This document shows positions 1 through 64,000 of a stretch of 64,000 bases of DNA, one piece after another. The DNA lies in contig OY282455.1 of assembly GCA_958296195.1 (NCBI GenBank), positions 2,542,001-2,606,000 on the forward strand, in the 5' to 3' direction. This stretch comes from an uncultured Pseudomonadales bacterium (GTDB lineage Bacteria; Pseudomonadota; Gammaproteobacteria; Pseudomonadales; Azotimanducaceae). The position numbers were made by a program, and so were the translations under genes. Numbering within the stretch: the stretch's first letter is position 1; each line of letters starts with the position of its first letter. The notes beneath the pieces are model-generated. The model saw only the letters and a program-made list of their open reading frames with translations, searched no databases and was not told the origin of the DNA.

Positions 1-2508
1 GGCGTCGAGGCGGATGCATACGACACCTATTCGGAGAGGCTGGGCGGCTTCGACGACACCTTCCTCGTCAATGTCGATGTTTTTCGTGGCAACCAGGTCG
101 CCGGGCTTGAGCGGGTGGCCGCCAAGCCCTGGAGCGCCACGTTCTTCGCGGAGAAGGGGCTGACGTACCACATCCGGGTGAGCAATGCGGAGTGGGGTAA
201 GATTCCCCTGACCCTGCGCTGGTCGCAGGGTCCGCGGCCGGCCAACGACGATCTCGCCGCCGCCGCCCCGATCGAGGGCGCGGGGGGCGCCACTGAAGGC
301 ACGAACCAGGGCGCCACCCTGGAGCCCGGCGAGTCGCTCGGCGGGCTGGCGGCCACAACCTGGCACCGCTGGACCGCGCCGCACGACGGCGCTTGGCGGT
401 TCGAGTCGGGTCACCCCGCGTCCCGTGTGCTGGCTTTTACCGGCGAAGCCGTTGCGGCGCTTCGCCTGGTTTCCGGTTTCCCTGGGCGAGCCGCGGAGTT
501 CCCCGCTCGCGCCGGGACGGAGTACCGGATCGCTGTTGCGGCGAAGGACGCCTATGCCGCCGGCGTCTCCTATGAGCTGACTTGGGAGGAAGCAACCGAA
601 CGCGAAGCCGACAATGACGACTTCCAAGGCGCCAGGGAATTCGCGAGCGCGTCACCGGAACAGGTTTTCATTGACCAAGATTCGACCGTGGAGCCTGGCG
701 AGCCCGTCGAAACCGGCGTTAGGACGAAATGGGGGGTCTGGACAGCGCCTGAGGACGGCCGCTTTACATGGCGGTTCGCGCAGGCGCCCGTGTCGAAGTT
801 GCGGGTGGCCGCTTTTGCCGGCGCGGCGCTCGAAGATCTGCAGCTCGTTGGCGCGGCCGATGCGAACCTCACATGGACAGGCTTCACCTTTGACGCCGTG
901 GCCGACCGGCGCTACTGGATTTCGGCGGGTTTGCCGGCGGGCGACGACGGTGCTTTCGTGCTCAACAGTAGTAGCGCCGAACTGCGGTGGGGACGAACCC
1001 CGGAAAACGACGATCTGGCAAGCGCGGCGGCGCTTGCGGGTGCCAGCGGTTCGGTCACCGGGTCGAATCGGTTCGCCACCATCGAGCGCGGCGAGCGCGT
1101 TCACCGCGAGGGCCACTCGTCCCTCTGGTGGATCTGGGAGGCGCCCGCCTCTGGGTGGTTCCGTTTCCGGATGGACGCCGCCGCCGCGCCCGCCGCGCTC
1201 GCCGTTTACCGGAGCGACAGCGACGGTGATGGGCCGGGCCCGTTGGAACTGGTGGGAAGCAGCGCTGGGTCCGACCCTGTCGAGGTCTTCCTCCAAGCGG
1301 AGCGGGGAGTTCGCTACCACATCCGGCTGGGAACCCAGGGCGACGCGGACGGCGGCGACTTCACCATCCGTTGGGAAGAGTTCGGTCCCGTATGGCTGAA
1401 ATACGTTGGACGTCTGGCCGACGGGGACACGGACTCGACTGGTGGTCGGGTCGAACTCCCCGAGCTCACCGCCCTGGCGTTCAACGGCGATGGAACGGCG
1501 CTCTACGCGGTTTCCAGTCGTGGGCTGCAAGTGTTCCAGCGCGATCCTGCAAGCGGCGGTCTGGGACTCGTCCAGACGCTCGATTACGGTGCGGGTTACT
1601 ATGGCGCGTTGATTTGGGATCCACATAGAAACAAGCTGTATGCGGATGTCTCTTCAGAGGCGTGGCGCAAGTTCGCGCCCGTCGATGGGGACCAGCGGAA
1701 ACTCAGGGATGAAGGGGAGTTGAAGGTAAGCGGATCCCAATCGGTGATCAACGCCAAGTCGTTCTTTATGGATTCCGCGGGATCCTTCCTGTATGCGTCC
1801 CATCGATGGGATGAGGGGCTGACGGTCCTCGCCTTCGACGCGTCGGGCGGTCTCCGGCATGTGCAAACCCTGGACGATTTGCCGCTCGCGCTGATCTCGA
1901 ACGACGACGGCCGCGTCTATGCCGCCGCCGCCGGGCTGCTGCTGGTCTTCGAGCGCGACGCTGAGACGGGCCACCTAACCGGGGTCGGCACCCCGCAGGC
2001 CCTAAACGATGTTGAGGCGCTGGCGATCAGCGACGACGACCGGTATTTGTTCGCCGTTAGCAACGATGGCCCGACACAAATTTTCGGACTGGAGGAGGAT
2101 CCGTCCAGTCCGCGGCACCTGGACTCGCTGCCACCGTCTGGGGACATCCCGTCCTGGCGTTACTGGAATTGCAATTTCGCCGCCGTGCGCAACGGCAATC
2201 CAGCGATGGACGCCCTCTGCCACGATTTGGCGTTCAGCGCCGAGTGGCGACCAGAGACAGCCGAACTGATCGGGACCGATGTTGTGGCGGGATCCGACCG
2301 TTTCAACAACGAGGTACCGAATTTCAACAACTGCTGTGACGTCTCCCCCGTGGCGAGCCCCGATGGCAAGCACATCTATGCGCGCGGTTTAGATCCGAGT
2401 TCGAACATCGCGTTCTTCGAGCGTGTTGGCAACGATCTGGTCGATGTGACGGAACCAACAGAGATGGTCGCCCCGAATCTGGTCGTGGTGCCCCCCTCCG
2501 GCAAGTGA
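1..2508 (+). CDS. Large beta-sandwich repeat / beta-propeller protein, 5' end missing
   Basis: The reading frame is open from base 1, so the gene starts upstream of the window; 835 codons are visible. Three similar units of about 125 residues begin with Asn-Asp-Asp near codons 82, 205 and 336. Each contains a Trp-rich stretch of the form W-x-W-x-A-P (WHRWTAP, WGVWTAP, WWIWEAP), which suggests repeated PPC-like beta-sandwich domains of secreted proteins. From about codon 460 the repeats change to blades such as ALAFNGDGTALYAVS, typical of lactonase-type beta-propellers. Both domain types are usual in exported or surface proteins, so an extracellular location is inferred. The signal peptide would lie outside the window. 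The substrate or partner is unknown. The next gene is on the opposite strand. Confidence 0.75.
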   Translation, partial: GVEADAYDTYSERLGGFDDTFLVNVDVFRGNQVAGLERVAAKPWSATFFAEKGLTYHIRVSNAEWGKIPLTLRWSQGPRPANDDLAAAAPIEGAGGATEGTNQGATLEPGESLGGLAATTWHRWTAPHDGAWRFESGHPASRVLAFTGEAVAALRLVSGFPGRAAEFPARAGTEYRIAVAAKDAYAAGVSYELTWEEATEREADNDDFQGAREFASASPEQVFIDQDSTVEPGEPVETGVRTKWGVWTAPEDGRFTWRFAQAPVSKLRVAAFAGAALEDLQLVGAADANLTWTGFTFDAVADRRYWISAGLPAGDDGAFVLNSSSAELRWGRTPENDDLASAAALAGASGSVTGSNRFATIERGERVHREGHSSLWWIWEAPASGWFRFRMDAAAAPAALAVYRSDSDGDGPGPLELVGSSAGSDPVEVFLQAERGVRYHIRLGTQGDADGGDFTIRWEEFGPVWLKYVGRLADGDTDSTGGRVELPELTALAFNGDGTALYAVSSRGLQVFQRDPASGGLGLVQTLDYGAGYYGALIWDPHRNKLYADVSSEAWRKFAPVDGDQRKLRDEGELKVSGSQSVINAKSFFMDSAGSFLYASHRWDEGLTVLAFDASGGLRHVQTLDDLPLALISNDDGRVYAAAAGLLLVFERDAETGHLTGVGTPQALNDVEALAISDDDRYLFAVSNDGPTQIFGLEEDPSSPRHLDSLPPSGDIPSWRYWNCNFAAVRNGNPAMDALCHDLAFSAEWRPETAELIGTDVVAGSDRFNNEVPNFNNCCDVSPVASPDGKHIYARGLDPSSNIAFFERVGNDLVDVTEPTEMVAPNLVVVPPSGK

Positions 2509-2617
2509 TAGCGGCCCAGACGCTTGCGCCGGGGGTTCGCCCCGGCGGATCAAACGGCGTTCAACGCCTTGAATTCCATCAGTCGCCGCCGATTTTTCGG
2601 AAGCCTCTGGGCGCAAA

Positions 2618-3616
2618 CTACGCTGGCCGCGACAAAAGCTCCTCGCATTCCCGGCAGGTGGATTCGACCAAGCCCCGCGAGTCGGCGTTCCCATCAAGTT
2701 CCGGCCGCTGGTGCATCCAGCCCAAGAGGGCTAGGGAGCGAATTGTGCAGAACAACGGCAACGCGGCGACGATCCCGTCGCTCAGGGGGCGCAGTTCACG
2801 GTAACCCTGTACCAACGCTCTGACGAAGGCCCGGCCGTTCGGATGGTTGCGGTGATCGTAGATGGCCACGGCGAGTTCGTAGGCATGCCAACCGTAGCCA
2901 GCGTCATCAAAATCAATGATGGTCAGGCGGCCATCGTGGATGAGTGCATTTTCAGCGTGCAGGTCGGCGTGTATGAGGCCGTAGCGATCTTTGGACTTGC
3001 CGTAGCCGGATAGTTCTCCGTGCAACCGCCGCCGTGCGGCCAGGACTAGTTGCCGCTGCTCCGGTGTCAACGCCCGATGCTCCCAAAAAGGCCCCCAAAA
3101 GGGCCGGTTGCCCATAAGCCCATCAGCATCCAAGGAATGGCGCCGGAAGCCGGCCGGCGGTCGCCAGCCGCTGGCTTGGTTGTGGATGCGAGCGGCGACG
3201 CGGCCAAGCGCCGCAAAGTGTTGGGCCTGGACGTTGAGCTCGGTGCTGTCGTCAATGACGCTGCGCAAAGTTTTGCCTTCGGCCCAGTCCATAAGGCCGA
3301 CATGCCGCACCTCGTCAGCGTCTGGCACCGGAACCGTCGAGTAGCCCTGTCCATCCTGGGTTGGCTTCACTGCGGGAACCTGAACGCCGGCATCGTTCAG
3401 GGCTGCTGTCCAGCAGAGTTCGGAGTTCAACTCATCAAGGTCGTGATAGCCGGGCCGATGGACGCGCAACGCAAGAGTCTCACCGTCTGCGGATTGCACC
3501 CGAAAGACAGCGTTCTCCGATTGCGACACGAGTTCAAGGGCGGCGTCGGCCAAGCCCCAAGCCTTAAGGGCTGCACGGGCGACCTCGTGCAACGCCGCTT
3601 CGTCAAGAACAGCCAT
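2618..3616 (-). CDS. APH-family phosphotransferase (homoserine/choline kinase-like)
   Basis: This 332-residue protein has the kinase fold of the aminoglycoside/choline/homoserine kinase family. The catalytic loop is HADLHAEN, followed by the metal-binding IDFDDAGYG. The N-terminal lobe has the ENAVFRV pattern of the nucleotide-binding strand. Such enzymes transfer phosphate from ATP to small hydroxylated metabolites; the substrate cannot be told from sequence. The frame continues 13 codons upstream to 3655, but the ATG at 3616 (MAVLDEAAL) fits the family's usual N-terminus better. It is a single gene, convergent with the preceding one. Confidence 0.8.
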   Translation of the reverse strand: MAVLDEAALHEVARAALKAWGLADAALELVSQSENAVFRVQSADGETLALRVHRPGYHDLDELNSELCWTAALNDAGVQVPAVKPTQDGQGYSTVPVPDADEVRHVGLMDWAEGKTLRSVIDDSTELNVQAQHFAALGRVAARIHNQASGWRPPAGFRRHSLDADGLMGNRPFWGPFWEHRALTPEQRQLVLAARRRLHGELSGYGKSKDRYGLIHADLHAENALIHDGRLTIIDFDDAGYGWHAYELAVAIYDHRNHPNGRAFVRALVQGYRELRPLSDGIVAALPLFCTIRSLALLGWMHQRPELDGNADSRGLVESTCRECEELLSRPA

Positions 3617-3908
3617 AGGCTTCGCGCAGGGTTTGATCGAAAGACAGCGCAGCAATAGCAGCTAAACATTGCTCTGTCAAACTCCTGCTCCGCGGCCATT
3701 CGCGTTCCGCACCGAAGGGGCGCGCATCATTGCGCTTGCACAAAAGCGGCGCCAGCCGCATCGGTGCTAAGATGTCGGCTGCCTGAGCAACTGAGGAGGA
3801 CCAGCCATTAACAAGCATCTTCAAGGTCGGCCGCTTGCGCGATCGGGCCAAGCAACCGGCACCCGCAAAATCAGCTCGCTCGGCGGCGGGGCGCCTTACC
3901 CCAAAGCA

Positions 3909-5276
3909 TTGGCTCGCCCAGCCGTCCGGCGCAGCATCAACTTCCTGCTTAAGCCGCTGCTTGCCCTGCTGGCCGGTTTGGGCGCATTGTCGGCGGTCGC
4001 CGATGAAACCTGCATGTCGCCCTACATGGCGAAGATCGTCGGCCAGGAGGACTTCGTTTACATTTGGACCCTAGGCTTGCCCGGAGTGGGCGACGGGCAG
4101 GACAAGTTGGTCACGGTGGACGTCAACCCCGCTTCGCCGCGTTATGGGCAGGTGGTTCACACCCTGTCCGTGGGCGGGCGCCACGAGGCGCACCACTCCG
4201 GCTTAACGGACGACCGCCGCTTCCTGTGGGCCGCCGGCTTGGACAGCAGCAAGATCTTCATCTTCGACATCCACAGCGACCCGGCGGCGCCCAAGCTCAG
4301 CAAGACCGTCGATGACTTCGTGGACCGCTCCGGCGGCGTGGTGGGGCCGCACACCAGCTACGCCATGCCGGGGCGCATGCTGATCACCGGCCTGTCCAAC
4401 GCGGAGGACCGCGGCGGGCGCACCGGGTTGGTGGAGTTCACCAACGGCGGCGAATACCTCGCCACCCATTGGATGCCCACCGACGCCGACCTGCGCGGGG
4501 CGCGGAAGTCCGGCAGCTACGCGGACGGCTACGGCTATGACGTGCGGGTGCTGCCGCGGCGCAATCTGCTGGTCACCTCGTCGTTCACTGGCTGGAGCAA
4601 CTACATGATGGACCTGGGCGAGATGATGGCCAGCGAAGAGGCCATGCAGCGCTTCGGCAACACCGTGGTCGTTTGGGACCTGCACGCCCGCCAACCAAGG
4701 AAGGTGCTGGACGTGCCCGGCGCGCCCTTGGAGATCCGCTGCGCCTGGGGCAGCAGCCACGACTACTGCTTCACCTCCACTGCGCTGACCTCGCAAATCT
4801 GGTTGATTTATGAGGACGGGGCCGGCGAGTGGCAGGCCAAGGCGGTGGCGGACATCGGCGACGCCAGCAAGATTCCGCTGCCGGTCGATATCTCCATCGC
4901 CGCCGACGACAGCCGCCTTTGGGTGAACACCTGGAACGACGGCAAGACCCGCCTGTTCGACATCTCCGACCCCCATGCGCCGGTGCAGGTGCTGGAGCGG
5001 CAAATTGGCGAGCAGGTCAACATGGTGTCGCAAAGCTGGGACGGGGAGCGCCTGTACTACACCTCGTCGCTGCTTACCGCTTGGGACAAGACCGAAGGCG
5101 AGGCGGATGTTCACTACTTCAAGCTGTACGGCTGGGACGGCAAGGCGCTGCAGCAGCGCTTCGCCATCGATTTCCTCGCCGCAGAGCTGGGCGCCCCGCA
5201 CCAGATGCGCTTCGGCGCCTACGCGCTGTATGGATTGGCGCGGCCGGCGTCGCCGGAGGTGGCGGCGGCGAACTGA
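3909..5276 (+). CDS. mtoX: Methanethiol oxidase, SELENBP1 family, exported
   Basis: This 455-residue protein matches the selenium-binding-protein/methanethiol oxidase family. Typical stretches are TCMSPYMAK at the mature N-terminus, HTSYAMPGRMLI, and PHQMRFG near the C-terminus. Known members are periplasmic copper enzymes that oxidise methanethiol to formaldehyde, hydrogen peroxide and sulfide. A hydrophobic segment (FLLKPLLALLAGLGAL) ending near A-V-A-D-E-T looks like a signal peptide. The annotated start is TTG with no good ribosome-binding site. The frame is open further upstream, to an ATT at 3807 preceded by an ideal GGAGGA at 3795-3800. The SCO-type gene starts 13 bp downstream, the order known for mtoX loci. 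Confidence 0.9.
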   Translation: MARPAVRRSINFLLKPLLALLAGLGALSAVADETCMSPYMAKIVGQEDFVYIWTLGLPGVGDGQDKLVTVDVNPASPRYGQVVHTLSVGGRHEAHHSGLTDDRRFLWAAGLDSSKIFIFDIHSDPAAPKLSKTVDDFVDRSGGVVGPHTSYAMPGRMLITGLSNAEDRGGRTGLVEFTNGGEYLATHWMPTDADLRGARKSGSYADGYGYDVRVLPRRNLLVTSSFTGWSNYMMDLGEMMASEEAMQRFGNTVVVWDLHARQPRKVLDVPGAPLEIRCAWGSSHDYCFTSTALTSQIWLIYEDGAGEWQAKAVADIGDASKIPLPVDISIAADDSRLWVNTWNDGKTRLFDISDPHAPVQVLERQIGEQVNMVSQSWDGERLYYTSSLLTAWDKTEGEADVHYFKLYGWDGKALQQRFAIDFLAAELGAPHQMRFGAYALYGLARPASPEVAAAN

Positions 5277-5289
5277 AAGCCGGCCGCCG

Positions 5290-6051
5290 ATGCAACTGGC
5301 TGCTTATTCGCGCTGTTGGCTGTTGGCGGCCGGCGCATTGCTGCTGGCCGCGCCGACCTTGGGTCAGGACGCGGCCCACGAGCACCCCAAGCCGCAGGTG
5401 CTGGCGCCTGGCTATGCGCCGCTGGAGTTTCAGCCGCCGCCGCCGGGCAGCTACGCATTGCCGCCCCTCGGCTTAGCCAGCGACGGCGATGTTGTGGACA
5501 GCGACGGCCGGGCGGCAAGGCTGCACGCCCACTTGGACGGCAAGATCGCCGTCCTCAGCTTCATCTACACCAGTTGCAGCGACGTCAACGGCTGCCCATT
5601 GGCGACCCATGTGCTGCGCGGCGTACAGGATAGGTTGCTGAGCGCCGCCGACTTGGACGGCAAGGTGCGGCTCGTCAGCTTCAGCTTCGACCCGGCCCGG
5701 GACACTCCACAGACGCTCAAGCGCTACGGCGGCTACTTCAAGGCGCCCGGCTTCGATTGGCGGTTTCTGACCACCGCTTCCGAAGCGCAACTGCAGCCAA
5801 CGCTCGACGCCTACAATCAGTGGATCATCCGCGACCCCAGCGGCGCGATGTCGCATCTGCTGCGGGTATATCTGATCGACCGAAACAAGCGCATCCGCAA
5901 CATCTACAGCGTCTCCTTCCTGCACGCGGATACGCTGCTGAACGACATTCGCACCCTGCTGCTGGAGGGTGCCGAGGCCGCTGCAGCAACACAGGCCATG
6001 CCGACACGCACCGGCACTTCAAGGGGTCGCTCGGCGCGGACGGGCGCTTGA
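5290..6051 (+). CDS. SCO1/SenC-family copper chaperone of the mtoX locus
   Basis: The 253-residue product starts with a signal peptide (hydrophobic residues 10-24) and then a thioredoxin-like SCO domain. The copper-binding cysteines are C96 and C102 in TSCSDVNGCPL, a CX5C spacing instead of the canonical CX3C. A conserved histidine in SHLLRVYLID is the probable third ligand. SCO proteins insert copper or act as thiol reductants in the periplasm. Immediate linkage to mtoX suggests it matures methanethiol oxidase. The mauG-like gene that completes some known mtoX operons is absent here; the next gene is a dehydrogenase. The C-terminal 20 residues are Arg/Thr-rich and probably disordered. Confidence 0.85.
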   Translation: MQLAAYSRCWLLAAGALLLAAPTLGQDAAHEHPKPQVLAPGYAPLEFQPPPPGSYALPPLGLASDGDVVDSDGRAARLHAHLDGKIAVLSFIYTSCSDVNGCPLATHVLRGVQDRLLSAADLDGKVRLVSFSFDPARDTPQTLKRYGGYFKAPGFDWRFLTTASEAQLQPTLDAYNQWIIRDPSGAMSHLLRVYLIDRNKRIRNIYSVSFLHADTLLNDIRTLLLEGAEAAAATQAMPTRTGTSRGRSARTGA

Positions 6052-6062
6052 GCCGGCAACCC

Positions 6063-7022
6063 ATGCGGGTGGGATTCATCGGCCTTGGCAACGTTGGCGG
6101 GAAGTTGGCGGGGAGCCTTCTGCGCAGCGGTTTTCCGCTGACCTTGAACGATCTGGACCGCCAAGCGGCGATGCCGTTGCTGGAACACGGCGCCCGTTGG
6201 GCGGAGACGCCAAAGGCACTTGCACAGGTTGCGGATGTCGTTATTACCTGTCTGCCCAGCCCCCAAGCGGTGTGCGAAGTCATGGAGTCCCCTGCAGGCG
6301 TTTTGGCGGGCCTGTGCAAGGGGGCGGCATGGATGGAGATGAGCACCATGGACGAGGGGGAGGTGCAAAGGCTGGGCAGCCTGGTCGAACAAGTTGGCGC
6401 CCTGGCCCTTGAAGCGCCGGTTTCCGGCGGCTGCCATCGTGCGGCCACCGGCAACATATCGATATTGGTCGGTGGCCAACGCGAGGGGTTCGACCGGGTC
6501 TTCCCGGTGCTGCAAGCAATGGGCGGGAGCATACTGCACATCGGCCCGCTGGGTTCCGCATCGGCGCTCAAGGTGGTCACCAACTACCTCGCCTCCGCCC
6601 ATCTGGTGGCCCTTGGCGAAGCGCTGATGGTCTGCAAGTTGGTTGGGATTGATCTCGCCACCGCCTATGAGGGCATTCGCATCAGTTCCGGCAACAGCTT
6701 TGTCCATGAAACCGAGAGCCAAGTGATCCTGAACGGCAGCTACAACATCAACTTCACCATGGACCTTGTGTGCAAGGACACCGGCCTGTTCGACGCGCTG
6801 GGCAAGCGGCTGGGCATTCCGTTGGAGCTCTCGCCCAAAATCGTGGAGATCTTTGAAGACGGGCGCAGGCGCTATGGCGAACGGGCCTGGTCCTCCATGA
6901 TTGTCAAGCGCCTTGAGGAGGCCTGCTCCGCTGATTTGCGGGCCCCCGGCTTTCCGGAGGAACTCGTGGACAACCATTCAGAAGCCGACGGCAGGGAAAT
7001 GCATCGAATGGAAACCACTTAG
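6063..7022 (+). CDS. NAD(P)-dependent beta-hydroxyacid dehydrogenase
   Basis: The 319-residue product belongs to the 3-hydroxyisobutyrate / tartronate-semialdehyde reductase family. It has the Rossmann motif GFIGLGNVGGKLA at the N-terminus, the substrate-binding APVSGGCHRAATGN, and the catalytic lysine region with G-S-A-S-A-L-K-V-V-T-N-Y. Start ATG 6063 lies 11 bp after the SCO stop, so it may be co-transcribed with the mtoX pair. The family reduces or oxidises short beta-hydroxyacids with NAD(P); the exact substrate is not predictable. A role in the one-carbon or C3 metabolism fed by methanethiol-derived formaldehyde is only a guess from context. Confidence 0.85.
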   Translation: MRVGFIGLGNVGGKLAGSLLRSGFPLTLNDLDRQAAMPLLEHGARWAETPKALAQVADVVITCLPSPQAVCEVMESPAGVLAGLCKGAAWMEMSTMDEGEVQRLGSLVEQVGALALEAPVSGGCHRAATGNISILVGGQREGFDRVFPVLQAMGGSILHIGPLGSASALKVVTNYLASAHLVALGEALMVCKLVGIDLATAYEGIRISSGNSFVHETESQVILNGSYNINFTMDLVCKDTGLFDALGKRLGIPLELSPKIVEIFEDGRRRYGERAWSSMIVKRLEEACSADLRAPGFPEELVDNHSEADGREMHRMETT

Positions 7023-7158
7023 GGGGCTAGGCCAACAAGCACGACCCCGTCCGCATCTGGAGGCGTTGCGGCGCGACCGTGGATGATGCGGCCTAGGCTG
7101 TCCTCCTGCCGTGCGGGCCGGATAGAATGCTCATTTGGAAACGACAGGAGATGCCGCC

Positions 7159-7575
7159 ATGCCCAGCCCCGGAAAGTCCCCGATTATTCCCAGCATGCGC
7201 TATCGGGATGCGCCGGCCGCCATCGACTGGCTGTGCCGGGTGCTCGGTTTCTCGGAGCACATGATTGTGCCGGGTGAGGACGGTGCGGTCGCCCACGCGC
7301 AACTGACCTTGGGTGACGGCATGGTCATGCTGGGCAGCGAACGGGACGACGAGCATGGGCAATTGATGGCTGTGCCGGGGACGGACGGGCCGAACACCCA
7401 GAGCGCCTATGTGGTGGTGGACGGCGTGGAAGCCGTGCATGACCGCGCCAAGGCCGCCGGCGCTCCCATCGTGGCGCCGCTGCAAAACCCGGAGTACGGC
7501 GGCGTCTTCTTCGCCTGCCGGGACCCGGAGGGCCATGTCTGGAACATCGGCTCCTATGATCCTTGGGAATCCTGA
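7159..7575 (+). CDS. VOC (glyoxalase/PhnB-like) superfamily protein
   Basis: The 138-residue product shows the paired beta-alpha-beta-beta-beta units of the vicinal oxygen chelate fold, with N-terminal PSMRYRDAPAAIDWLCRVLGF and C-terminal DPEGHVWNIGSY. The ATG at 7159 is chosen because AGGAG lies at 7146-7150. Members include glyoxalase-like enzymes and antibiotic-binding proteins; no specific reaction can be assigned. It precedes an enoyl-CoA hydratase and a MaoC gene on the same strand with short gaps. Confidence 0.8.
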   Translation: MPSPGKSPIIPSMRYRDAPAAIDWLCRVLGFSEHMIVPGEDGAVAHAQLTLGDGMVMLGSERDDEHGQLMAVPGTDGPNTQSAYVVVDGVEAVHDRAKAAGAPIVAPLQNPEYGGVFFACRDPEGHVWNIGSYDPWES

Positions 7576-7632
7576 CTTTGATCGGCCGCAATCTGGGCAG
7601 CCAAATTCATGCAGCCACCACTGGAGCACGAC

Positions 7633-8418
7633 ATGACTGAATCGGTGCTGAGCTATCGGGAGGCGGACCACATCGGGGTGATTACCCTGACCCGTCCGCA
7701 GGTGATGAACGCCTTGACCTATCAGTCCTACTTGGAGCTTGAGGACGCGGTGCGCGGCACTTCGGCTCGGGTTTTGATCATCACCGGCGAAGGGCGGGCG
7801 TTTTGCTCCGGCGATGACTTGCGGGCCATTTTGGGCAATCTGGCGCCGCCACCGGCCGAAAGCCAGCGGCGCAGCAAGGCCCTCGACGGCATGACGCCGG
7901 CGGTGGACGCGCTGTTGAACACGGATGTGCCGATCATTGCCGCAGTGAACGGCGCCGCGGTGGGGTGGGGCATGGAACTGGCCCTGATGGCGGACATCCG
8001 CATCGCTTCGGAGAACGCCAAGTTCGGCGAGCTGTTCGTCATTCGCGGCCTCTGCTGCGACGCCGCCGGGCTGGGGCGGTTGGCGGCGCTGGTTGGCCGG
8101 GAGCGAGCGGCGGAACTGCTGTTCACCGGGGAAGTCATTGACGCCGCCACGGCCAAGGAGATTGGGCTGGTGTCCCGGCTGGTGCCGCATGGGGAATTGA
8201 TGGACTCGGCCATCGCCTTGGCGGCCAGGATAGCGGCCAACCCGCCCTTGGCCGTTCAGGCGCTTAAGGCGGGGCTGCGCCGGACGGTGGAGCCGGACTG
8301 GCGGGACACGGGCCGCTGGGCGTCGCAGCAGATTCAGCGGCTGCGCAAGACGGAGGATTCCGCCGAAGGCGTGCGGGCGTTCCTGGAGAAGAGGACGCCC
8401 GTTTATGTTGGGCGCTGA
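7633..8418 (+). CDS. Enoyl-CoA hydratase/isomerase family protein
   Basis: The 261-residue protein is a crotonase-fold enzyme. Visible signatures are the CoA-binding GRAFCSGDDLRAI, the oxyanion-hole region AAVNGAAVGWGMELALMADI, and a C-terminal helix with E-G-V-R-A-F-L-E-K-R. Start ATG 7633 is preceded by GGAG at 7623-7626. It probably hydrates or isomerises an acyl-CoA in the cytoplasm. With the MaoC-type hydratase just downstream it suggests a small acyl-CoA degradation unit. The acyl substrate is unknown. Confidence 0.88.
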   Translation: MTESVLSYREADHIGVITLTRPQVMNALTYQSYLELEDAVRGTSARVLIITGEGRAFCSGDDLRAILGNLAPPPAESQRRSKALDGMTPAVDALLNTDVPIIAAVNGAAVGWGMELALMADIRIASENAKFGELFVIRGLCCDAAGLGRLAALVGRERAAELLFTGEVIDAATAKEIGLVSRLVPHGELMDSAIALAARIAANPPLAVQALKAGLRRTVEPDWRDTGRWASQQIQRLRKTEDSAEGVRAFLEKRTPVYVGR

Positions 8419-8450
8419 GTTGTGGAACACTAGAAAACAAAGGAGGGGTC

Positions 8451-8969
8451 ATGGTTGCTGAGGCAAAGCCCGTTGGCGGGCAGCGGTATCGGGAGTCCTA
8501 CGGGCGCTATCTGGAGGACTTCAAAGTGGGCGACGTTTATGAGCATCGTCCCGGCCGAACCATCTCGGAGGCGGACAACACTTGGTTCACGCTGCTGACC
8601 ATGAATCAGCATCCGCTGCATTTTGATCGGGAGTACGGCGCCAAGAGCGAGTTCGGCCAAATGCTGGTCAACTCCTGCCTGACGCTCGCCATCGTCACCG
8701 GCATGTCGGTCTCCGACGTCAGCCAGAAGACCGTGGCCAACCTAGGCTGGCGGGAGGTGAAGCTGGTCGGCCCGGTGTTTGTGGGGGACACCCTCTATGC
8801 GGAGTCCGAAGTGCTGGCCGTGCGCGAATCCAAATCAAGGCCAAACCAAGGAATCGTCACCATCAGGACCATCGGCCTGAAGCAAGGCGGGGAGGCCGTG
8901 ATCTCCTGTGAGCGCAGCATGCTCATCCCCCAAAGGGGCCATGCGGTTGATGACCGAATGGACTATTGA
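8451..8969 (+). CDS. MaoC-family (hot-dog fold) dehydratase
   Basis: The 172-residue product has the MaoC hydratase pattern: GRTISEADNTWFTLLTMNQHPLHFD contains the catalytic Asp and His, followed by LVNSCLTLAIVTGMS. Members hydrate enoyl-CoA, mesaconyl-CoA and related thioesters. A strong AAGGAGGGG precedes the ATG. It sits 32 bp after the crotonase gene, consistent with one operon acting on the same acyl-CoA chain. Mesaconyl-CoA hydratase-like is an alternative name; it cannot be resolved without alignment. Confidence 0.85.
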   Translation: MVAEAKPVGGQRYRESYGRYLEDFKVGDVYEHRPGRTISEADNTWFTLLTMNQHPLHFDREYGAKSEFGQMLVNSCLTLAIVTGMSVSDVSQKTVANLGWREVKLVGPVFVGDTLYAESEVLAVRESKSRPNQGIVTIRTIGLKQGGEAVISCERSMLIPQRGHAVDDRMDY

Positions 8970-9089
8970 GCGAGCGCTGGTCAAGGCTCAAGCGCTGAAT
9001 CCCAAGGCCGTGCTGCCACGGGCTGGCCGGGGACGGGCGCCGCCGTTGTGCGGCGGATTGCGAATTAAAGCAGGCCGGGTTTGGCGGCC

Positions 9090-9278
9090 CTAAGCGGCGT
9101 AGGCAAGCCGGTCCGCCGCCGAGCGGGCGTCGATGATCGAACGGGCCGCCTCCAGGCAGGCGCCGCAATTGGTGCCGACCCCCAAAGTCTCAACTAGCTG
9201 GTGGACATCCGCCACGCCTTCATCGGCGGCTTGGCGGATGTCCGCGTCGGTGACGGCTCGGCACAGGCAAACGTACAT
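9090..9278 (-). CDS. bfd: Bacterioferritin-associated ferredoxin
   Basis: The 62-residue protein has the Bfd [2Fe-2S] cysteine set C4, C6, C38 and C41 (CLC at the N-terminus, NCGAC later). Bfd reduces the ferric core of bacterioferritin to release iron in the cytoplasm. The bfr gene is divergently transcribed 175 bp away, which supports the call. The start region lies next to a Fur-like sequence, consistent with iron-starvation induction. Length is normal for the family. Confidence 0.93.
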   Translation of the reverse strand: MYVCLCRAVTDADIRQAADEGVADVHQLVETLGVGTNCGACLEAARSIIDARSAADRLAYAA

Positions 9279-9289
9279 GCCGCAGAATT

Positions 9290-9308
9290 CTAAATGATAG
9301 GCATTTTT
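9290..9308. promoter_or_regulatory. Candidate Fur box between bfd and bfr
   Basis: The 19-bp stretch has the core AATGATAGGCATT and by eye matches 12 of 19 positions of the classical Fur consensus. It lies 11 bp upstream of the bfd start in an AT-rich intergenic region. Fur control of bfd is well known in gammaproteobacteria. The match is partial, so this is a candidate only. Confidence 0.3.
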
Positions 9309-9452
9309 AATTGCAACAAGAATTTCGTTGCCATTCCAATTTTCTTTTGGTAAGGATTTTCATTTATAAAACAATAAGTTAGGCTTGACTTGCGGCTTTC
9401 AGCGGCGCATCATCAAAATTGTTCATCATCAAGCGCCGTCAAGGAGACAGCC

Positions 9453-9923
9453 ATGCAGCCCATGCAAGCCGAGATCATCGTCCACCTCAACCAGGTGCTC
9501 AAGAACGAGCTCACCGCCATCAACCAATACTTCCTGCACGCCAAGATGTTCGCCGATTGGGGCATCCAGCGCTTGGCGGAGAAGGAGCGGGAGGAGTCCA
9601 TTGATGAGATGAAGCACGCCGACGCCCTGATGGAGCGCATCCTGTTCCTGGAGGGCTTGCCCAACCTGCAGGACCTCGGCCGCCTGCGCGTGGGCCAGCA
9701 TACCCAGGAGATGCTGCAATGCGACCTTGCCCTGGAGATGGACGCCATGCCCGTGCTGCGGGAGGCCATCGCCTATTGCGAGGGCTGCGGGGACTATGTT
9801 TCCCGCCAGTTGTTCCGCAGCATTCTGGACTCCGAGGAGGGACATGTGGATTGGCTGGAGACCCAGCTGGAGCTGATCGGCAAGGTGGGCATCGAGAACT
9901 ACATTCAGTCCAACATGCACTGA
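9453..9923 (+). CDS. bfr: Bacterioferritin
   Basis: The 156-residue protein is a full-length bacterioferritin. Ferroxidase ligands are visible at E19 ([10 protein letters not shown]), E52 and H55 (DEMKHAD) and in EEGHVDW. M53 in DEMKH corresponds to the haem-ligating methionine. Bfr forms a 24-subunit haem-containing cage that stores iron in the cytoplasm. AAGGAG at 9441-9446 fixes the start at 9453. Its partner bfd is divergent. Confidence 0.95.
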
Positions 9924-10090
9924 TCGCTTTGCGGGTGTGGGCGGCTGCGGCGGCAACCCGGCGGCGCCCCAAGGAACCGCAGCGCCATGCCGTCCCAGCG
10001 TTGGGAGGTGTCTGGACGGGACAGAGTTTCGATGCGCACAGCGTAGTTTTGAGGATGTCCTGTGCGGGCGGCTTCCCGGACACCTGAGCG

Positions 10091-10831
10091 TCATTCGGAA
10101 TTTTCGGCGAAATCCCGGGCCTCGTTAAAGTTGCGGAAGGCGTCCTCCTGGCCCGGGAAGTCCGCTTCGGCGGCGTTGAGGGCCTCCAGCCAGCCCTTGG
10201 CGTCCTGATGGCCGGCGGCCAAGTGGCGCTGCAAATGTTCGGCAACGTCTTGGTGCAGCAGACAGTGCAGGTAGTGGCGTCGTTGGCCTACTCTTGAGAA
10301 GGCGGCCAGTAGAGAGTCGGAGCTCGTCGCCCCGTGGCGACCAAGCCTAGGATCGGCCGAATGTGGGTTGTTTGGCGCAAGGCTCGGCCCGGCGCCCGCC
10401 ACAAGTCCGCCGACGGTCGATGGGTGGCCGAGGGCGGCGACTAGGCGCTCAACCAGATCCGCCGGGATCAGGGGCGCATCCCCAGGGCATACCACCGCCC
10501 AGGGCGTGGGGCATTTCCCGAGCGCCGCGGCGATGCCGGCGAGCGGCCCCTGATAGCCCGGCAAGGCGTCCGCCACCACCGGCGCCAAGCGGCCATAGGC
10601 GTCCAGATTGCGGTTGGCGCTGATGATGATCCCCTTCACTTGAGGACGCAGCCGCCGCAGCACTTGGGCGACCAAGGTTTCCCCGCGCCAGTGCAGCAGC
10701 GGTTTGTCCGCCCCTTGCAGGCGCCGCCCGCGCCCGCCGCAGAGCACGATGCCGGTGACGCCCGAACGGATGCCTGCCGCCTCGTCATCGCTTGGTCCTA
10801 TGGGAGCGGCGTCGGTCACAGGCGGCGCCAC
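10091..10831 (-). CDS. mobA: Molybdenum cofactor guanylyltransferase
   Basis: The 246-residue protein has the nucleotidyltransferase signature IVLCGGRGRRLQGADKPLL and the metal/GTP region CPGDAPLIP. The C-terminal FRNFNEARDF is the usual MobA ending. MobA attaches GMP to molybdopterin to form the MGD cofactor of DMSO-reductase-family enzymes. The N-terminal 20 or so residues before the first strand are longer than usual, so the true start may lie downstream. No other molybdenum gene is nearby. Confidence 0.9.
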   Translation of the reverse strand: MAPPVTDAAPIGPSDDEAAGIRSGVTGIVLCGGRGRRLQGADKPLLHWRGETLVAQVLRRLRPQVKGIIISANRNLDAYGRLAPVVADALPGYQGPLAGIAAALGKCPTPWAVVCPGDAPLIPADLVERLVAALGHPSTVGGLVAGAGPSLAPNNPHSADPRLGRHGATSSDSLLAAFSRVGQRRHYLHCLLHQDVAEHLQRHLAAGHQDAKGWLEALNAAEADFPGQEDAFRNFNEARDFAENSE

Positions 10832-11074
10832 CCGCCCGGCCCAGAGTTGGGGGGCGCGACTTCATGGGATCGGTTCATGGCCGGGCCGGTTTTCAATTAT
10901 TGGCATGGCGTGACGCCGCATAGCGGAGTACAGTAAACCTTGGCGCGAGCGAACGCGAGCTTGACCGGCTGGCCCAAAGCGGGTTGGCGGGTTGGCAACG
11001 GCCGGTGGCGATGCCGTCCGGCGGTCCGGCTGGCGTTGCGTGGCGAAGGGAAGAACTAACTTGGGAGAAAGCCG

Positions 11075-11530
11075 ATGGCGTTGCCACAGGACATATCACC
11101 GGTGAACAGTGAACTCATGGACGGCTTGGCGGCCGCTTCGCAAATGCAATGGATGGAGTACGACCCAGGCGCGGCCATGAAGATTCTCTGGACCGGCACC
11201 GAAAGCGGCCGTTGGGCGGTGCTGTTCAAGTGGGACGAGGGCTATGTGGCGCCGCAGCACAAGCACTTGAGCGCCGCCTACACCTTCATTCTGAAGGGCA
11301 AGCTGCAAGTGCGGGATGGCGTCCTCAACGCCGGGGACTTCGTTTACGAGCCGAACGGCATGGTGCATGGTGCCACCACCGCCTTGGAGCCCACCGAGTA
11401 TCTGTTCCTCTGCGACGGGCCTGTGCTGTTCTTCGACGATGACGGCTTCACCAGCTATCTAGGCTGGGAGGAGCTCGAGCGCATGCGGCAAGCCCACGCG
11501 CCGGCGTCCGGCGCGGCGGAGGCGGCGTAG
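11075..11530 (+). CDS. Cupin-domain protein (ChrR/acetylacetone-dioxygenase-like)
   Basis: The 151-residue protein is a single-domain cupin. The metal-binding motif 1 is present as PQHKHLSAAYTFILKG, and motif 2 is LNAGDFVYEPNGMVHG. The WTGTESGRWAVLFKW start resembles small dioxygenase-like cupins such as acetylacetone-cleaving enzymes. The substrate is not predictable. The 243 bp upstream hold no gene. A stable hairpin lies downstream at 11567-11593. Confidence 0.75.
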   Translation: MALPQDISPVNSELMDGLAAASQMQWMEYDPGAAMKILWTGTESGRWAVLFKWDEGYVAPQHKHLSAAYTFILKGKLQVRDGVLNAGDFVYEPNGMVHGATTALEPTEYLFLCDGPVLFFDDDGFTSYLGWEELERMRQAHAPASGAAEAA

Positions 11531-11566
11531 CACAGACCCTCGGCTGCATCGTTCCGGCTGCTCACC

Positions 11567-11593
11567 CCCTAATCCCTTGATGGGGCTTTAGGG
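11567..11593 (+). terminator. Hairpin after the cupin gene, possible terminator
   Basis: CCCTAA at 11568-11573 pairs with TTAGGG at 11588-11593, with additional CCC/GGG pairing inside. It lies 37 bp after the cupin stop and before nfi. No T-tract follows, so intrinsic termination is doubtful. Confidence 0.25.
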
Positions 11594-11635
11594 AGACGTT
11601 CCCGAATCTGAGCGGGCAGGGGGGTTAGCTGAGTC

Positions 11636-12340
11636 GTGCATCGATGGCGAGTGACGCCTAGGCAGGCGCGGGCCATTCAGGAGCGCCTGCGCGGATTGGT
11701 GCGGCTGGAGCCGCTGACGGCGGTTGCTACGGTAGTTGGGCTGGACTGTGCGTTCAGCGCCGATCGAGTGTTCGCCGCCGCCGTGGTCTGGGACGTCAAA
11801 CGCTGCGAGGTCTTGGAGATGCGCACCCACAGCCGCCCGCTGGCCTTTCCCTATGTACCGGGGCTGCTGTCCTTCCGCGAGGCGCCGGCGCTGCTCGCCG
11901 TGCTGCGCCGTGTGCGCACACCGGTCGATGCCTTGCTCTGCGATGGCCAGGGCCTTGCCCATCCGCGCCGCTTTGGCCTTGCCTGCCATCTAGGTGTCTT
12001 GCTGGATGCGCCGGCCATTGGCTGCGCCAAGTCGCGCTTGGTGGGGCAGGGCGCCGAACCCGGCCCGCAGCGGGGCGCCTCCACCCCCCTGACTTTGGAC
12101 AGCGAGCAGGTGGGCGCCGTGCTGCGCACCCGCAGCGGCGTCAAGCCGCTGTTCGTCAGCCCCGGCCATCTTTGCGACATCGACGACGCGGTGGGCTTGG
12201 CGCTGCGCTGCGGCGGCGGCTTCCGCCTGCCGGAGCCGGTGCGGCTGGCCGACCAGGCGGTGGCGGCCTTCAAGCAACGGCGCCTGGCTGCGGAGCGCCG
12301 AAGGCCAGCATCCACCATCCCGGCCCACCAGCGGCCCTGA
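11636..12340 (+). CDS. nfi: Endonuclease V (deoxyinosine 3' endonuclease)
   Basis: The 234-residue protein has the diagnostic EndoV blocks: VGLDCAF with the catalytic Asp, YVPGLLSFREAPALL, and DGQGLAHPRRFGLACHLG. The later CDIDDAVGLALR is the C-terminal acidic motif. EndoV nicks DNA one base 3' of deoxyinosine, starting repair of deaminated adenine. It starts at GTG 11636. The C-terminal 25 residues are Arg/Ala-rich beyond the fold. It is convergent with the AGCS gene, which ends 9 bp away. Confidence 0.93.
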   Translation: MHRWRVTPRQARAIQERLRGLVRLEPLTAVATVVGLDCAFSADRVFAAAVVWDVKRCEVLEMRTHSRPLAFPYVPGLLSFREAPALLAVLRRVRTPVDALLCDGQGLAHPRRFGLACHLGVLLDAPAIGCAKSRLVGQGAEPGPQRGASTPLTLDSEQVGAVLRTRSGVKPLFVSPGHLCDIDDAVGLALRCGGGFRLPEPVRLADQAVAAFKQRRLAAERRRPASTIPAHQRP

Positions 12341-12349
12341 ATGGCTGGG

Positions 12350-13729
12350 TTATTGCTTGCCGTTGCGCAGGGCGGCGAAATAGACGTTTGCGGCTGCCTT
12401 CACCTTGGGCGCTAGGAGCAGTGCGGACACCATGGTGGGGATGGCCATCAGGGCGAAGGCGCCGTCGATGATGTTGATGGCCGTCACCGGCGTGATGACG
12501 GCGGCGACCACGATGAAGCCCAGATACAACCACAGGTAGTGCCGCCGCCGATGGGCACCGAACAGAAAGCCGGCGCACTGCGTCCCGTAGAACGAATAAG
12601 TGAAGATGGTCGTCACCCCGAAGCACAGCACCGACAGCACCACCATGACCGATCCGGCCGGCCCCAACAAGGCGGCGAAGGAGTCCGCCGTGAGGGTGAC
12701 GCCGCTGACGCTGCCGCCGGGCTGCCAGACGCCGGCGGCTAGGATGACGAACGCCGTGGCCGAGCAGACCAGCAGGGTGTCGATGATCGGTCCCAACATG
12801 GCCACCAAGCCTTCGCGGATGGGCTCCTTGGTGCGGGCGGCCCCGTGGGCCATGGCTTCGGTGCCCATGCCGGCTTCGTTGGAGAAAGCGCCGCGCCGCA
12901 CGCCGTAGAGGATCATCGTCAGCAGGGCGCCGCCGGCGGCGGCTTCGCCGGTGAAGGCGTCCCGCAGAATCAGGGCCGCCACCGCCGGCACCTTGTCGAT
13001 GTTGAGCGCCAACGCGATCAAGGCGCCGCCCAAGTACAGAACCGTCATGCAGGGCACTAGGCCGGCAGCGACCCGGGCGATGCGGTTCAGCCCGCCCAGA
13101 ATCACGACGCCGGCGCCGATGCCGAGCAGCACCCCAACGGTCAGGTTGAACCGCCATTGCTCCTCCCCAGCTTCCAGCCAGCCGCTGTCGATGAACACCA
13201 CGTCGCGCAGGATCTGCGTCAATTGATTGGCTTGGAAGGCCGGCAGGCAACCCACCAGCCCGGCGCCGGCGAACAGGTAAGCGAGAAAGCGCCAGCGCTT
13301 GTGCAGGCCCTCCCGGATGACGTACATCGGCCCGCCCCGCAGCTCCCCGGCGCTGTCCCGCCCTCGGTGCATCACCGCCAGGGAGCAGGTGAAGAACTTG
13401 GTGGCGATGCCGATCACTGCGGTCACCCACATCCAGAAGATGGCCCCAGGTCCGCCGATGGTGATGGCCAAGGCGACGCCGCCGATGTTGCTGGTGCCGA
13501 TGGTGCCGGCCAAGGCCGACGCCAAGGCTTGGAAGTGGCTGAGCTGCCCCGGCCCTTCCTCGTCGTAGTGGCCGCGCAGCAGCCGCCAACCGTGCCTGAG
13601 GTAACGAAAGGGCGCGGCGCGGGAGAAGACTAGGAAGAACAGCCCGCCGCCCAGCAGCAGCGCCAGCAGCCAAGGTCCCCAAGCGAGAGCGGCGAATAGG
13701 GAAGCGGCGTCTTGGAATTTGCCGAGCAA
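12350..13729 (-). CDS. Sodium:alanine symporter (AGCS family)
   Basis: The 459-residue membrane protein carries the AGCS signature GTIGTSNIGGVALAITIGGPGAIFWMW, about 10 hydrophobic helices, and the RRGAFSNEAGMGTEAMAHGAA region. These proteins take up alanine or glycine with sodium. Length and topology are normal. It is a single gene with start ATG 13729. Confidence 0.93.
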   Translation of the reverse strand: MLGKFQDAASLFAALAWGPWLLALLLGGGLFFLVFSRAAPFRYLRHGWRLLRGHYDEEGPGQLSHFQALASALAGTIGTSNIGGVALAITIGGPGAIFWMWVTAVIGIATKFFTCSLAVMHRGRDSAGELRGGPMYVIREGLHKRWRFLAYLFAGAGLVGCLPAFQANQLTQILRDVVFIDSGWLEAGEEQWRFNLTVGVLLGIGAGVVILGGLNRIARVAAGLVPCMTVLYLGGALIALALNIDKVPAVAALILRDAFTGEAAAGGALLTMILYGVRRGAFSNEAGMGTEAMAHGAARTKEPIREGLVAMLGPIIDTLLVCSATAFVILAAGVWQPGGSVSGVTLTADSFAALLGPAGSVMVVLSVLCFGVTTIFTYSFYGTQCAGFLFGAHRRRHYLWLYLGFIVVAAVITPVTAINIIDGAFALMAIPTMVSALLLAPKVKAAANVYFAALRNGKQ

Positions 13730-14057
13730 GGGCGCTCCCAGTCTAGGTGGTGCGAACGGCCATGAACCCAGGGAGGTGTTCGCTGAGCGGAAGTGGATTC
13801 ACTCGATTCGGCCAAGCATGTGGGAAGCCGGCAACGCAATCGCCGCCCATCTGCGCGGCTGCATCAGGCTCGCATTGCGCGGCGCCTTCGGCATGGCGAG
13901 CGCCGTGGTGACGCAGCCGCCTCCCTCGGCGGGCGTGGTCAGCGCTTCGCGTCCAACAAGTTGCTTGGCCTCTCCCGTTGCCCGCAAGCCCGCCTCCTTG
14001 ATTCCCGCTGCCGGCGGCATACTGTAACTTATTCGCCGTTAAAGAAAGGACATCCCC
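13730..14057. other. Intergenic stretch without a recognisable gene
   Basis: No frame here encodes a recognisable protein. The last 60 bases hold TTGATT followed after 16 bp by TACTGT (about 13997-14024), a weak sigma70-like promoter that would serve queF, and the AAAGGA ribosome-binding site at 14045-14050. Confidence 0.4.
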
Positions 14058-14903
14058 TTGTCAAGAACCTTGCCTCTAGGCCGCTCGGCGCCCGTGCCCA
14101 CCACGCGGACGCCAGCGCTGCTTTGCCCCATTCCCCGCGCCGAGGGGCGGCGGCGCTTGGGCCTTGGCGAAGACCTGCCGTTTTGCGGGGAGGATCTCTG
14201 GACCGGCTACGAGCTGTCCTGGCTGGACGCCAGCGGCAAGCCCGAGGTCTCCGGGCTGCGCCTGCGGGTGCCCTGCACGTCGCTGAACATCGTGGAAAGC
14301 AAGTCCCTAAAGCTCTACCTGAACGGCTTGGCCCTGGACCGCTTCGCCGGCCGGGAGGAAGTGCGTAAAACCCTGCTGGCGGACCTAGGCCCTGTGTTGG
14401 GTGGTGTGCTTGGTGTCGAGTTGCTGGACCTTGAGGACCTTGGCGCCGCAACCAACAGTTCGCTTGGCGAAAGCCTTGACGGGCTTGAACTGACGGTTTC
14501 GCAACACGCAAGAAACCCCGCGCTGCTGCGCTGTCTGGAGGGGGATGCGCGGGGGGAGTCGAGTGCGAAGGAGGAGGCGGATGTCGCCGAAACCTGGCAT
14601 ACGCATCTGTTCCGCAGCCTGTGCCCGGTGACCGGGCAGCCGGACTGGGCGTCCGTGCTGGTGGCTTACCAGGGGCCGGCCATCGCGCCGCAGTCCCTGC
14701 TAGCCTACTTGGTGTCCTACCGTTGCCACGCCGCCTTCCACGAAGACGTCATCGAGCAGATCTTCTTGGACATTCAACGGCGTTGCCGCCCGCGGCAACT
14801 CACCGTCTCCGGCCACTTCCTGCGTCGCGGCGGCTTGGACATCAACCCCTTCCGCTCCACCGAGGCCGTTGCGGCCCCAGTGCGCCGCCTTGCAAGGCAA
14901 TAG
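14058..14903 (+). CDS. queF: NADPH-dependent 7-cyano-7-deazaguanine reductase (two-domain type)
   Basis: The 281-residue length and order fit the long QueF type found in gammaproteobacteria. ESKSLKLYLN is the N-terminal substrate/NADPH motif, and the catalytic cysteine is C189 in RSLCPVTGQPDW, with the essential Asp seven residues later. It reduces preQ0 to preQ1 in queuosine tRNA modification. The start is TTG 14058 with AAAGGA seven bases upstream. It is convergent with the Fic gene. Confidence 0.95.
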   Translation: MSRTLPLGRSAPVPTTRTPALLCPIPRAEGRRRLGLGEDLPFCGEDLWTGYELSWLDASGKPEVSGLRLRVPCTSLNIVESKSLKLYLNGLALDRFAGREEVRKTLLADLGPVLGGVLGVELLDLEDLGAATNSSLGESLDGLELTVSQHARNPALLRCLEGDARGESSAKEEADVAETWHTHLFRSLCPVTGQPDWASVLVAYQGPAIAPQSLLAYLVSYRCHAAFHEDVIEQIFLDIQRRCRPRQLTVSGHFLRRGGLDINPFRSTEAVAAPVRRLARQ

Positions 14904-14993
14904 CTCGTCACGCTGCGGGCCGTTGCTGATGACGCCCATGTGGAAACCCTGGTCGGCCGCCTGTCAAGGCAATGGGCACTGTTCGTCCTCTTT

Positions 14994-16334
14994 CTATTTG
15001 GACAGTTCCCGCAATTGCTGGGCAAAGCCTTCGGCTTGGGTGAAGACGAACATCCTGCCCCGCTTAGCGCTGTCCGCCAAGCCAAGTTTAACGAGGTTGC
15101 GCAAGTCCGTGCGGGCCGTTTGGTAGGTGACCCTGTGCGACCTGCAGTGGCCGCCAATTGTGTAGGACGCGCCGGGATGTTTGTGCATGTGCCCAAGCAG
15201 CGCCACTTGCCGGTGGTTCAGGACAGCCAACAGGTGTGCTTTTCCCAGCAGCCGCTCGAATTCCTGGGAGTCATGCGCCTTGCCGGCCAAATAGCGGTGC
15301 AATCGCTCGATGGAGCGCAGAACCACCCGTAGGTTGTAGTCGAGAAAATAAGTAACGTCGTTGTCGTCCCGTTCAGAGTACAGGTAGGAACGGGCATACT
15401 GCGCCGGCGCCTTGCGGATGATCGCCGAGATTGGCAAATACTCCATCATCCAGTACTTGGACTTGGCCATGGCCCAATAGAACAGGACCCTAGCCGTGCG
15501 ACCATTGCCGTCAACAAAGGGATGTTCATAGCCAATCATGAAGTGCAGCAGCACGGCTTTCACCACTGGATGGATGAAGGGTTCGTCGTCCGCTCTGTTG
15601 GCGAACTCGAAAAGCCGCTCCATTCGCTCAACCAAGTCCTCGGCGTCCGGCGGCTCGTGCAGAATGGTCCCGTCCCGCTGATCGACGACGGACACCTCGT
15701 CCGACGGACGCCGGAGCCGGCCGACCGCTTCGGGATCATCCAAGGTTCCGTCCGTGAGAATCCTTTGCAGCTCCAGCAGGATGGGCGTGGATAGGGCCTC
15801 ATCGACAACTTCGGCAACGAACTCCATGCCGTTGTAGTTGTTGTGGATCATCCGTTCGCTTCGGTCCCGAGGCGAGCGGCCCGAGCGCAGCATCTCCTTG
15901 GCCACCAAGCGAGTGGTGGCCGCCCCCTCTAGCTGGCTGGAGGTTATGGCTTCTTCGGCCAACGAATCCACTAAGTATCGCTCCCGGTTGGTTGGATTAA
16001 CTAAGTCGGCAGGCAGTTCGACCCGCCCACCGGCGGATTGGTCGATTTGGTGCAGCATGCGGTGCAGATATCCCGAATCACAGAACCAAAAGGATTTGCC
16101 GCCTTTGTCTTCAAGGGGCAGCACATGGCGCATCGACAATCTGGCTATCTTGACCGCCAACCACCAATCCTCACTCGATAGACCTTCCGGCGGCTTCCGG
16201 TGCCGCAACTCCGACCAATGCGGATATCGGTCCTTGGGCGAATTGCCCACCTCCGAGCCGATCAAGTCGCCTATGCGCCCCGCCCGCGCCTGGAGCAACT
16301 TGGAGAGCGGCGGCGGTGTGGTTGGCATACGCAT
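14994..16334 (-). CDS. Fic-family AMP transferase with C-terminal winged helix
   Basis: The 446-residue protein has the Fic core HPFVDGNGRTAR (from H271), the catalytic HxFxDGNGRxxR loop. The autoinhibitory motif SSQLEG at residues 132-137 matches the [S/T]xxxE[G/N] of class II Fic proteins. The C-terminal 60 residues (YTIGGHCRSHRVTYQTARTD) look like a winged helix. Such proteins AMPylate target proteins and are often self-regulated. ATG 16334 is preferred over TTG 16361 because AGGAG lies nine bases upstream of it. A perfect 16-bp inverted repeat sits about 40 bp upstream. No separate antitoxin gene is present. Confidence 0.92.
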   Translation of the reverse strand: MRMPTTPPPLSKLLQARAGRIGDLIGSEVGNSPKDRYPHWSELRHRKPPEGLSSEDWWLAVKIARLSMRHVLPLEDKGGKSFWFCDSGYLHRMLHQIDQSAGGRVELPADLVNPTNRERYLVDSLAEEAITSSQLEGAATTRLVAKEMLRSGRSPRDRSERMIHNNYNGMEFVAEVVDEALSTPILLELQRILTDGTLDDPEAVGRLRRPSDEVSVVDQRDGTILHEPPDAEDLVERMERLFEFANRADDEPFIHPVVKAVLLHFMIGYEHPFVDGNGRTARVLFYWAMAKSKYWMMEYLPISAIIRKAPAQYARSYLYSERDDNDVTYFLDYNLRVVLRSIERLHRYLAGKAHDSQEFERLLGKAHLLAVLNHRQVALLGHMHKHPGASYTIGGHCRSHRVTYQTARTDLRNLVKLGLADSAKRGRMFVFTQAEGFAQQLRELSK

Positions 16335-16372
16335 TTTGGGAAACTCCTGTGGGGAGACCAATGCGAAATGTA

Positions 16373-16409
16373 AATCAACTACTAATTTAGTGCAAATTAG
16401 TAGTTGATT
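16373..16409. promoter_or_regulatory. Perfect 16-bp palindrome upstream of fic, likely operator
   Basis: Left arm 16373-16388 (AATCAACTACTAATTT) and right arm 16394-16409 are exact reverse complements separated by five bases. The stretch is AT-rich in GC-rich surroundings. It lies 39 bp upstream of the fic start. There is no T-tract, so an operator for a dimeric regulator, possibly the Fic winged helix itself, is more likely than a terminator. Confidence 0.55.
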
Positions 16410-16578
16410 AGTAATTCGCGTCCATCGCCTATTTATCTTTCCTCGCTTGGGCTAAACTGCGCTCCCCGGCCAGTGAGTGCGATGCTGCAAACTGGTGGGA
16501 TGTTAGGTGGCGCGGGTTGGAAACTGGCCCAAGGGTAGATTTCCGCCCGCGTTCAGCAGCAGCATTGGCTGGATCCAT

Positions 16579-16690
<112 letters not shown>

Positions 16691-16734
16691 GCCCAGTCAA
16701 GGCCGACGTCCCGCCAAGCGGCTGGCGTCATGCA

Positions 16735-16819
16735 GGAGAGGTGTCCGAGCGGTCGAAGGAGCACGCCTGGAAAGTGTGTATGCGGCAACGCATCGAGGGT
16801 TCGAATCCCTCCCTCTCCG
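16735..16819 (+). tRNA. tRNA-Ser (anticodon GGA)
   Basis: The acceptor GGAGAGG (16735-16741) pairs with CCTCTCC (16812-16818). The anticodon loop is CTGGAAA with anticodon GGA. There is a long variable arm, as in all tRNA-Ser, and a GAGGG/CCCTC T-stem around TTCGAAT. Discriminator is G; CCA is not fully encoded. It reads UCC/UCU serine codons. The last nine bases CTCTCCGCC (16813-16821) recur three more times downstream as junctions of inserted modules. Confidence 0.97.
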
Positions 16820-16821
16820 CC
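16813..16821 (+). repeat. Attachment-type repeat copy 1 (3' end of tRNA-Ser)
   Basis: CTCTCCGCC at the 3' end of the tRNA. Exact copies occur at 18881, 25015 and 27012, each at a module junction. The left end of module 1 follows after CCCAT. Confidence 0.75.
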
Positions 16822-16826
16822 CCCAT

Positions 16827-18878
16827 AGCCGTTCGGGATTTTTCGGCATTTTTGCCCGTTTTCCGCCTAGTCCGAAAACCCGAATTTCCTTCAAAATCAA
16901 TCCCTTGTCACATTGGAGCCTTGGGGGTTGGAATGCCGGCTTTCCACCTAGGGGCTGCTTCGCATGGCCGATTTGGGCGCTGGATGCGCGTTCCGGCGGG
17001 GACACTCCGCCGCTGGCTCCGGCGCATTTGCCGGAGTTCGGCCCGTCAGTCAGTTGGCTGATGTGCCGCAATCCGACGCACGGTCGATGCAGGGCTCCCT
17101 TGGACAGCACTGCCCATCGTGGAGCCGTCCGTCAGCGGCGTCATGGTGGGGAGCCCTAGCGGACCATGCGCCCTTTGTTGCTGGTGTTCAGTAAAGCGGG
17201 AATTGCGAACGGCCGGAGCGTTTACGGCATTTTGAGGCCGTCTGCGTCTTGGTCCACCTTGCCGTTGGCGTCCACGGTGCTTTGCGGGGCGGCCTGCTCC
17301 CTGTTCGCTTCGGCGCGGCGTTCGGGCGGCAGAAGTTTTGGGTGTACGTCTGGCCACTGGGCGCACACTTCATGTGAAACTGCTTGGGACAGGGTGGGGA
17401 TGCCGCAGGACCAAGGGCGCACTGCATAGGGGGCCATCGGGTCCATGCTTTGCTCGTCCGCCCACAGGAAGCCAGAGTACTTCAGTCCATCGACGAGTTC
17501 CGGGACGGTTTTTTGCGAGTGCGCACTAGCCCTTTCACAAGCCGCCTTGATGTCACTGTTCGTCAGGGCTGCGAACCCTCCCTGCGCCTGCGCAGTCTCC
17601 GTGACGGCGCAAGCCGCCATCAGCAGGTCGCCCCTCTCCAAGTCGCGCAGGCGGTCGATGTAGTAGCCGGATTTGGAGCGGGCGAAATCGGGGATTGCTT
17701 GGCGCACTGCGTCTGCCGTGATGGGTTTTCGGGTTGGGTGTCCGGCGTCCCATAGGGATCGTCCCATCATCTGCAGGAAGTACGGGTATCCGTCGGTCTC
17801 CTTCATAATGAGGTCGGCGGCCTCGTCCGCGATGCTCGTCCGCATGGGCTTGGCAATGGCGTCCAGGCTGTCTGCACGGGGCAGCAGGCCCAAGGGTCGC
17901 CTTCGGTTGTCCAGCCTGGACCAGAACGTGGCGTTCATGTCACTGAGGGCGTCCTGCAGGTTGGGGGTTCCGGCGAGGATCAGTTGGAGGCTGGCGCCTC
18001 TGGATCGGGCACTTTGCTCGGCGTTCAGAAGTTCCCTGCCGGTGTCAAGGGGCAGGGTGTGCGCCTCGTCGATGAGGATCAGGCAGGGCTTCCTGCCCAG
18101 TGTGCCGAGGGCGCGGGTGAGGGATGGCTCCAGGTGCTCCCTATGGGTTTCGATGGAGCCTTCGGTTGCGGCGAATCCGGGTACGCCGGCTGTGCCGCCG
18201 ACCAGTCGGGTTTCACTGGTTGAGATGCTTTTGGATTGGTTCGCCAGCGCGGTCAGGTGCTTGGCGAGCTTCTCCGGCGTTTTAAGCTCCGATATCTCCA
18301 GCTTGACCACTTGCGCGCCCTGCACCGCAGCCGACGAGGCCATGTGCCGCATCAGTGCCGTCTTGCCGTTGCCGCGTGGCCCGAAAAGCACCATGGGGCC
18401 GTTGGCGGCATTGTTCGGATCGGCCATGCAGTCCAGGCAGCCCTGAAAAACATTCAGATCCTCCTTGCGCCCAGCCAAGTACGGCGGCGCCGCGCCGGAG
18501 GTGGGGTGGAAGGGGTTCGTTTTTTTAGGATGCTTGCGCTTGTCCATGCTGCTGTGCATCAAACCAGTCGTTTCCAAGTCGGCATTATGCGTTGTGAATT
18601 GGCCTGCAGCAACCCGGACCGACGGCTGTCGTTGTCGGCAGTGGCGCTTGCGTCCCCATCTGTTTCGGGGCGTCTTTGCCTTGGGCCGCATCGGCATCTA
18701 CGGACCGATCGGGCGGCTTTCGGGACGATGCCGCTTTAGGCGGCGGCAGGTTCGGCCGCTCTGGTGCCGCTATTCGTGATGGCACGGAGACATGGTGAAT
18801 TTGCGCCAATTTAATTTTCAGGCAAGCCGTTGATTTTATTTAGGAAAAACGGAAAATGCCGAAAAATTGCGAACGGCT
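16827..18878. mobile_element. Island module 1: 2.05-kb element with terminal inverted repeats, AAA ATPase cargo
   Basis: The left end begins AGCCGTTCGGGATTTTT and the right end, read inverted, begins AGCCGTTCGCAATTTTT; the first 26 bases of the two ends match at 24 positions. CTCTCCGCC lies just outside each end. The outer 65 bp on the left match module 3 at 61 positions, and the outer 87 bp on the right (18794-18880) match at 78 positions without gaps. The cargo differs entirely. The 330 bp between the left end and the ATPase stop hold no gene. They include another copy of the right-end core, AATTGCGAACGGCC, at 17201-17214. No recombinase is encoded. Confidence 0.65.
17222..18547 (-). CDS. 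AAA ATPase (Orc1/Cdc6-like), island cargo
   Basis: The 441-residue protein has a Walker A motif GPRGNGKT at residues 56-63 and Walker B LILIDEAH at 156-163. An N-terminal block NPFHPTSGAAPPYLAGR precedes it, as in a family of stand-alone ATPases with a GR-x-E entry. AGTPNLQDAL and FWSRLDNRRRP give sensor 1 and arginine-finger-like positions. The C-terminal third may be a winged helix. It is the only gene of module 1. It could be a defence ATPase, a regulator of transposition (TnsC/TniB-like role), or neither; no partner gene is adjacent. The frame continues upstream to 18697, but ATG 18547 starts the conserved part. Confidence 0.7.
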   Translation of the reverse strand: MDKRKHPKKTNPFHPTSGAAPPYLAGRKEDLNVFQGCLDCMADPNNAANGPMVLFGPRGNGKTALMRHMASSAAVQGAQVVKLEISELKTPEKLAKHLTALANQSKSISTSETRLVGGTAGVPGFAATEGSIETHREHLEPSLTRALGTLGRKPCLILIDEAHTLPLDTGRELLNAEQSARSRGASLQLILAGTPNLQDALSDMNATFWSRLDNRRRPLGLLPRADSLDAIAKPMRTSIADEAADLIMKETDGYPYFLQMMGRSLWDAGHPTRKPITADAVRQAIPDFARSKSGYYIDRLRDLERGDLLMAACAVTETAQAQGGFAALTNSDIKAACERASAHSQKTVPELVDGLKYSGFLWADEQSMDPMAPYAVRPWSCGIPTLSQAVSHEVCAQWPDVHPKLLPPERRAEANREQAAPQSTVDANGKVDQDADGLKMP

Positions 18879-18880
18879 AG

Positions 18881-18889
18881 CTCTCCGCC
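18881..18889 (+). repeat. Attachment-type repeat copy 2
   Basis: CTCTCCGCC between the right end of module 1 (CGAACGGCTAG) and the left end of module 2 (ATAGCCGTTCG). The junction forms a larger imperfect palindrome because the two ends are inverted copies. Confidence 0.7.
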
Positions 18890-19163
18890 ATAGCCGTTCG
18901 GGATTTTGGAGCATATTTCATGTAAACCATTGATTTCAATGTTAAAAGACCTGCCTATAAAGTGGCACTTTTTTTCGTTTTTTTCACGCGTCCATGCGCA
19001 GCCGAAACATCGGCGCTTGGTCGCCGCCGAATCGCCCGTTTGGCGAGGCGCGCAGCCCCCCGTTGGGGCGGTGCGCCCCGCCGTCAGTTGTTGGTGACTT
19101 AAGTCCAGCGTCCAGTCGGCGCAATGCACCCAACGACGAGAGCCATCAACTGAACCCCGTCGT

Positions 19164-19769
19164 TTGCTCCGCGTGTGTTCGCTCGCTGGCGCTCGCCGCC
19201 GAATTTGGCCCTCCCGCATCGGGTCGCCATGCTGTCCGCCAGTGCCGGACGAGCGGAGGGACCGCAGCGAAGTGGCGCGGCTGATGATGAAGGCCAACCT
19301 GTCCACCGCCCAGCGGCATGGCAAGTGGCGGGACGAATGGTTCGAGCACCCCCTGCCCACCATGAACGAGCCGCACAAGGCCATGTGCTGGCTCACGCCC
19401 CATGCGTCCGTGGACGAGGACCGCAAGGCGGACATGCTGCTCAATGCCGGCTTGGCCCGCGTCGACAACGTCTTCCAGATGATCCGCCGGCTGTTCAACG
19501 CCTTCGAGCGCCCGGTCGGAACTTCAAGCGGCCACAACGCCGTCTGGCACGGCTACGCCCCCTACAACCCCGCCATGGTGCAGAAGTACCTGACCATCTT
19601 CCGGACCGTCAACAACTGGGTGCATGTCAGCGAGAAGGACGGCAAAACTCCCGCCATGCGGCTGGGGTTCGCCCGCAAGCCCCTTGGGTATGAGGACATT
19701 CTGTGGGCTGGGCAACGGGTGCCGAGGCCGAAGCGGAGCAGGCGGAGGGGGATGAGGATGGCGGTGTGA
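19164..19769 (+). pseudogene. C-terminal fragment of an insertion-element transposase
   Basis: From about codon 40 the frame encodes a coherent protein with WFEHPLPTMNEPHKAMCWL, GTSSGHNAVWHGYAPYNP and MVQKYLTIFRTVNN, ending with a basic tail RPKRSRRRG. This resembles the C-terminal half of transposase-like insertion element proteins. The first 35 codons look non-coding and no catalytic N-terminal half is found upstream, so the gene appears truncated. The exact IS family was not recognised. Confidence 0.45.
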
Positions 19770-20215
19770 GCGCGACAGGCTGGCCTTCACTGCAGATGCG
19801 GGATGTCCTCGCGTCTGTTGGGCGACTAGTGAGGCGGTTCGGTGCTCGCCCCAGGAGCTAACTTAAATCTCTAGGGACAGCGACCTCTTGCGAAGGCAAC
19901 GATCTGGGTGGGTGGACGATGTCGGCTCGGCGCGGCGCGCCCTCATCCACTCAGGCTTCGTCTGGGGCGGGTTCGATGGGATGGGCGCCGATGGCTATGG
20001 CCTCGGCATCCCCTGCCTCGCCAAACATGTCGTGCGCAAAGCGATCAAAAACATGCCACACTTGACCGAACGCCTAGGCGGGCACGCCGTCATGGACGAC
20101 AGTGGCGCGCGGCGCAGCCATGACGGAAACTTGAGTTATAATCCTTCGGGCAGCAGCCGCAAGCATGCATCCGACCCGACGAAGCGGCAGCCGGAGCAAC
20201 CCGAGGAGACGAATC
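19770..20215. other. Stretch without a confident gene
   Basis: A frame from 19888 gives HSGFVWGGFDGMGADGYG and similar text but resembles no family and runs into the poly-C tract. It may be a decayed gene. The last bases hold GAGGAGA, a good ribosome-binding site for the ATG at 20216. Confidence 0.3.
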
Positions 20216-20408
<193 letters not shown>

Positions 20409-20455
20409 CGAAAGAGTCTCCATAGTCCTTCGTCGTATCCCCTCAAGGGTTTCCC

Positions 20456-21401
20456 TTGCCTCTTGACGCAGCTCCTCCATGCGGGTGCGCCGCAAAGGAG
20501 ATCTGCTTCGTGACCGCCACCACGGAGCGCTTCGTGCCGGGCACGCTCGTCGCCCTCGGCTCTTTCCTGAAGCACCACCCCGGCTTCGGCGGCGACCTCG
20601 TCGTCGTCCACGACGCGCTGCCCGAAGCCCACCGCCGACATCTCTCGCAGGCCTGCCCCCGCGTGCGCTTCGAGTCCGTCTCCCCCGAATTGCACGACCG
20701 GCTGGCCGCCTTGGGCGCCGCGCGCCCGGAACTCGCCCCCAGGCTGGGGCAGCTCTACTCCCTCGAAGCCTTCCGGCTGCGCGGCTACCGCAAGGTGCTG
20801 TTCTACGACAGCGACGTCCTGTTCCAGGCCCCCGTCGCCGACCTGTTCGACTCGCCCGCAGCGTTGCTGTGCTGCGGCGACGACGTGTTCCTGCGCGGCG
20901 GGCGCCGCGACGCCGCCACCTTCGCGCCCCTGCCTCACGCACGACCGCCCGGCGCGGCAGGCGTGCTCGAACGCACCTTCGGCGCCGGCTTCATGCTCAT
21001 CGACGCAGGGGCTCGTGGAGGAAGGCTGCTACACGGAGCTCCTGGACCTGGTGGCGCCGCAGTCCTGGTCCGGCGCCGCCACCACCCATACGGACCAGCT
21101 CATCCTGAACCGCTGCTTCGCCGGGCGCCAGACGCTGGTGGGCTGGACCTACGACTTCGTGGTCCCGATGGCCGAGGCGATTCGTGCGCGAGAGGGCGTC
21201 GACGCCGGAAACGCCAGGACGCTGCATTTCGCCGGCCCCGTCAAGCCTTGGATGCCGGAAGCCATGCTCCACTGGACGCGGGGCGACCCCAAACGCAAGC
21301 CCGTGGATGCCTTCAGGCTCTGGTATGACGCCTATGTGGGCCGCTTGGCGGACGCTCACGTGCGCAGCGCCGGGGACAGACTCGCCGGGAACAGGGAATG
21401 A
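20456..21401 (+). pseudogene. GT8-like glycosyltransferase, one-base frameshift
   Basis: The first part encodes EICFVTATTERFVPGTLV, QLYSLEAFRLRGYRKVLFYDSDVLFQ and TFGAGFMLIDAG, which fit a nucleotide-sugar glycosyltransferase with a D-x-D metal motif (YDSDVLF). The frame is then lost at a GGGG run (21008-21011). Removing one G joins it to LVEEGCYTELLDLV and HTDQLILNRCF, running to a TGA at 21399-21401. The intact protein would be about 315 residues. The start may be TTG 20456 with AAGGG upstream, or GTG 20510 with AAAGGAG. It overlaps the sulfotransferase by ATGA, so the two are an operon. It probably transfers a sugar to a glycan or peptide. Confidence 0.7.
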
Positions 21402-22292
21402 ACTACGTCCCCGGCGCCGGCCGCGACCTCGCGACCGTGATCGGGACGCATCTGTTCGTCGTCTGTCCGAACAACAGCGGCTCGTCGTTTCTCACCGCCG
21501 CGCTGGGGTCCTGCCGCGCGACGTGGCGCCTGCCGCAGGAAGGCCAGATGATACGTGGCTTCGCCGGGCCGGTGACCTATCGAGCCCTGCGCGGCCCAGG
21601 GGGCGAGCAATGGTTCCCCGGCCTGCTGTGGGCGTCGGAGCGGAGCTGGCTCGACCTCTTCACGCAGCCGAGCAGCTACGACTGGCCGCTCACACCGCAA
21701 GGCGTGGTACTTCCACGCCCGCGCCCATGCCCCGGACGCCTCGGTGTTCGTCACCAAGTCCACCCAGCACCTGCTGCACGCGGAGCAACTGGTCCGGCAT
21801 TTCCGCAACGCCCGGTTCCTGTTCATGGTGCGCAACCCCTACGCCGTCTGCGAAGGCATCTGCCGGCGCTACCGGACCCGGCTCCCGCCGCGTTACCTGC
21901 GCCAGTTCGAGACGCCGGGCAGGAGCCTGCCGGCGGCGGCCTCGACCCACGTCGCCAACTGCCTCGCCTGGCAGCGCCGCAACGTCGAAACGTATCGGGA
22001 CCGGGGCGTCTTCTTCACCTACGAGACCATGTGCGCGGACCCCGCGGGGGCCGCACGGACGATCCGAACCCTCGTCCCGGAACTGGACGACCTGGTCCTG
22101 CGCCGTCGCCTCAAGGTGAAGGGGTACGACGAAATGCTGACCGACATGAACGAACGCCAGATCACCCGTCTGGACGCCGCGCAGATCGCGGCGTTCAACC
22201 GCGTGTTCCGGGAGCATCGGGACACCCTCGGCTACTTCGGCTACGAGCTCATGGACTGTCCGGACACGTTCGAGCGGCGGCAGGCGATATGA
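21398..22292 (+). pseudogene. Sulfotransferase, one-base frameshift
   Basis: The N-terminal frame gives LFVVCPNNSGSSFLTAALG, the PAPS 5'-phosphosulfate loop of sulfotransferases. Near 21700 the frame shifts: after CAA, deleting one G joins it to AWYFHARAHAPDASVFVTKS and then RFLFMVRNPYAVCEGICRRY, the 3'-phosphate-binding R-N-P-Y-x-x-x-E block. The intact enzyme would be about 297 residues. Sulfotransferases move sulfate from PAPS to a hydroxyl of a sugar, lipid or tyrosine. It overlaps the glycosyltransferase by four bases. Whether the shift is real or a sequencing error needs read evidence. Confidence 0.7.
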
Positions 22293-22313
22293 CGACAGGC
22301 GCCTCGCGGCGAT

Positions 22314-22475
22314 CGGCCCGCCGCGCCACTCGAAATGAGAAAAAAGATCACGTGCGAGGAATATGACCAGCGGGGCGCCAAACAGGGCGCCGTCCGGCCC
22401 GTTGCGCCACCCGAAACGAGAGAAGAGATTATGCGCAAGGAATATGATCTGCGCGGGGTCAAACGGGGGGCCGTC
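22314..22475 (+). repeat. Two tandem 81-bp repeats
   Basis: Units 22314-22394 and 22395-22475 both start CGGCCCG and end GGCGCCGTC or GGGGCCGTC and align without gaps. Each encodes a Y-D-x-R-G-x-K-x-G-A-V motif. Confidence 0.7.
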
Positions 22476-22532
22476 GTCAAGGAGACCGGAAAGCAGCGGA
22501 TTACGATCTCAAGTTGCGGGATTCGGAATGAC
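22335..22532 (+). pseudogene. Duplicated N-terminal fragment of an antitoxin-like protein
   Basis: The frame starts MRKKITCEEYDQRGAKQGAV and then, after 32 residues, MRKEYDLRGVKRGAVV followed by GKQRITIS. This resembles the start of small ribbon-helix-helix antitoxin-like proteins (K-E-Y-D-F-S-K-G-K-R-G, then K-x-R-I-T-I). The DNA-binding helix part is missing, and the frame then runs antisense through the next gene. It is probably a remnant; the coding status is uncertain. Confidence 0.3.
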
Positions 22533-22555
22533 GAAAAATCGCTTCATCACTTATA

Positions 22556-23170
22556 TCACTCGAATTCGAGCCGCATGGTGAACACATCCAACTGGAGGCT
22601 TCGTGCAAAGAAAATCTTCACTTTGCCATCGAATGCCGTCATGAGAGTTTCTGCGCAACACCCAAGTTGCTGTGCGGTGATTTCAGCGGCGGCCCCGGCC
22701 GGCAAGGTCAGGGTGACGTCGCCCTCCGGCGGAGGTGCGCCGGCGTCGTCCACGCCGCTGACGGTGATCGTTGCGTCCGCGTCGGCGGGATTGACGAGCC
22801 GGAGCCTGCTCACTTGCCGGTTGTTGCTGGCGGGGTTGAAGATCACCACTTCGCGCCGTCCGTTGGACTGCGGCGCCAAGGCGTTCATGCTGGTGAGCAG
22901 GCCGTCGGCCGTGCGCACGTAGGCGAGCGCTTGGATGTCGATGTCAGCGGCGAGATCCAGACGCCAGTCCCCTTCACCGGTGCCCACGCCGCCGGGCAGC
23001 CCCTTGGAGGCGTTGCCCATCTCCAAGTTGTTGGAGTTGAAGTCAACGGCTTGTCCGGCGTCAAGCGACAGCGTGACGGGGCCGCGGCGCCGGCCGGCGT
23101 CGTCAATGGCGTGGATGGCCACTGCGCCGCTTCCGTAGCTGCAGTTGATGATGCGGGCGTAGCCAACTCA
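22556..23170 (-). pseudogene. Fragment of a secreted beta-domain repeat protein
   Basis: The minus frame encodes one and a half copies of a repeat: INCSYGSGAVAIHAIDDAG, VTLSLDAGQAVDFNSNNLE, then VIFNPASNNRQVSRLRLVNP and GDVTLTLPAGAAAEITAQQLG. This pattern of tandem extracellular beta domains (F-N-P-x-S-N-x-x-Q-V-S-R-L-R) is coherent, but there is no start or signal peptide, and the last 25 residues lose the pattern. It is the leftover of a longer exported protein. Confidence 0.5.
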
Positions 23171-23886
23171 CCGGCGCATGACGGGCCAGCGGTCTGGCGC
23201 CATGCCGGATGGACAGTTCCCCATTCAGAGGCCGCTTCACCTGCACCCGCGCCTTCCGGTGGGTCGGACAATGGCGCCGCGCCGGGATGTGCGGCGCCAT
23301 GCCCTCAAAGCGCACTCAGCTGCGTCGTTCCCCACCACGCGGTCGTGCGTCCCGCACAGCACCCCGTCCAGCACCGGGGGATCGACCAAGGGCACGAAGG
23401 CAGTCTCCTCGTCCAGACGCGCCTTGCGGGTCAGCCGGCGATTATGCCGGGGCGGGTGGGTCTTGCGCAGCTGTCGAACTGCCTGAAATGGAGCGGTTTT
23501 TTTACCGTGCATCCGGGACATGAGCCATGCCAAGCGCAGAACAAAACTCGAATGGGGCGGCCCCATGAGCAATCCCCTGCGGCTGGAAGGCACCACGGGA
23601 CTGGAGCATGGTCATCCGGAAAGGAGAGCACTCGTTCGCCTACTCCTTCTCAGCGGAAAACGGCTCCGCTCCTGTCGCCCGACAACATCCCAGTCGAGGT
23701 GACCGCTGAGACCGTGGGCGTGAAGGTGCAGTGCCCCTTCGCCAACTATGGCGACTGCCTAAAAACGCTTGGAGATCGCGTTGCGGAGTTCCTGTAGGTG
23801 CATTGGGGTGGGTGCCGAACCCGTCCCCCTCCCCCCGACATTAGTGCTACGATGGTTACGCGAAACAACAAGGTTAGCAGCGCGTC
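23171..23886. other. Stretch without a confident gene
   Basis: Several short frames exist on both strands but none resembles a family. A plus-strand piece ending at 23797 (VKVQCPFANYGDCLKTLGDRVAEFL) has protein-like composition and may be the end of a decayed gene. The last 40 bases are upstream of mntA. Confidence 0.3.
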
Positions 23887-24174
23887 ATGGACCCCTTAAT
23901 CGCCAAGCACCGCGCCGCCATCAAGGCTATCGCAGCGGAAAATGGCCTGTGCAACGTCAGGCTGTTCGGCTCGCGCGCCCGAGGCGACTACCGACGGGAC
24001 AGCGACGTGGATCTGCTCGTGGACAGGCTGCCGCCCCGAGGCCACCTGCTGAACCTCTGCAACATGACTAGGCGGGTGCGCCAATTGACCGGGCGAAAGG
24101 TGGACGTTTCTACGGAGGGCATGCTGTACGACACCATCCGGGATGAAGTGCTAAGCGAAGCGGTGCCATTGTGA
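23887..24174 (+). CDS. mntA: MntA-type minimal nucleotidyltransferase antitoxin
   Basis: The 95-residue protein carries the GSX10DXD nucleotidyltransferase signature (GSRARGDYRRDSDVD), typical of MNT-domain antitoxins. Known MntA proteins add AMP residues to the HEPN toxin HepT and so silence it. The downstream hepT starts at GTG 24171, overlapping the stop by four bases, the usual translational coupling. All catalytic acids are present. Confidence 0.88.
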   Translation: MDPLIAKHRAAIKAIAAENGLCNVRLFGSRARGDYRRDSDVDLLVDRLPPRGHLLNLCNMTRRVRQLTGRKVDVSTEGMLYDTIRDEVLSEAVPL

Positions 24175-24725
24175 ATCCTCTGATCAAGGAACTGCGCAAG
24201 CGCAGTCTGGATCGGGAGAGGCTGCAAGTCATCTTGGATGAGGTGCGGGGCGATGAGGGGTTGCGCGATGTGCTTGAGTTAGGCAAGGCCGCCTGCATGA
24301 AGCATGAGGGCAGAAATCACATTGCGCGCTCCGCCATGCACAGTCTGGCGACAATAGGCTTGGCGCTGTCCGATCTTTCACTTTCCATGCAAAAAGCCTT
24401 TCCCGCTCTGGACTGGGAGGACCTAAAGGAACTCTGCAACTACATTGCACATGATTACATCAAGCGTGAAATGCCTGTGGTTTGGGACGCGGTGGTCGCA
24501 TACACTCCCATCTTGGATGACGCAGTAACGCGCATGGTCGCATGGGACAGCAACCACCCAGCGCCGGCCCCGAAAGATGCTGAGGCTTTAGGTTCCATGA
24601 ATATCCAGGACTACGTCAAAAAGGCAATTGAGACAAGGCAACAGGAGAAGTCTGGAGCGATGGACAGTCGTGAGCCGGGCTACAATCCGCGCAAACGCAA
24701 AGGGCATGGAGACCCTCGCCCCTAG
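24171..24725 (+). CDS. hepT: HepT-like HEPN toxin, catalytic Arg replaced by Cys
   Basis: The 184-residue protein has the HEPN helical layout: a basic N-terminus, then MHSLATIGLALSDLSL, and ELCNYIAHDYIKREMPVVWDAV. In HepT toxins the last block normally reads R-N-x-x-x-H-x-Y, with the Arg and His forming the RNase site and the Tyr being AMPylated. Here it reads C-N-Y-I-A-H-D-Y, so His and Tyr remain but Arg is Cys. The toxin may be inactive. The C-terminal 40 residues (KSGAMDSREPGYNP onward) extend beyond the family. It is coupled to mntA. Confidence 0.82.
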   Translation: MNPLIKELRKRSLDRERLQVILDEVRGDEGLRDVLELGKAACMKHEGRNHIARSAMHSLATIGLALSDLSLSMQKAFPALDWEDLKELCNYIAHDYIKREMPVVWDAVVAYTPILDDAVTRMVAWDSNHPAPAPKDAEALGSMNIQDYVKKAIETRQQEKSGAMDSREPGYNPRKRKGHGDPRP

Positions 24726-25014
24726 TCCACCTCTCCCCACCGAATGCAACTCTGTCCCCCGCGCATGGGCGACAGCCCAAAAGGGTGCGCCTACTAGTTG
24801 TCCTCGCTGTCCGAGGCGGTGCGGCCCATGGCGCAGCCACGCGCCCGCCCGCTGGACCTGCAAGGCCGCACCTCGGTCCGCAGCCGCCATCGGCACACTA
24901 GGAATTTCGCGCATTACTCCTAAAGTGCCAAAGATTGCCATTTTATTGAAGGATGAAAATACTTATAAATCAATGAATTGATTGGTAGTTGATCCCAAAA
25001 TATGGAACGGCTAG
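24726..25014. other. Right flank of module 2, no gene
   Basis: No recognisable coding frame. The final 90 bases become AT-rich and end with GGAACGGCTAG, the module right end. Confidence 0.4.
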
Positions 25015-25023
25015 CTCTCCGCC
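25015..25023 (+). repeat. Attachment-type repeat copy 3
   Basis: CTCTCCGCC between the right end of module 2 and the left end of module 3, which starts after CCAT. Confidence 0.7.
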
Positions 25024-25027
25024 CCAT

Positions 25028-26990
25028 AGCCGTTCGCAATTTTTCGGCATTTTTGCCCGTTTCCCGCCTAGTCCGAAAATCCGAATTTCCTTAGCTCGCG
25101 GAACAGCATCGGCAGTTCAAAGGCCACGCCGCAGGTTCAGTCGTAGTGCTGCAGCGGGGCGTCATTGAACCCGCTCAACGGACTAGGCCAGTCTCATCAT
25201 CAGGTGGCGCAACGTCGGTTTCGGTTTGGGCCGGCCGGACTCTGGCCTGCGATGCTGCGAAAGCAATGGCGGAATCCGCTTGTCGCGCCATAGCGTCGAT
25301 ATGCTGGTCCAGCGTAGTTCGCACATTGTCCCGCACTGGGTAATGCAGTCTATTGTCTCGCCAAGCCGCCTGCACCTTCATCGAGGTCTCTGTCGCGACA
25401 TGCCAAAAGTCGTCTGGCTCCATGGGCAAATGGCGCGCCATGGATTGAAATCTTTTAGGGTTCATGCCGAACTCCTTGCCGCCGCCTAATTTCAGAGCCA
25501 GCGCCTCGTTTGGGATGTACGACAGGGTGCAGACGAGATCGTAGTTGGGGGACAGTCTGGACGGCGTGTTCTGTGGGTGGAGCACCGTCCAGTTCTTGAG
25601 GTGGGCGTCGCCGTTGCCGATCAGGATGTGGAGAGCCAGGCGCTTCGCCACTTCCAGCGCCCCATTCTCGCCTGAGAATTCATGCACCGCCCGGCAAACG
25701 CTCCCAAAGCTTTGTCCGATGTACTTGTCATCGGGCCATTGCCTAAAGACTTGGGCGAAGTCCTCCATGTGAATGCGCCCACCGCCAACCCGGTCGAAGC
25801 GCCGCAGGATCAAGCCGTTGGCATCCTCGCTGATGCCAGGGGCGTACTGCAGCAGCCTGGACCCGGGCAGACGCTCAATGGCGTTCAGACGCACCAGTTC
25901 GGCGTCAGGCACCTCAAAGCCCGCCGCCTTCGCCAAGTGAAGCATGCTCCACTCGTTTTCCGGTACACCGTCCCACTCTGCGAAGGGCAACTTGAGTATG
26001 AACTCACCGCCGTCGCCATGCACGGGCAGCGTCATGCGCCCTGATGCATCCCGTTTCAGGGAGTGCTTAAGTTGTACGCCCGACAAGGAGAAGCGAATGT
26101 TGGGTGGCGGGCCTTCAAACGGATCGTCCTCCTCATCCGCATCTTTCACGCACCATGCGGGCGGGTTCCACCCGTCGTCCAAGTCGGCCCAAGCATCCTC
26201 TCCAGTAGAGGGAACCCACGTTGGTGTCACCTGCACGGCGCCTGGCAGGTCTGCGCCGAGGGCGCGCAGAAGGAGAAACTCGTCTTGCGATTTGAGTCCG
26301 TTTTGATGCGACAAGTATCGGCGCAGGGCGCCTTCCGGCAGCATGTTGGAGAAGAACGGGTCGATGCGCGGGCCTGGGTAGGCGCGCACATGCGTCATGG
26401 GTTCGCCTTGCGCGTCAAGCAAGCCTAAACTCAGCAGGGGCCTGCGTGGGCTCGCTAAATAGGTTGGCGAAAACTCAAACTTGGACCCTCTGCCTTGCGC
26501 CTTGCGCCTCAACAAACCGACTAAGCTGCGGTTCAGAAATATCTTCAGGCATGCGTCCTTCCCCTTCATCACCCGATGCTCCACATGGGGTTGAGCACAG
26601 CAGGCCAATCGTGCTGAAATTGAAAACTCGGTTCGGAAATTGCCATGATGCAGGCCCAAATAGCTTTTAAGGCACAGCCGTCAAACTTGCCGTGCAGAAT
26701 ACGCCGATGCGCCTGTGCAGTCAAACCGTGGTCGACCCTGTGCGCCGCACTCAGTGGGCTTTAGGGAATAGGGGCGTCGCGGCCTTGGCTTTGCTCCACC
26801 ACCCCTCCCGGGGGACCTGTTCGCCGCATCTGGTGAATATGGTGTCAGCGCCAACCATTTTGAAGGCTGTCGGGCATTGATCACGGAATCGGGCACAAAA
26901 AATACGGTGAATCTGCGCCAGTTTAATTTTCAGGCAAGCTATTAATCTTATTTAGGAAAAAAGAAAAATGACGAAAAATTGCGAACGGCT
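25028..26990. mobile_element. Island module 3: 1.96-kb element with terminal inverted repeats, HipA cargo
   Basis: The left end begins AGCCGTTCGCAATTTTTC and the right end, inverted, begins identically; 26 of the first 27 bases match. Outer sequences are near-copies of those of module 1 (left 61/65, right 78/87). The only gene is a HipA kinase on the minus strand. The 24 bp after the right end contain a further inverted end remnant (GGAACGGCC) before the last CTCTCCGCC. Confidence 0.65.
25175..26569 (-). CDS. hipA: HipA-family serine/threonine kinase toxin
   Basis: The 464-residue protein has the HipA organisation: an N-terminal subdomain 1 (FLNRSLVGLL, SLGLLD), FSLSGVQLKHSL as the kinase entry, GEFILKLP with the ATP-binding Lys, and the catalytic block LIGNGDAHLKNWTV followed by the NYDLVCTL metal motif. 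HipA kinases phosphorylate tRNA synthetases or other targets and cause growth arrest. ATG 26569 starts the family-like region. No HipB-type helix-turn-helix gene is adjacent, so this is an orphan. It is the sole cargo of module 3. Confidence 0.88.
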   Translation of the reverse strand: MKGKDACLKIFLNRSLVGLLRRKAQGRGSKFEFSPTYLASPRRPLLSLGLLDAQGEPMTHVRAYPGPRIDPFFSNMLPEGALRRYLSHQNGLKSQDEFLLLRALGADLPGAVQVTPTWVPSTGEDAWADLDDGWNPPAWCVKDADEEDDPFEGPPPNIRFSLSGVQLKHSLKRDASGRMTLPVHGDGGEFILKLPFAEWDGVPENEWSMLHLAKAAGFEVPDAELVRLNAIERLPGSRLLQYAPGISEDANGLILRRFDRVGGGRIHMEDFAQVFRQWPDDKYIGQSFGSVCRAVHEFSGENGALEVAKRLALHILIGNGDAHLKNWTVLHPQNTPSRLSPNYDLVCTLSYIPNEALALKLGGGKEFGMNPKRFQSMARHLPMEPDDFWHVATETSMKVQAAWRDNRLHYPVRDNVRTTLDQHIDAMARQADSAIAFAASQARVRPAQTETDVAPPDDETGLVR

Positions 26991-27064
26991 AGCTAAATTC
27001 GGAACGGCCAGCTCTCCGCCCCCCCAATCAATACGGCAGCAGGCCCGCGGGTTCCATTCGCCAC
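26570..27064. other. Upstream flank of hipA and module 3 right end
   Basis: No antitoxin or other gene is recognisable on either strand. The conserved 87-bp right end lies at 26906-26992, and the last repeat copy at 27012-27020. About 100 bp upstream of hipA could hold its promoter. Confidence 0.4.
27012..27020 (+). repeat. Attachment-type repeat copy 4, outer boundary of the island
   Basis: CTCTCCGCC followed by CCCCCAATCAAT. It is the last exact copy of the tRNA-Ser 3' end and probably marks the chromosomal junction. Confidence 0.65.
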
Positions 27065-27499
27065 TCATAGGACAACGACATTTCCCACAGCGCCCGCATG
27101 TCCGCAGTTTCCTCGCCTAAGGCGTGTTGTGGTGGTTGGGTTGAATGTAGGAAGCGACAATGGAAGGCGTCTGCGGGGCCATGCTCCAACCCGAAACTGC
27201 GTTTTAGGCTGGATCACGGGATCAGTCCCGCCTTTCGTCGTTCCGCAGCAGCCACTGCCACAGCCAAGGCCTCGGGCGCGGTGCCCGCCTCCTGCAGCTT
27301 GCACTTCACCTAACTTTAGCAGCGCTTCCCCCCGTCGTGGCAATGCCAGGAGTAAAAGTGCCTCACGCTCAAGCCCTCGTGCCGCATCCTCCTGGGTCAG
27401 GCGACGCTCCGTCCAAACCCCGCAACCCTCCTCGAACAGCATGATCCGCTTCTCCTGAGCCAAGTTCGCCTTGCCTATGCCAATGCGCCCCAGTCGCAA
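27065..27499 (-). pseudogene. Degenerate transposase N-terminal fragment
   Basis: The minus frame includes MLFEEGCGVWTERRLTQEDAARGL, which resembles the helix-turn-helix start of ISNCY-type transposases (W-x-x-x-x-L-T-Q-E-E-A-A-R-L-L). After about 45 residues the similarity disappears. Only an N-terminal fragment remains. About 200 bp of non-coding sequence follow before the ZIP gene. Confidence 0.35.
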
Positions 27500-27699
27500 A
27501 ACCGGGCGCCAGTAAAACCGGACACTTCTTGTGCCGTTAAAGCGGACTCCTTATTTACTTGTGACAAGCGTTTGACAACCCGCTCTTTTTCAGGGAAAAC
27601 ACCCGGATGCTGTTCGGCGACGCCAAAGAGTCGATTTCCGGCGTCACCGCCGAATTCAAGGGTTGAGGCGGATTCTGTCCGTTTCCGCGTCGGGCTGGA

Positions 27700-28551
27700 A
27701 TGAGCATGTCGCTAGTTGCCATCAAAGCCATTGCCGCCCTGGCGATTCTCGCCGTCGGGATTGCCGGGGGCATTGTCCCGCTGCTGGCGGTCCGTCGTCA
27801 GGCGAGCCGCCGCTTTCTGTCACTTGGCAACGCCTTGGCGGGCGGCATCTTTCTTGGGGTGGGTTTCATTCATTTGCTGCCGGAAGCCGCGGAGGCTCTG
27901 GAAGACGTCGTCGACTACCCCTTGGCGGCGCTTTTGGCGGCTTTCGGTGTCGGCGTTTTGCTGCTTGTTGACCGTGTGCTGTTCGAGAGTGCCCGTGCGC
28001 AGGGCTCGGAACGGGCTGTTGGGTCGCGGCAGCCGATCTATCCGGTTGTGTTGCTGGTGGTGTTGTCGATCCACTCCATCATCGCGGGCATCGCCCTTGG
28101 GCTCGAGCCGGAAGTCGCCGCCTCGGTGCTTGTCATGATTGGGATTCTATTCCACAAGGGTTCCGCCGCCTTCGCCCTCATGGTGAGCGCACATTCCGCG
28201 GGCGCCGGCAGGATGCGGCTCAGGGTGATTCTCGGGGTCTTCGTTCTGATGACGCCGCTGGGAATCCTGCTGGGCACGGCCGCCTCGAATCTGCTTCGGG
28301 ATCAGGCCGCCACACTGATCGAAGGCAGCTTCATCGCACTGGCGGCGGGCACCTTCATTTATGTGGCGATTTTGGATGTCATCGATGCCGAGATGTCCCG
28401 GTTCGACGATCGGGTTGCGCATTTCGTCAGCAGCGCTTTGACGGGTGAGGGCGATGTGGCGATGCCGCTGCGCGACCGCGACCGGTTCCTCAAGTTCGTA
28501 TTGGTTATTGCCGGCTTGGCCAGCATGGCGGTGCTGGGGATTTGGATGTAG
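27700..28551 (+). CDS. ZIP-family metal (zinc) transporter
   Basis: The 283-residue protein has eight hydrophobic segments. The ZIP signature is in helices 4 and 5: VVLSIHSIIAGIALGLEP and ILFHKGSAAFALMV, with the metal-binding His residues. GGIFLGVGFIHLLPEA near the N-terminus is also typical. ZIP proteins move zinc or other divalent cations into the cytoplasm. The cytoplasmic loop after helix 3 lacks the His-rich stretch of many members. Confidence 0.88.
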   Translation: MSMSLVAIKAIAALAILAVGIAGGIVPLLAVRRQASRRFLSLGNALAGGIFLGVGFIHLLPEAAEALEDVVDYPLAALLAAFGVGVLLLVDRVLFESARAQGSERAVGSRQPIYPVVLLVVLSIHSIIAGIALGLEPEVAASVLVMIGILFHKGSAAFALMVSAHSAGAGRMRLRVILGVFVLMTPLGILLGTAASNLLRDQAATLIEGSFIALAAGTFIYVAILDVIDAEMSRFDDRVAHFVSSALTGEGDVAMPLRDRDRFLKFVLVIAGLASMAVLGIWM

Positions 28552-28658
28552 CCGACTCTGTCCGCTTCGCCGGCGCCAAGGCAGTGCAAAAGCGCGACTT
28601 CAAAGGCTTAGCCGTTCACGCGGTGGTAAGGTGGATGGCTCCGATGCTGGGGCTAGCG

Positions 28659-29216
28659 ATGGAAACGGTCAATTTCACTCGGATGGCGGATGGCGTTGCG
28701 GAGGAATACGCCTTCCTGGAGCCTTTGTACGCCCAAACCCGCGCAAGGGTGCCGGCAACCCTGCTAAACCTGCTGAGGGCCATGCAGGGGGAGCGGCTGG
28801 GCTATCGGGTGGACCGCTACACCCATTCCCTGCAGGCCGCCACTCGGGCGGAGCGCGACGGGGCGGACGAGGAAACCGTGGTCTGCGCCCTCCTGCACGA
28901 TGTGGGGGACGTGTTGGCGCCGGACAACCACAGCGAGGTCATCGCCGCCATACTGCGGCCCTTCGTCAGTGCGCGCAATTATTGGGTGCTCAAGCACCAT
29001 GGGCTGTTCCAAGGCTACTACTACTTCCACCACCGCGGCGGGGACCGCAACGCCCGGGACCGCTACGCAGAGCATCCACACTATCAGGCCTGCGTTGACT
29101 TCTGCCATCGGTGGGATCAGGAGTCCTTCGATCCCGACTACGACACCTTGCCCTTGGCGCACTTTGAACCCCTGGTCTGGCGGGTCTTGGCGACACCGGG
29201 GGATATCTACGCCTGA
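28659..29216 (+). CDS. HD-domain protein, PhnZ-like
   Basis: The 185-residue protein has HD-superfamily ligands: YTHSLQAA, LLHDVGDVL, DNHSEVIAAIL and LKHHGLFQGYYY. This spacing is like the mixed-valent di-iron oxygenases of the PhnZ/inositol oxygenase group, which cleave phosphonates or trimethylammonium substrates. The frame is open to 28542 inside the ZIP gene; ATG 28659 (METVNF) is preferred. Co-transcription with ZIP is possible. The substrate is unknown, although carnitine and betaine genes occur elsewhere in the window. Confidence 0.72.
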   Translation: METVNFTRMADGVAEEYAFLEPLYAQTRARVPATLLNLLRAMQGERLGYRVDRYTHSLQAATRAERDGADEETVVCALLHDVGDVLAPDNHSEVIAAILRPFVSARNYWVLKHHGLFQGYYYFHHRGGDRNARDRYAEHPHYQACVDFCHRWDQESFDPDYDTLPLAHFEPLVWRVLATPGDIYA

Positions 29217-29303
29217 GGTGGCAATGGGCGGGTGTTGCATCGAGCAGGCGCCGCGGCCAGTTTGCAGCGTCCTTGCATGGTTTGGCGCTTTGCCTGCCTT
29301 GAC

Positions 29304-30452
29304 CTATACGCCGGCCTGAGTGTCGGCGACGGCCATATCGACCACCGCCCGTAGAGCCTCCGCCTCGCTGTCGCCTTCCAGCCGCCGCAGGCGGAAGTGG
29401 TCGATTTGGCGGTCGGCGCCCGTGCCCTCGCGGATGATGAGGGGAATGCGCTGCAGTTCGTTTGCGCAGCCAAGGGCGCGGGCGTCGTCGGCGAGGCGCT
29501 CCACCAGTTTGGCGGCGTAGTCGTCGATATCTACCCGCCCGCCGAAGGCGGCGTCGCCCAAGAAGGCAAGCACGCCGTAGCGGGAGGCGTGCCAGCGGTT
29601 TTCGGCGATGATCTCGGTGGGCGGCTCCGGCGGCAAGGCGCCCTCGGCGTTCTGACGGGTTAGGAAGCGCACCAGGCAGGCGTACAGGGCGGCGACGCCC
29701 AAGGCGTCCTCAAAGTTTGTGCAGACGTCGCAGATGCGCATCTCCACCGTGGGGTAGTGCGCCGACGGGCGCATGTCCCACCAGAATTCACTGCCGTCGT
29801 CGATGAAGTCGAAGGCCCTGTAGTCTTCGACTAGGCGGTCGTAGTCCGCACGGGAATGCAGGGGCGGCGGCAGACTGGTGCGGGGCAGGGCGCCCATCAC
29901 GTTCAGGCGGTAGGACTTGTAGCCGGTTTCCCTGCCGCCGTTGAACGGCGAGGAAGTGGACAGGGCGTGCAGCAGCGGCAGGTGGCGGCGCAGGGCCGTC
30001 ATCACGCGGATGCGGGAGTCCCGGTCGCCAAAGCCGGCATGGATGTGCATGCCACCCACCACCAGCCGCCGCACGGCCTCCTGGTAGGTTACGGCGAAGC
30101 GCTGCTGCCGCTCCTTGGGCGTGGGCGCCTGTGCCTGCCAAGCAGCGAACGGATGAGTGGAGGTGGCCATGACTTGGGCGCCCTGGGCTCGGGCGGCGTC
30201 GATCACCAGCCGCCGCGTTTCCACCAAGGCGGTGCGCAAGTCGGTCATGGATGCGCAGACCTTGGTGTTGGTTTCGATCTGCGAGCGCAGAAACTCGCGC
30301 ACCACCTTGTGGGGGCCGGCGGCCTGCCGGCAGGCTTCAAAAATGGCCGGGTCCGGGTCGGCAATGAGGTTGCGGGAGTCGGGATCGACCAGAAAGAACT
30401 CCTCTTCGATGCCGAGCGTGATCGCCGACTCGTCCTGTCGCGGGTCTGTCAC
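29304..30452 (-). CDS. Carboxylate-amine ligase, YbdK family (GCS2-like)
   Basis: The 382-residue protein has the GCS2 signature LGIEEEFFLVDPDSRNL at the start, then VGGMHIHAGFGDRDSRIRVM and FWWDMRPSAHYPTVEMRICD. These are weak gamma-glutamylcysteine ligases of largely unknown physiological role. Length is typical. It is not adjacent to any glutathione gene, although a gamma-glutamyltransferase lies 14 kb away. Confidence 0.9.
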   Translation of the reverse strand: MTDPRQDESAITLGIEEEFFLVDPDSRNLIADPDPAIFEACRQAAGPHKVVREFLRSQIETNTKVCASMTDLRTALVETRRLVIDAARAQGAQVMATSTHPFAAWQAQAPTPKERQQRFAVTYQEAVRRLVVGGMHIHAGFGDRDSRIRVMTALRRHLPLLHALSTSSPFNGGRETGYKSYRLNVMGALPRTSLPPPLHSRADYDRLVEDYRAFDFIDDGSEFWWDMRPSAHYPTVEMRICDVCTNFEDALGVAALYACLVRFLTRQNAEGALPPEPPTEIIAENRWHASRYGVLAFLGDAAFGGRVDIDDYAAKLVERLADDARALGCANELQRIPLIIREGTGADRQIDHFRLRRLEGDSEAEALRAVVDMAVADTQAGV

Positions 30453-30543
30453 GGATGGTTCCTCGGTTCAGTCAAAGAGGCGCATTGTAAGGCCGGCGCT
30501 CAAGTCGGCCTCTGCCGCCGATGCGCGGATGTTCCGCCGCCTG

Positions 30544-32313
30544 CTAGTCGCTGGGGATGTCTTGCTGCGGGGCACCTTGCCGCGCAAAGACGATGCGTCC
30601 CGCCAGCATCGTCAGGTCAATCCCAATGGCGTGGATTTTGTGCGGCGGCGTCTCAAAGAGGTTGCGGTTCAGCACGATCAGATCGGCCTGTCCGCCGGGA
30701 GCGATGACGCCAACCTCCCGCTCCAGGCGAAGTTGGCGGGCGGCGTTGACCGTGTAGCCGGCCAGCATGTCGTCCAGCGCCATGCGTTGGTCGGCAGGGG
30801 GGAGCGGCGGACCTTCCGCGGCGCCCGGTCGGCGGCGGGTGTGGCCGATTTCGATGCCGTGCAGCGGCGAAGTTTGCGGGAAGGGAAGGCCGGTGGCCGG
30901 ATAGTCCGCGCCGAAGGCGACCAGCGGGGCGGTTTCCCAAAGGTCCCGCAGCAGCATGACTTGGGCGCCGCGTTCGTCGTCCAGCAAACGGGAGTAGAGC
31001 CCGAGGGTGCCGCTTAGGTCATGGGCCCAGTGGGGCGTGGTTTGGATCATCACGTCCAGCGCCCGCAGGCGGCGCAAGTCCTCCGGCGCGGCCAGCATCG
31101 CGTGGGCGACCGTGACGCGGCTGTCCGATTCGGCCACGGCTGCGCGGGCGGCGGCCACCGCATCCAGGGTGATGCGCAAGGTGCGGTCGCCGATGGCGTG
31201 GATGTGGGCGTCCAAATTGGCCTTGCGCAGAGCGGTGAGGAACTGGCCGAACGGTTCGCCGGACAGCAGCACGGCACCGCTGCCGCCAGCGGCGTAGGGC
31301 TTGATGACGGCGGCGGTTTCGCCTTCGATGGTGCCGTCGTTGGGAATCTTCACGGTGTGCAGATCCACGAGGTCGGAGGCGAAGTCCTGGCGTATTGCGG
31401 CTAGGCGCTCGGCCATGTCCCCCGCTTCGTCCGGGCTGTTGAGGTAGGAGCTGGCGCGGAGGCGCACCGGCAGTTGGCCTTCGCGCTCCAAGGCCTGGAG
31501 CGCCCTGAGGGCATTGCGCAGCAAGGCGTCGCCGCCGGGAATGCCGGCGTCGAACACCGTGGTGATGCCCATGGCGGAGTAGCTCGGCAGCATGGCGGAA
31601 AAGGCGGCGCGGAAGTCCTCCTCCGAACCGATGCCGAAGCGCGGCACCAAGGGCCAAAAGGCGTTGCCCTCCACCATCCAGCCGGTGGGTTCACCGTTCC
31701 TGTCGCGTTGATAGTAGTGGACGCCGGGCAGGGGATCAGGCGTGTCCTTGGTGATGCCGGCCACTTCCAGCGCCTTGCTGTTCACCCAGGCGCTGTGCGC
31801 ATCCAAGGCGATGAGCAGCACCGGCCGGTCGGCAACCACGGCGTCCAAGTCCTTGCGGTAGGGTCCCTTCACGCCGGCGGCGTTGACGGCGGTGTTGAGC
31901 GTACTTGGAAAGCCGAAGCCGAACAGCACCTTCTCGTCGGGATGGTCCTTGGCGTAGGCCGCCAGCGCCGCCTGCACATCGGCCACTGTCTTGGTGCCGA
32001 TCACCTGCAGCTTGGAGTTGAGCAGGCCGGCCACGGCCGGATGGGAGTGCGTCTCAATGAAGCCGGGCAGCAGCATCCGGCCGGCCAAGTCGATTACTTT
32101 GGCGTCATTGCGGGCCTGTTCCGCCACTGCTTCATTGGTGCCCACATGGGCGATGCGCCCGTCCCGAACGAGCACTGCTTGGGCTTGCGCACGGGCGGGG
32201 TCCGCCGTCCAAACCACTCCGTTTACGAACAGGGTCTCCCCAGCGCTGGCGGAAGCCCAAGCTCCCAGCGCACAGAGCAGCGCAAGGAGCCGCTTGCCGT
32301 TGCGATTTTTCAT
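30544..32313 (-). CDS. Amidohydrolase (YtcJ-like), exported
   Basis: The 589-residue protein begins with a signal peptide (KRLLALLCALGAWASASA). It then has the amidohydrolase metal motif GFIETHSHPA, a later HAIGDRTLRI, and ARQLRLEREVGVIAPGGQADLIVL near the C-terminus. This is the layout of the YtcJ/NfdA group, which hydrolyse N-acyl or formamide bonds. The frame is open to 32604, but ATG 32313 starts the signal peptide. Export implies hydrolysis of external amides. The substrate is unknown. The 290 bp upstream hold no gene. Confidence 0.88.
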   Translation of the reverse strand: MKNRNGKRLLALLCALGAWASASAGETLFVNGVVWTADPARAQAQAVLVRDGRIAHVGTNEAVAEQARNDAKVIDLAGRMLLPGFIETHSHPAVAGLLNSKLQVIGTKTVADVQAALAAYAKDHPDEKVLFGFGFPSTLNTAVNAAGVKGPYRKDLDAVVADRPVLLIALDAHSAWVNSKALEVAGITKDTPDPLPGVHYYQRDRNGEPTGWMVEGNAFWPLVPRFGIGSEEDFRAAFSAMLPSYSAMGITTVFDAGIPGGDALLRNALRALQALEREGQLPVRLRASSYLNSPDEAGDMAERLAAIRQDFASDLVDLHTVKIPNDGTIEGETAAVIKPYAAGGSGAVLLSGEPFGQFLTALRKANLDAHIHAIGDRTLRITLDAVAAARAAVAESDSRVTVAHAMLAAPEDLRRLRALDVMIQTTPHWAHDLSGTLGLYSRLLDDERGAQVMLLRDLWETAPLVAFGADYPATGLPFPQTSPLHGIEIGHTRRRPGAAEGPPLPPADQRMALDDMLAGYTVNAARQLRLEREVGVIAPGGQADLIVLNRNLFETPPHKIHAIGIDLTMLAGRIVFARQGAPQQDIPSD

Positions 32314-32600
32314 AACTGTTGCCTTGAGCGTTCCGGATTGTCCAACCAAGGCGCCGCGACTGGGCCTGTTTCCGCCCGAACATTGGCGGCGAGCAGGGCC
32401 ACTGCAAAGTTCATGCGCTTGCCGCAGGCGCACACTAGAGCCTTTTTTCCGGCAATGCCCAAGTCCAATGTTCAGCCCCCTTGGCTGCAAGGCAGCCTCG
32501 GCCCCGTTCGGCCCTCCAGGATGTGGTGGACAGGGAAGTGCTCGATCATGGCCTTGACTGGTCAGGCAGTCGATAGCGTTCCGGCATCGCCGCCCGTGGG

Positions 32601-33470
32601 TCAAACGTCCTCGCCGCGCAGGCCGCGGGCGATTTGTGCCTCCATGTCGAAGACGTAAGGCCCGGCCCTGGCGACGATGGCGGCGGCGTGGTCGCGCACC
32701 ATGTCGTCCCAGCCGGAGTGGGGCAGGATGTAGAACTGATTGCTGCGAATGGCTGCGAAGACTTGGTCGGCCAATTCCTCCGGCGGCATGCTGCCGGCCA
32801 TCAGCACGTCAATGCCCAAGCCCTTTCGCTCTGGGTTTTCGGGGTTGTCGTAGGCGTCTGGCCGGTTTCTTTCGGCGTCCCCGATCTGCGTGTTCACCCA
32901 GCCGGGGCAGAGCACCGAGGCGCCGATGTCGGCGTTGGCCGCCGTCAGCCCTTGGGCCAGCGCTTCGCTGATGGTGACCACTCCGTACTTGCTGACCCCA
33001 TAGGGGCCATTGCCGGGAATGAAGGCGGCAATGGAGGCGGTGTTGACGATGTGGCCCTGCTCGCCATGGCCCAGCATGTGCGGCACGAACGTCTGCAGGC
33101 CGTGCAGAACGCCGTGCAGGTTGACGCCCAGCACCCAGTTCCAGTCCACCTCCGGCACTTCCCAGATGGGTTTCGGCGCTCCGCCGTTCACCACTCCGGC
33201 GTTGTTGAACAGCAAATGCACCTTGGCGAAGCGCCGCTGCGCCTGCTGCAGCAGGTTGTTGACCGAATCCCTGTGCATGGTGTCGGTGATGACGCCGAGC
33301 ACTGGCCGACCCTGGGCTTCAAAATGAGAGACTGCCCGCTGCAGGGCCGCCTCCTCAACATCCGCGAGCACTAGGTTCATGCCCTCGTCTGCGCATTTGC
33401 CGGCCAACGCCATGCCAATGCCGCCAGCGCCGCCGGTGATGACTACGGTCTTGCCGTCGAATGACTGCAT
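32601..33470 (-). CDS. Short-chain dehydrogenase/reductase
   Basis: The 289-residue SDR has the cofactor motif TGGAGGIGMALA, the NNAGV motif, and the catalytic S-Y-K set (NTASIAAF, YGVSKYG). D-V after strand 2 (LVLADVEEA) suggests NAD preference. It is on the same strand as the extradiol dioxygenase 117 bp upstream, so it may act in the same degradative route. The substrate is not predictable. Confidence 0.9.
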   Translation of the reverse strand: MQSFDGKTVVITGGAGGIGMALAGKCADEGMNLVLADVEEAALQRAVSHFEAQGRPVLGVITDTMHRDSVNNLLQQAQRRFAKVHLLFNNAGVVNGGAPKPIWEVPEVDWNWVLGVNLHGVLHGLQTFVPHMLGHGEQGHIVNTASIAAFIPGNGPYGVSKYGVVTISEALAQGLTAANADIGASVLCPGWVNTQIGDAERNRPDAYDNPENPERKGLGIDVLMAGSMPPEELADQVFAAIRSNQFYILPHSGWDDMVRDHAAAIVARAGPYVFDMEAQIARGLRGEDV

Positions 33471-33587
33471 CTCAATGCCCTCCCGTGAATTCTTTGGTGG
33501 TTGGCGCCCAGCTTTGCAGCGCCGCTGCCTTGCGCAGCGTTGTCCCTTGCACCTCTTGAGCGGTGGTTCCGCGTCGCTTGCGGTTCA

Positions 33588-34553
33588 TTAGGGCGGCCCC
33601 TTCGCTTCCGGCCCCCAATGGCTGCCGAGCAACTGTGCGAAAGGGGCCTTGTGCGAGCCGAAGGACTCGTTGAGCAGGTCGCCGTCGGTGAAGTGCTCCA
33701 CCGTGAAGCCGTTGGGATCCTTCCAGTAGTCGAACACCTGGCTGCCCAGAATGTGCTTGCCCACGCCCCAGCTATGTTCGTAGCCGGCCTTGCGTAGCAC
33801 GTCATGGCCGAGCATGAGGCTGTCCCAGTCCGCCACCTCGAAGGCGGCGTGCTGGAACCCCAACTTGCCGCTGCCAATCAGGAACAGGGTGTGGTGGTCC
33901 ACATGCAGTTCGCCCCGGTTGCAGCGCATGAAGGCGCCGAGCGCATTGTCCTCTTGGCCCATGTAGATTTCGTCGCTGGTGAGCAGGCCTAGACGCTCCT
34001 TGTACCAGGCTTCGGAAGTGCGGAAGTCCGTGACGTTGATGACGCAGTGGCCCAAGCGCTTGACGCTGCCGGGAGCGGGTTGGTAGGCGACCCGCTGGCC
34101 GAGGCGCCGGCGCTCCTCCCCGAAGTTGAGCGGCTGGCGCTTGGGTGGGGTGACCGGGGCGGGCCTGTCCATGCCGTAAACTAAGTCCACCGGCAGGCCG
34201 TCCGGGTCATGGAGGCGGGCGATCAGACCGCCGCCTGGTGCCTCGTTGGCCGCTATGGGCGCTCCGTCAATGGCGGCGATGCGTTCCAGGTCCGCCTTGC
34301 TCAAGACCTCAAAGCCCAGGCCGAGAAAGGCGGCTTCGCCTTGCTCCGCGCAATAGATGAACGGGTTGGCGTCCGTGCCCTTGGCTAGCAGGGCGCCGTT
34401 CTCACGCCGGGTGATGCAGCCGAAGTCATCCAGAAATTTTTGCTGCACGTCAAGGTCAGGCACACGGAAACGCACATACAGGATGTCGGCGATGCCAGTC
34501 AAAGGGTGCTTCTTCCAAGGGACACTTTGCTGATTGGCCGCGCACTTTATCAC
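33588..34553 (-). CDS. Two-domain VOC extradiol-type dioxygenase
   Basis: The 321-residue protein has two VOC modules. The catalytic C-terminal one shows the iron ligands of type I extradiol dioxygenases: H in KRLGHCVINV, H in GFQHAAFEV and E in GFTVEHFTDG. Such enzymes cleave catechols next to the hydroxyls with O2. A start a few codons downstream is possible. Adjacent SDR and the downstream aldehyde dehydrogenase and flavin monooxygenase genes suggest aromatic-compound catabolism. Confidence 0.85.
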   Translation of the reverse strand: MIKCAANQQSVPWKKHPLTGIADILYVRFRVPDLDVQQKFLDDFGCITRRENGALLAKGTDANPFIYCAEQGEAAFLGLGFEVLSKADLERIAAIDGAPIAANEAPGGGLIARLHDPDGLPVDLVYGMDRPAPVTPPKRQPLNFGEERRRLGQRVAYQPAPGSVKRLGHCVINVTDFRTSEAWYKERLGLLTSDEIYMGQEDNALGAFMRCNRGELHVDHHTLFLIGSGKLGFQHAAFEVADWDSLMLGHDVLRKAGYEHSWGVGKHILGSQVFDYWKDPNGFTVEHFTDGDLLNESFGSHKAPFAQLLGSHWGPEAKGPP

Positions 34554-34698
34554 GCCCAGCAGATGGGCGCGAACTCGACGCGGCGCTCACTCGCTTGAAT
34601 TCGGTTGGTGATTTGCATAGAGTGCGCTGTCCTATCCGAGATAAGATCCCTATCTATGAGGATGCATACGGGTGTACTGAGCGGGATCGCCATTAGGC

Positions 34699-35781
34699 AT
34701 GAGGGAGGCTATGGTCGATCGCGTGGCGTTGATTACGGGGGTGACGGGCCAGGACGGTGCCTATCTGGCGGAACTTTTGCTGAACAAAGGCTATGTAGTC
34801 CACGGTGTCAAGCGCCGCTCCTCGTCCTTCAACACCGGGCGCATTGACCACCTCTACGAGGATCCCCATAAAGCCGACCAACGGCTGTTCCTGCACTATG
34901 GAGACCTGACCGACACGACCAACCTGCTCCGGCTGGTACAGGAGATCAGGCCGGATGAAATCTACAATTTGGCCGCTCAGAGCCACGTTCAGGTGAGCTT
35001 CGAGACTCCCGAGTTCACCGCCAACAGCGACGCGCTGGGCACCTTGCGCCTGCTGGAGGCGCTGCGCATTCTCGGCCGCACCGAAGATGTCCGCCTTTTT
35101 CACGCATCGACTTCGGAACTTTTCGGCAACGCCTTGGAGGCGCCGCAGAACGAAGCGACGCCCTTTTGCCCCCGCAGTCCGTACGCGGCCGCCAAGTTGT
35201 ACGCGTACTGGATCACGGTCAACTATCGCGAGGCGTACGGCATCCATGCCTCCAACGGCATCCTGTTCAACCACGAAGGGCCAACCCGCGGCGAGACCTT
35301 CGTGACCCGCAAGATCACCCGGGCCGTTGCCTCCATCGCCCACGGCTTGCAGGACCGTGTCTATCTAGGAAACCTGAACGCGAAGCGCGACTGGGGCCAC
35401 GCCCAGGACTATGTGGATGGCATGTGGCGCATCGTCAATCACGACCCTCCTGATGACTATGTGCTGGCGACCGGCGAAGCCCACTCGGTGCGTGAATTCG
35501 TTGAGCTTGCCTTCAAGGAGGTAGCGGTGGACATCGTTTGGGACGGTGAGGGCGTTGGCGAGCAGGGGCGCGATGCCCGCACCGGCGCGGTCCGCGTGGA
35601 GATTGATCCCCGCTATTTTCGGCCGACCGAGGTTGACCACTTGGTCGGTGACGCAAGAAAGGCGCGTGAAGTATTGGGATGGGCGCCGAAGTCCACGTTC
35701 GGAGGCATCGTTTCCGAGATGGTTCAGGCCGACCTGAGTGCCGTCCTCCAGGAACGCCGCCGAAGCAGCAAGCATGACTGA
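34699..35781 (+). CDS. gmd: GDP-mannose 4,6-dehydratase
   Basis: The 360-residue protein has [39 protein letters not shown] and the [10 protein letters not shown] catalytic Y-x-x-x-K, all characteristic of Gmd. It converts GDP-mannose to GDP-4-keto-6-deoxymannose. The start may be ATG 34699 or ATG 34711; GGAGG lies only two bases before the latter. It overlaps the next gene by eight bases. Product use is in fucose or rhamnose-type glycans; no glycan cluster is nearby. Confidence 0.96.
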
Positions 35782-36748
35782 ACGGGACTTCCCGCTTGCC
35801 GGCAAGCGCGTCTTCGTCGCCGGTCACCTTGGCATGGTGGGGTCGGCCATCACCCGGGTCTTAAGGCAACGGGGCTGTGCAGTCCTGACGGCGCCGCGGC
35901 CCGGCGTGGACCTGCGTCGACAGGAGGAGGTGGAGCGTTGGATGCGGGCGGAACGACCGGACGCAGTGTTTCTCGCCGCGGCCCGCGTCGGCGGGATCTG
36001 GGCCAACCACACACGGCCGGCGGAGTTCATCTACGACAATCTCGCCATTCAGTCGGCGGTCATTGAGGGTGCTCGCCGCGCCGGGGTCGGCAAGCTCCTT
36101 TTCCTGGGATCCAGCTGCATCTACCCGAAGCTGGCGACCCAGCCGATTGCGGAAGGAGAACTGCTGACTGGCCCGCTGGAGCCGACCAACGAATGGTACG
36201 CGGTGGCCAAGATCGCCGGCATCAAGCTGTGTCAGGCGTACCGGCGCCAGTACGGCTGCAACTACATCTCCCTCATGCCCACCAACCTGTACGGGCCCGG
36301 CGACAACTTCAATCTCCAGAGCGCCCATGTGATCCCCGCGCTGATGCACAAGATGCACAAGGCAAAGGTGTCGGACGGCGCCGAGGTGGTGGTGTGGGGT
36401 TCGGGGGCGCCGAGGCGCGAGTTCCTGCATGTAGATGACCTAGCGGATGCGGCCCTGCACCTAATGGAGGTGTACTCGGGTGAGGAGCAGATCAACGTCG
36501 GCACGGGCCGCGACCTCACCATTGCCGAGCTCGCGCAGATGATCGGGGAAGTGACGGGGTTTCGCGGGCGGCTGGCGTACGATCGCTCGAAGCCTGACGG
36601 CACCCTCCGCAAATGTCTGGACGTGACCCGCATGGCTCGGCTTGGTTGGAGGGCGAAGATCGATCTGCGCTCGGGCTTGGCCGATACCTACCGCTGGTTT
36701 GTCGGTGCCGAGGATGCGTTGCGCATGCGGGCGGCGGGCGGCAGATGA
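35774..36748 (+). CDS. fcl: GDP-L-fucose synthase
   Basis: The 324-residue protein has the NADPH motif [17 protein letters not shown] and the catalytic [12 protein letters not shown], diagnostic for the GDP-4-keto-6-deoxymannose epimerase/reductase. It completes GDP-L-fucose synthesis started by gmd. ATG 35774 overlaps the gmd stop, so translation is coupled. An upstream in-frame start at 35738 is less likely. Confidence 0.95.
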
Positions 36749-36808
36749 AGCACCACGAAAATCCACTTTAAGACGGCCCCCCGTCGGATCCCGCACAAGA
36801 GGGTTGCC

Positions 36809-38428
36809 ATGCCGCCATCGGTCGCCGCGAAAACCGAATTCGGCCACAGAATCGGCGAGAACAACATCGTCGGGCGCCTATTCAAGTGCGCCTTTGACAT
36901 CCACAACCCGGTCTTTCTGGTTTCCGCAGTCGGCATCGTCGCGTTCGTGTTGGGCACCTTGGCGCAGCTAGAGACCGCCGAGGCCGCCTTTGGTTGGCTG
37001 CGCACCACCCTGACCCAGTCCTTCGACTGGTTCTTCATGCTCTCCGCCGACCTGTTCGTTTTGTTTTGCCTATGCCTGCTGGCGCCGCCTTGGGGGGGCG
37101 TCAAGATCGGCGGACGGAACGCCGTGCCGGACTACGGCTTCGGCGCTTGGTTCGCCATGCTGTTCGCGGCCGGCGTGGGCATCGGCCTGATGTTCTTCGG
37201 CGTGCTTGAGCCGCTTTACCACATGGGCGTGTCCCAGCCCCTGGGCGCCCCAAGGGCTTTCGACGCTCCCGGCGAGGCGACCATCGGCAATCTCCAGGAG
37301 GCGAAGCAATTGGGGCTGGCCGCCGCCATGTACCACTGGGGGCTGCACCCTTGGGCCATCTATGGCGTAGTGGCCCTGGCACTTGGGCTAGCGGCCTACA
37401 ATCTGGGGCTGCCCCTGACCATTCGCTCCGCCTTCTATCCCCTGTTCGGGGAGCGTGTTTGGGGCTGGTTGGGCCATGTGATCGACACGCTTGCGGTGTT
37501 CGCCGCCATTTTCGGCTTGGCGACTTCGCTCGGCTTGGGTGCGCAGCAAGTGAGCGCCGGCTTAAGCCATGTCTTTGGAGCACCGGAGACGGTGGGTGTG
37601 CAGGTCATCCTCATCATCGCGATTACCGGCATGGCCTTGACCTCAGTGATGCGGGGCATGGAGCGCGGCGTCAAGCGGCTCTCCCAGATCAATGTGGCGC
37701 TGGCCGGCCTGCTGCTGCTGTTCGTGCTGTTCGCCGGCCCGACCTTGCGCATTCTGGAGGATTTCGCCTTAGGCACGGCCACATACTTTCGTGAAATCCC
37801 GGCCCTGTCCAACCCGTTCGGGCGCGATGACGACCTGTTCCGGTGGGAGTGGACTTCGTTTTACTGGGCTTGGTGGATCGCTTGGTCGCCCTTTGTCGGC
37901 TTGTTCATCGCCCGGGTGTCCCGAGGGCGCACGGTGCGGCAGTTCGTGGTCTGCGTGTTGCTGGTGCCCACCCTAGTCTCTTCCCTATGGGTGTCCGTGT
38001 TCGGCGGCGCCGCCATCGACCAAGCGCTGCACGATCCGGGCAGTGGGGTGCGCGCCCATGTGATCGACGGCTACAACCTGCCGATGGCGTTGTTCGCCAT
38101 GCTCGACGGCCTGCCTTGGGCTGGTTTCATGGCGACCTTGAGCATTCTTCTGGTGGTGGTGTTCTTCGTCACCTCGTCCGATTCCGGCTCTCTGGTGATC
38201 GACTCCATCACCGCCGGCGGCAAGGTCGATGCGCCCATGCCGCAACGGGTGTTCTGGTGCGTTTTCCAAGGTGCCTTGGCGATAGCCTTGCTGCTCGGCG
38301 GCGGCCTTTACGCTTTGCAAGCCATGGCGATATCCATCGGCCTGCCGTTCACCTTGGTGCTGATCCTGATGTGCTGGGCGATAGTCCGCGCCCTGCGCGG
38401 GGAACTGAGGCGGCAACGAAGCGGTTGA
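36809..38428 (+). CDS. BCCT-family betaine/carnitine/choline/DMSP transporter
   Basis: The 539-residue protein has twelve hydrophobic segments and the BCCT hallmarks: AAGVGIGLMFFGVLEPL with the sodium/substrate region, and WTSFYWAWWIAWSPFVGLFIARVSRGRTVR read in two parts, the substrate-binding tryptophan-rich helix and amphipathic helix. BCCT proteins import betaine, carnitine, choline or DMSP with sodium or protons. The substrate is not decidable. The carnitine-degradation pair at 52.5-54.3 kb makes a quaternary amine plausible. It has no long regulatory C-terminus, so osmosensing is doubtful. Confidence 0.93.
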   Translation: MPPSVAAKTEFGHRIGENNIVGRLFKCAFDIHNPVFLVSAVGIVAFVLGTLAQLETAEAAFGWLRTTLTQSFDWFFMLSADLFVLFCLCLLAPPWGGVKIGGRNAVPDYGFGAWFAMLFAAGVGIGLMFFGVLEPLYHMGVSQPLGAPRAFDAPGEATIGNLQEAKQLGLAAAMYHWGLHPWAIYGVVALALGLAAYNLGLPLTIRSAFYPLFGERVWGWLGHVIDTLAVFAAIFGLATSLGLGAQQVSAGLSHVFGAPETVGVQVILIIAITGMALTSVMRGMERGVKRLSQINVALAGLLLLFVLFAGPTLRILEDFALGTATYFREIPALSNPFGRDDDLFRWEWTSFYWAWWIAWSPFVGLFIARVSRGRTVRQFVVCVLLVPTLVSSLWVSVFGGAAIDQALHDPGSGVRAHVIDGYNLPMALFAMLDGLPWAGFMATLSILLVVVFFVTSSDSGSLVIDSITAGGKVDAPMPQRVFWCVFQGALAIALLLGGGLYALQAMAISIGLPFTLVLILMCWAIVRALRGELRRQRSG

Positions 38429-38451
38429 CGCCTCCCGGTTCCACAAAGGGT

Positions 38452-38865
38452 TTATTCGACCTTTGTGCCTCGGCTGACCAGTTCGTGGCGGACGATCCTC
38501 CATTCGCCGTCAATGCGCCGCATGTTGGACTTGTAGGTGGCCCATAGGGTCAGGGTGGCGCCTTCCTTCGCCTTGAGGTAGTGCAGCGCCTGCACGTCGG
38601 TGCGGGCGGTGGCGTCGTCCCCTTCCACCGTCGCGAGTTGCGGACCGAGCATGTGCTGGGTGGGGCCGTACTGCTCCAAGGCGGTCTTGACGAAATCCAG
38701 CCAGTTGTCCGCGCCATGAACGGTTTGTTCGCCGAAGCCCACCACCTCCACGTCGTCCGCGAAGCAGGAGCGGTAGAGATCGAAGTCCCGCTCATCGACT
38801 CCGGCGGCGTACTTCAGCATCACGTCCTGCAGGGCGATGCGGTCGGCTACGAGTTGATTGGACAT
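38452..38865 (-). CDS. SnoaL/NTF2-like protein
   Basis: The 137-residue protein has the NTF2-like cone fold pattern: ALQDVMLKYAAGVDERDFDLYRSCFADD followed by paired beta strands (read in two parts), ending W-R-I-V-R-H-E-L. Members are cyclases, isomerases or ring-hydroxylating beta-like subunits. ATG 38865 is chosen. It lies between the BCCT transporter and the aldehyde dehydrogenase and is on the strand of the latter. Confidence 0.8.
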   Translation of the reverse strand: MSNQLVADRIALQDVMLKYAAGVDERDFDLYRSCFADDVEVVGFGEQTVHGADNWLDFVKTALEQYGPTQHMLGPQLATVEGDDATARTDVQALHYLKAKEGATLTLWATYKSNMRRIDGEWRIVRHELVSRGTKVE

Positions 38866-39001
38866 AAGGGTTCCCCAATTGCAGTTTGCCGGTCGGCGCG
38901 GAGTGTGCGCACCGCTGGTTTGGTCGAAACGCTTCGCCTCGTTCGGCGGCGGAAGGCCAAGCGCGGGGAGGCCGGACGACTTCCCCGCACCTGCTCCTGA
39001 T

Positions 39002-40438
39002 TCAGCCGGCCGCCGCGGAGTAGCCCATGATGGCCTTGACCTCCAAGAACTCCTCAAAGCCGTGGGTGCCCCATTCGCGCCCGTTGCCGGACTGCTTGTA
39101 GCCGCCGAACGGCGCCTTGTTATCGACCGAGGCGCCGTTCAGGTGGACATTGCCGGTGCGGATGCGCCGCGCCAGCGCCCTAGCCCGTTCCGGATCCCCT
39201 GAAGAGATGTAGCCGGACAGCCCATAGACCGTGTCATTGGCGATGCGCACGGCGTCCTCATCGTCCTGATAGCCGATTAGGGACAGCACCGGGCCGAAGA
39301 TCTCCTCCCGGGCGATGGTCATGTCGTTGGTCACATGGGAGAACACCGTAGGCCTGACGTAGTAGCCTTGGTTCAGCCCGTCCGGCCGACCGGGGCCGCC
39401 GGTCTCCAGCTTGGCGCCTTCCTCAATGCCCTTCTCGATGAGCCCTTGGATCTTGTTGAACTGCACTTCGGAGACCACCGGGCCGATGGTGGTGCCCTCG
39501 GCGTTGGGGTCGCCCACCTGCACATTGCCGGCGGCGGCCTTGGCGATGGCGGCGGCCTCGTCCATGCGGCTCATGGGCACCAGCATGCGCGTGGGTGCGT
39601 TGCAGGACTGGCCGGAGTTCATGCACATGCCGAACACGTCCCGGGCGATGGCTTTTTGGAAGTTCGCGTCGTCCAAGATGATGTTGGCCGACTTGCCGCC
39701 CAACTCCTGCGCCACCCGCTTGACCGTCGGCGCGGCGTTTTTGGCGACCTCAATGCCGGCTCGGGTGGAGCCGGTGAAGGACATCATATCGACATCCGGA
39801 TGGGAGGACAGCGCCACGCCGACGGTTGGGCCGTCTCCGTTCACCAAGTTGAACACGCCCGGCGGCACCCCGGCTTCGTCCATGACCTCGGCGAATAGGA
39901 TGGCGTTGAAGGGCGCCACCTCGGAGGGCTTCAGCACCATGGTGCAGCCGGCCGCCAAGGCCGGCGCCACCTTGCAGGCGATCTGGTTGATCGGCCAGTT
40001 CCAAGGGGTGATGAAGCCGCACACCCCGGCCGGCTCCCGGACAATATGGGAGGTGCCGATGTCCTCCTCGAACTCGTAGGTCTTGAGCACCTCCAGAGTG
40101 GTCATGAAGTGGCCCAGCCCGGCCGGCGCCTGGGCCGCCTTGGCCAGCCCCATGGGAGCGCCCATCTCTTGGCTGATGACCGCCGCCACGTCGCCCATGC
40201 GGGCACTGTAGGCGCCGATGATCCGCTCCATAAGGGCCACCCGCTCCTCCCGACTGGTCTGCGAGTAGGTCTCGAATGCGGCCTTGGCGGCGGCCACCGC
40301 CTTGTCCACGTCCTGCGGACCGCCGAGGGCGATGGCGTCGATCGGCTCCTCGGTGGCCGGATTGATGACCTCAAGGGTCGCGTCGGTGGAGGGTTGCACC
40401 CACTCACCATTGATGTAGAACTTCTGCCGATTGCTCAT
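39002..40438 (-). CDS. NAD(P)-dependent aldehyde dehydrogenase
   Basis: The 478-residue enzyme has FITPWNWP, the SFTGSTRAG cofactor motif, the general-base Glu in QELGGKSANI, and the catalytic Cys in NSGQSCNAPTR. It oxidises an aldehyde to a carboxylate. Start ATG 40438 follows GGAGG. It is upstream of SnoaL-like and downstream of DUF1330 and a flavin monooxygenase-like gene on the same strand, a likely catabolic operon. Confidence 0.95.
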   Translation of the reverse strand: MSNRQKFYINGEWVQPSTDATLEVINPATEEPIDAIALGGPQDVDKAVAAAKAAFETYSQTSREERVALMERIIGAYSARMGDVAAVISQEMGAPMGLAKAAQAPAGLGHFMTTLEVLKTYEFEEDIGTSHIVREPAGVCGFITPWNWPINQIACKVAPALAAGCTMVLKPSEVAPFNAILFAEVMDEAGVPPGVFNLVNGDGPTVGVALSSHPDVDMMSFTGSTRAGIEVAKNAAPTVKRVAQELGGKSANIILDDANFQKAIARDVFGMCMNSGQSCNAPTRMLVPMSRMDEAAAIAKAAAGNVQVGDPNAEGTTIGPVVSEVQFNKIQGLIEKGIEEGAKLETGGPGRPDGLNQGYYVRPTVFSHVTNDMTIAREEIFGPVLSLIGYQDDEDAVRIANDTVYGLSGYISSGDPERARALARRIRTGNVHLNGASVDNKAPFGGYKQSGNGREWGTHGFEEFLEVKAIMGYSAAAG

Positions 40439-40551
40439 GGCGTTTCCTCCGTTCGTTCGGCGCTTCATGGGGCGCCTGTTCCAAGTTGTTTGACGCGGGC
40501 GGGTTTGGCGTGCGGCCAAGCCTCGCACGCCCGCACTCTGTTGTTCGGTTT

Positions 40552-40848
40552 TTAGCCCAAATTCATGCTCTGGGAGAGCACGGCGAACCCGTCGGTGGCG
40601 GCCAACCGCTTGCCGACCACCGCTTGATACTCCTCCGATTCATACCACGCCTTGAGCGCCTCCGTCGATGCAAACTTGAGAATGACGGTCTGCGGCCCCG
40701 GCGGGGTGCCCTCCACGGTTTCCGCCGCGGCGTCGAACACCACCAGTTCGGCCCCGTGGGCTTGGATGGTTGGGCCGGCGCCACCTTGGTACTCCTTGTA
40801 CAGGTCCGGGTCCTGTACTTTGTATTGAGCGACGAAATAGGCTGCCAT
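40552..40848 (-). CDS. DUF1330 family protein
   Basis: The 98-residue protein starts MAAYFVAQYKVQDPDLYKEY and contains KFASTEALKAWYESEEYQAV, the DUF1330 ferredoxin-like dimeric barrel pattern. The function of the family is not established. It lies between the aldehyde dehydrogenase and flavin monooxygenase-like genes, which suggests an accessory role. Confidence 0.88.
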   Translation of the reverse strand: MAAYFVAQYKVQDPDLYKEYQGGAGPTIQAHGAELVVFDAAAETVEGTPPGPQTVILKFASTEALKAWYESEEYQAVVGKRLAATDGFAVLSQSMNLG

Positions 40849-40933
40849 TGGCTTCTCCTTGGCTGCTAGTGTTTCAGTTTGCGCCGAATGCTGGCTGGGC
40901 ACGCCTACTGGCGGACGCCGGGCCAACCCCGGC

Positions 40934-42190
40934 CTATTTGCTGACCTGTGGTTCGCCCTCTCCGGAGAGCTCCGGCAGACCGGCGTGGCCTAGGTACATC
41001 TTGCCGATCTCGGCGTACAGAGGATGCGCCACCCAACGGTGCGTGGCGCAGCCGTGGGCATCGCGCAGCTTGCGCTCCAAGGGGCAGTCCATGCGCAGGC
41101 TGGTGGTGCCGGCGGCGTTGTGGATGCTGTCCACCACATGCATGGAGACATTGGCGGCGTGGGTGCAGGCCAAGCGGGCCAGCTTGGTGGTCTCCGGCCC
41201 TGGAGTCGGCCGGCCGGCTTCGAGCTCCTCCGCCACGTCGTCCATGGTCTCCATCAGGAAGGCCCGGGCCGCCCGCAGGGTGGCCTCTCCCTCGCCCATC
41301 CGGTAGTGGACGATGGGCTTGTCCTTCAACGCCGAAGCGGTAAGCAGGGGTATCTTGTTCTGGGCGATGTCCGCAAAGGCGTCCAGTGCGCCGCGGGCCA
41401 CGCCGAGGGACACCGCCGCCTTGTTGAAGGACAGGCGCAGAGCGACAGGGATGCGGAACACGGGGTTCGGGTAGTGGGCGGGGACGCTGAAGAGGTCAAC
41501 GCCGGACAGATGTTTCGGCACTCTAGCGCCTTCCGCCAGCACGTCATGGCTGCCGGAGCCGCGCAGCCCGGCCATGTTCCAGGTATCGACGATCTCCCAT
41601 TCGCTGCGGTGCAGGAACCACATGCGGATGATGGGGTTGCCGTCCTCGCCGACGACGGGTTCGCCGTCCTCGACGATGGGGGCCACCATGAAGCACCATT
41701 CGGCGTTGTGGCAGCCGCTTTGGAAGGTGGTTTGGCCGGAGACCAGATAGCTGCCGTCCTTCTGCTTGATGGCGAAGGAGGGCTTGGTGCCGGGGCCGCC
41801 GCCGCCGCACATGATGACGCGGGGGTTGTCCAGATAGACCGTGCGGGCAATGTCCGGGTCCATGCCGCCGGCGGCGATGGCGTTGATCTCCGAGCCGATC
41901 ATGACGTTCCAGCCCACCGAGCCGTCGATGGCGGCCATGGCCTCCAACACCTCGATGGTTTCGCGTACGCTGGCGTTTTCGCCGCCGAGCTCCAAGGGTA
42001 GGGTGAAGCGGTACAACCCCTCGTTGATCAGGATGTCGGCGGTTTCCGCTGGCAGGTGGCGCACTTTCTGCGCCTCGTCGCCGCCCTCGCGGATGACGTC
42101 CTTAAGCCTATGCACCCGCTGCAAGGGCGTTTCCGTAAAGGATGTAGCCGCCACTCCCGAAAATTCCTCTTGCTGAGTTGCCTCCGCCAT
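40934..42190 (-). CDS. Acyl-CoA-dehydrogenase-fold flavoprotein (group D monooxygenase-like)
   Basis: The 418-residue protein has the ACAD fold in the variant used by two-component flavin monooxygenases: LPLELGGENASVRETIEVLE, AAIDGSVGWN, MAGLRGSGSHDV and a C-terminal IHNAAGTTSLRMDCPLERKLRD (read in two parts). Members include 4-hydroxyphenylacetate and indole-3-acetate hydroxylase subunits. The catalytic base Glu of true acyl-CoA dehydrogenases is not evident. A flavin reductase partner is not adjacent. With neighbouring genes it suggests aromatic oxidation. Confidence 0.82.
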   Translation of the reverse strand: MAEATQQEEFSGVAATSFTETPLQRVHRLKDVIREGGDEAQKVRHLPAETADILINEGLYRFTLPLELGGENASVRETIEVLEAMAAIDGSVGWNVMIGSEINAIAAGGMDPDIARTVYLDNPRVIMCGGGGPGTKPSFAIKQKDGSYLVSGQTTFQSGCHNAEWCFMVAPIVEDGEPVVGEDGNPIIRMWFLHRSEWEIVDTWNMAGLRGSGSHDVLAEGARVPKHLSGVDLFSVPAHYPNPVFRIPVALRLSFNKAAVSLGVARGALDAFADIAQNKIPLLTASALKDKPIVHYRMGEGEATLRAARAFLMETMDDVAEELEAGRPTPGPETTKLARLACTHAANVSMHVVDSIHNAAGTTSLRMDCPLERKLRDAHGCATHRWVAHPLYAEIGKMYLGHAGLPELSGEGEPQVSK

Positions 42191-42399
42191 CTGCGCCTCC
42201 CGCGCTGCACTAATTTGTCAGCCGCATAGCATAACGGCCAATCGTGCGGATGGGAAGCGCTCCCGCACGGTGGTCCGGCGCATCGACTGCGACAACTAGG
42301 CGGAGCTCCCGCCGCCTCGCTGAGGTCCAGACGTGCAACCCTGGTAGTGCAGGGAAGCACCGCGACTCTTGAAAGCAGGGAACGCAGCCCGTGCCGCCG

Positions 42400-44580
42400 T
42401 CACAGGCCCTCCGTATCCGCCGCCGGGGTGCCGATGGAGCCAACTAAGGCGCTGGCTTCCTGACGCAACTGCACCCTCGTTTCAATGATGCGCTTGCTCT
42501 CCTCGGCAAGACGTTGCGCCTCTTCCTTCGACCTCGGCATTGGAATCGCCAACTCCAAGACCCGTTTGCCAATGGTGTCAATGATGTCCTGAGTGAATTG
42601 TTTGGCGCGTATTTGCAGCCGTACGACTGGCGTGTTGAGAAGCGCGAAAAGCAGCCACGGGCTGATGATCTCCGCCTTGTGTACGCGAATGCGGTACAAG
42701 TGGCTCTGGAACAGCATGGGCAAGTCGGAATCCATGACAATGGCGGTGGTGCCGATTAGATAAGTCCCGTCCTTCACCATCAGGATGTCGCCGGACTGGA
42801 CATCGATTTTCGCTCTGGATCTCTCGTATATTTCCTCGCTGACGCCATGCTTGAAGTCAGCCTTGATTTCCCAATTGCAAATGTCCGAAGTGCGAATGAA
42901 CGGGATTTTGCCGGTGCCGTAAGCCATTTTGCCCACTTCAATGCCAGTGGCGAACGACAACGCTCCCTGTTCAACCAAGTCGGCCAAGGCAATAAATCTG
43001 TAGTCATTGCCGAGACGGGTCATCTCCGCGCCAATTTCAGGATTGTAGTACCTAGGAATCAATACTTCATTGACGACATCCTCACATGGCAAAAGGAAAC
43101 CTCTATGATCGGGATCAAATGCACCCACATCATCTTGCCACTGAGAAAAACGGGCGGCAATCTCAGGCACCTCGTCAAGCAGCTTCAATTCGCCATTTGC
43201 CAGTGTTTGGTAAGTGGGATTGCCGCGACTGTCATGCCCGCACCACCTCGCTTCCCCCATAAAAATCGGATGATTGTTTTGGCCTTCCAAAGTGCCAATC
43301 AAGACACATACTTTCGTATGAGTTCCGCCTTTCCCGCTTGTCTTGAACAAGGGTTCCGGCATGTTGATGACTGCCCTAATTCGCAATCGAGACCGAAGCC
43401 ACTGCATGATGTAGCCATGCGAAGGACTGCCGAAAATGCTCTCCGGCAGCACGATGCCGATGCGCCCGCCAGGCTTAAGAAGTTGAATGCAGCGCTCCAG
43501 AAACAGAATGTGCGGCGGCAGCTTATCGCGGAGGGCTGAGGATGGCACCCAAGACGCCTTAGACCTGTTGTATTTCCATTTGCGGCCAAGCGCAAACTGG
43601 GAAATGATTTTTTCACCCTTTACAACGATTTTCTTGCCGAATGGCGGATTGGTGAGGACGACGTCGAAAGTTCCGGGCTTAACCTCCTGACGCAAAAGTG
43701 GCGCCCAATCACTTACAGGTTCCAAGGTGTTTTGGCAGAAAATGCCTCCGCGACCATCCCCAATGAGGGCCATGTACGCTTTGCATACACGCGCTAGGAA
43801 GGCGTCCTTGTCAATGCCTCGAAAGCAGTCGGAAGCAACTTCAAACTCGCGCTTCACCAATTGGCGCTCCGTCCAGTTCTTGCGCTTTGCTTCGTCCTTG
43901 AGGCTTCCCCAAACATGAGCAAGGGCCGTGATGAGAAAGCCCCCGGAGCCGCAGGCGGGGTCAATGATCTTCTCTCCGGGTTTTGGGTCCAGGACATTCA
44001 CCATCATTTCGATGACGTTGCGGGGCGTGAAGAACTGCCCTTCGGCGCCGCGCAGCGCCGGCCCGATAAACACCTCAAAGGCTTCCCCAATTGCATCCCG
44101 GTCCGCCTCCATGATGGTGTAGTTCTGAAGTTCTCCAACTACATAAGCAAGGCTGTCCAGATCAAGGCGAATGCGATCAGTTGGGTCAAAGACATCACCA
44201 AAAACATTCTCCTTTACCTGTTCAAAGAGCGCATGGACACGGGCTTGAACGTTTTCGTGAGGTTCATCAACGCCAGCACGAAAATTCACCGTATCCTCTG
44301 CGCCGGATTCTTGTTCGTCCAGCAGTTTGCAGAAGAGGAGGTTGATAATTTCCTGAGCCAGCACCTCGTCGCGCGTAATCCCGGTGGTCATGCCGGCCAA
44401 GTGGTTCCGAATGTCTCGGAACACCGCCTTTAAATTAGACGGGCGCACAAGGTCTTTACGCTTGTAAAGCCCGATGTCTTCAATTCGCTGCCCGGACGAA
44501 CGCCCGCTGCACAGGCTGTCAGCCTCCGCATGGCTGCCTGACGGGAAAACTTCGCAAGGTAGGTGGGCCTGCACAGTCAA
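42400..44580 (-). CDS. N6-adenine DNA methylase with fused specificity domain
   Basis: The 726-residue protein has an HsdM-like N-terminus (DLVRPSNLKAVFRDIRNHL in part), FFTPRNVIEMMVNVLDP, the SAM motif IIDPACGSGGFL and the catalytic NPPF (VVLTNPPFGKK). After about residue 520 it continues into an HsdS-like target-recognition region (GKIPFIRTSDI, QSGDILMVKDGTYLIG). It thus combines M and S of a type I system in one chain. No hsdR is in the window. The start is TTG 44580, overlapping the upstream GGT stop; a later start is possible. It may act as an orphan methylase or work with a distant nuclease. Confidence 0.85.
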   Translation of the reverse strand: MTVQAHLPCEVFPSGSHAEADSLCSGRSSGQRIEDIGLYKRKDLVRPSNLKAVFRDIRNHLAGMTTGITRDEVLAQEIINLLFCKLLDEQESGAEDTVNFRAGVDEPHENVQARVHALFEQVKENVFGDVFDPTDRIRLDLDSLAYVVGELQNYTIMEADRDAIGEAFEVFIGPALRGAEGQFFTPRNVIEMMVNVLDPKPGEKIIDPACGSGGFLITALAHVWGSLKDEAKRKNWTERQLVKREFEVASDCFRGIDKDAFLARVCKAYMALIGDGRGGIFCQNTLEPVSDWAPLLRQEVKPGTFDVVLTNPPFGKKIVVKGEKIISQFALGRKWKYNRSKASWVPSSALRDKLPPHILFLERCIQLLKPGGRIGIVLPESIFGSPSHGYIMQWLRSRLRIRAVINMPEPLFKTSGKGGTHTKVCVLIGTLEGQNNHPIFMGEARWCGHDSRGNPTYQTLANGELKLLDEVPEIAARFSQWQDDVGAFDPDHRGFLLPCEDVVNEVLIPRYYNPEIGAEMTRLGNDYRFIALADLVEQGALSFATGIEVGKMAYGTGKIPFIRTSDICNWEIKADFKHGVSEEIYERSRAKIDVQSGDILMVKDGTYLIGTTAIVMDSDLPMLFQSHLYRIRVHKAEIISPWLLFALLNTPVVRLQIRAKQFTQDIIDTIGKRVLELAIPMPRSKEEAQRLAEESKRIIETRVQLRQEASALVGSIGTPAADTEGL

Positions 44581-46145
44581 AAACCAGCCACCAAGCCCTC
44601 CTTGCGGTGGTCGGAGCCGCCGATGTAGCCGTCCTTGGTCTTTAGAATGAGCTGGGCGCCGCCGAAGATGTGCTCGCGGTCGTCGAAGCGTACTTGATGG
44701 CCGCGCGCCGCCAGGTCCTTGGCCACCTTGGGGCTAAAGCCTTTTTCCAAGCCTATGCTGAAGTCTGGGTAAACGTGCCAACGGGGGGCGTCGCTGGCCG
44801 CTTGCGGGTTTTGCCCGTGGTCAAAGATGCGCCGCACCATTTGCACATGGCCTTGGTGCTGCATGTGCCCGCCCATGACGCCGAAGCTAAGGGCGGGTGC
44901 CCCAGCGCTGGTGACAAAGCCCGGAATAATGGTGTGGAAGGGCCGCTTGCCGGGGCCGACTTGGTTGGGGTGCTCCGGTGCAAGCACGAAGCCGGCGCCT
45001 CGGTTCTGCAGGGCGATGCCGGTGCCGGGAATGACGATGCCGGAACCGAAGCCGAAGTAGTTGGACTGGATCATGGACACCATCATGCCGGTGGCGTCGG
45101 CGGCGGTCAGATAGACTGTATCCCGGCTGGTTGGCAGGGCCGTGGGAGGGAGGGGAGCGGCACGGTCGCGGATGCCGCCCGCCGCCCGCGCCAAGGATTG
45201 CCCGTCGAGGAGTTCCGCCGCCGTCCTATGCATGGCGGTCGGGTCCGCGATGTGATCGAAAGCCGCCCGGGTGGCGATCTTCATGGCTTCGATTTCCAAA
45301 TGTGCGGCTACGGCCGAGTCCTGGGGGGCAACTTCCCGGTGCTGCAGGATGCCCAAGGCGATCAAAGCGGCTAGGCCCTGTCCGTTTGGCGGCAGCTCGT
45401 GGAGGGTGGCTTGCCGATAATCTTGGCCTAGGGGAGCGACCCATTCGGCTCGATGCGCTTCGAGGTCGGCTTGGCTCAAGGCCCCGCCGGCCATTGCGGC
45501 GGCCGCAGCGATCTTGTTGGCCAATGCGCCGCGATAGAAGGATTCACCCTTGGTTGCCGCAATTTCGCTGAGCGTTTTCGCCAGCTCAGGGCGTCGGAAC
45601 CGCTCGCCGGGATTCGGCGCTGGGAGAAAGTGGGCAACGAAATCCGGGAACTCGCCGTAGTGCTGCTCTGCAAGTTTCCAATAGCGGGCGGTTTTCGGCC
45701 CGACCTGAAAGCCGTTGTCGGCGTAGTCGATGGCAGCCTCGAAAAGGCGGGGGAAGGGCAGGCGCCCGAACCGTTCCGATAGGGCAACCCAAGCGCTGAC
45801 AGCGCCGGGCACGGTGACGGAGTCCCAGCCGGTGAGGGGCATGGCCTTGCGCCCGGCGAAGCGCTCCGGGGTCCAGCCGGAGGGAGAGCGCCCAGAGGCG
45901 TTCAAGCCCACAAGTTGGGCGCCGTCCCAGAGCAATGCGAAGGCGTCGCTGCCGACGCCGTTGTTGTTGGGCTCCACCACGGTGAGCGTGATGGCCGCGG
46001 CCAGGGCGGCATCGACCGCGTTGCCGCCGTCGCGTAGGGCGTTCAGCCCCGCCTGCACCGCGAGTGGCTGTGATGTGGCCACCAGATTGGCGGCGCAGAC
46101 CGGCGAGCGGGCGGAAGGATAGGGCTGCTCAAAACTAACCACCAA
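44577..46145 (-). CDS. Gamma-glutamyltransferase family protein
   Basis: The 522-residue protein is a GGT-fold Ntn hydrolase precursor. The autoprocessing Thr is in SRDTVYLTAADATG, and GGNAVDAALAAAITLTVVEP and FGVMGGHMQHQGHVQM are typical. No clear signal peptide is visible, so a cytoplasmic oxamate amidohydrolase/cephalosporin acylase-like role is possible instead of periplasmic glutathione hydrolysis. It overlaps the methylase start by four bases. Confidence 0.9.
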   Translation of the reverse strand: MVVSFEQPYPSARSPVCAANLVATSQPLAVQAGLNALRDGGNAVDAALAAAITLTVVEPNNNGVGSDAFALLWDGAQLVGLNASGRSPSGWTPERFAGRKAMPLTGWDSVTVPGAVSAWVALSERFGRLPFPRLFEAAIDYADNGFQVGPKTARYWKLAEQHYGEFPDFVAHFLPAPNPGERFRRPELAKTLSEIAATKGESFYRGALANKIAAAAAMAGGALSQADLEAHRAEWVAPLGQDYRQATLHELPPNGQGLAALIALGILQHREVAPQDSAVAAHLEIEAMKIATRAAFDHIADPTAMHRTAAELLDGQSLARAAGGIRDRAAPLPPTALPTSRDTVYLTAADATGMMVSMIQSNYFGFGSGIVIPGTGIALQNRGAGFVLAPEHPNQVGPGKRPFHTIIPGFVTSAGAPALSFGVMGGHMQHQGHVQMVRRIFDHGQNPQAASDAPRWHVYPDFSIGLEKGFSPKVAKDLAARGHQVRFDDREHIFGGAQLILKTKDGYIGGSDHRKEGLVAGF

Positions 46146-46222
46146 GGCATCTTAGCAAAGCCAATGCCTTAAGCCGTTTGTCCTATGCCGCAGTGTTCCT
46201 TCCTAGGTTTTAACTTAAACGC

Positions 46223-46674
46223 CTACCGGTTGATCAAGAGGCTGCGGAATTCGGCGAAGGTGCCGCCATAGATATAGACCGCGTGGTTGGGCGAGCGAGC
46301 GTCGGTGCGCACGAGCAGGCGTATGGCCGTGCCTTCAGCCAAGTTGGTGCCGCACTCGGTGGATGATTTTTTTTTTGCGGGGGGGGGGGGGGGGGGGGGG
46401 GCTTGGCAGCCAACCATTGCTGCACAGTGTTGTTTCTGATCGCCCGTTGAAAACCGACAGCACGGCCGGGCCGAAATTCGTCCCAGGTTGCGCCAGTGCA
46501 GTCAACATGGCGAATGTTGTTGACCTCTGTGAGCACTACAGGGCCGAAAAGCAGTATTCCGGTTGTGGCGCCCTTGGCCAAGGCGGCAACAAGCAGGGCC
46601 GCCAACGCCAAGGCAACCAATAGGGTGCGGGCAAACCATCTTGCCGCGGTGTTGAGAAAAATGGTGAAGAGCAT
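46223..46674 (-). CDS. Small membrane-anchored protein interrupted by a homopolymer tract, likely phase-variable
   Basis: ATG 46674 has AAAGGA six bases upstream. The first 90 codons give a transmembrane segment (LLVALALAALLVAALA) and a soluble part ending VQQWLAAK. The frame then meets 23 C on the coding strand. At this length it continues in a nonsensical frame. With 24 or 21 C it would continue as AKKKSSTECGTNLAEGTAIR and end YIYGGTFAEFRSLLINR at the stop at 46223. Thus both halves are protein-like but out of frame by one base. The function is unknown. Slippage or a read-length error would explain it. Confidence 0.55.
46379..46401 (+). repeat. Poly-G tract, 23 bp (poly-C on the coding strand), next to a 10-bp poly-T
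   Basis: Uninterrupted run of 23 G; ten T lie at 46367-46376. It divides a small gene into two frames. Confidence 0.95.
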
Positions 46675-46974
46675 GGTTTGTCCTTTGGTGGGAAAATACC
46701 ACTGCATCTTTAGTGGGAAAATCCCCAAATGCGACTTCGCCGGCATCCTTTGAGACGCAAGGCCCAGCAAACCTAGGGCGCGGCCTGTCGTGTCAACCCG
46801 TGGTTCGCCCCACAAGCCTGTAGTCAGCAATCCTAAGCCCCCACGAGGCACCGTTGTCTTGCTATGGCGTACGGTCTTTCTAGCAGGGTGTCTTGCCGCC
46901 TTGGTGGGACGCTGGCCTTGATTGCCGGCAATCGCCTTCGCCATACTGGCTGGCGGGAGTGAACAGGAGCCAGC
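46675..46974. other. Divergent intergenic region
   Basis: No gene is visible. Two near-identical 13-mers, GTGGGAAAATACC (46688-46700) and GTGGGAAAATCCC (46713-46725), sit 25 bp apart just upstream of the minus-strand gene at 46674. They may be regulator-binding sites. Confidence 0.35.
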
Positions 46975-47220
46975 GTGAAGATTGAAATTGACATTCAGCC
47001 GGAGGAGGTCCGCGAACTGATGGGTTGGCCGGACGCCAAGGCGGTACAGAAGCTGTTTTTGGATCGCTTGACGGAGTGGGCCAACCAACAGCAGCAGCAG
47101 GATTCGGATGCGGTGCAGAAGTGGCTGGAGGCGATGGTGCAGGGCGGTCGGCAGTCGTTTGATGCCTATCAGGCGTTTCTCAAGAACGTCACCGGCGCCG
47201 TCCAAGTCAAGGAGCCCTAA
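46975..47220 (+). CDS. Small DUF6489-like protein
   Basis: The 81-residue product starts at GTG with AGGAG upstream. The MKIEIDIQPEEVRELMGWPD start resembles the DUF6489 family of short proteins with a beta strand followed by helices. A Gln-rich stretch (NQQQQQDSD) follows. No function is known. It is a single gene upstream of the NSS transporter. Confidence 0.6.
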   Translation: MKIEIDIQPEEVRELMGWPDAKAVQKLFLDRLTEWANQQQQQDSDAVQKWLEAMVQGGRQSFDAYQAFLKNVTGAVQVKEP

Positions 47221-47352
47221 GTCCTAGGGGTCCCTTACATGCGGCTGCATCGCTTCGACGCATCGCTAGGGGCCGTGACGTGCGCATCCTAGCGGCAAGC
47301 TCCACCGGGAAATCGCGAGCGTCTCGCCATGCGGAGGGCGGCTGGGGGGTAC

Positions 47353-48705
47353 ATGTCGGCTAGCGCCCCGGTTCGGTGGTCCACGCGCTTCGGATTCCTG
47401 ATGGCCTCCGTCGGCTTCGCCGTGGGCTTGGGCAACATTTGGCGCTTTCCCTATGTCACCGGCGAGAACGGCGGCGGCGCGTTCGTTGCCGTTTATGTGG
47501 TGTGCGTTGCGGTCATCGCGTTGCCCATTTTGATGGCGGAAATTCTCATCGGCCGCCGCGGGCGACGCAATCCCGCCGGGGCCATGGCTGCGGTCGCCGC
47601 GGGGGAGGGGGCCAGCCCGGCTTGGCGTTGGGTCGGCGGCCTTAATCTAGTCGCCGCCTTCCTGATTGCGGTGCTCTACTGCGTCATCGCCGGCTGGGTG
47701 CTGCACTATTTGCAAGAAGCTCTTTGGGTGGGCTTTGCCGGCGTTGATGGCGCCGCCGCCGTCTCCCACTTCGAGGCGCTGCGCGACGATGCGCCGGCCT
47801 TGGCCTTCTGGACCTTTCTTGGCCTTGGGGTCAGCACCGCCATCATCTACGCCGGTGTGCGCAAGGGCATTGAGCGAGCGGTCAACCTCATGATGCCGCT
47901 GCTGTTCGGCCTGCTGTTGCTGTTGGCGGTCCACAATCTGTTCGTCGGCGGCGTGCGGCAAACCCTGAACTACCTTTTCGCGCCGGATTTGAGCAAGGTG
48001 AACGGCCCCATGTTGCTGGCGGCGGTGGGGCAGGCGTTCTTCTCCATCGGCGTGGCCATGGGCGGGATGATGGCCTTCGCCGCCTATCTGCCCAATACGG
48101 CGTCCATTGGCCGCAGCGCCTTGGCGATTGTCTGCGTGGACACCTTGGTGGCGCTGCTTGCCGGGTTGGTGATCTTCCCCGTGGCGTTCAGCTTCGGCTT
48201 GGACCCGGCTGCCGGCGCCGGCCTGATTTTTGAAACCCTGCCGGTGGCGTTCGGGCAGATGACCGGGGGGCGCATCGTTGGCGCTTTGTTCTTCCTGCTG
48301 CTGTCCGTGGCGGCGGTCACCTCCATGGTCGGCTTCCTGGAGCCGGTGACGGCTTGGCTGGAGCAAAACAGCGGCCTTTCCCGCCGCCGCAGCGCCTTGA
48401 CCGTTGCGGCGGCGGTGGGGGCGCTCAGCAGCATTGCCATTTTGGGGCACAACCATTGGGCTGAGGTGCGGTTGTTCGGCGTGGATATAGTCACTTTGTT
48501 CGACTATGCGCCGAACCAGATCATGCTGCCCCTAGGCGGTTTGCTGATCGCCGTCTTCGTTGGCTGGTTTGTCAGGCCCGCCACGGCCCGGGAGGAGCTG
48601 GCGCTCGCCTCGCCCTTGCTGTTCCGCGCTTGGCATGGCCTGTTGCGCTACTTGGTGCCGGTGGCGGTCTTTCTGATCTTGGCGTTTGGGATTTTAGGGC
48701 GCTAG
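47353..48705 (+). CDS. Sodium-dependent transporter, NSS family
   Basis: The 450-residue protein has the NSS signature FLMASVGFAVGLGNIWRFPY and the GGGAFVAVYV sodium/substrate site, with eleven to twelve helices. NSS proteins import amino acids or amines with sodium. ATG 47353 is preferred over 47329. The last 12 bases overlap the convergent MATE gene. A remnant of the 3' end of a second NSS gene lies at 58.7 kb. Confidence 0.93.
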   Translation: MSASAPVRWSTRFGFLMASVGFAVGLGNIWRFPYVTGENGGGAFVAVYVVCVAVIALPILMAEILIGRRGRRNPAGAMAAVAAGEGASPAWRWVGGLNLVAAFLIAVLYCVIAGWVLHYLQEALWVGFAGVDGAAAVSHFEALRDDAPALAFWTFLGLGVSTAIIYAGVRKGIERAVNLMMPLLFGLLLLLAVHNLFVGGVRQTLNYLFAPDLSKVNGPMLLAAVGQAFFSIGVAMGGMMAFAAYLPNTASIGRSALAIVCVDTLVALLAGLVIFPVAFSFGLDPAAGAGLIFETLPVAFGQMTGGRIVGALFFLLLSVAAVTSMVGFLEPVTAWLEQNSGLSRRRSALTVAAAVGALSSIAILGHNHWAEVRLFGVDIVTLFDYAPNQIMLPLGGLLIAVFVGWFVRPATAREELALASPLLFRAWHGLLRYLVPVAVFLILAFGILGR

Positions 48706-50043
48706 CTCCTCGGTGCTGTGGCGTAGGTGACGTTTGATCCAGTAGGCGGACGAAGCGCCGATCAGCACGTTGGCGACGGCGGCGGCGGCGAAGATGCCTT
48801 GGTAGCCGAACAGCCAGTCGCCGGCCAACGCCAAGGGTGCATAGACCGCCGCCATGCGGCTGAGCGAAAGAATCAGCGCCGGAATGGGCTTGCCGAGGGC
48901 GGTGAAGGTGGCGCTTGCGACCATGCCGACGCCCAAGAGCCCATAGGTGGCGGGCACCAGCAGCAGGTAGGCGTAGGCGGCGTCGCCAACCGCAGTGTCG
49001 TCGCTGATGGCGCCGACGATGGAGCGCCCCCAGAGAGCCAGCACCAGGCAGATGGCCAAGCTGTAGCCCAAGGCAAAGCGGTAGGCGAGCCGGTGCGCCT
49101 CCAGCACCCGCGCATGTTGGCCGGCCCCCCAATTCTGGCCGGCGAAGGGGCCGGTGCTGGCCGCCAGCGCCATCAGCACCATGGTCGCCAAGGACTCGAT
49201 GCGCGACGCGATGCCGAAGCCGGCCACCACCGCGTGGCTGTGCGGGGCGAGCAGCACAACAGTGATGGCCAGGGAGGCCGGGCCGATAAGATTGGTCATG
49301 GCGCTGGGGACGCCGATGGCGAGAACCTCCCGCCAAGAGGCCCATAGCGCCCGCAACCCCGAAATTCGGAACAGCAGAAGCCGCATCCGGCGCAAGACGC
49401 CCAAAGTAAGCAGGAAGATGATCGACCGGGAGCACACGAAGGCCCAGGCCGCGCCGTTGAGTCCCAGCCCCTCCGCGTAACCGGGCAGGCCGAACATGAA
49501 GGGCGGCGCCATCACCACCTGCAGGGCGGCGCTGCCGGCCATGATGAGGCCGGGGGTGCGGGCGTTGCCCACCGAGCGCATGATCATCGTTGACACCATC
49601 GGCAGGGCGAACAAGGGCAGGCCGCAGACCCAAATGCCCATGTACCCAGTGATGAGCGGCAGGACGCCCGCGTCGGCGCCGAGCGCTTTGAAGACAGATT
49701 CCTGAAAGACCCACATAAGAGTGGAGAGGGTGGCCACAAACAGGGCGGCCAGCAGCAGGGCGTGGGTGGCCAGACGCGGTACGAGCGCCCTCTCGCCCCG
49801 CCCCACCATGCGGGCGATGATCGAGGCGGCGCCGACGCCGATGCCCATGGTGAGCGTGGTCATGCCCATGACGATGGGGAAGGTGAAACTGATGGCGGCC
49901 AGTTCCTGACTGCCGATCCAGCCGACGTAGATGATGTCGATCATCGACGCCACGAACATCGAGGAGATGCCGAGGAACATCGGAATGGTCAGGTTGACCA
50001 AGTGCTTGCCCGTCGAGCCGTGGACGAGGCGGGCTTCATTCAT
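48694..50043 (-). CDS. MATE-family efflux transporter
   Basis: The 449-residue protein has two six-helix halves. The first contains NLTIPMFLGISSMFVASMIDIIYVGWIGSQELAAISF (read in parts), and the second GIASRIESLATMVLMALAAS and FAGQNWGAGQ. MATE proteins export cationic compounds against sodium or protons. ATG 50043 begins MNEARLVHG. It is convergent with NSS. Confidence 0.92.
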   Translation of the reverse strand: MNEARLVHGSTGKHLVNLTIPMFLGISSMFVASMIDIIYVGWIGSQELAAISFTFPIVMGMTTLTMGIGVGAASIIARMVGRGERALVPRLATHALLLAALFVATLSTLMWVFQESVFKALGADAGVLPLITGYMGIWVCGLPLFALPMVSTMIMRSVGNARTPGLIMAGSAALQVVMAPPFMFGLPGYAEGLGLNGAAWAFVCSRSIIFLLTLGVLRRMRLLLFRISGLRALWASWREVLAIGVPSAMTNLIGPASLAITVVLLAPHSHAVVAGFGIASRIESLATMVLMALAASTGPFAGQNWGAGQHARVLEAHRLAYRFALGYSLAICLVLALWGRSIVGAISDDTAVGDAAYAYLLLVPATYGLLGVGMVASATFTALGKPIPALILSLSRMAAVYAPLALAGDWLFGYQGIFAAAAVANVLIGASSAYWIKRHLRHSTEELAP

Positions 50044-50181
50044 GCTGGCTGGGCCGCGTTTCGATGGCCGGCTATTTTGACAGCTTTGCGCCGCCGCGAT
50101 CGCTAAGGCTTCCAGCGGAGGGATTCAAGTTGCGCGAGGGGTGCTGGGCGGGCATAGTGTCGCGCTTGGAGGAACCGCCCC

Positions 50182-51744
50182 ATGCGCCTGACCGATCACG
50201 ACGCCGCCTTTCTGTACGCGGAAACCGCTGCCGGCCCCATGCACGGCGGCAACATCGCCGTGCTGGAGGGCGAACTGTCCGCCGCCGAGGTCCAGGCGCA
50301 CATCGCTGCGCGCCTGCATCTGGTGCCCAGGCTGCGGCAGCGGTTGGCCTTCGTGCCGTTGAACCTGGCCCATCCGAAATGGGTTGACGACCCCGAATTC
50401 GACATCGCCAACCACGTCAAGGCCCATCAATTGCCGGCCGGCGCCACGCTGGACGACGCGCTCGCAGCGGCGGCGGGCTTGGCAGAGCCGCTGCTGCCAA
50501 GGGACCGACCCCTGTGGCTGACCTATGTGATCGAAGGCGTCAAGGAGCGCACTGTGCTGCTGCAGCTCGGCCACCACACGATGGCGGACGGCGCTTCCGG
50601 GGTGGACATATCCTTGGCGTTGTTCGACCTGCAGGCCAAGGCGCCGGCGCCTCCGCCGGAAAAGACGCCTTGGCGCCCGGCGCCGTTGCCGGCGCCCCTG
50701 GCGTTGACGGCGGAGGCGGTGCGGGAGCAGGTGGAGTCCGCGGTGGCGCAGAATCCTTTGACGGCGCCCCGGCTGGGCGGAGAGCGGCTGGAAATGCTGC
50801 GGCGGGCCGGCGAGTCCATGACCCGCTTTGTCGCCGAGCCGGTCATGATGGCGCCTTGGAACGCTGGATTGGTCGGCCCGAAACGTGGCTTTGCGTGGCG
50901 GCGCTACGGCTTCGGGGAGTTCCGCGAGGTCCGCCGCCGTTTCGGCGGCACCATCAACGACGTGGTGCTGGCCGTGGTGGCTGAGGGCGCCGCCCGTTAC
51001 CTCAGGGCCCACAAAGAAGCCGCCACTGGGCAGAACCTGCGTGTCATGTGCCCGGTGAACGTCAGGCGTGAGGACGAGCGTGGCGCTCTCGGCAACCGGG
51101 TTTCGGGCATCTTTCCGATTTTTTCGGCGGCGCCCATGGACATTGTTGAGCGGCTGCGCAAGGTGCGCCAGGAAACGGAGCAGATCAAGCAGAACCGTGA
51201 GGCTCAGGCCATGCAGCTCATGATGGACTCGGCCCCCTCGCTGCCGCCGGTGGCGATGGCGCCCGCCTTGCTGGTCGGCAGCCCATTCGACCCCACCGCG
51301 CTGGCGGCGCAGTTGCCGTCGCCGCGCCTGCCGCGCTTGGCGCCGCCGCTGCCGATGGCTGGCTTCAACTTCACCTGCACCAACGTTCCCGGCGTGCAGG
51401 TGCCGCAATACTTGGCCGGTCGCCAGGTGCTTGATGCGCTGGCCTTGTTGATGCTGGGCGGACAGCTGGGCTACGGCGTCGCCGCGACCAGCTACAACAA
51501 GCAAATCTACTTCAGCTTCGTCTGCGAGCCGCGCTTGATGCCGGACGTTGGCCTTATGGCGGATTGCGTGGACGGCGCTTTTGCGGAGTTGCGCACCGCC
51601 GCCCAAAAAGCGGCGCCGGCGAAAGCGGCCACGAATGAATCCGCCGCTCCCAATACTGGAAAAAAGGCGGCGGCCAAGCCTAGAAAGGCGGGGACCCGGA
51701 AACGCCCGCAGTCTCAAGGCGGGGCGGCGGTTGAATCGGCGTAG
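50182..51744 (+). CDS. Wax ester synthase / diacylglycerol acyltransferase (WS/DGAT)
   Basis: The 520-residue protein has the HHxxxDG acyltransferase motif HHTMADG at residues 131-137, and C-terminal INDVVLAVVAEG and GYGVAATSYNKQIYFSF typical of WS/DGAT. It joins acyl-CoA to alcohols or diacylglycerol for storage lipid. A Lys/Arg-rich tail (about the last 35 residues) is atypical and may bind membranes or granules. GNAT follows 23 bp downstream. Confidence 0.92.
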   Translation: MRLTDHDAAFLYAETAAGPMHGGNIAVLEGELSAAEVQAHIAARLHLVPRLRQRLAFVPLNLAHPKWVDDPEFDIANHVKAHQLPAGATLDDALAAAAGLAEPLLPRDRPLWLTYVIEGVKERTVLLQLGHHTMADGASGVDISLALFDLQAKAPAPPPEKTPWRPAPLPAPLALTAEAVREQVESAVAQNPLTAPRLGGERLEMLRRAGESMTRFVAEPVMMAPWNAGLVGPKRGFAWRRYGFGEFREVRRRFGGTINDVVLAVVAEGAARYLRAHKEAATGQNLRVMCPVNVRREDERGALGNRVSGIFPIFSAAPMDIVERLRKVRQETEQIKQNREAQAMQLMMDSAPSLPPVAMAPALLVGSPFDPTALAAQLPSPRLPRLAPPLPMAGFNFTCTNVPGVQVPQYLAGRQVLDALALLMLGGQLGYGVAATSYNKQIYFSFVCEPRLMPDVGLMADCVDGAFAELRTAAQKAAPAKAATNESAAPNTGKKAAAKPRKAGTRKRPQSQGGAAVESA

Positions 51745-51767
51745 CAGCGCCAAACTTTGGAGGGGCA

Positions 51768-52364
51768 ATGGCAACAAACATGACGGAGGAGGTGGCTCAG
51801 GACTACCCCAGGCTGATCGATCTGGGCGGCGCTGAGGTGGAGGTCAGAGTCATGGGCGCCGATGATCGGCTGCCAGTGCTGAAGTTCGCCCGCTCCTTGC
51901 CGGAGCAGGATCTGCTCTTTTTGCGCATCGACATCACGGACGCCGGCATCGTCGATGGTTGGGTCGCCAACATCAAGGACGGTGCCACTCTGTCGATCGT
52001 CGCCTACGCCGCTGAGGAATTGGTGGGTTACGCCACCGTGGAGCGCAACCCCTTGCGCTGGACCCGTCGAGTCGGCGAAATCCGCGTCAACGTGGCGCCG
52101 AGCTTCCGCGCCCGCGGCCTTGGCCGCAGCCTCACCGCGCAGATATTCGACATCGCCAGGGCCATGGGGCTGAAAAAGCTGGTGGCGCACATGACCGCCG
52201 ACCAAGCCGGCGCCCAAGCGGCGTTTAAGCGCCTCGGCTTTGTGCCGGAGGCGCTGCTGGCCGACCATGTTGAAGACCGGGACGGCGAGGCCCACGACCT
52301 GGTCATCATGTCCTATGATGTGGAAGGTCATTCCGGGCAGATGGACGATCCACTGCGGATCTGA
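51768..52364 (+). CDS. GNAT-family N-acetyltransferase
   Basis: The 198-residue protein has the acetyl-CoA motif VAPSFRARGLGRSLTAQIFD and the strand VGYATVERN, with QAAFKRLGFVPE near the C-terminus. The substrate amine is unknown. Close spacing to the WS/DGAT gene suggests one transcript; a link to the downstream carnitine genes is possible but the gap is 99 bp. Confidence 0.85.
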   Translation: MATNMTEEVAQDYPRLIDLGGAEVEVRVMGADDRLPVLKFARSLPEQDLLFLRIDITDAGIVDGWVANIKDGATLSIVAYAAEELVGYATVERNPLRWTRRVGEIRVNVAPSFRARGLGRSLTAQIFDIARAMGLKKLVAHMTADQAGAQAAFKRLGFVPEALLADHVEDRDGEAHDLVIMSYDVEGHSGQMDDPLRI

Positions 52365-52463
52365 ACGTTCCAAGGGGCTCGCGGCGGTGCGCCCGAATTT
52401 GCGCGATAATGCTGGCTGGAACGCCCACGGACTAAACCGCAATCGGAAGCTAAGGAGGCCGCC

Positions 52464-53372
52464 ATGCCCCTGCAAATGAATCGGGAAGTCTTCATCACCT
52501 GCGCCGTCACCGGCTCCGGCGCCACCCAGGACCGCAGCCACCATGTTCCCCGCTCCCCGGAGGCCATCGCCGCCAGCGCCCTTGAGGCCGCCAAGGCCGG
52601 CGCCGCCGTCGTCCACTGCCATGTGCGGGACCCGGAGACCGGTACACCGGCCCGGGCGCCGGCGCTCTATCGGGAGCTGACCGAGCGCATTCGCGCCTCC
52701 AGCACGGACGTGGTCCTGAACCTGACCACCGGCATGGGCGGCGACCTCATAATGGGGCCGGTGGAGCAGCCGCTGCCTCTGGGCAACCAGACCGATATGG
52801 CCGGCGCCAGCGAGCGGATGCAGCCGGTGGTGGAGTGCCGCCCGGAAATCTGCACCTTGGACTGCGGCACCATGAACTTCAACGAGGCCGACTATGTGAT
52901 GACCAACACACCCGGCATGTTGCGGGCCATGGGCGGCATGATGACCGAGCTTGGAGTGCAGGCGGAAATAGAGGCGTTTGACACCGGCCATCTTTGGTTT
53001 GCGCGGCAGTTGGTGGCGGAGGGCGTGCTCAAAGCGCCGGTTCTGACGCAGCTGTGCATGGGCGTACCCTGGGGTGCTCCGGACGACCTCAACACCCTGA
53101 TGGCGATGGTCAACAACGTGCCGGACGACTGGGTTTGGTCCGCCTTCAGCCTCGGTGCCCATCAGATGCCCTACGTCGCCGCGGCCGTGCTGGCCGGCGG
53201 CAACGTTCGGGTGGGGCTTGAGGACAATCTCTACCTCGCCAAGGGTCAGCTGGCCACCAACGCGCAGTTGGTGGAGCGGGCCGTCAAAATTGTGGAGAGC
53301 TTAGGGGCTAGGGTGGTCGGGCCTAGCGAAGTGCGCGAACGTTTGGGGCTGGTCAAGCGCGACCCGGCATGA
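52464..53372 (+). CDS. Beta-keto acid cleavage enzyme (BKACE, DUF849)
   Basis: The 302-residue protein has REVFITCAVTGSG, AGAAVVHCHVRDPETGTPAR with the zinc-binding HxH, and the later VRVGLEDNLYLAKGQLATN, the DUF849/BKACE pattern. BKACEs condense a beta-keto acid with acetyl-CoA, giving acetoacetate and a new CoA ester. The downstream carnitine dehydrogenase overlaps by four bases, so dehydrocarnitine is the likely substrate, producing betainyl-CoA. Start ATG 52464 follows AAGGAGG. Confidence 0.92.
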   Translation: MPLQMNREVFITCAVTGSGATQDRSHHVPRSPEAIAASALEAAKAGAAVVHCHVRDPETGTPARAPALYRELTERIRASSTDVVLNLTTGMGGDLIMGPVEQPLPLGNQTDMAGASERMQPVVECRPEICTLDCGTMNFNEADYVMTNTPGMLRAMGGMMTELGVQAEIEAFDTGHLWFARQLVAEGVLKAPVLTQLCMGVPWGAPDDLNTLMAMVNNVPDDWVWSAFSLGAHQMPYVAAAVLAGGNVRVGLEDNLYLAKGQLATNAQLVERAVKIVESLGARVVGPSEVRERLGLVKRDPA

Positions 53373-54346
53373 AGGCGGCCATCATCGGCGCCGGGGTCAT
53401 CGGCGGCGGCTGGGCGGCCCGCTTTCTGCTGCATGGTTGGGATGTGGCCATATTCGATCCTTCGGCGGGCGCCCGCAGCCGCTTGCGGACCGTCGTGGAG
53501 GCCGCCCGCCGCAGCCTGCCGCGGCTCTACGATGCGGCCCTGCCTGACGAAGGCGGTTTGTCGGAGGCGGCGACCTTGGGTGAGGCGGTCGAGGGCGCCG
53601 ATTGGATTCAGGAGAGCGTCTCGGAGGACTTGGCGCTGAAGCGGCGTCTCTACGCCGAAATTCCCGTCGGCGCCGGCGGAGATGCGCCCATCGCCTCATC
53701 GACCTCCGGCTTCAAGCCATCCACTCTGGCGGAGGGATTCGCGCAGGCCTCCCGCCTGCTGGTTTGCCATCCGTTCAATCCCGTCTATCTGCTGCCCCTA
53801 GTGGAGGTGGTGCCTTCGGAGCGCACCGCTGCTGCGATCGTGGACCGGGCGATGGAGGTGCTGGAGTCCCTGGGCATGCGTCCGCTTAGGGTCCGGCGGG
53901 AAATCGACGCCCACATCGCCGACCGCTTGCTGGAGGCGATGTGGCGGGAGGCGCTTTGGCTGGTGCGGGACGGCGTCGCCACCACCGGCGAGATCGATGC
54001 GGTCATCCGCTACGGCTTCGGCCCCCGCTGGGCGCAGATGGGCCTGTTCGAGAGCTACCGCATCGCCGGCGGCGACGCCGGCATGAGGCATTTTCTAGCC
54101 CAGTTCGGCCCCGCCTTGCAGTGGCCTTGGAGCCGCCTGACCGACGTGCCGGAGCTCAGCGATGAGCTCATTGAGACAATCGCCCGGCAGTCCGACGAGC
54201 AAGCCGCCGGCGCATCGGTGCAGGAGTTGGAACAACGGCGCGACGCCAATCTGGTGGCGATCTTCCGGGCGCTGAAGGCCCGCGACCAAGGCGTGGGCGA
54301 AGTGCTGAACCGTATGGAGGCGCGGCTGACAAGCCAAACCACCTAA
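53369..54346 (+). CDS. lcdH: L-carnitine dehydrogenase
   Basis: The 325-residue protein is a 3-hydroxyacyl-CoA-dehydrogenase-fold enzyme with the NAD motif AAIIGAGVIGGGWAARF, SSTSGFKPS and CHPFNPVYLLPLVEVV. This is the layout of L-carnitine dehydrogenases, which oxidise carnitine to 3-dehydrocarnitine. The BKACE gene directly upstream (ATGA overlap) is the known next step. A separate betainyl-CoA thioesterase is not visible, and no fused thioesterase domain follows, so that step must be elsewhere. Confidence 0.88.
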   Translation: MKAAIIGAGVIGGGWAARFLLHGWDVAIFDPSAGARSRLRTVVEAARRSLPRLYDAALPDEGGLSEAATLGEAVEGADWIQESVSEDLALKRRLYAEIPVGAGGDAPIASSTSGFKPSTLAEGFAQASRLLVCHPFNPVYLLPLVEVVPSERTAAAIVDRAMEVLESLGMRPLRVRREIDAHIADRLLEAMWREALWLVRDGVATTGEIDAVIRYGFGPRWAQMGLFESYRIAGGDAGMRHFLAQFGPALQWPWSRLTDVPELSDELIETIARQSDEQAAGASVQELEQRRDANLVAIFRALKARDQGVGEVLNRMEARLTSQTT

Positions 54347-54400
54347 GGACAGCCCAATGGCTTGAATCCGCTGCTTGGGGGCCTCGAACATCGAAGGTCC

Positions 54401-55009
54401 TTATCCCAGCAAACGCGAGAGAGTCATTACAGCTAGGCCGGCCAGCAGGGCGGCCATGGCCCAGTCGATGGGTCTGCCCAAGCGCCGCAGGATGGTTAGC
54501 GCCGGGCCAGTCGAGAAGGCGAACGCCGCCATCAAGTACCAAAGGGTATCGATCAGCCAACCGATGCCGGCGATGCCGAATTGAACCGTCCGAGGCTGAT
54601 CTTCCCGGAGCACCGTGGATAGCACGGCCACAAAGAACAAGGCGATCTTCGGGTTCAGGAAGGCCACCAAAAAGCCTTCCACGAACCCGCGCCCGGCGCT
54701 GCGGTCAACATCGGTCAGCTCGGATGGACGGGCGATCGTGGCCCAGGCCAAATAGAGTAGAAGGGCGGCGCCGAGGCACTGAACGCCCATGAAGAATCGC
54801 GGCGCCGCCGCCATGAGCGCACTCAAACCGAGCACTGCCATCAGGGCGTAGAGGCCGAAACCGAGGCCGTGGCCGAGGGCGCAAGCCGCGCCGGCCCGGC
54901 GCCCGCCGGCCGCCGCGTTGCGCACCACCACGACCAAACTGGGGCCGGGGGAGGCGGCGCCTAGGAACAGCAGCAGCCCGGCGGCGTAGAGGGCCTCCCA
55001 ATTCGACAC
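54401..55009 (-). CDS. LysE-family amino-acid exporter
   Basis: The 202-residue protein has about six hydrophobic segments and the LysE/RhtB signature AASPGPSLVVVVRNAAAGG at the N-terminus. KIALFFVAVLSTVL is also typical. Members export amino acids such as lysine or homoserine. It is a single gene. Confidence 0.9.
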   Translation of the reverse strand: MSNWEALYAAGLLLFLGAASPGPSLVVVVRNAAAGGRRAGAACALGHGLGFGLYALMAVLGLSALMAAAPRFFMGVQCLGAALLLYLAWATIARPSELTDVDRSAGRGFVEGFLVAFLNPKIALFFVAVLSTVLREDQPRTVQFGIAGIGWLIDTLWYLMAAFAFSTGPALTILRRLGRPIDWAMAALLAGLAVMTLSRLLG

Positions 55010-55176
55010 TGCTAGGACCTTGGCCCAGACATTGCATCAAGGACCGTGCTGGCGCCACTGGTTCTTCGCCGCCAGCGCAGTTCGCTTAGGCCAAAATTCT
55101 TCAAATGTTTCTATAACTTTATGAAATAAAAAGGATTCTAAAAAGGGAAGTAGGCTTGTTCATTGCGGAACAAACC

Positions 55177-55788
55177 TTAAACAACGGCGAAAAACAGCAG
55201 TCCGCCAGCCCCGCCGATCAGGTAGTTGCGCCGCAGGAAGGCGGCGTCTATGTGGGCGAACGCCTCCGCCGGCTGCACTTGGCCTTGGCGGACGCGGGCG
55301 ATGATGGGCCACTCGATGACGCTTGCGAACAGCGCGAAGGCCAAGGCGGCGCCCACGAACGCGGCTTGCCCAGGCGTACTCAGCGGCAGAAGAACAAGCA
55401 AGCCGAGAAACGCGGACCAATGGGCGATGTTGCCGCCTAGGCTCATGGCGGTGAACTGCCCCAAGCTGTTGTTTTCCAAATCAAAGCGGTAACGGAAGAA
55501 CGACAGGCCCTGAGCTTGGATCCGCGGTGCGACAGCGCCGCTGAGCTTTGCGCCGGCGTAGTGTCCCCACTCGTGCAGCAAGCTGGTGATGACCCAACCG
55601 GCGACGACGCCGTTGCCGACAGCCGCGACAGTGGCGACCGCCAAGCCGCTGGCCGCCGCCCAAGCATCCGCACCGCCCCAAATGCCCAGCGCCGCCAGCA
55701 CCAAAACAGCGTCCCGCAGCGCCATGCCCGCCAAGGCCGGCTCCTTGGCGCCTCCGCCACCCGCATCGCCAAACAATTCATCCGCCAT
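55177..55788 (-). CDS. Membrane protein with HEWGH motif (M50-like)
   Basis: The 203-residue protein has about five hydrophobic segments. LLHEWGHYAGAKLSG contains an HExxH zinc motif placed at a helix start, as in site-2-protease-like membrane metalloproteases. The second acidic ligand motif of S2P (N-x-x-P-x-x-x-L-D) is not evident, so catalysis is uncertain. It sits between LysE and the XcyI-like restriction genes with no clear link. Confidence 0.6.
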   Translation of the reverse strand: MADELFGDAGGGGAKEPALAGMALRDAVLVLAALGIWGGADAWAAASGLAVATVAAVGNGVVAGWVITSLLHEWGHYAGAKLSGAVAPRIQAQGLSFFRYRFDLENNSLGQFTAMSLGGNIAHWSAFLGLLVLLPLSTPGQAAFVGAALAFALFASVIEWPIIARVRQGQVQPAEAFAHIDAAFLRRNYLIGGAGGLLFFAVV

Positions 55789-55817
55789 TTCTTATCTCTC
55801 AGTTGCCTAATGTTGCG

Positions 55818-56783
55818 TCATTCTGGCGTCGGCGCCTCCGGAGCAATCCGCAGCCCATGATGGAATATCTCATTCATAAGGCCCGTCCACTCGCCGTCGT
55901 CTTCAAGCAGGCGGTCAATGTCGAAACTCCTCTCCATGCGCATTTGCTGAAGCCGTGTGCGCATCGTTGGCGTAACGATGCCGACAATGAGGAAGTTCTT
56001 GCAGTCAACTGGCGCTTCATCAAAAGTCTTCTTGATCGCGCCCAGCCGCTCCAAGGCACCGGCGGGGTCTTTGCCGCCCTTAATTTCAATGAGAACGGCA
56101 AGCCTCCCATCTTTCGTGAATGCAATGTCTGGTTCGGAACCGAAGCGCATAAAGACATCGTCCACCAGTGCCCAGTCGTGGCGACCCTCCTCAACGTTTG
56201 CATTCGCGTCGGCCAACAGTCCCTCAGTCTGAACCCAACGGAGCAGCCGTTCCTTGATTGCGGATTCAGCTTCTTGGCCAATGATATTGCGAATGGCGCC
56301 GTCCTCGGTGATGCCGATGGTGGCGAGGATGTTCCGGTAGCCGTCTGCAGCTGTCCAGTTCGTGTTGTCCACGATGATCGAACTGATGACCGCATTGAAG
56401 AGGCGGCACACTTTTAGCGCTTTTTCGTCGCTCACTCTGGCTGTGTGCGGCGAATTCTCCCAAGTGTCGATGGACCCGGCGATTTCCTGTACGCGCTTGC
56501 GCGAAAGCAACGCTATGCCTCGGTAGTGGAGCGACGCATCGGGAATGGCCTGGAGGATGTTTGGATGGGCGAATGCCAAGCGTGGCGCCACCTCTGCCTC
56601 AGCCACTTGACGCCATGCATCTTCGGCTATGCACAAGAATTCCCGCTGTGAATAGTCGGGGTCGGATGGAAACCTCTCGATCTGTTCCCGTGCCCGCTGG
56701 TCGTTGCCCCTTGCGATGCTTCTGGAGATCTTTAGAGCGCGGGCGATGGCGTCTTCGGTTCGCCTGGCACTTTGGTCAGGCAT
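55818..56783 (-). CDS. XcyI-family type II restriction endonuclease
   Basis: The 321-residue protein resembles the XcyI restriction enzymes. EPDIAFTKDGRLAVLIEIKGG supplies a PD-(D/E)xK nuclease core (D then E-x-K). XcyI recognises CCCGGG; the specificity here is inferred from family only. It overlaps its methylase by eight bases, so both are co-translated, with the methylase first. Confidence 0.82.
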   Translation of the reverse strand: MPDQSARRTEDAIARALKISRSIARGNDQRAREQIERFPSDPDYSQREFLCIAEDAWRQVAEAEVAPRLAFAHPNILQAIPDASLHYRGIALLSRKRVQEIAGSIDTWENSPHTARVSDEKALKVCRLFNAVISSIIVDNTNWTAADGYRNILATIGITEDGAIRNIIGQEAESAIKERLLRWVQTEGLLADANANVEEGRHDWALVDDVFMRFGSEPDIAFTKDGRLAVLIEIKGGKDPAGALERLGAIKKTFDEAPVDCKNFLIVGIVTPTMRTRLQQMRMERSFDIDRLLEDDGEWTGLMNEIFHHGLRIAPEAPTPE

Positions 56784-58212
56784 GTTGGGGCTTCTCCGGC
56801 TTGCGCCAGCGATAGACGCATTTGCGCAGTTCGCGGCGTCCGAAGCGGCCCATTTGTTGGCTGGCGTTGCCCTTGCCGCGGGGCAATGCGCCGATCTCTT
56901 CGCATACGAAGCCGCAGGCCTCTGCGATGTCGGAGAGGATCAAGTCAACGGGCACCTCCTCGCCGTGGTATTGAACGTTGTCGTTGACCATGACCACTAG
57001 GCCGCCGGGACGGGTGACTCGCGCCAATTCGGCAATGACAACCGCCATCTCGGAGAAGTAGTTGGCGACTAGGCGGATCACATGAGGGTTGCTGAGTTCG
57101 GCTTGACGGGTCCGCAAGATGTCCAGCACCTCGTTGAGGGCGGCTTGGGAGGCGACGGCAGTTCTGGCTTGCGCAAGCACTTTCGGGCGCCGGCACTCTT
57201 GATCGAGCAATTGCTCCTTGGAGCGGTTTTCAACCGTCGCGCTTATCAGCGACTGCCTTAGTTGGCCGAAAGCGGCGCGGTCGTAGCCCAGCCAAGCCAG
57301 TTCAAGGGCGTAGGTGCGAGTGTAGTCGTAGCGGTTGGCGTAGGGTGGGGAGGTGATGGTGAGTCCAACGGAGTTGTTGGCGAGGCGCGGCAACTCCTTT
57401 AGGGCCGAGCCTTCAATGATTTGCGGTGCTCGCCCGCCGTAGCATCGAGCCAGCAGCGGCGCATCCTGGACGATTTCGCCAATGCGCCGTTTAAGCGCCT
57501 CGGGGAAGCTGGGAATGGCGCCCTTGTTCATGCCGCCGCGCAGCGTTCGACCGCAGCGGTGGTCCCAGCGAAGATACTGCCCATCTTTGCGCGTGTAGCT
57601 CACTTCCTCTAGAACGCTCATGCAGGCGACATCGAGAATCGCCCGGGTTGACTTGTCCTCCAGCCGATGCAGGAAAGCCCGCGCCTTGGCGATGTCGTCC
57701 TCCGTCTGTGGTGGGAACGCCCGGTCGGTGATAGGAACATGGGGAAACCGGAATGCGGGCTCCGCCTCCCCGCCGTTCAACGCCCGCAGCAGCCCGTCGG
57801 CGGTGTCCTTGATGGGGTCAAGGTTGGTGCAGTTCGCCGCGAACGAGATGGCTTGGGCGGCCTTGGCACCGACCGGCATGATCTCGATGCCCGTGGCGCG
57901 GTGGCGTGCGCCGCTGGCGACCAGCACCGTCGTTCCCAACCCGGCGAAGGGGTCGAGCACGGGGCCGCCGCCGAGCCGCAGCGCGTCGCGCACCAAGTCC
58001 GCTGAAAAGCCCTCCTTGTACTTGAACCAGCGCAAACCCGGTTGGGCCTTGTTTGCTTGGTAGGAGACCAAGCGGCGGTTTAGGTCATGGCGGACCACCA
58101 GGCGGTCTGCAAAGCGTTCCCGCAGGGCGTTCCGCGCTGCGCCGCCATTCGATCCAGTCAAGGGGGCTTGGTGGGGCGGATGCAGGGGAATGGCGGTTTG
58201 GGTTTTGTCCAT
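56776..58212 (-). CDS. N4-cytosine/N6-adenine DNA methyltransferase, partner of the XcyI-like nuclease
   Basis: The 478-residue protein has the SAM motif VLDPFAGLGTTVLVA near residue 85 and the catalytic TSPPYANRYDYT in the middle, the S-P-P-Y form typical of N4-cytosine methylases. It protects the site cut by the adjacent nuclease. The order of motifs (SAM before SPPY) is visible. The gene is first in the two-gene unit, giving protection before cutting. Confidence 0.9.
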   Translation of the reverse strand: MDKTQTAIPLHPPHQAPLTGSNGGAARNALRERFADRLVVRHDLNRRLVSYQANKAQPGLRWFKYKEGFSADLVRDALRLGGGPVLDPFAGLGTTVLVASGARHRATGIEIMPVGAKAAQAISFAANCTNLDPIKDTADGLLRALNGGEAEPAFRFPHVPITDRAFPPQTEDDIAKARAFLHRLEDKSTRAILDVACMSVLEEVSYTRKDGQYLRWDHRCGRTLRGGMNKGAIPSFPEALKRRIGEIVQDAPLLARCYGGRAPQIIEGSALKELPRLANNSVGLTITSPPYANRYDYTRTYALELAWLGYDRAAFGQLRQSLISATVENRSKEQLLDQECRRPKVLAQARTAVASQAALNEVLDILRTRQAELSNPHVIRLVANYFSEMAVVIAELARVTRPGGLVVMVNDNVQYHGEEVPVDLILSDIAEACGFVCEEIGALPRGKGNASQQMGRFGRRELRKCVYRWRKPEKPQHA

Positions 58213-58281
58213 GTCGCTGCATTCAACCGTGTTCGCCGTCGCAACGCAAATCTGGGCCTTGCGCCCTCTTGACGAGCCGCC

Positions 58282-58524
58282 TCAGTAGGGGCCTCTTATG
58301 GGCCTAGCCCGCACGGCGGCGTCCAATGCCTGCACCCGTTCCGCCAAGGACCAGGGCGCCCGCGTCCATTCCAGCAATAGCTGCGTTTCGAGCAGGTCAA
58401 AGTGGGCGGAGTTGGGGAATAGCTGGCGCAGCAATGTCGATTTGCCGGTCTTGCGGGGGCCCCAAAGGAAGGCCGACTGGCGTGGGGGCAGGTCGATGCC
58501 GAGGGAGCGGGCGTATCGAGCCAT
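58282..58524 (-). pseudogene. Truncated AAA ATPase (AAA_14/DUF4143 type)
   Basis: The 80-residue frame has Walker A GPRKTGKSTLLRQLFP and LLETQLLLEW, matching the N-terminus of a family normally near 400 residues. It stops soon after. The rest is absent, so it is a fragment. Confidence 0.7.
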
Positions 58525-58737
58525 TTCGGAACAAACTCCGAATTAGTCAAGCTAAATGGGAATATGCTCCGAATTGGTCGGATATGCAACCGGGCCATGC
58601 TGAGCGGCCGCATCCGCCTAATGTACTTTGACTATTAGCCGCCGCCAGTGCCTAATCCGGTCTTGTCCTCGGACTCATAGCGAGTCCCGATGTGTCGGCT
58701 AGGTTGGAGCGACTGCAAATCATCCCCCAGACGACAG

Positions 58738-58827
58738 CCCGGCTACGCTGCTTTGCTCCCGTTGCGGTTTCTCTGATCTTGGTGTTTGGAATTTTGGTGT
58801 ACCGGTCTTGTTGTGCGCATCCCTAGG
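58738..58827 (+). pseudogene. Remnant of the 3' end of an NSS transporter gene
   Basis: The plus frame reads APVAVSLILVFGIL and then stops, matching the intact NSS gene's ending VPVAVFLILAFGILGR at 48.7 kb. Nucleotide similarity over about 45 bp is visible by eye. No upstream part remains. Confidence 0.55.
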
Positions 58828-58861
58828 CGAAGTTGGCCGGCGGCGGGGCTTGTCGCCGCGC

Positions 58862-61228
58862 ATGGCGGGACCCTTGTTTTTGGCTGGCGCCCTGTTGGCA
58901 GCGAATGGTCTGGGTGCCGAGTCGCCGCCTAGCCTGTTCTCGCCCTTGGATTCCGGTCGGGTCAGCGGCAGTGCGGCGTTGCGAATCGATGTCCCGCGCA
59001 TGGGTGCGCCGCGGCGGTTGGTGCGGGTCGAATGGGCGCTGCTCGAGCAGGCGCGGCACCTAGTCGAACTGCGTGGCGAAGCGGCCTTGTTGTTCAATCT
59101 TTCGAACGCTGCGGTCCTTCCAGTGGTCTTCGAGCACAGGGCGCCCACCAAGTCGGGCTACTCGTTGGCCGGACGGGTCGCCGATGCGGCCGGCGGCCGG
59201 GTGGTGCTGGTGGTGAGCGGGGAGGTGTTGGCTGGTGTGCTTTGGACGCCCCAAGCCAGCTACAGAATCCGCACCCGCGGGGCCGGTCTGCACAGCATTG
59301 AGCGGATGGATGCAGCGGCCGCGCCGCCCTTGGCCAATCCTTGGATTCCCCCGCTTGAGCGCCGCACCTCAGCAATCCGGGCGCCGGCGCAAGCGGAGGA
59401 CGGCATGACGCAAATCGACGTGCTGATTCCTTGGACGCCGGCGGCGCGCAGATTGGTTGGCGGGCTGCGGCAAATGCAGGCCAAGGTGGATCTTTCGGTG
59501 GCTGTCGCCAATGACGCCTACGCCACCGGCGGCGTCGCCCAGCGCCTGCGGTTGGTGGGCGCGACGGAAATAGACTATGAGGACGCCACGATAGACGACA
59601 TTGACCGCCTGCCGGTGGTGGATGATGGCTTCCTGGATGACCTGCACGAACTCCGCGACAGCACCGCCGCCGACCTCGTCAGCCTGTTCGTCAAGTTTGA
59701 GGTCGGCGGCGTTGCCGTACTGATGGCGGAGCTGACGCCGGCCTTTGCACCCTTGGCCTTCAGCATGGTCGATGTGCGTGCGCCGGAGACCATTCTGGCC
59801 CATGAGCTTGGCCACAACATGGGCTTGCAGCATGATCGCTACGTCGTGCCCACCGACATTCCGCCGGACGTGAAGGTGGCGCTTTTTCCCTACAGCTTCG
59901 GCTATGTCAACCAGCGGGCGTTTGCTCGCGGCAGTCCGTGCTGGCACACCATCATGGCCTATCCCGACCAGTGCGATGACGCCGGCCTTGCGCCTATGGG
60001 ATTGCCGCGCTTCTCCAACCCGGACCAGAACTATCCGCCGCCGGACGGAGACCCGCTCGGTGTGCCGGTGGACCAGCCCGCCATCGGCTGGGACGGCCCG
60101 GCCCATGCGGTGCGCAGCCTCAACGAAGCCCGCCATGTGGTGGCCGGCTTCCGCGATGGGGCGGAGCATTGCGCCTACGCCCTGTCATCCGGAGAGGCCG
60201 CTTTGCCGGCCAGCGGCGGTGCCTTCACCGTTCGCGTGGATACGGAAGAAGGCTGCCCTTGGACGGCGCATCACCAAAGCGGCTTCCTTAGCGTGGCGGC
60301 GGGCGGCGCCAACACTGGCGGCGCTGAGGTGACCTATCGAGCGCAGCCCAACGGCGGCTTGGCGAGGGCGGGAGTGGTGTCCATTGGCGGCGAGACCATC
60401 GCTGTGCGTCAGTTGGGAGCGATGGTGCCGGCTTCGGTTTGCCAGCGCACAAAGGCGATCCGCGACGCCATTGCCGCGGCGCTGTCCAAGGACAGCTGTG
60501 CAGCAGTGACGGTGTGGGATTTGCGGGAGGTCACCGCCCTGTCCTTGCTTGGCGGCAGCATCACCGCCCTGCGCCCCGACGATTTCCAAGGCTTGGTCAA
60601 TCTCTGGCGGTTGGAATTGAACGAGGCGGTCACGGACCTTGCGCCCCTAGCTGGCCTGATCAATCTAGGGGAGCTTTCCCTAGTCGGCAACGGCGTCGCC
60701 GACCTTTCGCCCTTGGCGAACCTGGACCAGCTCGAATACCTAAGCCTGGACGACAACGCCATCGCCGACCTCGCGCCTCTCGCTGGCTTGACGAGGCTGC
60801 TCATCCTGTCCTTACCCCGCAACCAGATCGAGGACTTAGCGCCGCTGGCCGAGTTGACCGATTTGCTGTCCCTGGACTTGACCGGCAACGCCATTTCCGA
60901 CCTTTCATCCTTGGCCGGCCTTAGCAACCTGTTCGTGCTGTTTTTGGGCGACAACCAAGTCGCGGACGTTTCGTCCTTGGCCGGCCTGGACAACCTGTTC
61001 CTTTTGGGGCTTGCCGGCAACGCAATAGAGGATATCTCGCCGCTGTTGGCCTTAAGCCAGCTAAGGCAACTGGACCTGCGCGGCAACCCGCTGAGCGATG
61101 CGGCGCTCGACACTCAGATTCCGGCGCTGCAGGCGCACGGCGTGTTGGTGCTGTTCGACGAGCCGGATGCCCCTCCGCCCCGTCCGTCTTGGTGGTGGCT
61201 CTTGCCGGACGGCTTGGCTAAACCCTGA
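58862..61228 (+). CDS. Secreted zinc metalloprotease with leucine-rich repeats
   Basis: The 788-residue protein begins with a signal peptide (GPLFLAGALLAANGLG). A reprolysin-like zinc site HELGHNMGLQHD starts at residue 314, with a downstream Met-turn region HTIMAYPDQC. A BACON-like beta domain follows (residues about 440-535). From about residue 556 there are seven leucine-rich repeats of the internalin/SDS22 type (L-x-x-L-x-L-x-x-N-x-I-x-D-L-x-P-L). It ends with a Trp-rich tail. ATG 58862 is used because the frame upstream is not signal-like. It may degrade host or extracellular proteins, with the repeats binding targets; this is inference. Confidence 0.88.
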   Translation: MAGPLFLAGALLAANGLGAESPPSLFSPLDSGRVSGSAALRIDVPRMGAPRRLVRVEWALLEQARHLVELRGEAALLFNLSNAAVLPVVFEHRAPTKSGYSLAGRVADAAGGRVVLVVSGEVLAGVLWTPQASYRIRTRGAGLHSIERMDAAAAPPLANPWIPPLERRTSAIRAPAQAEDGMTQIDVLIPWTPAARRLVGGLRQMQAKVDLSVAVANDAYATGGVAQRLRLVGATEIDYEDATIDDIDRLPVVDDGFLDDLHELRDSTAADLVSLFVKFEVGGVAVLMAELTPAFAPLAFSMVDVRAPETILAHELGHNMGLQHDRYVVPTDIPPDVKVALFPYSFGYVNQRAFARGSPCWHTIMAYPDQCDDAGLAPMGLPRFSNPDQNYPPPDGDPLGVPVDQPAIGWDGPAHAVRSLNEARHVVAGFRDGAEHCAYALSSGEAALPASGGAFTVRVDTEEGCPWTAHHQSGFLSVAAGGANTGGAEVTYRAQPNGGLARAGVVSIGGETIAVRQLGAMVPASVCQRTKAIRDAIAAALSKDSCAAVTVWDLREVTALSLLGGSITALRPDDFQGLVNLWRLELNEAVTDLAPLAGLINLGELSLVGNGVADLSPLANLDQLEYLSLDDNAIADLAPLAGLTRLLILSLPRNQIEDLAPLAELTDLLSLDLTGNAISDLSSLAGLSNLFVLFLGDNQVADVSSLAGLDNLFLLGLAGNAIEDISPLLALSQLRQLDLRGNPLSDAALDTQIPALQAHGVLVLFDEPDAPPPRPSWWWLLPDGLAKP

Positions 61229-61348
61229 CCATTCGTTGCCGCCGCGGGAGATGCGGCGGAAGCAAGGGCTGCGTTAATCATGCAGCCCGGCAAGCGCTTG
61301 AAACTCCCGCAGCGCTGATGGAGCGGGAGGCGCTGCGGCTGTGGGCCG

Positions 61349-61546
61349 TCAGCGGCGGCCGATGAGGCCGACGACGGCGGCCAGCAGGCCCAGGAAGGCC
61401 CAAAGCGCCAGCATCCCGACCCCCGCCGCCGCCGCTAGCAGCTGCCATCCGGGGCTGAGGCTGAGGATGAAGGCGATGACGGCGGGCCAGAAGGCGACGG
61501 CCATGACGCAGACGGCGGCGAGCGCCGCCCACTCCGCCGCGTTCAT
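61349..61546 (-). CDS. Possible small two-helix membrane protein
   Basis: The 65-residue minus frame (MNAAEWAALAAVCV start) has two hydrophobic stretches and ends with GLIGRR. The layout would fit a small phage membrane protein, and phage fragments are adjacent. There is no clear ribosome-binding site. Confidence 0.3.
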   Translation of the reverse strand: MNAAEWAALAAVCVMAVAFWPAVIAFILSLSPGWQLLAAAAGVGMLALWAFLGLLAAVVGLIGRR

Positions 61547-61593
61547 TCGATCCCGATCCCGCATCTTCCGACCCATGGCGCAGGCAGCCTAGC

Positions 61594-61870
61594 ATGCCCG
61601 GCGACATCACGCTAGGGGTCCGCCTGACCGCCGACGGCAAGGGCTTCGTGGGCGGTGTCATGGTCAGCGCCAACGCCCTGGACCGCTTCGCCGGCCGCGC
61701 CCGGCCGGTGGGCGCGGCCACCCGCCGGATGACGTGCGCCACCGGCCTGGCCGAGGCGTCCGTGCGGCGCACCGGCTAGTCGTTCCTGGCGGCGCACGGG
61801 CACATGGCCCGATACCTGTCCACCGCCCTGGGCGTCCACTAGCTGGCCCGCCTGCTGGGACGGTGCGCGA
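61594..61870 (+). pseudogene. Phage tail tape-measure protein N-terminal fragment
   Basis: The frame gives ITLGVRLTADGKGFVGGV and LDRFAGRARPVGAATRRMT, then after an in-frame stop SFLAAHGHMARYLSTALGVH and a second stop. This is the start of a tape-measure protein with inactivating stops. A decayed CRISPR repeat follows 18 bp later. Confidence 0.6.
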
Positions 61871-61888
61871 CAACAACATCCGCTAGGG

Positions 61889-61916
61889 GAGCTGTCCCCG
61901 CGTGTGCGTGGGAACC
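61889..61916 (+). repeat. Decayed CRISPR repeat
   Basis: The 28 bp match the array repeat at 24 positions, including TCCCCGCGTGTGCG and GGGAACC. It lies 421 bp before the first repeat of the array, a distance that is not a multiple of the 61-bp unit. Confidence 0.75.
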
Positions 61917-62128
61917 CGGATCGTCTGGTGCTGGCGGAGAACCGGGACGTGGTGGAGGTCTTCCTGGCGTCGTCCACCCCATGGCGCGTGTGGCCTTCCG
62001 GCGCCTTGGCGGGGCTGGACTACTCGGCCGCCCGGGCGGCGCGGGGCATGGGGGTGGAGTGGGCCTCCGTGTTCGGCGGCCTCCGGATCATGGAGGCCGC
62101 CGTGCTGGACGCTAGAGGTCCAGCATGA
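61917..62128 (+). pseudogene. Phage DUF1799-like tail protein fragment
   Basis: The frame gives VVEVFLASSTPWRVWPSG, LAGLDYSAARAA and VFGGLRIMEAAVLD, the pattern of phage DUF1799 proteins (F-L-A-x-x-T-Q-W-R-V, G-L-D-Y, and M-E-x-A-x-L). These are encoded just before the tape-measure gene in siphophage-like genomes. The N-terminus is missing. Confidence 0.6.
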
Positions 62129-62230
62129 ACGCCACGTACCAGACGGGGAAGGCGACAGCGAAGATGGCGCAGCAAACAAGAAGAGTCATGGCGGCCTCCG
62201 AATAGGCTCTGAATCGGACGGATTCTAGCC

Positions 62231-62337
62231 TGCCCGCGGACGACATCAAGTTCGGCATCCGCCTGGAGGTGAAGGGGGGGCGGAAGGCGGCCGCCGAGCT
62301 GCGCCTGCCGCAGCGGGAGGCCGAGCGGCTCGGCGGG
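62231..62337 (+). pseudogene. Second tape-measure N-terminal fragment
   Basis: The frame gives DIKFGIRLEVKGGRKAAAE and REAERLGGG and then runs straight into the first CRISPR repeat at 62338. It resembles the fragment at 61594 in its first 12 residues but is a different copy. Confidence 0.55.
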
Positions 62338-63646
62338 GGGCTATCCCCGCGTGTGCGGGGGAACCGCAGGCTGCATCGCCGGCCACGCCGTGCTGGAGGG
62401 TCTATCCCCGCGTGTGCGGGGGAACCGGGCGTTGGCTCGGATGCTCCCGACGAACCTCGGGTCTATCCCCGCGTGTGCGGGGGAACCCATGTGGCGGTTG
62501 TTCCGCGTCGGGGAGGGGTGGGTCTATCCCCGCGTGTGCGGGGGAACCGGATCGGCGCAAGTCGCTCGGTACAGCGATCAGGGTCTATCCCCGCGTGTGC
62601 GGGGGAACCGGGTTCTCTCCGCCCGGGTGGCTGATGGGCTGGGGTCTATCCCCGCGTGTGCGGGGGAACCAGTTCCGCAGCAGGTCCTCGCCGTCCGTGT
62701 TGGGGTCTATCCCCGCGTGTGCGGGGGAACCGTGCCCATCCAGACGTTGGTGGCGCCCATGTCGGGTCTATCCCCGCGTGTGCGGGGGAACCACCGGCGT
62801 GGTCGGCGTTCCGGTAAAGGCCGACGGTCTATCCCCGCGTGTGCGGGGGAACCGCGCTCGGGGCGGACGGCAACCTGCACCTCTACGGTCTATCCCCGCG
62901 TGTGCGGGGGAACCAGCCCCGCGTAGGCGCGGGTCCGGGGGTCGTAGGGTCTATCCCCGCGTGTGCGGGGGAACCATCAGGCCCGGCTCGACGATCGCCG
63001 CGGCGTGGGGTCTATCCCCGCGTGTGCGGGGGAACCTAGTACGTCATGCCAAGGCCCTGCCCCATCTCGGGTCTATCCCCGCGTGTGCGGGGGAACCGCC
63101 CGAAGTGGCCGATCAACGCAATTCGAGGCGGGTCTATCCCCGCGTGTGCGGGGGAACCCGTAGCCAGCGGAAACTTGCGCGGTAGTCACGGGGTCTATCC
63201 CCGCGTGTGCGGGGGAACCATGAAGATGTTGCCGGTCTTGGCTTCCGCCTCGGGTCTATCCCCGCGTGTGCGGGGGAACCCCCGGGATGGCCTGTTCCTG
63301 CAGGGTGCGCAGGGGTCTATCCCCGCGTGTGCGGGGGAACCTGGGCGTCTCCGCCTTGCCAGCGGTGGACCAAGGGTCTATCCCCGCGTGTGCGGGGGAA
63401 CCTGGATTGGGCCGAATTTGGCCGCCCAAGGAAGGGGTCTATCCCCGCGTGTGCGGGGGAACCGGCGAAACCGGAAGGCCGATTGCGCTGGACTTGGGTC
63501 TATCCCCGCGTGTGCGGGGGAACCGCAGCGCTGCCGCTCCTGCTGCACGAGTACGAGGGTCTATCCCCGCGTGTGCGGGGGAACCCTTCCTGAAAACCTC
63601 TCTAGCCATCCTGTGGCCGGTCTATCCCCGCGTGTGCGGGGGAACC
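62338..63646 (-). CRISPR. Type I-E CRISPR array, 22 repeats and 21 spacers
   Basis: Repeats of 28 bp, on the plus strand beginning GGTCTATCCCCGCG and ending TGTGCGGGGGAACC, recur every 61 bp exactly, leaving 33-bp spacers. The repeat is of the type I-E kind. The array is next to cas2 and the leader side is at the right end, so it is transcribed leftward (minus strand). The leftmost, oldest repeat has one change (GGG for GGT). All other repeats appear identical. The base just left of each repeat is G in 18 of 21 spacers and C in three. Confidence 0.98.
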
Positions 63647-63706
63647 CCTGGAGTCTAACCCCTTGATTTGCCTAAATGTTAAAGAACTGAACGCGGCTAC
63701 AATAGC
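63647..63706 (-). promoter_or_regulatory. CRISPR leader
   Basis: The 60 bp between the newest repeat and the cas2 stop are AT-richer than the surroundings and contain an IHF site. It is where the pre-crRNA promoter and the adaptation signals are expected, although the leader may extend into cas2. Confidence 0.75.
63656..63668 (-). promoter_or_regulatory. IHF-binding site in the CRISPR leader
   Basis: On the minus strand the sequence is AATCAAGGGGTTA, an exact match to the IHF consensus WATCAANNNNTTR. It begins nine bases from the leader-proximal repeat, where IHF bends the leader for Cas1-Cas2 integration in E. coli type I-E. Confidence 0.75.
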
Positions 63707-63994
63707 CTATCTGCGTTTTACAAGCAGAACGCCATCGGCGTCCACAATCTCCTTTGGCGGTTCACCGAGGGTCTCGATGCGCAGGTTTCCGACCGCTTGG
63801 GTGTCACGCCAGATCATGACGATTGAACCCGTGCGCAGCGTCTCCCACCAGTCTGTCAGTACATTCCAAACCCGCGTTCTGACGCCTTTGGACAAATCAG
63901 GAGCAACGTAAACGCCAGGGGCGACTTCCAACATCACGGAAGTGAGAAAACCGCGATAGCGGTTTTCAACGTTTCGAGTGACAATCATCGCCAT
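63707..63994 (-). CDS. cas2e: CRISPR-associated endoribonuclease Cas2, type I-E
   Basis: The 95-residue protein has the Cas2e layout: AMIVTRNVENRYRGFLTSVM, APGVYVAPDLSKGVRTRVW and IVMIWRDTQAVGNLRIETLG, ending near VDADGVLLVKRR. It joins Cas1 to integrate spacers. The frame reaches the window edge at 64000 (GTG), but ATG 63994 fits Cas2e starts. cas1 and the rest of the operon should lie just outside the window. Confidence 0.93.
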   Translation of the reverse strand: MAMIVTRNVENRYRGFLTSVMLEVAPGVYVAPDLSKGVRTRVWNVLTDWWETLRTGSIVMIWRDTQAVGNLRIETLGEPPKEIVDADGVLLVKRR

Positions 63995-64000
63995 CGGCAC

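Follow-up and report, generated by a model that had tools for sequence, protein, structure and literature searches.

Cargo modules stacked behind a tRNA-Ser gene look like non-autonomous derivatives of a little-known transposon lineage

Introduction

The 3' ends of tRNA genes are the classic target of tyrosine-recombinase integration, and integron cassette arrays and pdif (Xer) modules stack small cargo head to tail, often toxin-antitoxin or defence genes. Tn7 has TGT...ACA ends and 5-bp target duplications; IS1 duplications are about 9 bp, and the IS1 transposase is far shorter than about 600 aa. MIC231 of Bacillus cereus is a mobile insertion cassette tied to a transposase family of the IS231/IS4 type. 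According to the passages of the sources drawn on here, mobile insertion cassettes (MICs) are cargo units that are bounded by transposon tips, lack a transposase gene and are taken to be moved in trans (PMC6542083), and Tn3-derived TIMEs, also transposase-less units between tips taken to be moved in trans, build mosaic units as well (PMC4133298). By similar partial accounts, the eukaryotic DDE transposons known as Dada insert into tRNA and snRNA genes (PMC3706591), Tn7-like elements and CASTs are transposons of several genes that home to a tRNA site and bring defence cargo (PMC10293859; PMC8649781), and CyCAST inserts 30-33 nt downstream of the tRNA end (PMC10293859).

Here, we describe three modules (W1 to W3) stacked behind tRNA-Ser(GGA) in a 64-kb window, the whole stretch of DNA analysed, from the genome under study (G000). 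Like MICs and TIMEs, W1 to W3 have cargo between inverted tips and no complete transposase gene. As expected of MICs, the modules share the type of target duplication with the putative parent element: 9-bp repeats are found at the modules, at a 30.8-kb element of G000 and in the Rp family elsewhere (see below). The transposase family differs, theirs being of the IS231/IS4 type or Tn3, and tRNA-Ser homing with head-to-tail stacks of several tip classes sets the array apart from MICs and TIMEs as the cited passages describe them. Dada, going by its cited passages, is unlike the array in being eukaryotic, with 6-7 bp duplications, another superfamily and no stacked cargo cassettes. Insertion here is at the tRNA end itself rather than at the downstream distance given for CyCAST in the excerpted text; unlike in Tn7, no TGT...ACA ends were seen, and the duplication is 9 bp instead of 5. 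The head-to-tail stacking of small toxin-antitoxin or defence units recalls integron and pdif arrays, but the window modules have no integrase match, and 9-bp duplications that vary in sequence from site to site point to a transposase.

Results

The array extends from the tRNA gene to the last of four 9-bp repeats. Its parts are given below in window coordinates, with the supporting evidence in parentheses; G001 is a genome of the same genus, and Lp and Rp are transposase-like genes at the left and right ends of the 30.8-kb element.

16735..16821, + strand: tRNA-Ser(GGA), the target gene (ARAGORN)
16813..16821, + strand: putative 9-bp target duplication, copy 1, within the tRNA 3' end (exact match to CTCTCCGCC)
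16825..18880, + strand: module W1, class A tips, 2.06 kb (ends classified)
16913..17078, + strand: stub of left-end transposase-like gene Lp (tblastn with Lp; start 87 bp inside the left tip)
17222..18697, − strand: AAA ATPase, 491 aa, W1 cargo (AAA_22, 1.5e-14; AAA_16, 1.5e-08)
18881..18889, + strand: putative 9-bp target duplication, copy 2 (exact match to CTCTCCGCC)
18890..25014, + strand: module W2, a mosaic with a class C left tip and a class D right tip (ends classified)
19245..19766, + strand: C-terminal fragment of right-end transposase-like gene Rp, residues 481-654 (78% identity to Rp)
19844..22379, no strand assigned: W2 block with 99.5% identity to G000 419851-422376, the latter near another tip-bounded module
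23472..24942, no strand assigned: part of W2 also present, at 94.8% identity over 1,486 bp, in a class D module from a different tRNA-Ser array of G001
23887..24174, + strand: nucleotidyltransferase, candidate partner in a toxin-antitoxin or defence pair (NTP_transf_2, 1.6e-09; PADLOC PDC-S09, 3.6e-27)
24171..24725, + strand: HepT-like protein, subthreshold match (PF01934, E = 0.0034, 17.5 bits against a Pfam cut-off of 23.5)
25015..25023, + strand: putative 9-bp target duplication, copy 3 (exact match to CTCTCCGCC)
25026..26992, + strand: module W3, class A tips, 1.97 kb (ends classified)
25175..26659, − strand: HipA-type kinase, W3 cargo (HipA_C, 1.1e-39; Couple_hipA, 2.3e-19)
26993..27011, + strand: 19 bp left over from another right tip, with one mismatch, GGAACGGCCAG (read from the sequence)
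27012..27020, + strand: putative 9-bp target duplication, copy 4, right edge of the array (exact match to CTCTCCGCC)

A preliminary description of this DNA had placed exact CTCTCCGCC copies at 16813, 18881, 25015 and 27012, with intervals of 2.05, 6.1 and 1.96 kb carrying an AAA ATPase, mixed cargo and HipA; all positions and lengths were correct, and domain matches agree with the cargo assigned to W1, W2 and W3, respectively. Its picture of tandem, integrase-less, tRNA-Ser-associated modules with terminal inverted repeats was also borne out. Its further claim that each interval is bounded by one terminus in inverted copies is true of the first and the third but not of the middle one, where the left end is of class C and the right end of class D. 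The tips at the module edges are inverted and of the TAGCCGTTC type. The copies at 18881 and 25015 are each preceded by GAACGGCTAG, and ATAGCCGTTCG follows 3' of the repeat after a spacer of CCC at 16813, directly at 18881 and after CC at 25015. The copy at 27012 has no tip on its 3' side; the one-mismatch tip before it ends 19 bp past a perfect tip. Three other CTCTCCGCC copies in the window (two on the + strand, one on the − strand) all lie without an adjoining tip.

The left part of W2 (18891-19259) shares 96% identity with the sequence that lies behind the class C tip at G000 2653091. In all three modules, the cargo lies between the tips, and the transposase-like content amounts to the Lp stub and the Rp fragment; profile matches across G000 placed no phage-integrase (PF00589) match in the window modules. 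As only stubs and fragments of transposase-like genes remain inside, we read W1 to W3 as non-autonomous cargo derivatives.

The genome-wide search for module ends suggested in the preliminary description found tips far above chance frequency in G000: AGCCGTTCNNNATTTT with at most one mismatch gave 55 matches, versus 3 for a reversed control. Exact TAGCCGTTCNNNATTTT was present in 6 of 145 genomes (39 copies in G000, 30 in G001 and one each in G004, G015, G068 and G126) and absent from the other 139 searched. The retrieved regions contain 52 tip ends in G000 and 39 in G001, which form four classes (A to D); two ends that fit a loose class A pattern are class B by eye and were counted as B in the junction analysis. 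Tip-to-tip gaps at 19 array junctions were 11 bp in 14 cases, 12 bp in 3 and 13 bp in 2; the spacing between tips in arrays is thus not constant, and the repeat length varies. Junctions between tRNA-Ser and a tip occur in four of nine genus genomes (G000, G001, G002 and G007), and one-mismatch junction matches outside these four are at about the level of controls. One candidate, an exact match, lies in G589, outside those genomes, and viral contigs had no match to two junction patterns. We dropped the idea of a fixed tip orientation toward the tRNA: W2 starts with a class C end, and because a class C end elsewhere adjoins the start region of Rp, orientation is not always fixed. No complete element was found for tip class B, C or D.

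Away from tRNA-type sites, exact 9-bp repeats flanked 5 of 20 nearby end pairs, with five different sequences, compared with 0 of 525 cross-locus control pairs; the remaining 15 pairs had no such repeat, and in our judgement many of them are not true partners. The repeat varies between sites, yet it is identical on both flanks of one element. In G001, a unit made up of two modules lies at a non-tRNA site, with ATCTCGTCA as its outer repeat and CTCTCCGCC at its inner junction. To us, the tips look like transposon ends and the 9-mers like target-site duplications, which accounts for the sequences better than the "att" label given to the repeats in the preliminary description. Under that label, the units would be site-specific tyrosine-recombinase modules in which CTCTCCGCC is the crossover core, the inverted tips are arms (attP- or dif-like) and the integrase comes from elsewhere. 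Symmetric arms do flank a core equal to the tRNA 3' end, and G000 has two full-length phage-integrase-family proteins and two pieces. These are the only four PF00589 matches in G000, with the two full-length proteins located elsewhere and the other two matches beside another tRNA-Ser. Instead of one conserved core at all sites, five different 9-mers occur besides the tRNA-type ones, and strand exchange between unequal cores would not yield repeats that differ by site but agree within an element. Zinc-ribbon transposase-like genes are present in the element whose two ends are complete, and similar tips enclose relatives of Rp elsewhere, whereas the window modules show no integrase match. Given the site-variable but element-matched repeats, the zinc-ribbon transposase-like protein in similar-tip elements and the placement of the integrases, the 9-bp copies are unlikely to be tyrosine-recombinase att sites; we rejected this explanation, the least probable of those weighed here.

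The fullest element found spans 30.8 kb (G000 925748-956591), with both ends complete and an exact 9-bp repeat. It lies between the two halves of a split MFS transporter gene, and the halves match adjoining stretches of a homologue in G003. Near its ends are Lp, Rp and a partner gene. Lp and Rp are both zinc-ribbon transposase-like; Lp starts 87 bp inside the left tip, and Rp starts 108 bp inside the right tip, reading toward Lp, and the two are related (24% identical). The preliminary description had called for an intact member with a recombinase; this element answers to that in kind, with transposase-like genes in place of an integrase-type recombinase. In G000, W1 and five other modules have an Lp stub 87 bp inside the left tip, as do two modules of G001. 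Since full-length Rp is present once in G000 and not at all in G001, the arrays may be inactive now. Pfam searches gave no transposase domain in Rp, no TnsB, TnsC or TniQ match for Lp, Rp or the partner genes and no match for the partner protein, which also had no solved-structure match. By eye, a stretch of the partner protein recalls PD-(D/E)xK nucleases. Plasmid records held no match for Lp or the partner protein, and in a class-wide sample Lp matched 2 of 369 genomes, one of them G000. Among the modules examined, a large serine recombinase (G000 425791-427875) was seen in one only and was rejected as the mover.

The AAA ATPase could instead be the core mobility protein, like IstB or TnsC, the zinc-ribbon proteins lying outside the core and other cargo being secondary. 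An ATPase of this general type is the main or only gene of W1, of the G000 modules at 2890797, 2140862 and 166567 and of the G001 modules at 695460, 1762490, 1769879 and 3354711. Its homologues, however, are common in the genus outside modules, with paired tips at 2 of 30 loci examined, both known modules; many modules have no ATPase, and in several cases identity between module ATPase families is only about 25-30%. With homologues mostly outside tip-bounded modules, the ATPase was rejected as the mover, a role that we consider very unlikely. At one further ATPase locus (L122), the gene follows a class C left tip, for which no partner tip was found.

The left flank of the window tRNA-Ser(GGA) matches a tRNA-Ser locus of G001 (94% over 3,683 bp), where G001 has a different module set; tRNA-Ser(CGA) is empty in G000 and filled in G001. 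The preliminary description had named close relatives as the comparison to make and the same full arrangement, without gains or losses, as the outcome that would speak against it; G001 shows otherwise. W1 is 90% identical over its full length to a module at tRNA-Ser(TGA) (G000 2890788-2892884), and the right edges of arrays are mostly unmatched between G000 and G001. The tips might nevertheless be old intergenic repeats, or the arrays might have arisen once and changed later only by homologous recombination or deletion between tips, with no recent transposition. Long common tips permit recombination, W2 combines parts of class C and class D, a truncated right tip is left at 26993-27011, and G001 lacks full-length Rp. 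Still, fresh 9-bp duplications at unrelated sites, the split MFS gene and the empty orthologous tRNA-Ser all need insertion. We regard such a history as unlikely, although recombination may still reshuffle arrays after insertion.

The transposase-like Rp family is widespread. We examined 79 loci (75 of 77 genome loci and four plasmid loci, with L242 and L243 left out as short). Both tips were found at 19, although one element seems to account for both L170 and L172, and tip assignment is uncertain at L216, L223, L232 and L235. Exact 9-bp duplications flanked 8 of these 19, versus 0 of 342 cross pairs, with up to six tip placements considered at each locus and the best one kept, a choice that favours matches, and the same placements used for the cross pairs. 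In the wider family, 6 of 8 targets are hairpins, compared with none of 6 here. Rp-family plasmid records number 121, including 85 from Enterococcus, 9 from Staphylococcus and 5 from Vibrio; among the 20 listed, 17 are annotated as hypothetical protein, one as insertion element protein and two not at all.

Across 31 aligned relatives, D225 and D511 are invariant and D383 and E525 nearly so (numbering of L185). All 31 match, if weakly, the zinc domain model of IS1/IS1595 (NF050000) at E values up to 0.1, whereas G000 Rp itself matches neither this model at E up to 1 nor other IS1-type models. The IS1 family model (transpos_IS1) matches 30 of 31, with member 1 reaching only 28 bits against a cut-off of 100, and other zinc-domain models match as well (IS256-type, 29/31; IS1249, 28/31), although none of these has a match to G000 Rp. 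Unlike IS1 transposases, Rp-family proteins are about 600 aa long. Among 60 of the 107 solved-structure matches to a profile of the 31 relatives, all were zinc fingers apart from a single further zinc protein. The portion of the open-access PMC literature covered held no description of the Rp family or of tRNA-Ser cassette stacks; the family may already carry a name.

Discussion

W1 to W3 are best explained, with a probability of roughly 0.87, as non-autonomous cargo-carrying derivatives of a transposon lineage with zinc-ribbon transposases, presumably of the DDE type. The lineage looks little known, and it appears to settle beside serine tRNA genes and to carry defence-type genes. The sequences contain paired tips, 9-bp duplications and gene stubs behind tips; module sets differ at one tRNA-Ser, and one module is found at different tRNA-Ser genes. 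Under this explanation, a transposase supplied in trans would act on the module tips and join them to a 9-bp staggered cut at the tRNA-Ser 3' end. The resulting duplication would restore the tRNA end and re-create the target, so that further modules could stack head to tail. With any two outer tips as ends, all the intervening DNA might then be carried to a new place.

More tentatively, and at somewhat less than even odds, a lineage that elsewhere inserts insertion sequences into terminator-like hairpins may have become tRNA-Ser homing in this genus. Two related transposases and the partner protein, with its PD-(D/E)xK-like stretch, would then work with four tip classes that serve small defence or toxin-antitoxin cassettes stacked behind tRNA-Ser, an integron-like accumulation run by a DDE-type transposase.

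Integrases are the usual explanation for islands behind tRNA genes; the cassette stacks behind tRNA-Ser appear to have been built by a transposase-type element. If true, this would provide a natural test of a transposase target switch from hairpin loop to tRNA 3' end, add a new set of tRNA-homing enzymes and explain some integrase-less defence-gene islands.

Repeats and tips at tRNA genes

The preliminary description had placed four copies of CTCTCCGCC, together with inverted module ends, at and behind the 3′ end of a tRNA-Ser gene, and both copies and tips were confirmed at those positions in the window sequence; the gene is tRNA-Ser(GGA), with its 3′ end at 16821. The window covers 2542001-2606000 of the source genome G000 (single contig, 4.31 Mb). 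With up to one mismatch, AGCCGTTCNNNATTTT has 55 matches in G000, versus 3 for the reversed control. Exact TAGCCGTTCNNNATTTT is present in 6 of the 145 genomes searched: 39 copies in G000, 30 in the same-genus genome G001 and one each in G004, G015, G068 and G126. All 91 ends counted in fetched regions (52 in G000 and 39 in G001) start with TAGCCGTTC and fall into four classes by their inner sequence.

Inner consensus of the four classes of end
Class A end: GCAATTTTTCGGCATTTT
Class B end: CGAATTTTTAGG
Class C end: GGGATTTTGGGGCATATTT
Class D end: CATATTTTGGGATCA

A left end directly follows 19 of 50 right ends, the gap being 11 bp in 14 cases, 12 bp in 3 and 13 bp in 2. Elsewhere in the window, repeats of the form ATCCCCGCGTGTGCGGGGGAACC (about 62590-62700) lie beside a CTCTCCGCC at 62615 and look CRISPR-like by eye. 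The second window module, W2, contains a run of 33 C residues (20229-20261), and another homopolymer run of 23 bases lies at 46379-46401; either a phase-variable tract or an assembly effect is possible.

Target-site duplications

The 9-mers at the tips behave like target-site duplications. We compared left and right ends with the frame set one base outside TAGCC and GGCTA, a base whose origin, element or target, is ambiguous in some cases. Among end pairs at most 32 kb apart with flanks not of the tRNA type, 5 of 20 agreed exactly (CTCAGCGAG, CGTAATTTC, CACTCCGGG and CCCTCTGAT in G000; ATCTCGTCA in G001), versus none of 525 cross-locus pairs. At tRNA-type sites the 9-bp repeat is CTCTCCGCC or CCCTCCGCC or, downstream of a tRNA-Asp in G001, CGCTCCGCC. 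Two observations count against the transposon reading: 15 of the 20 nearby non-tRNA pairs have no exact repeat, and spacing within arrays varies.

A 30.8-kb element and its probable derivatives

The CTCAGCGAG-flanked pair encloses G000 925748-956591 (30.8 kb). Outside it lie the halves of an MFS transporter, which are adjacent on a G003 homologue (about 30% identity); the homologue search found no match in G001, G002 and G004 to G008, and an empty orthologous site was thus not seen. Inside the left and right tips sit two zinc-ribbon transposase-like genes, Lp (636 aa) and Rp (654 aa), whose products are 24% identical. Behind Lp, two overlapping open frames resemble parts of a single long G002 frame (about 30%). 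This partner gene is found in two species (G000 927682-929456; G002 contig C148 8505-10619), at about 30% identity; its product has a conserved D..EVSA stretch, by eye like PD-(D/E)xK nucleases, and neither a Pfam nor a solved-structure match. Between its ends the element also contains one restriction-modification gene and one SRAP gene, along with a second tRNA-Ser(GCT) and additional tips, and because of this content it may be a composite moved as one unit. Within 944567-946848, this second tRNA-Ser(GCT) lies between proteins built of short repeated units, which weakly match a phage-integrase N-terminal domain.

The modules probably derive from an element of this type. W1, the AAA ATPase module, has an Lp stub whose start lies exactly 87 bp inward of the left tip, the same distance as for Lp in the 30.8-kb element; stubs with this start recur in G000 modules at 166567, 2885160, 2887649, 2890797 and 4114770 and in G001 modules at 692769 and 1755157. 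The start of Rp lies 108 bp inward of the right tip, both in the 30.8-kb element and at G001 3350054; full-length Rp occurs once in G000 and not in G001. For classes B, C and D, no complete element was seen. Cargo, from a scan of part of the module genes, comprises AAA ATPases, HipA, a nucleotidyltransferase adjoining a HepT-like protein, an AbiEii-like protein, a type III restriction-modification pair, a methylase, LRR proteins, RNase H and matchless proteins. One module (G000 423730-430052) holds, within 424820-427875, a large serine recombinase of 694 aa next to a truncated IS481-like integrase-core protein.

The Rp family

A tblastn search with Rp returned 121 plasmid records, 97 of which cover at least 80% of Rp at one place, and a scan of species genomes gave 77 loci, mostly in Pseudomonadota going by titles. 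Dropping two short loci (L242 and L243) and adding four from plasmids left 79 for the study of ends. Both tips and full flanks were found at 19 of 79 loci examined, where L170 and L172 look like one element and the tips of L216, L223, L232 and L235 are doubtful; many tips read C(T/A)AGCCGTT or CTACCCGT. An exact 9-bp duplication occurs at 8 of these 19 loci and in 0 of 342 cross pairs; the best of up to six tip placements was kept, which favours matches, and the cross pairs used the same placements.

An alignment of 31 relatives has invariant D225 and D511 and nearly invariant D383 and E525, a pattern consistent with a DDE-type enzyme. The IS1/IS1595 zinc domain model matched all 31, and the IS1 model matched 30, weakly. 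None of the IS models matched the Rp of G000 itself, and a Pfam search of it gave no transposase core. On the Enterococcus faecalis plasmid pEF9594.2 (locus L155, 3371-6646), dfrG and an Rp relative with the annotation "insertion element protein" are enclosed by a 49-nt inverted repeat pair (86%), whose edges show no 9-bp duplication.

Target preference and turnover

G000 gave 46 tRNA matches; the 12 typed, of at least 82 positions, comprise 5 Ser, 5 Leu, 1 Tyr and one uncalled by ARAGORN. Three of the five G000 tRNA-Ser genes (GGA, TGA and the second GCT) have a left tip no more than 5 nt from their 3′ end; GCT (413329) and CGA have none there. Downstream of the former, two phage-integrase-family pieces (414244-417755) are probably remnants of an ordinary tRNA island. 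All four tRNA-Ser genes in the fetched G001 regions are occupied, a biased count as regions were picked for tips; with junctions between tRNA-Ser and a tip in G002 and G007 as well, four of nine genus genomes have them.

Hairpin-loop targeting in the wider Rp family differs from this preference: six of its eight exactly duplicated targets form better hairpins than shuffled sequences do (z, −2.2 to −5.5), and in four of these six a run of at least four T's comes directly afterwards, as in intrinsic terminators; none of six window-lineage targets folds in this way (z, −1.6 to 1.3). Elements at L152, L192, L193, L195, L210 and L222 sit over terminator-like hairpin loops.

Left of the window tRNA-Ser, the flank matches G001 (94% across 3,683 bp) as far as a tRNA-Ser which there bears class B, A, C and B modules and then others. 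W1 resembles a module at the G000 tRNA-Ser(TGA) over its full length (90% identity), and the W2 nucleotidyltransferase part shares 94.8% identity with a stretch of a class D module from a different G001 tRNA-Ser array. Behind tRNA-Ser(CGA), G001 has five left tips and G000 none, the flanks being 78% identical over 1,797 bp to the tRNA end. At a non-tRNA site in G001, a two-module unit has ATCTCGTCA as its outer repeat and CTCTCCGCC at its inner junction, and looks as if it had departed from a tRNA-Ser array.

Proposed mechanism

Ends, duplications, gene content and turnover can be read from the sequences, from which transposition and DDE-type activity of Rp and Lp are predicted. Searches of open-access papers turned up no description of tRNA-Ser homing, stacking of several tip classes or the layout with two transposase-like genes. 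In kind, this is probably a mobile-insertion-cassette system. Extra C residues after the first 9-mer copy in the window suggest that W1 inserted first and that later modules entered at the distal copy, although C-tract slippage could imitate this signal. Under the transposition model, the tips would be joined to a target with a 9-bp stagger by Rp, possibly assisted by Lp and the partner protein; the resulting duplication would restore the tRNA 3′ end, and the fresh target copy would allow further modules to stack.
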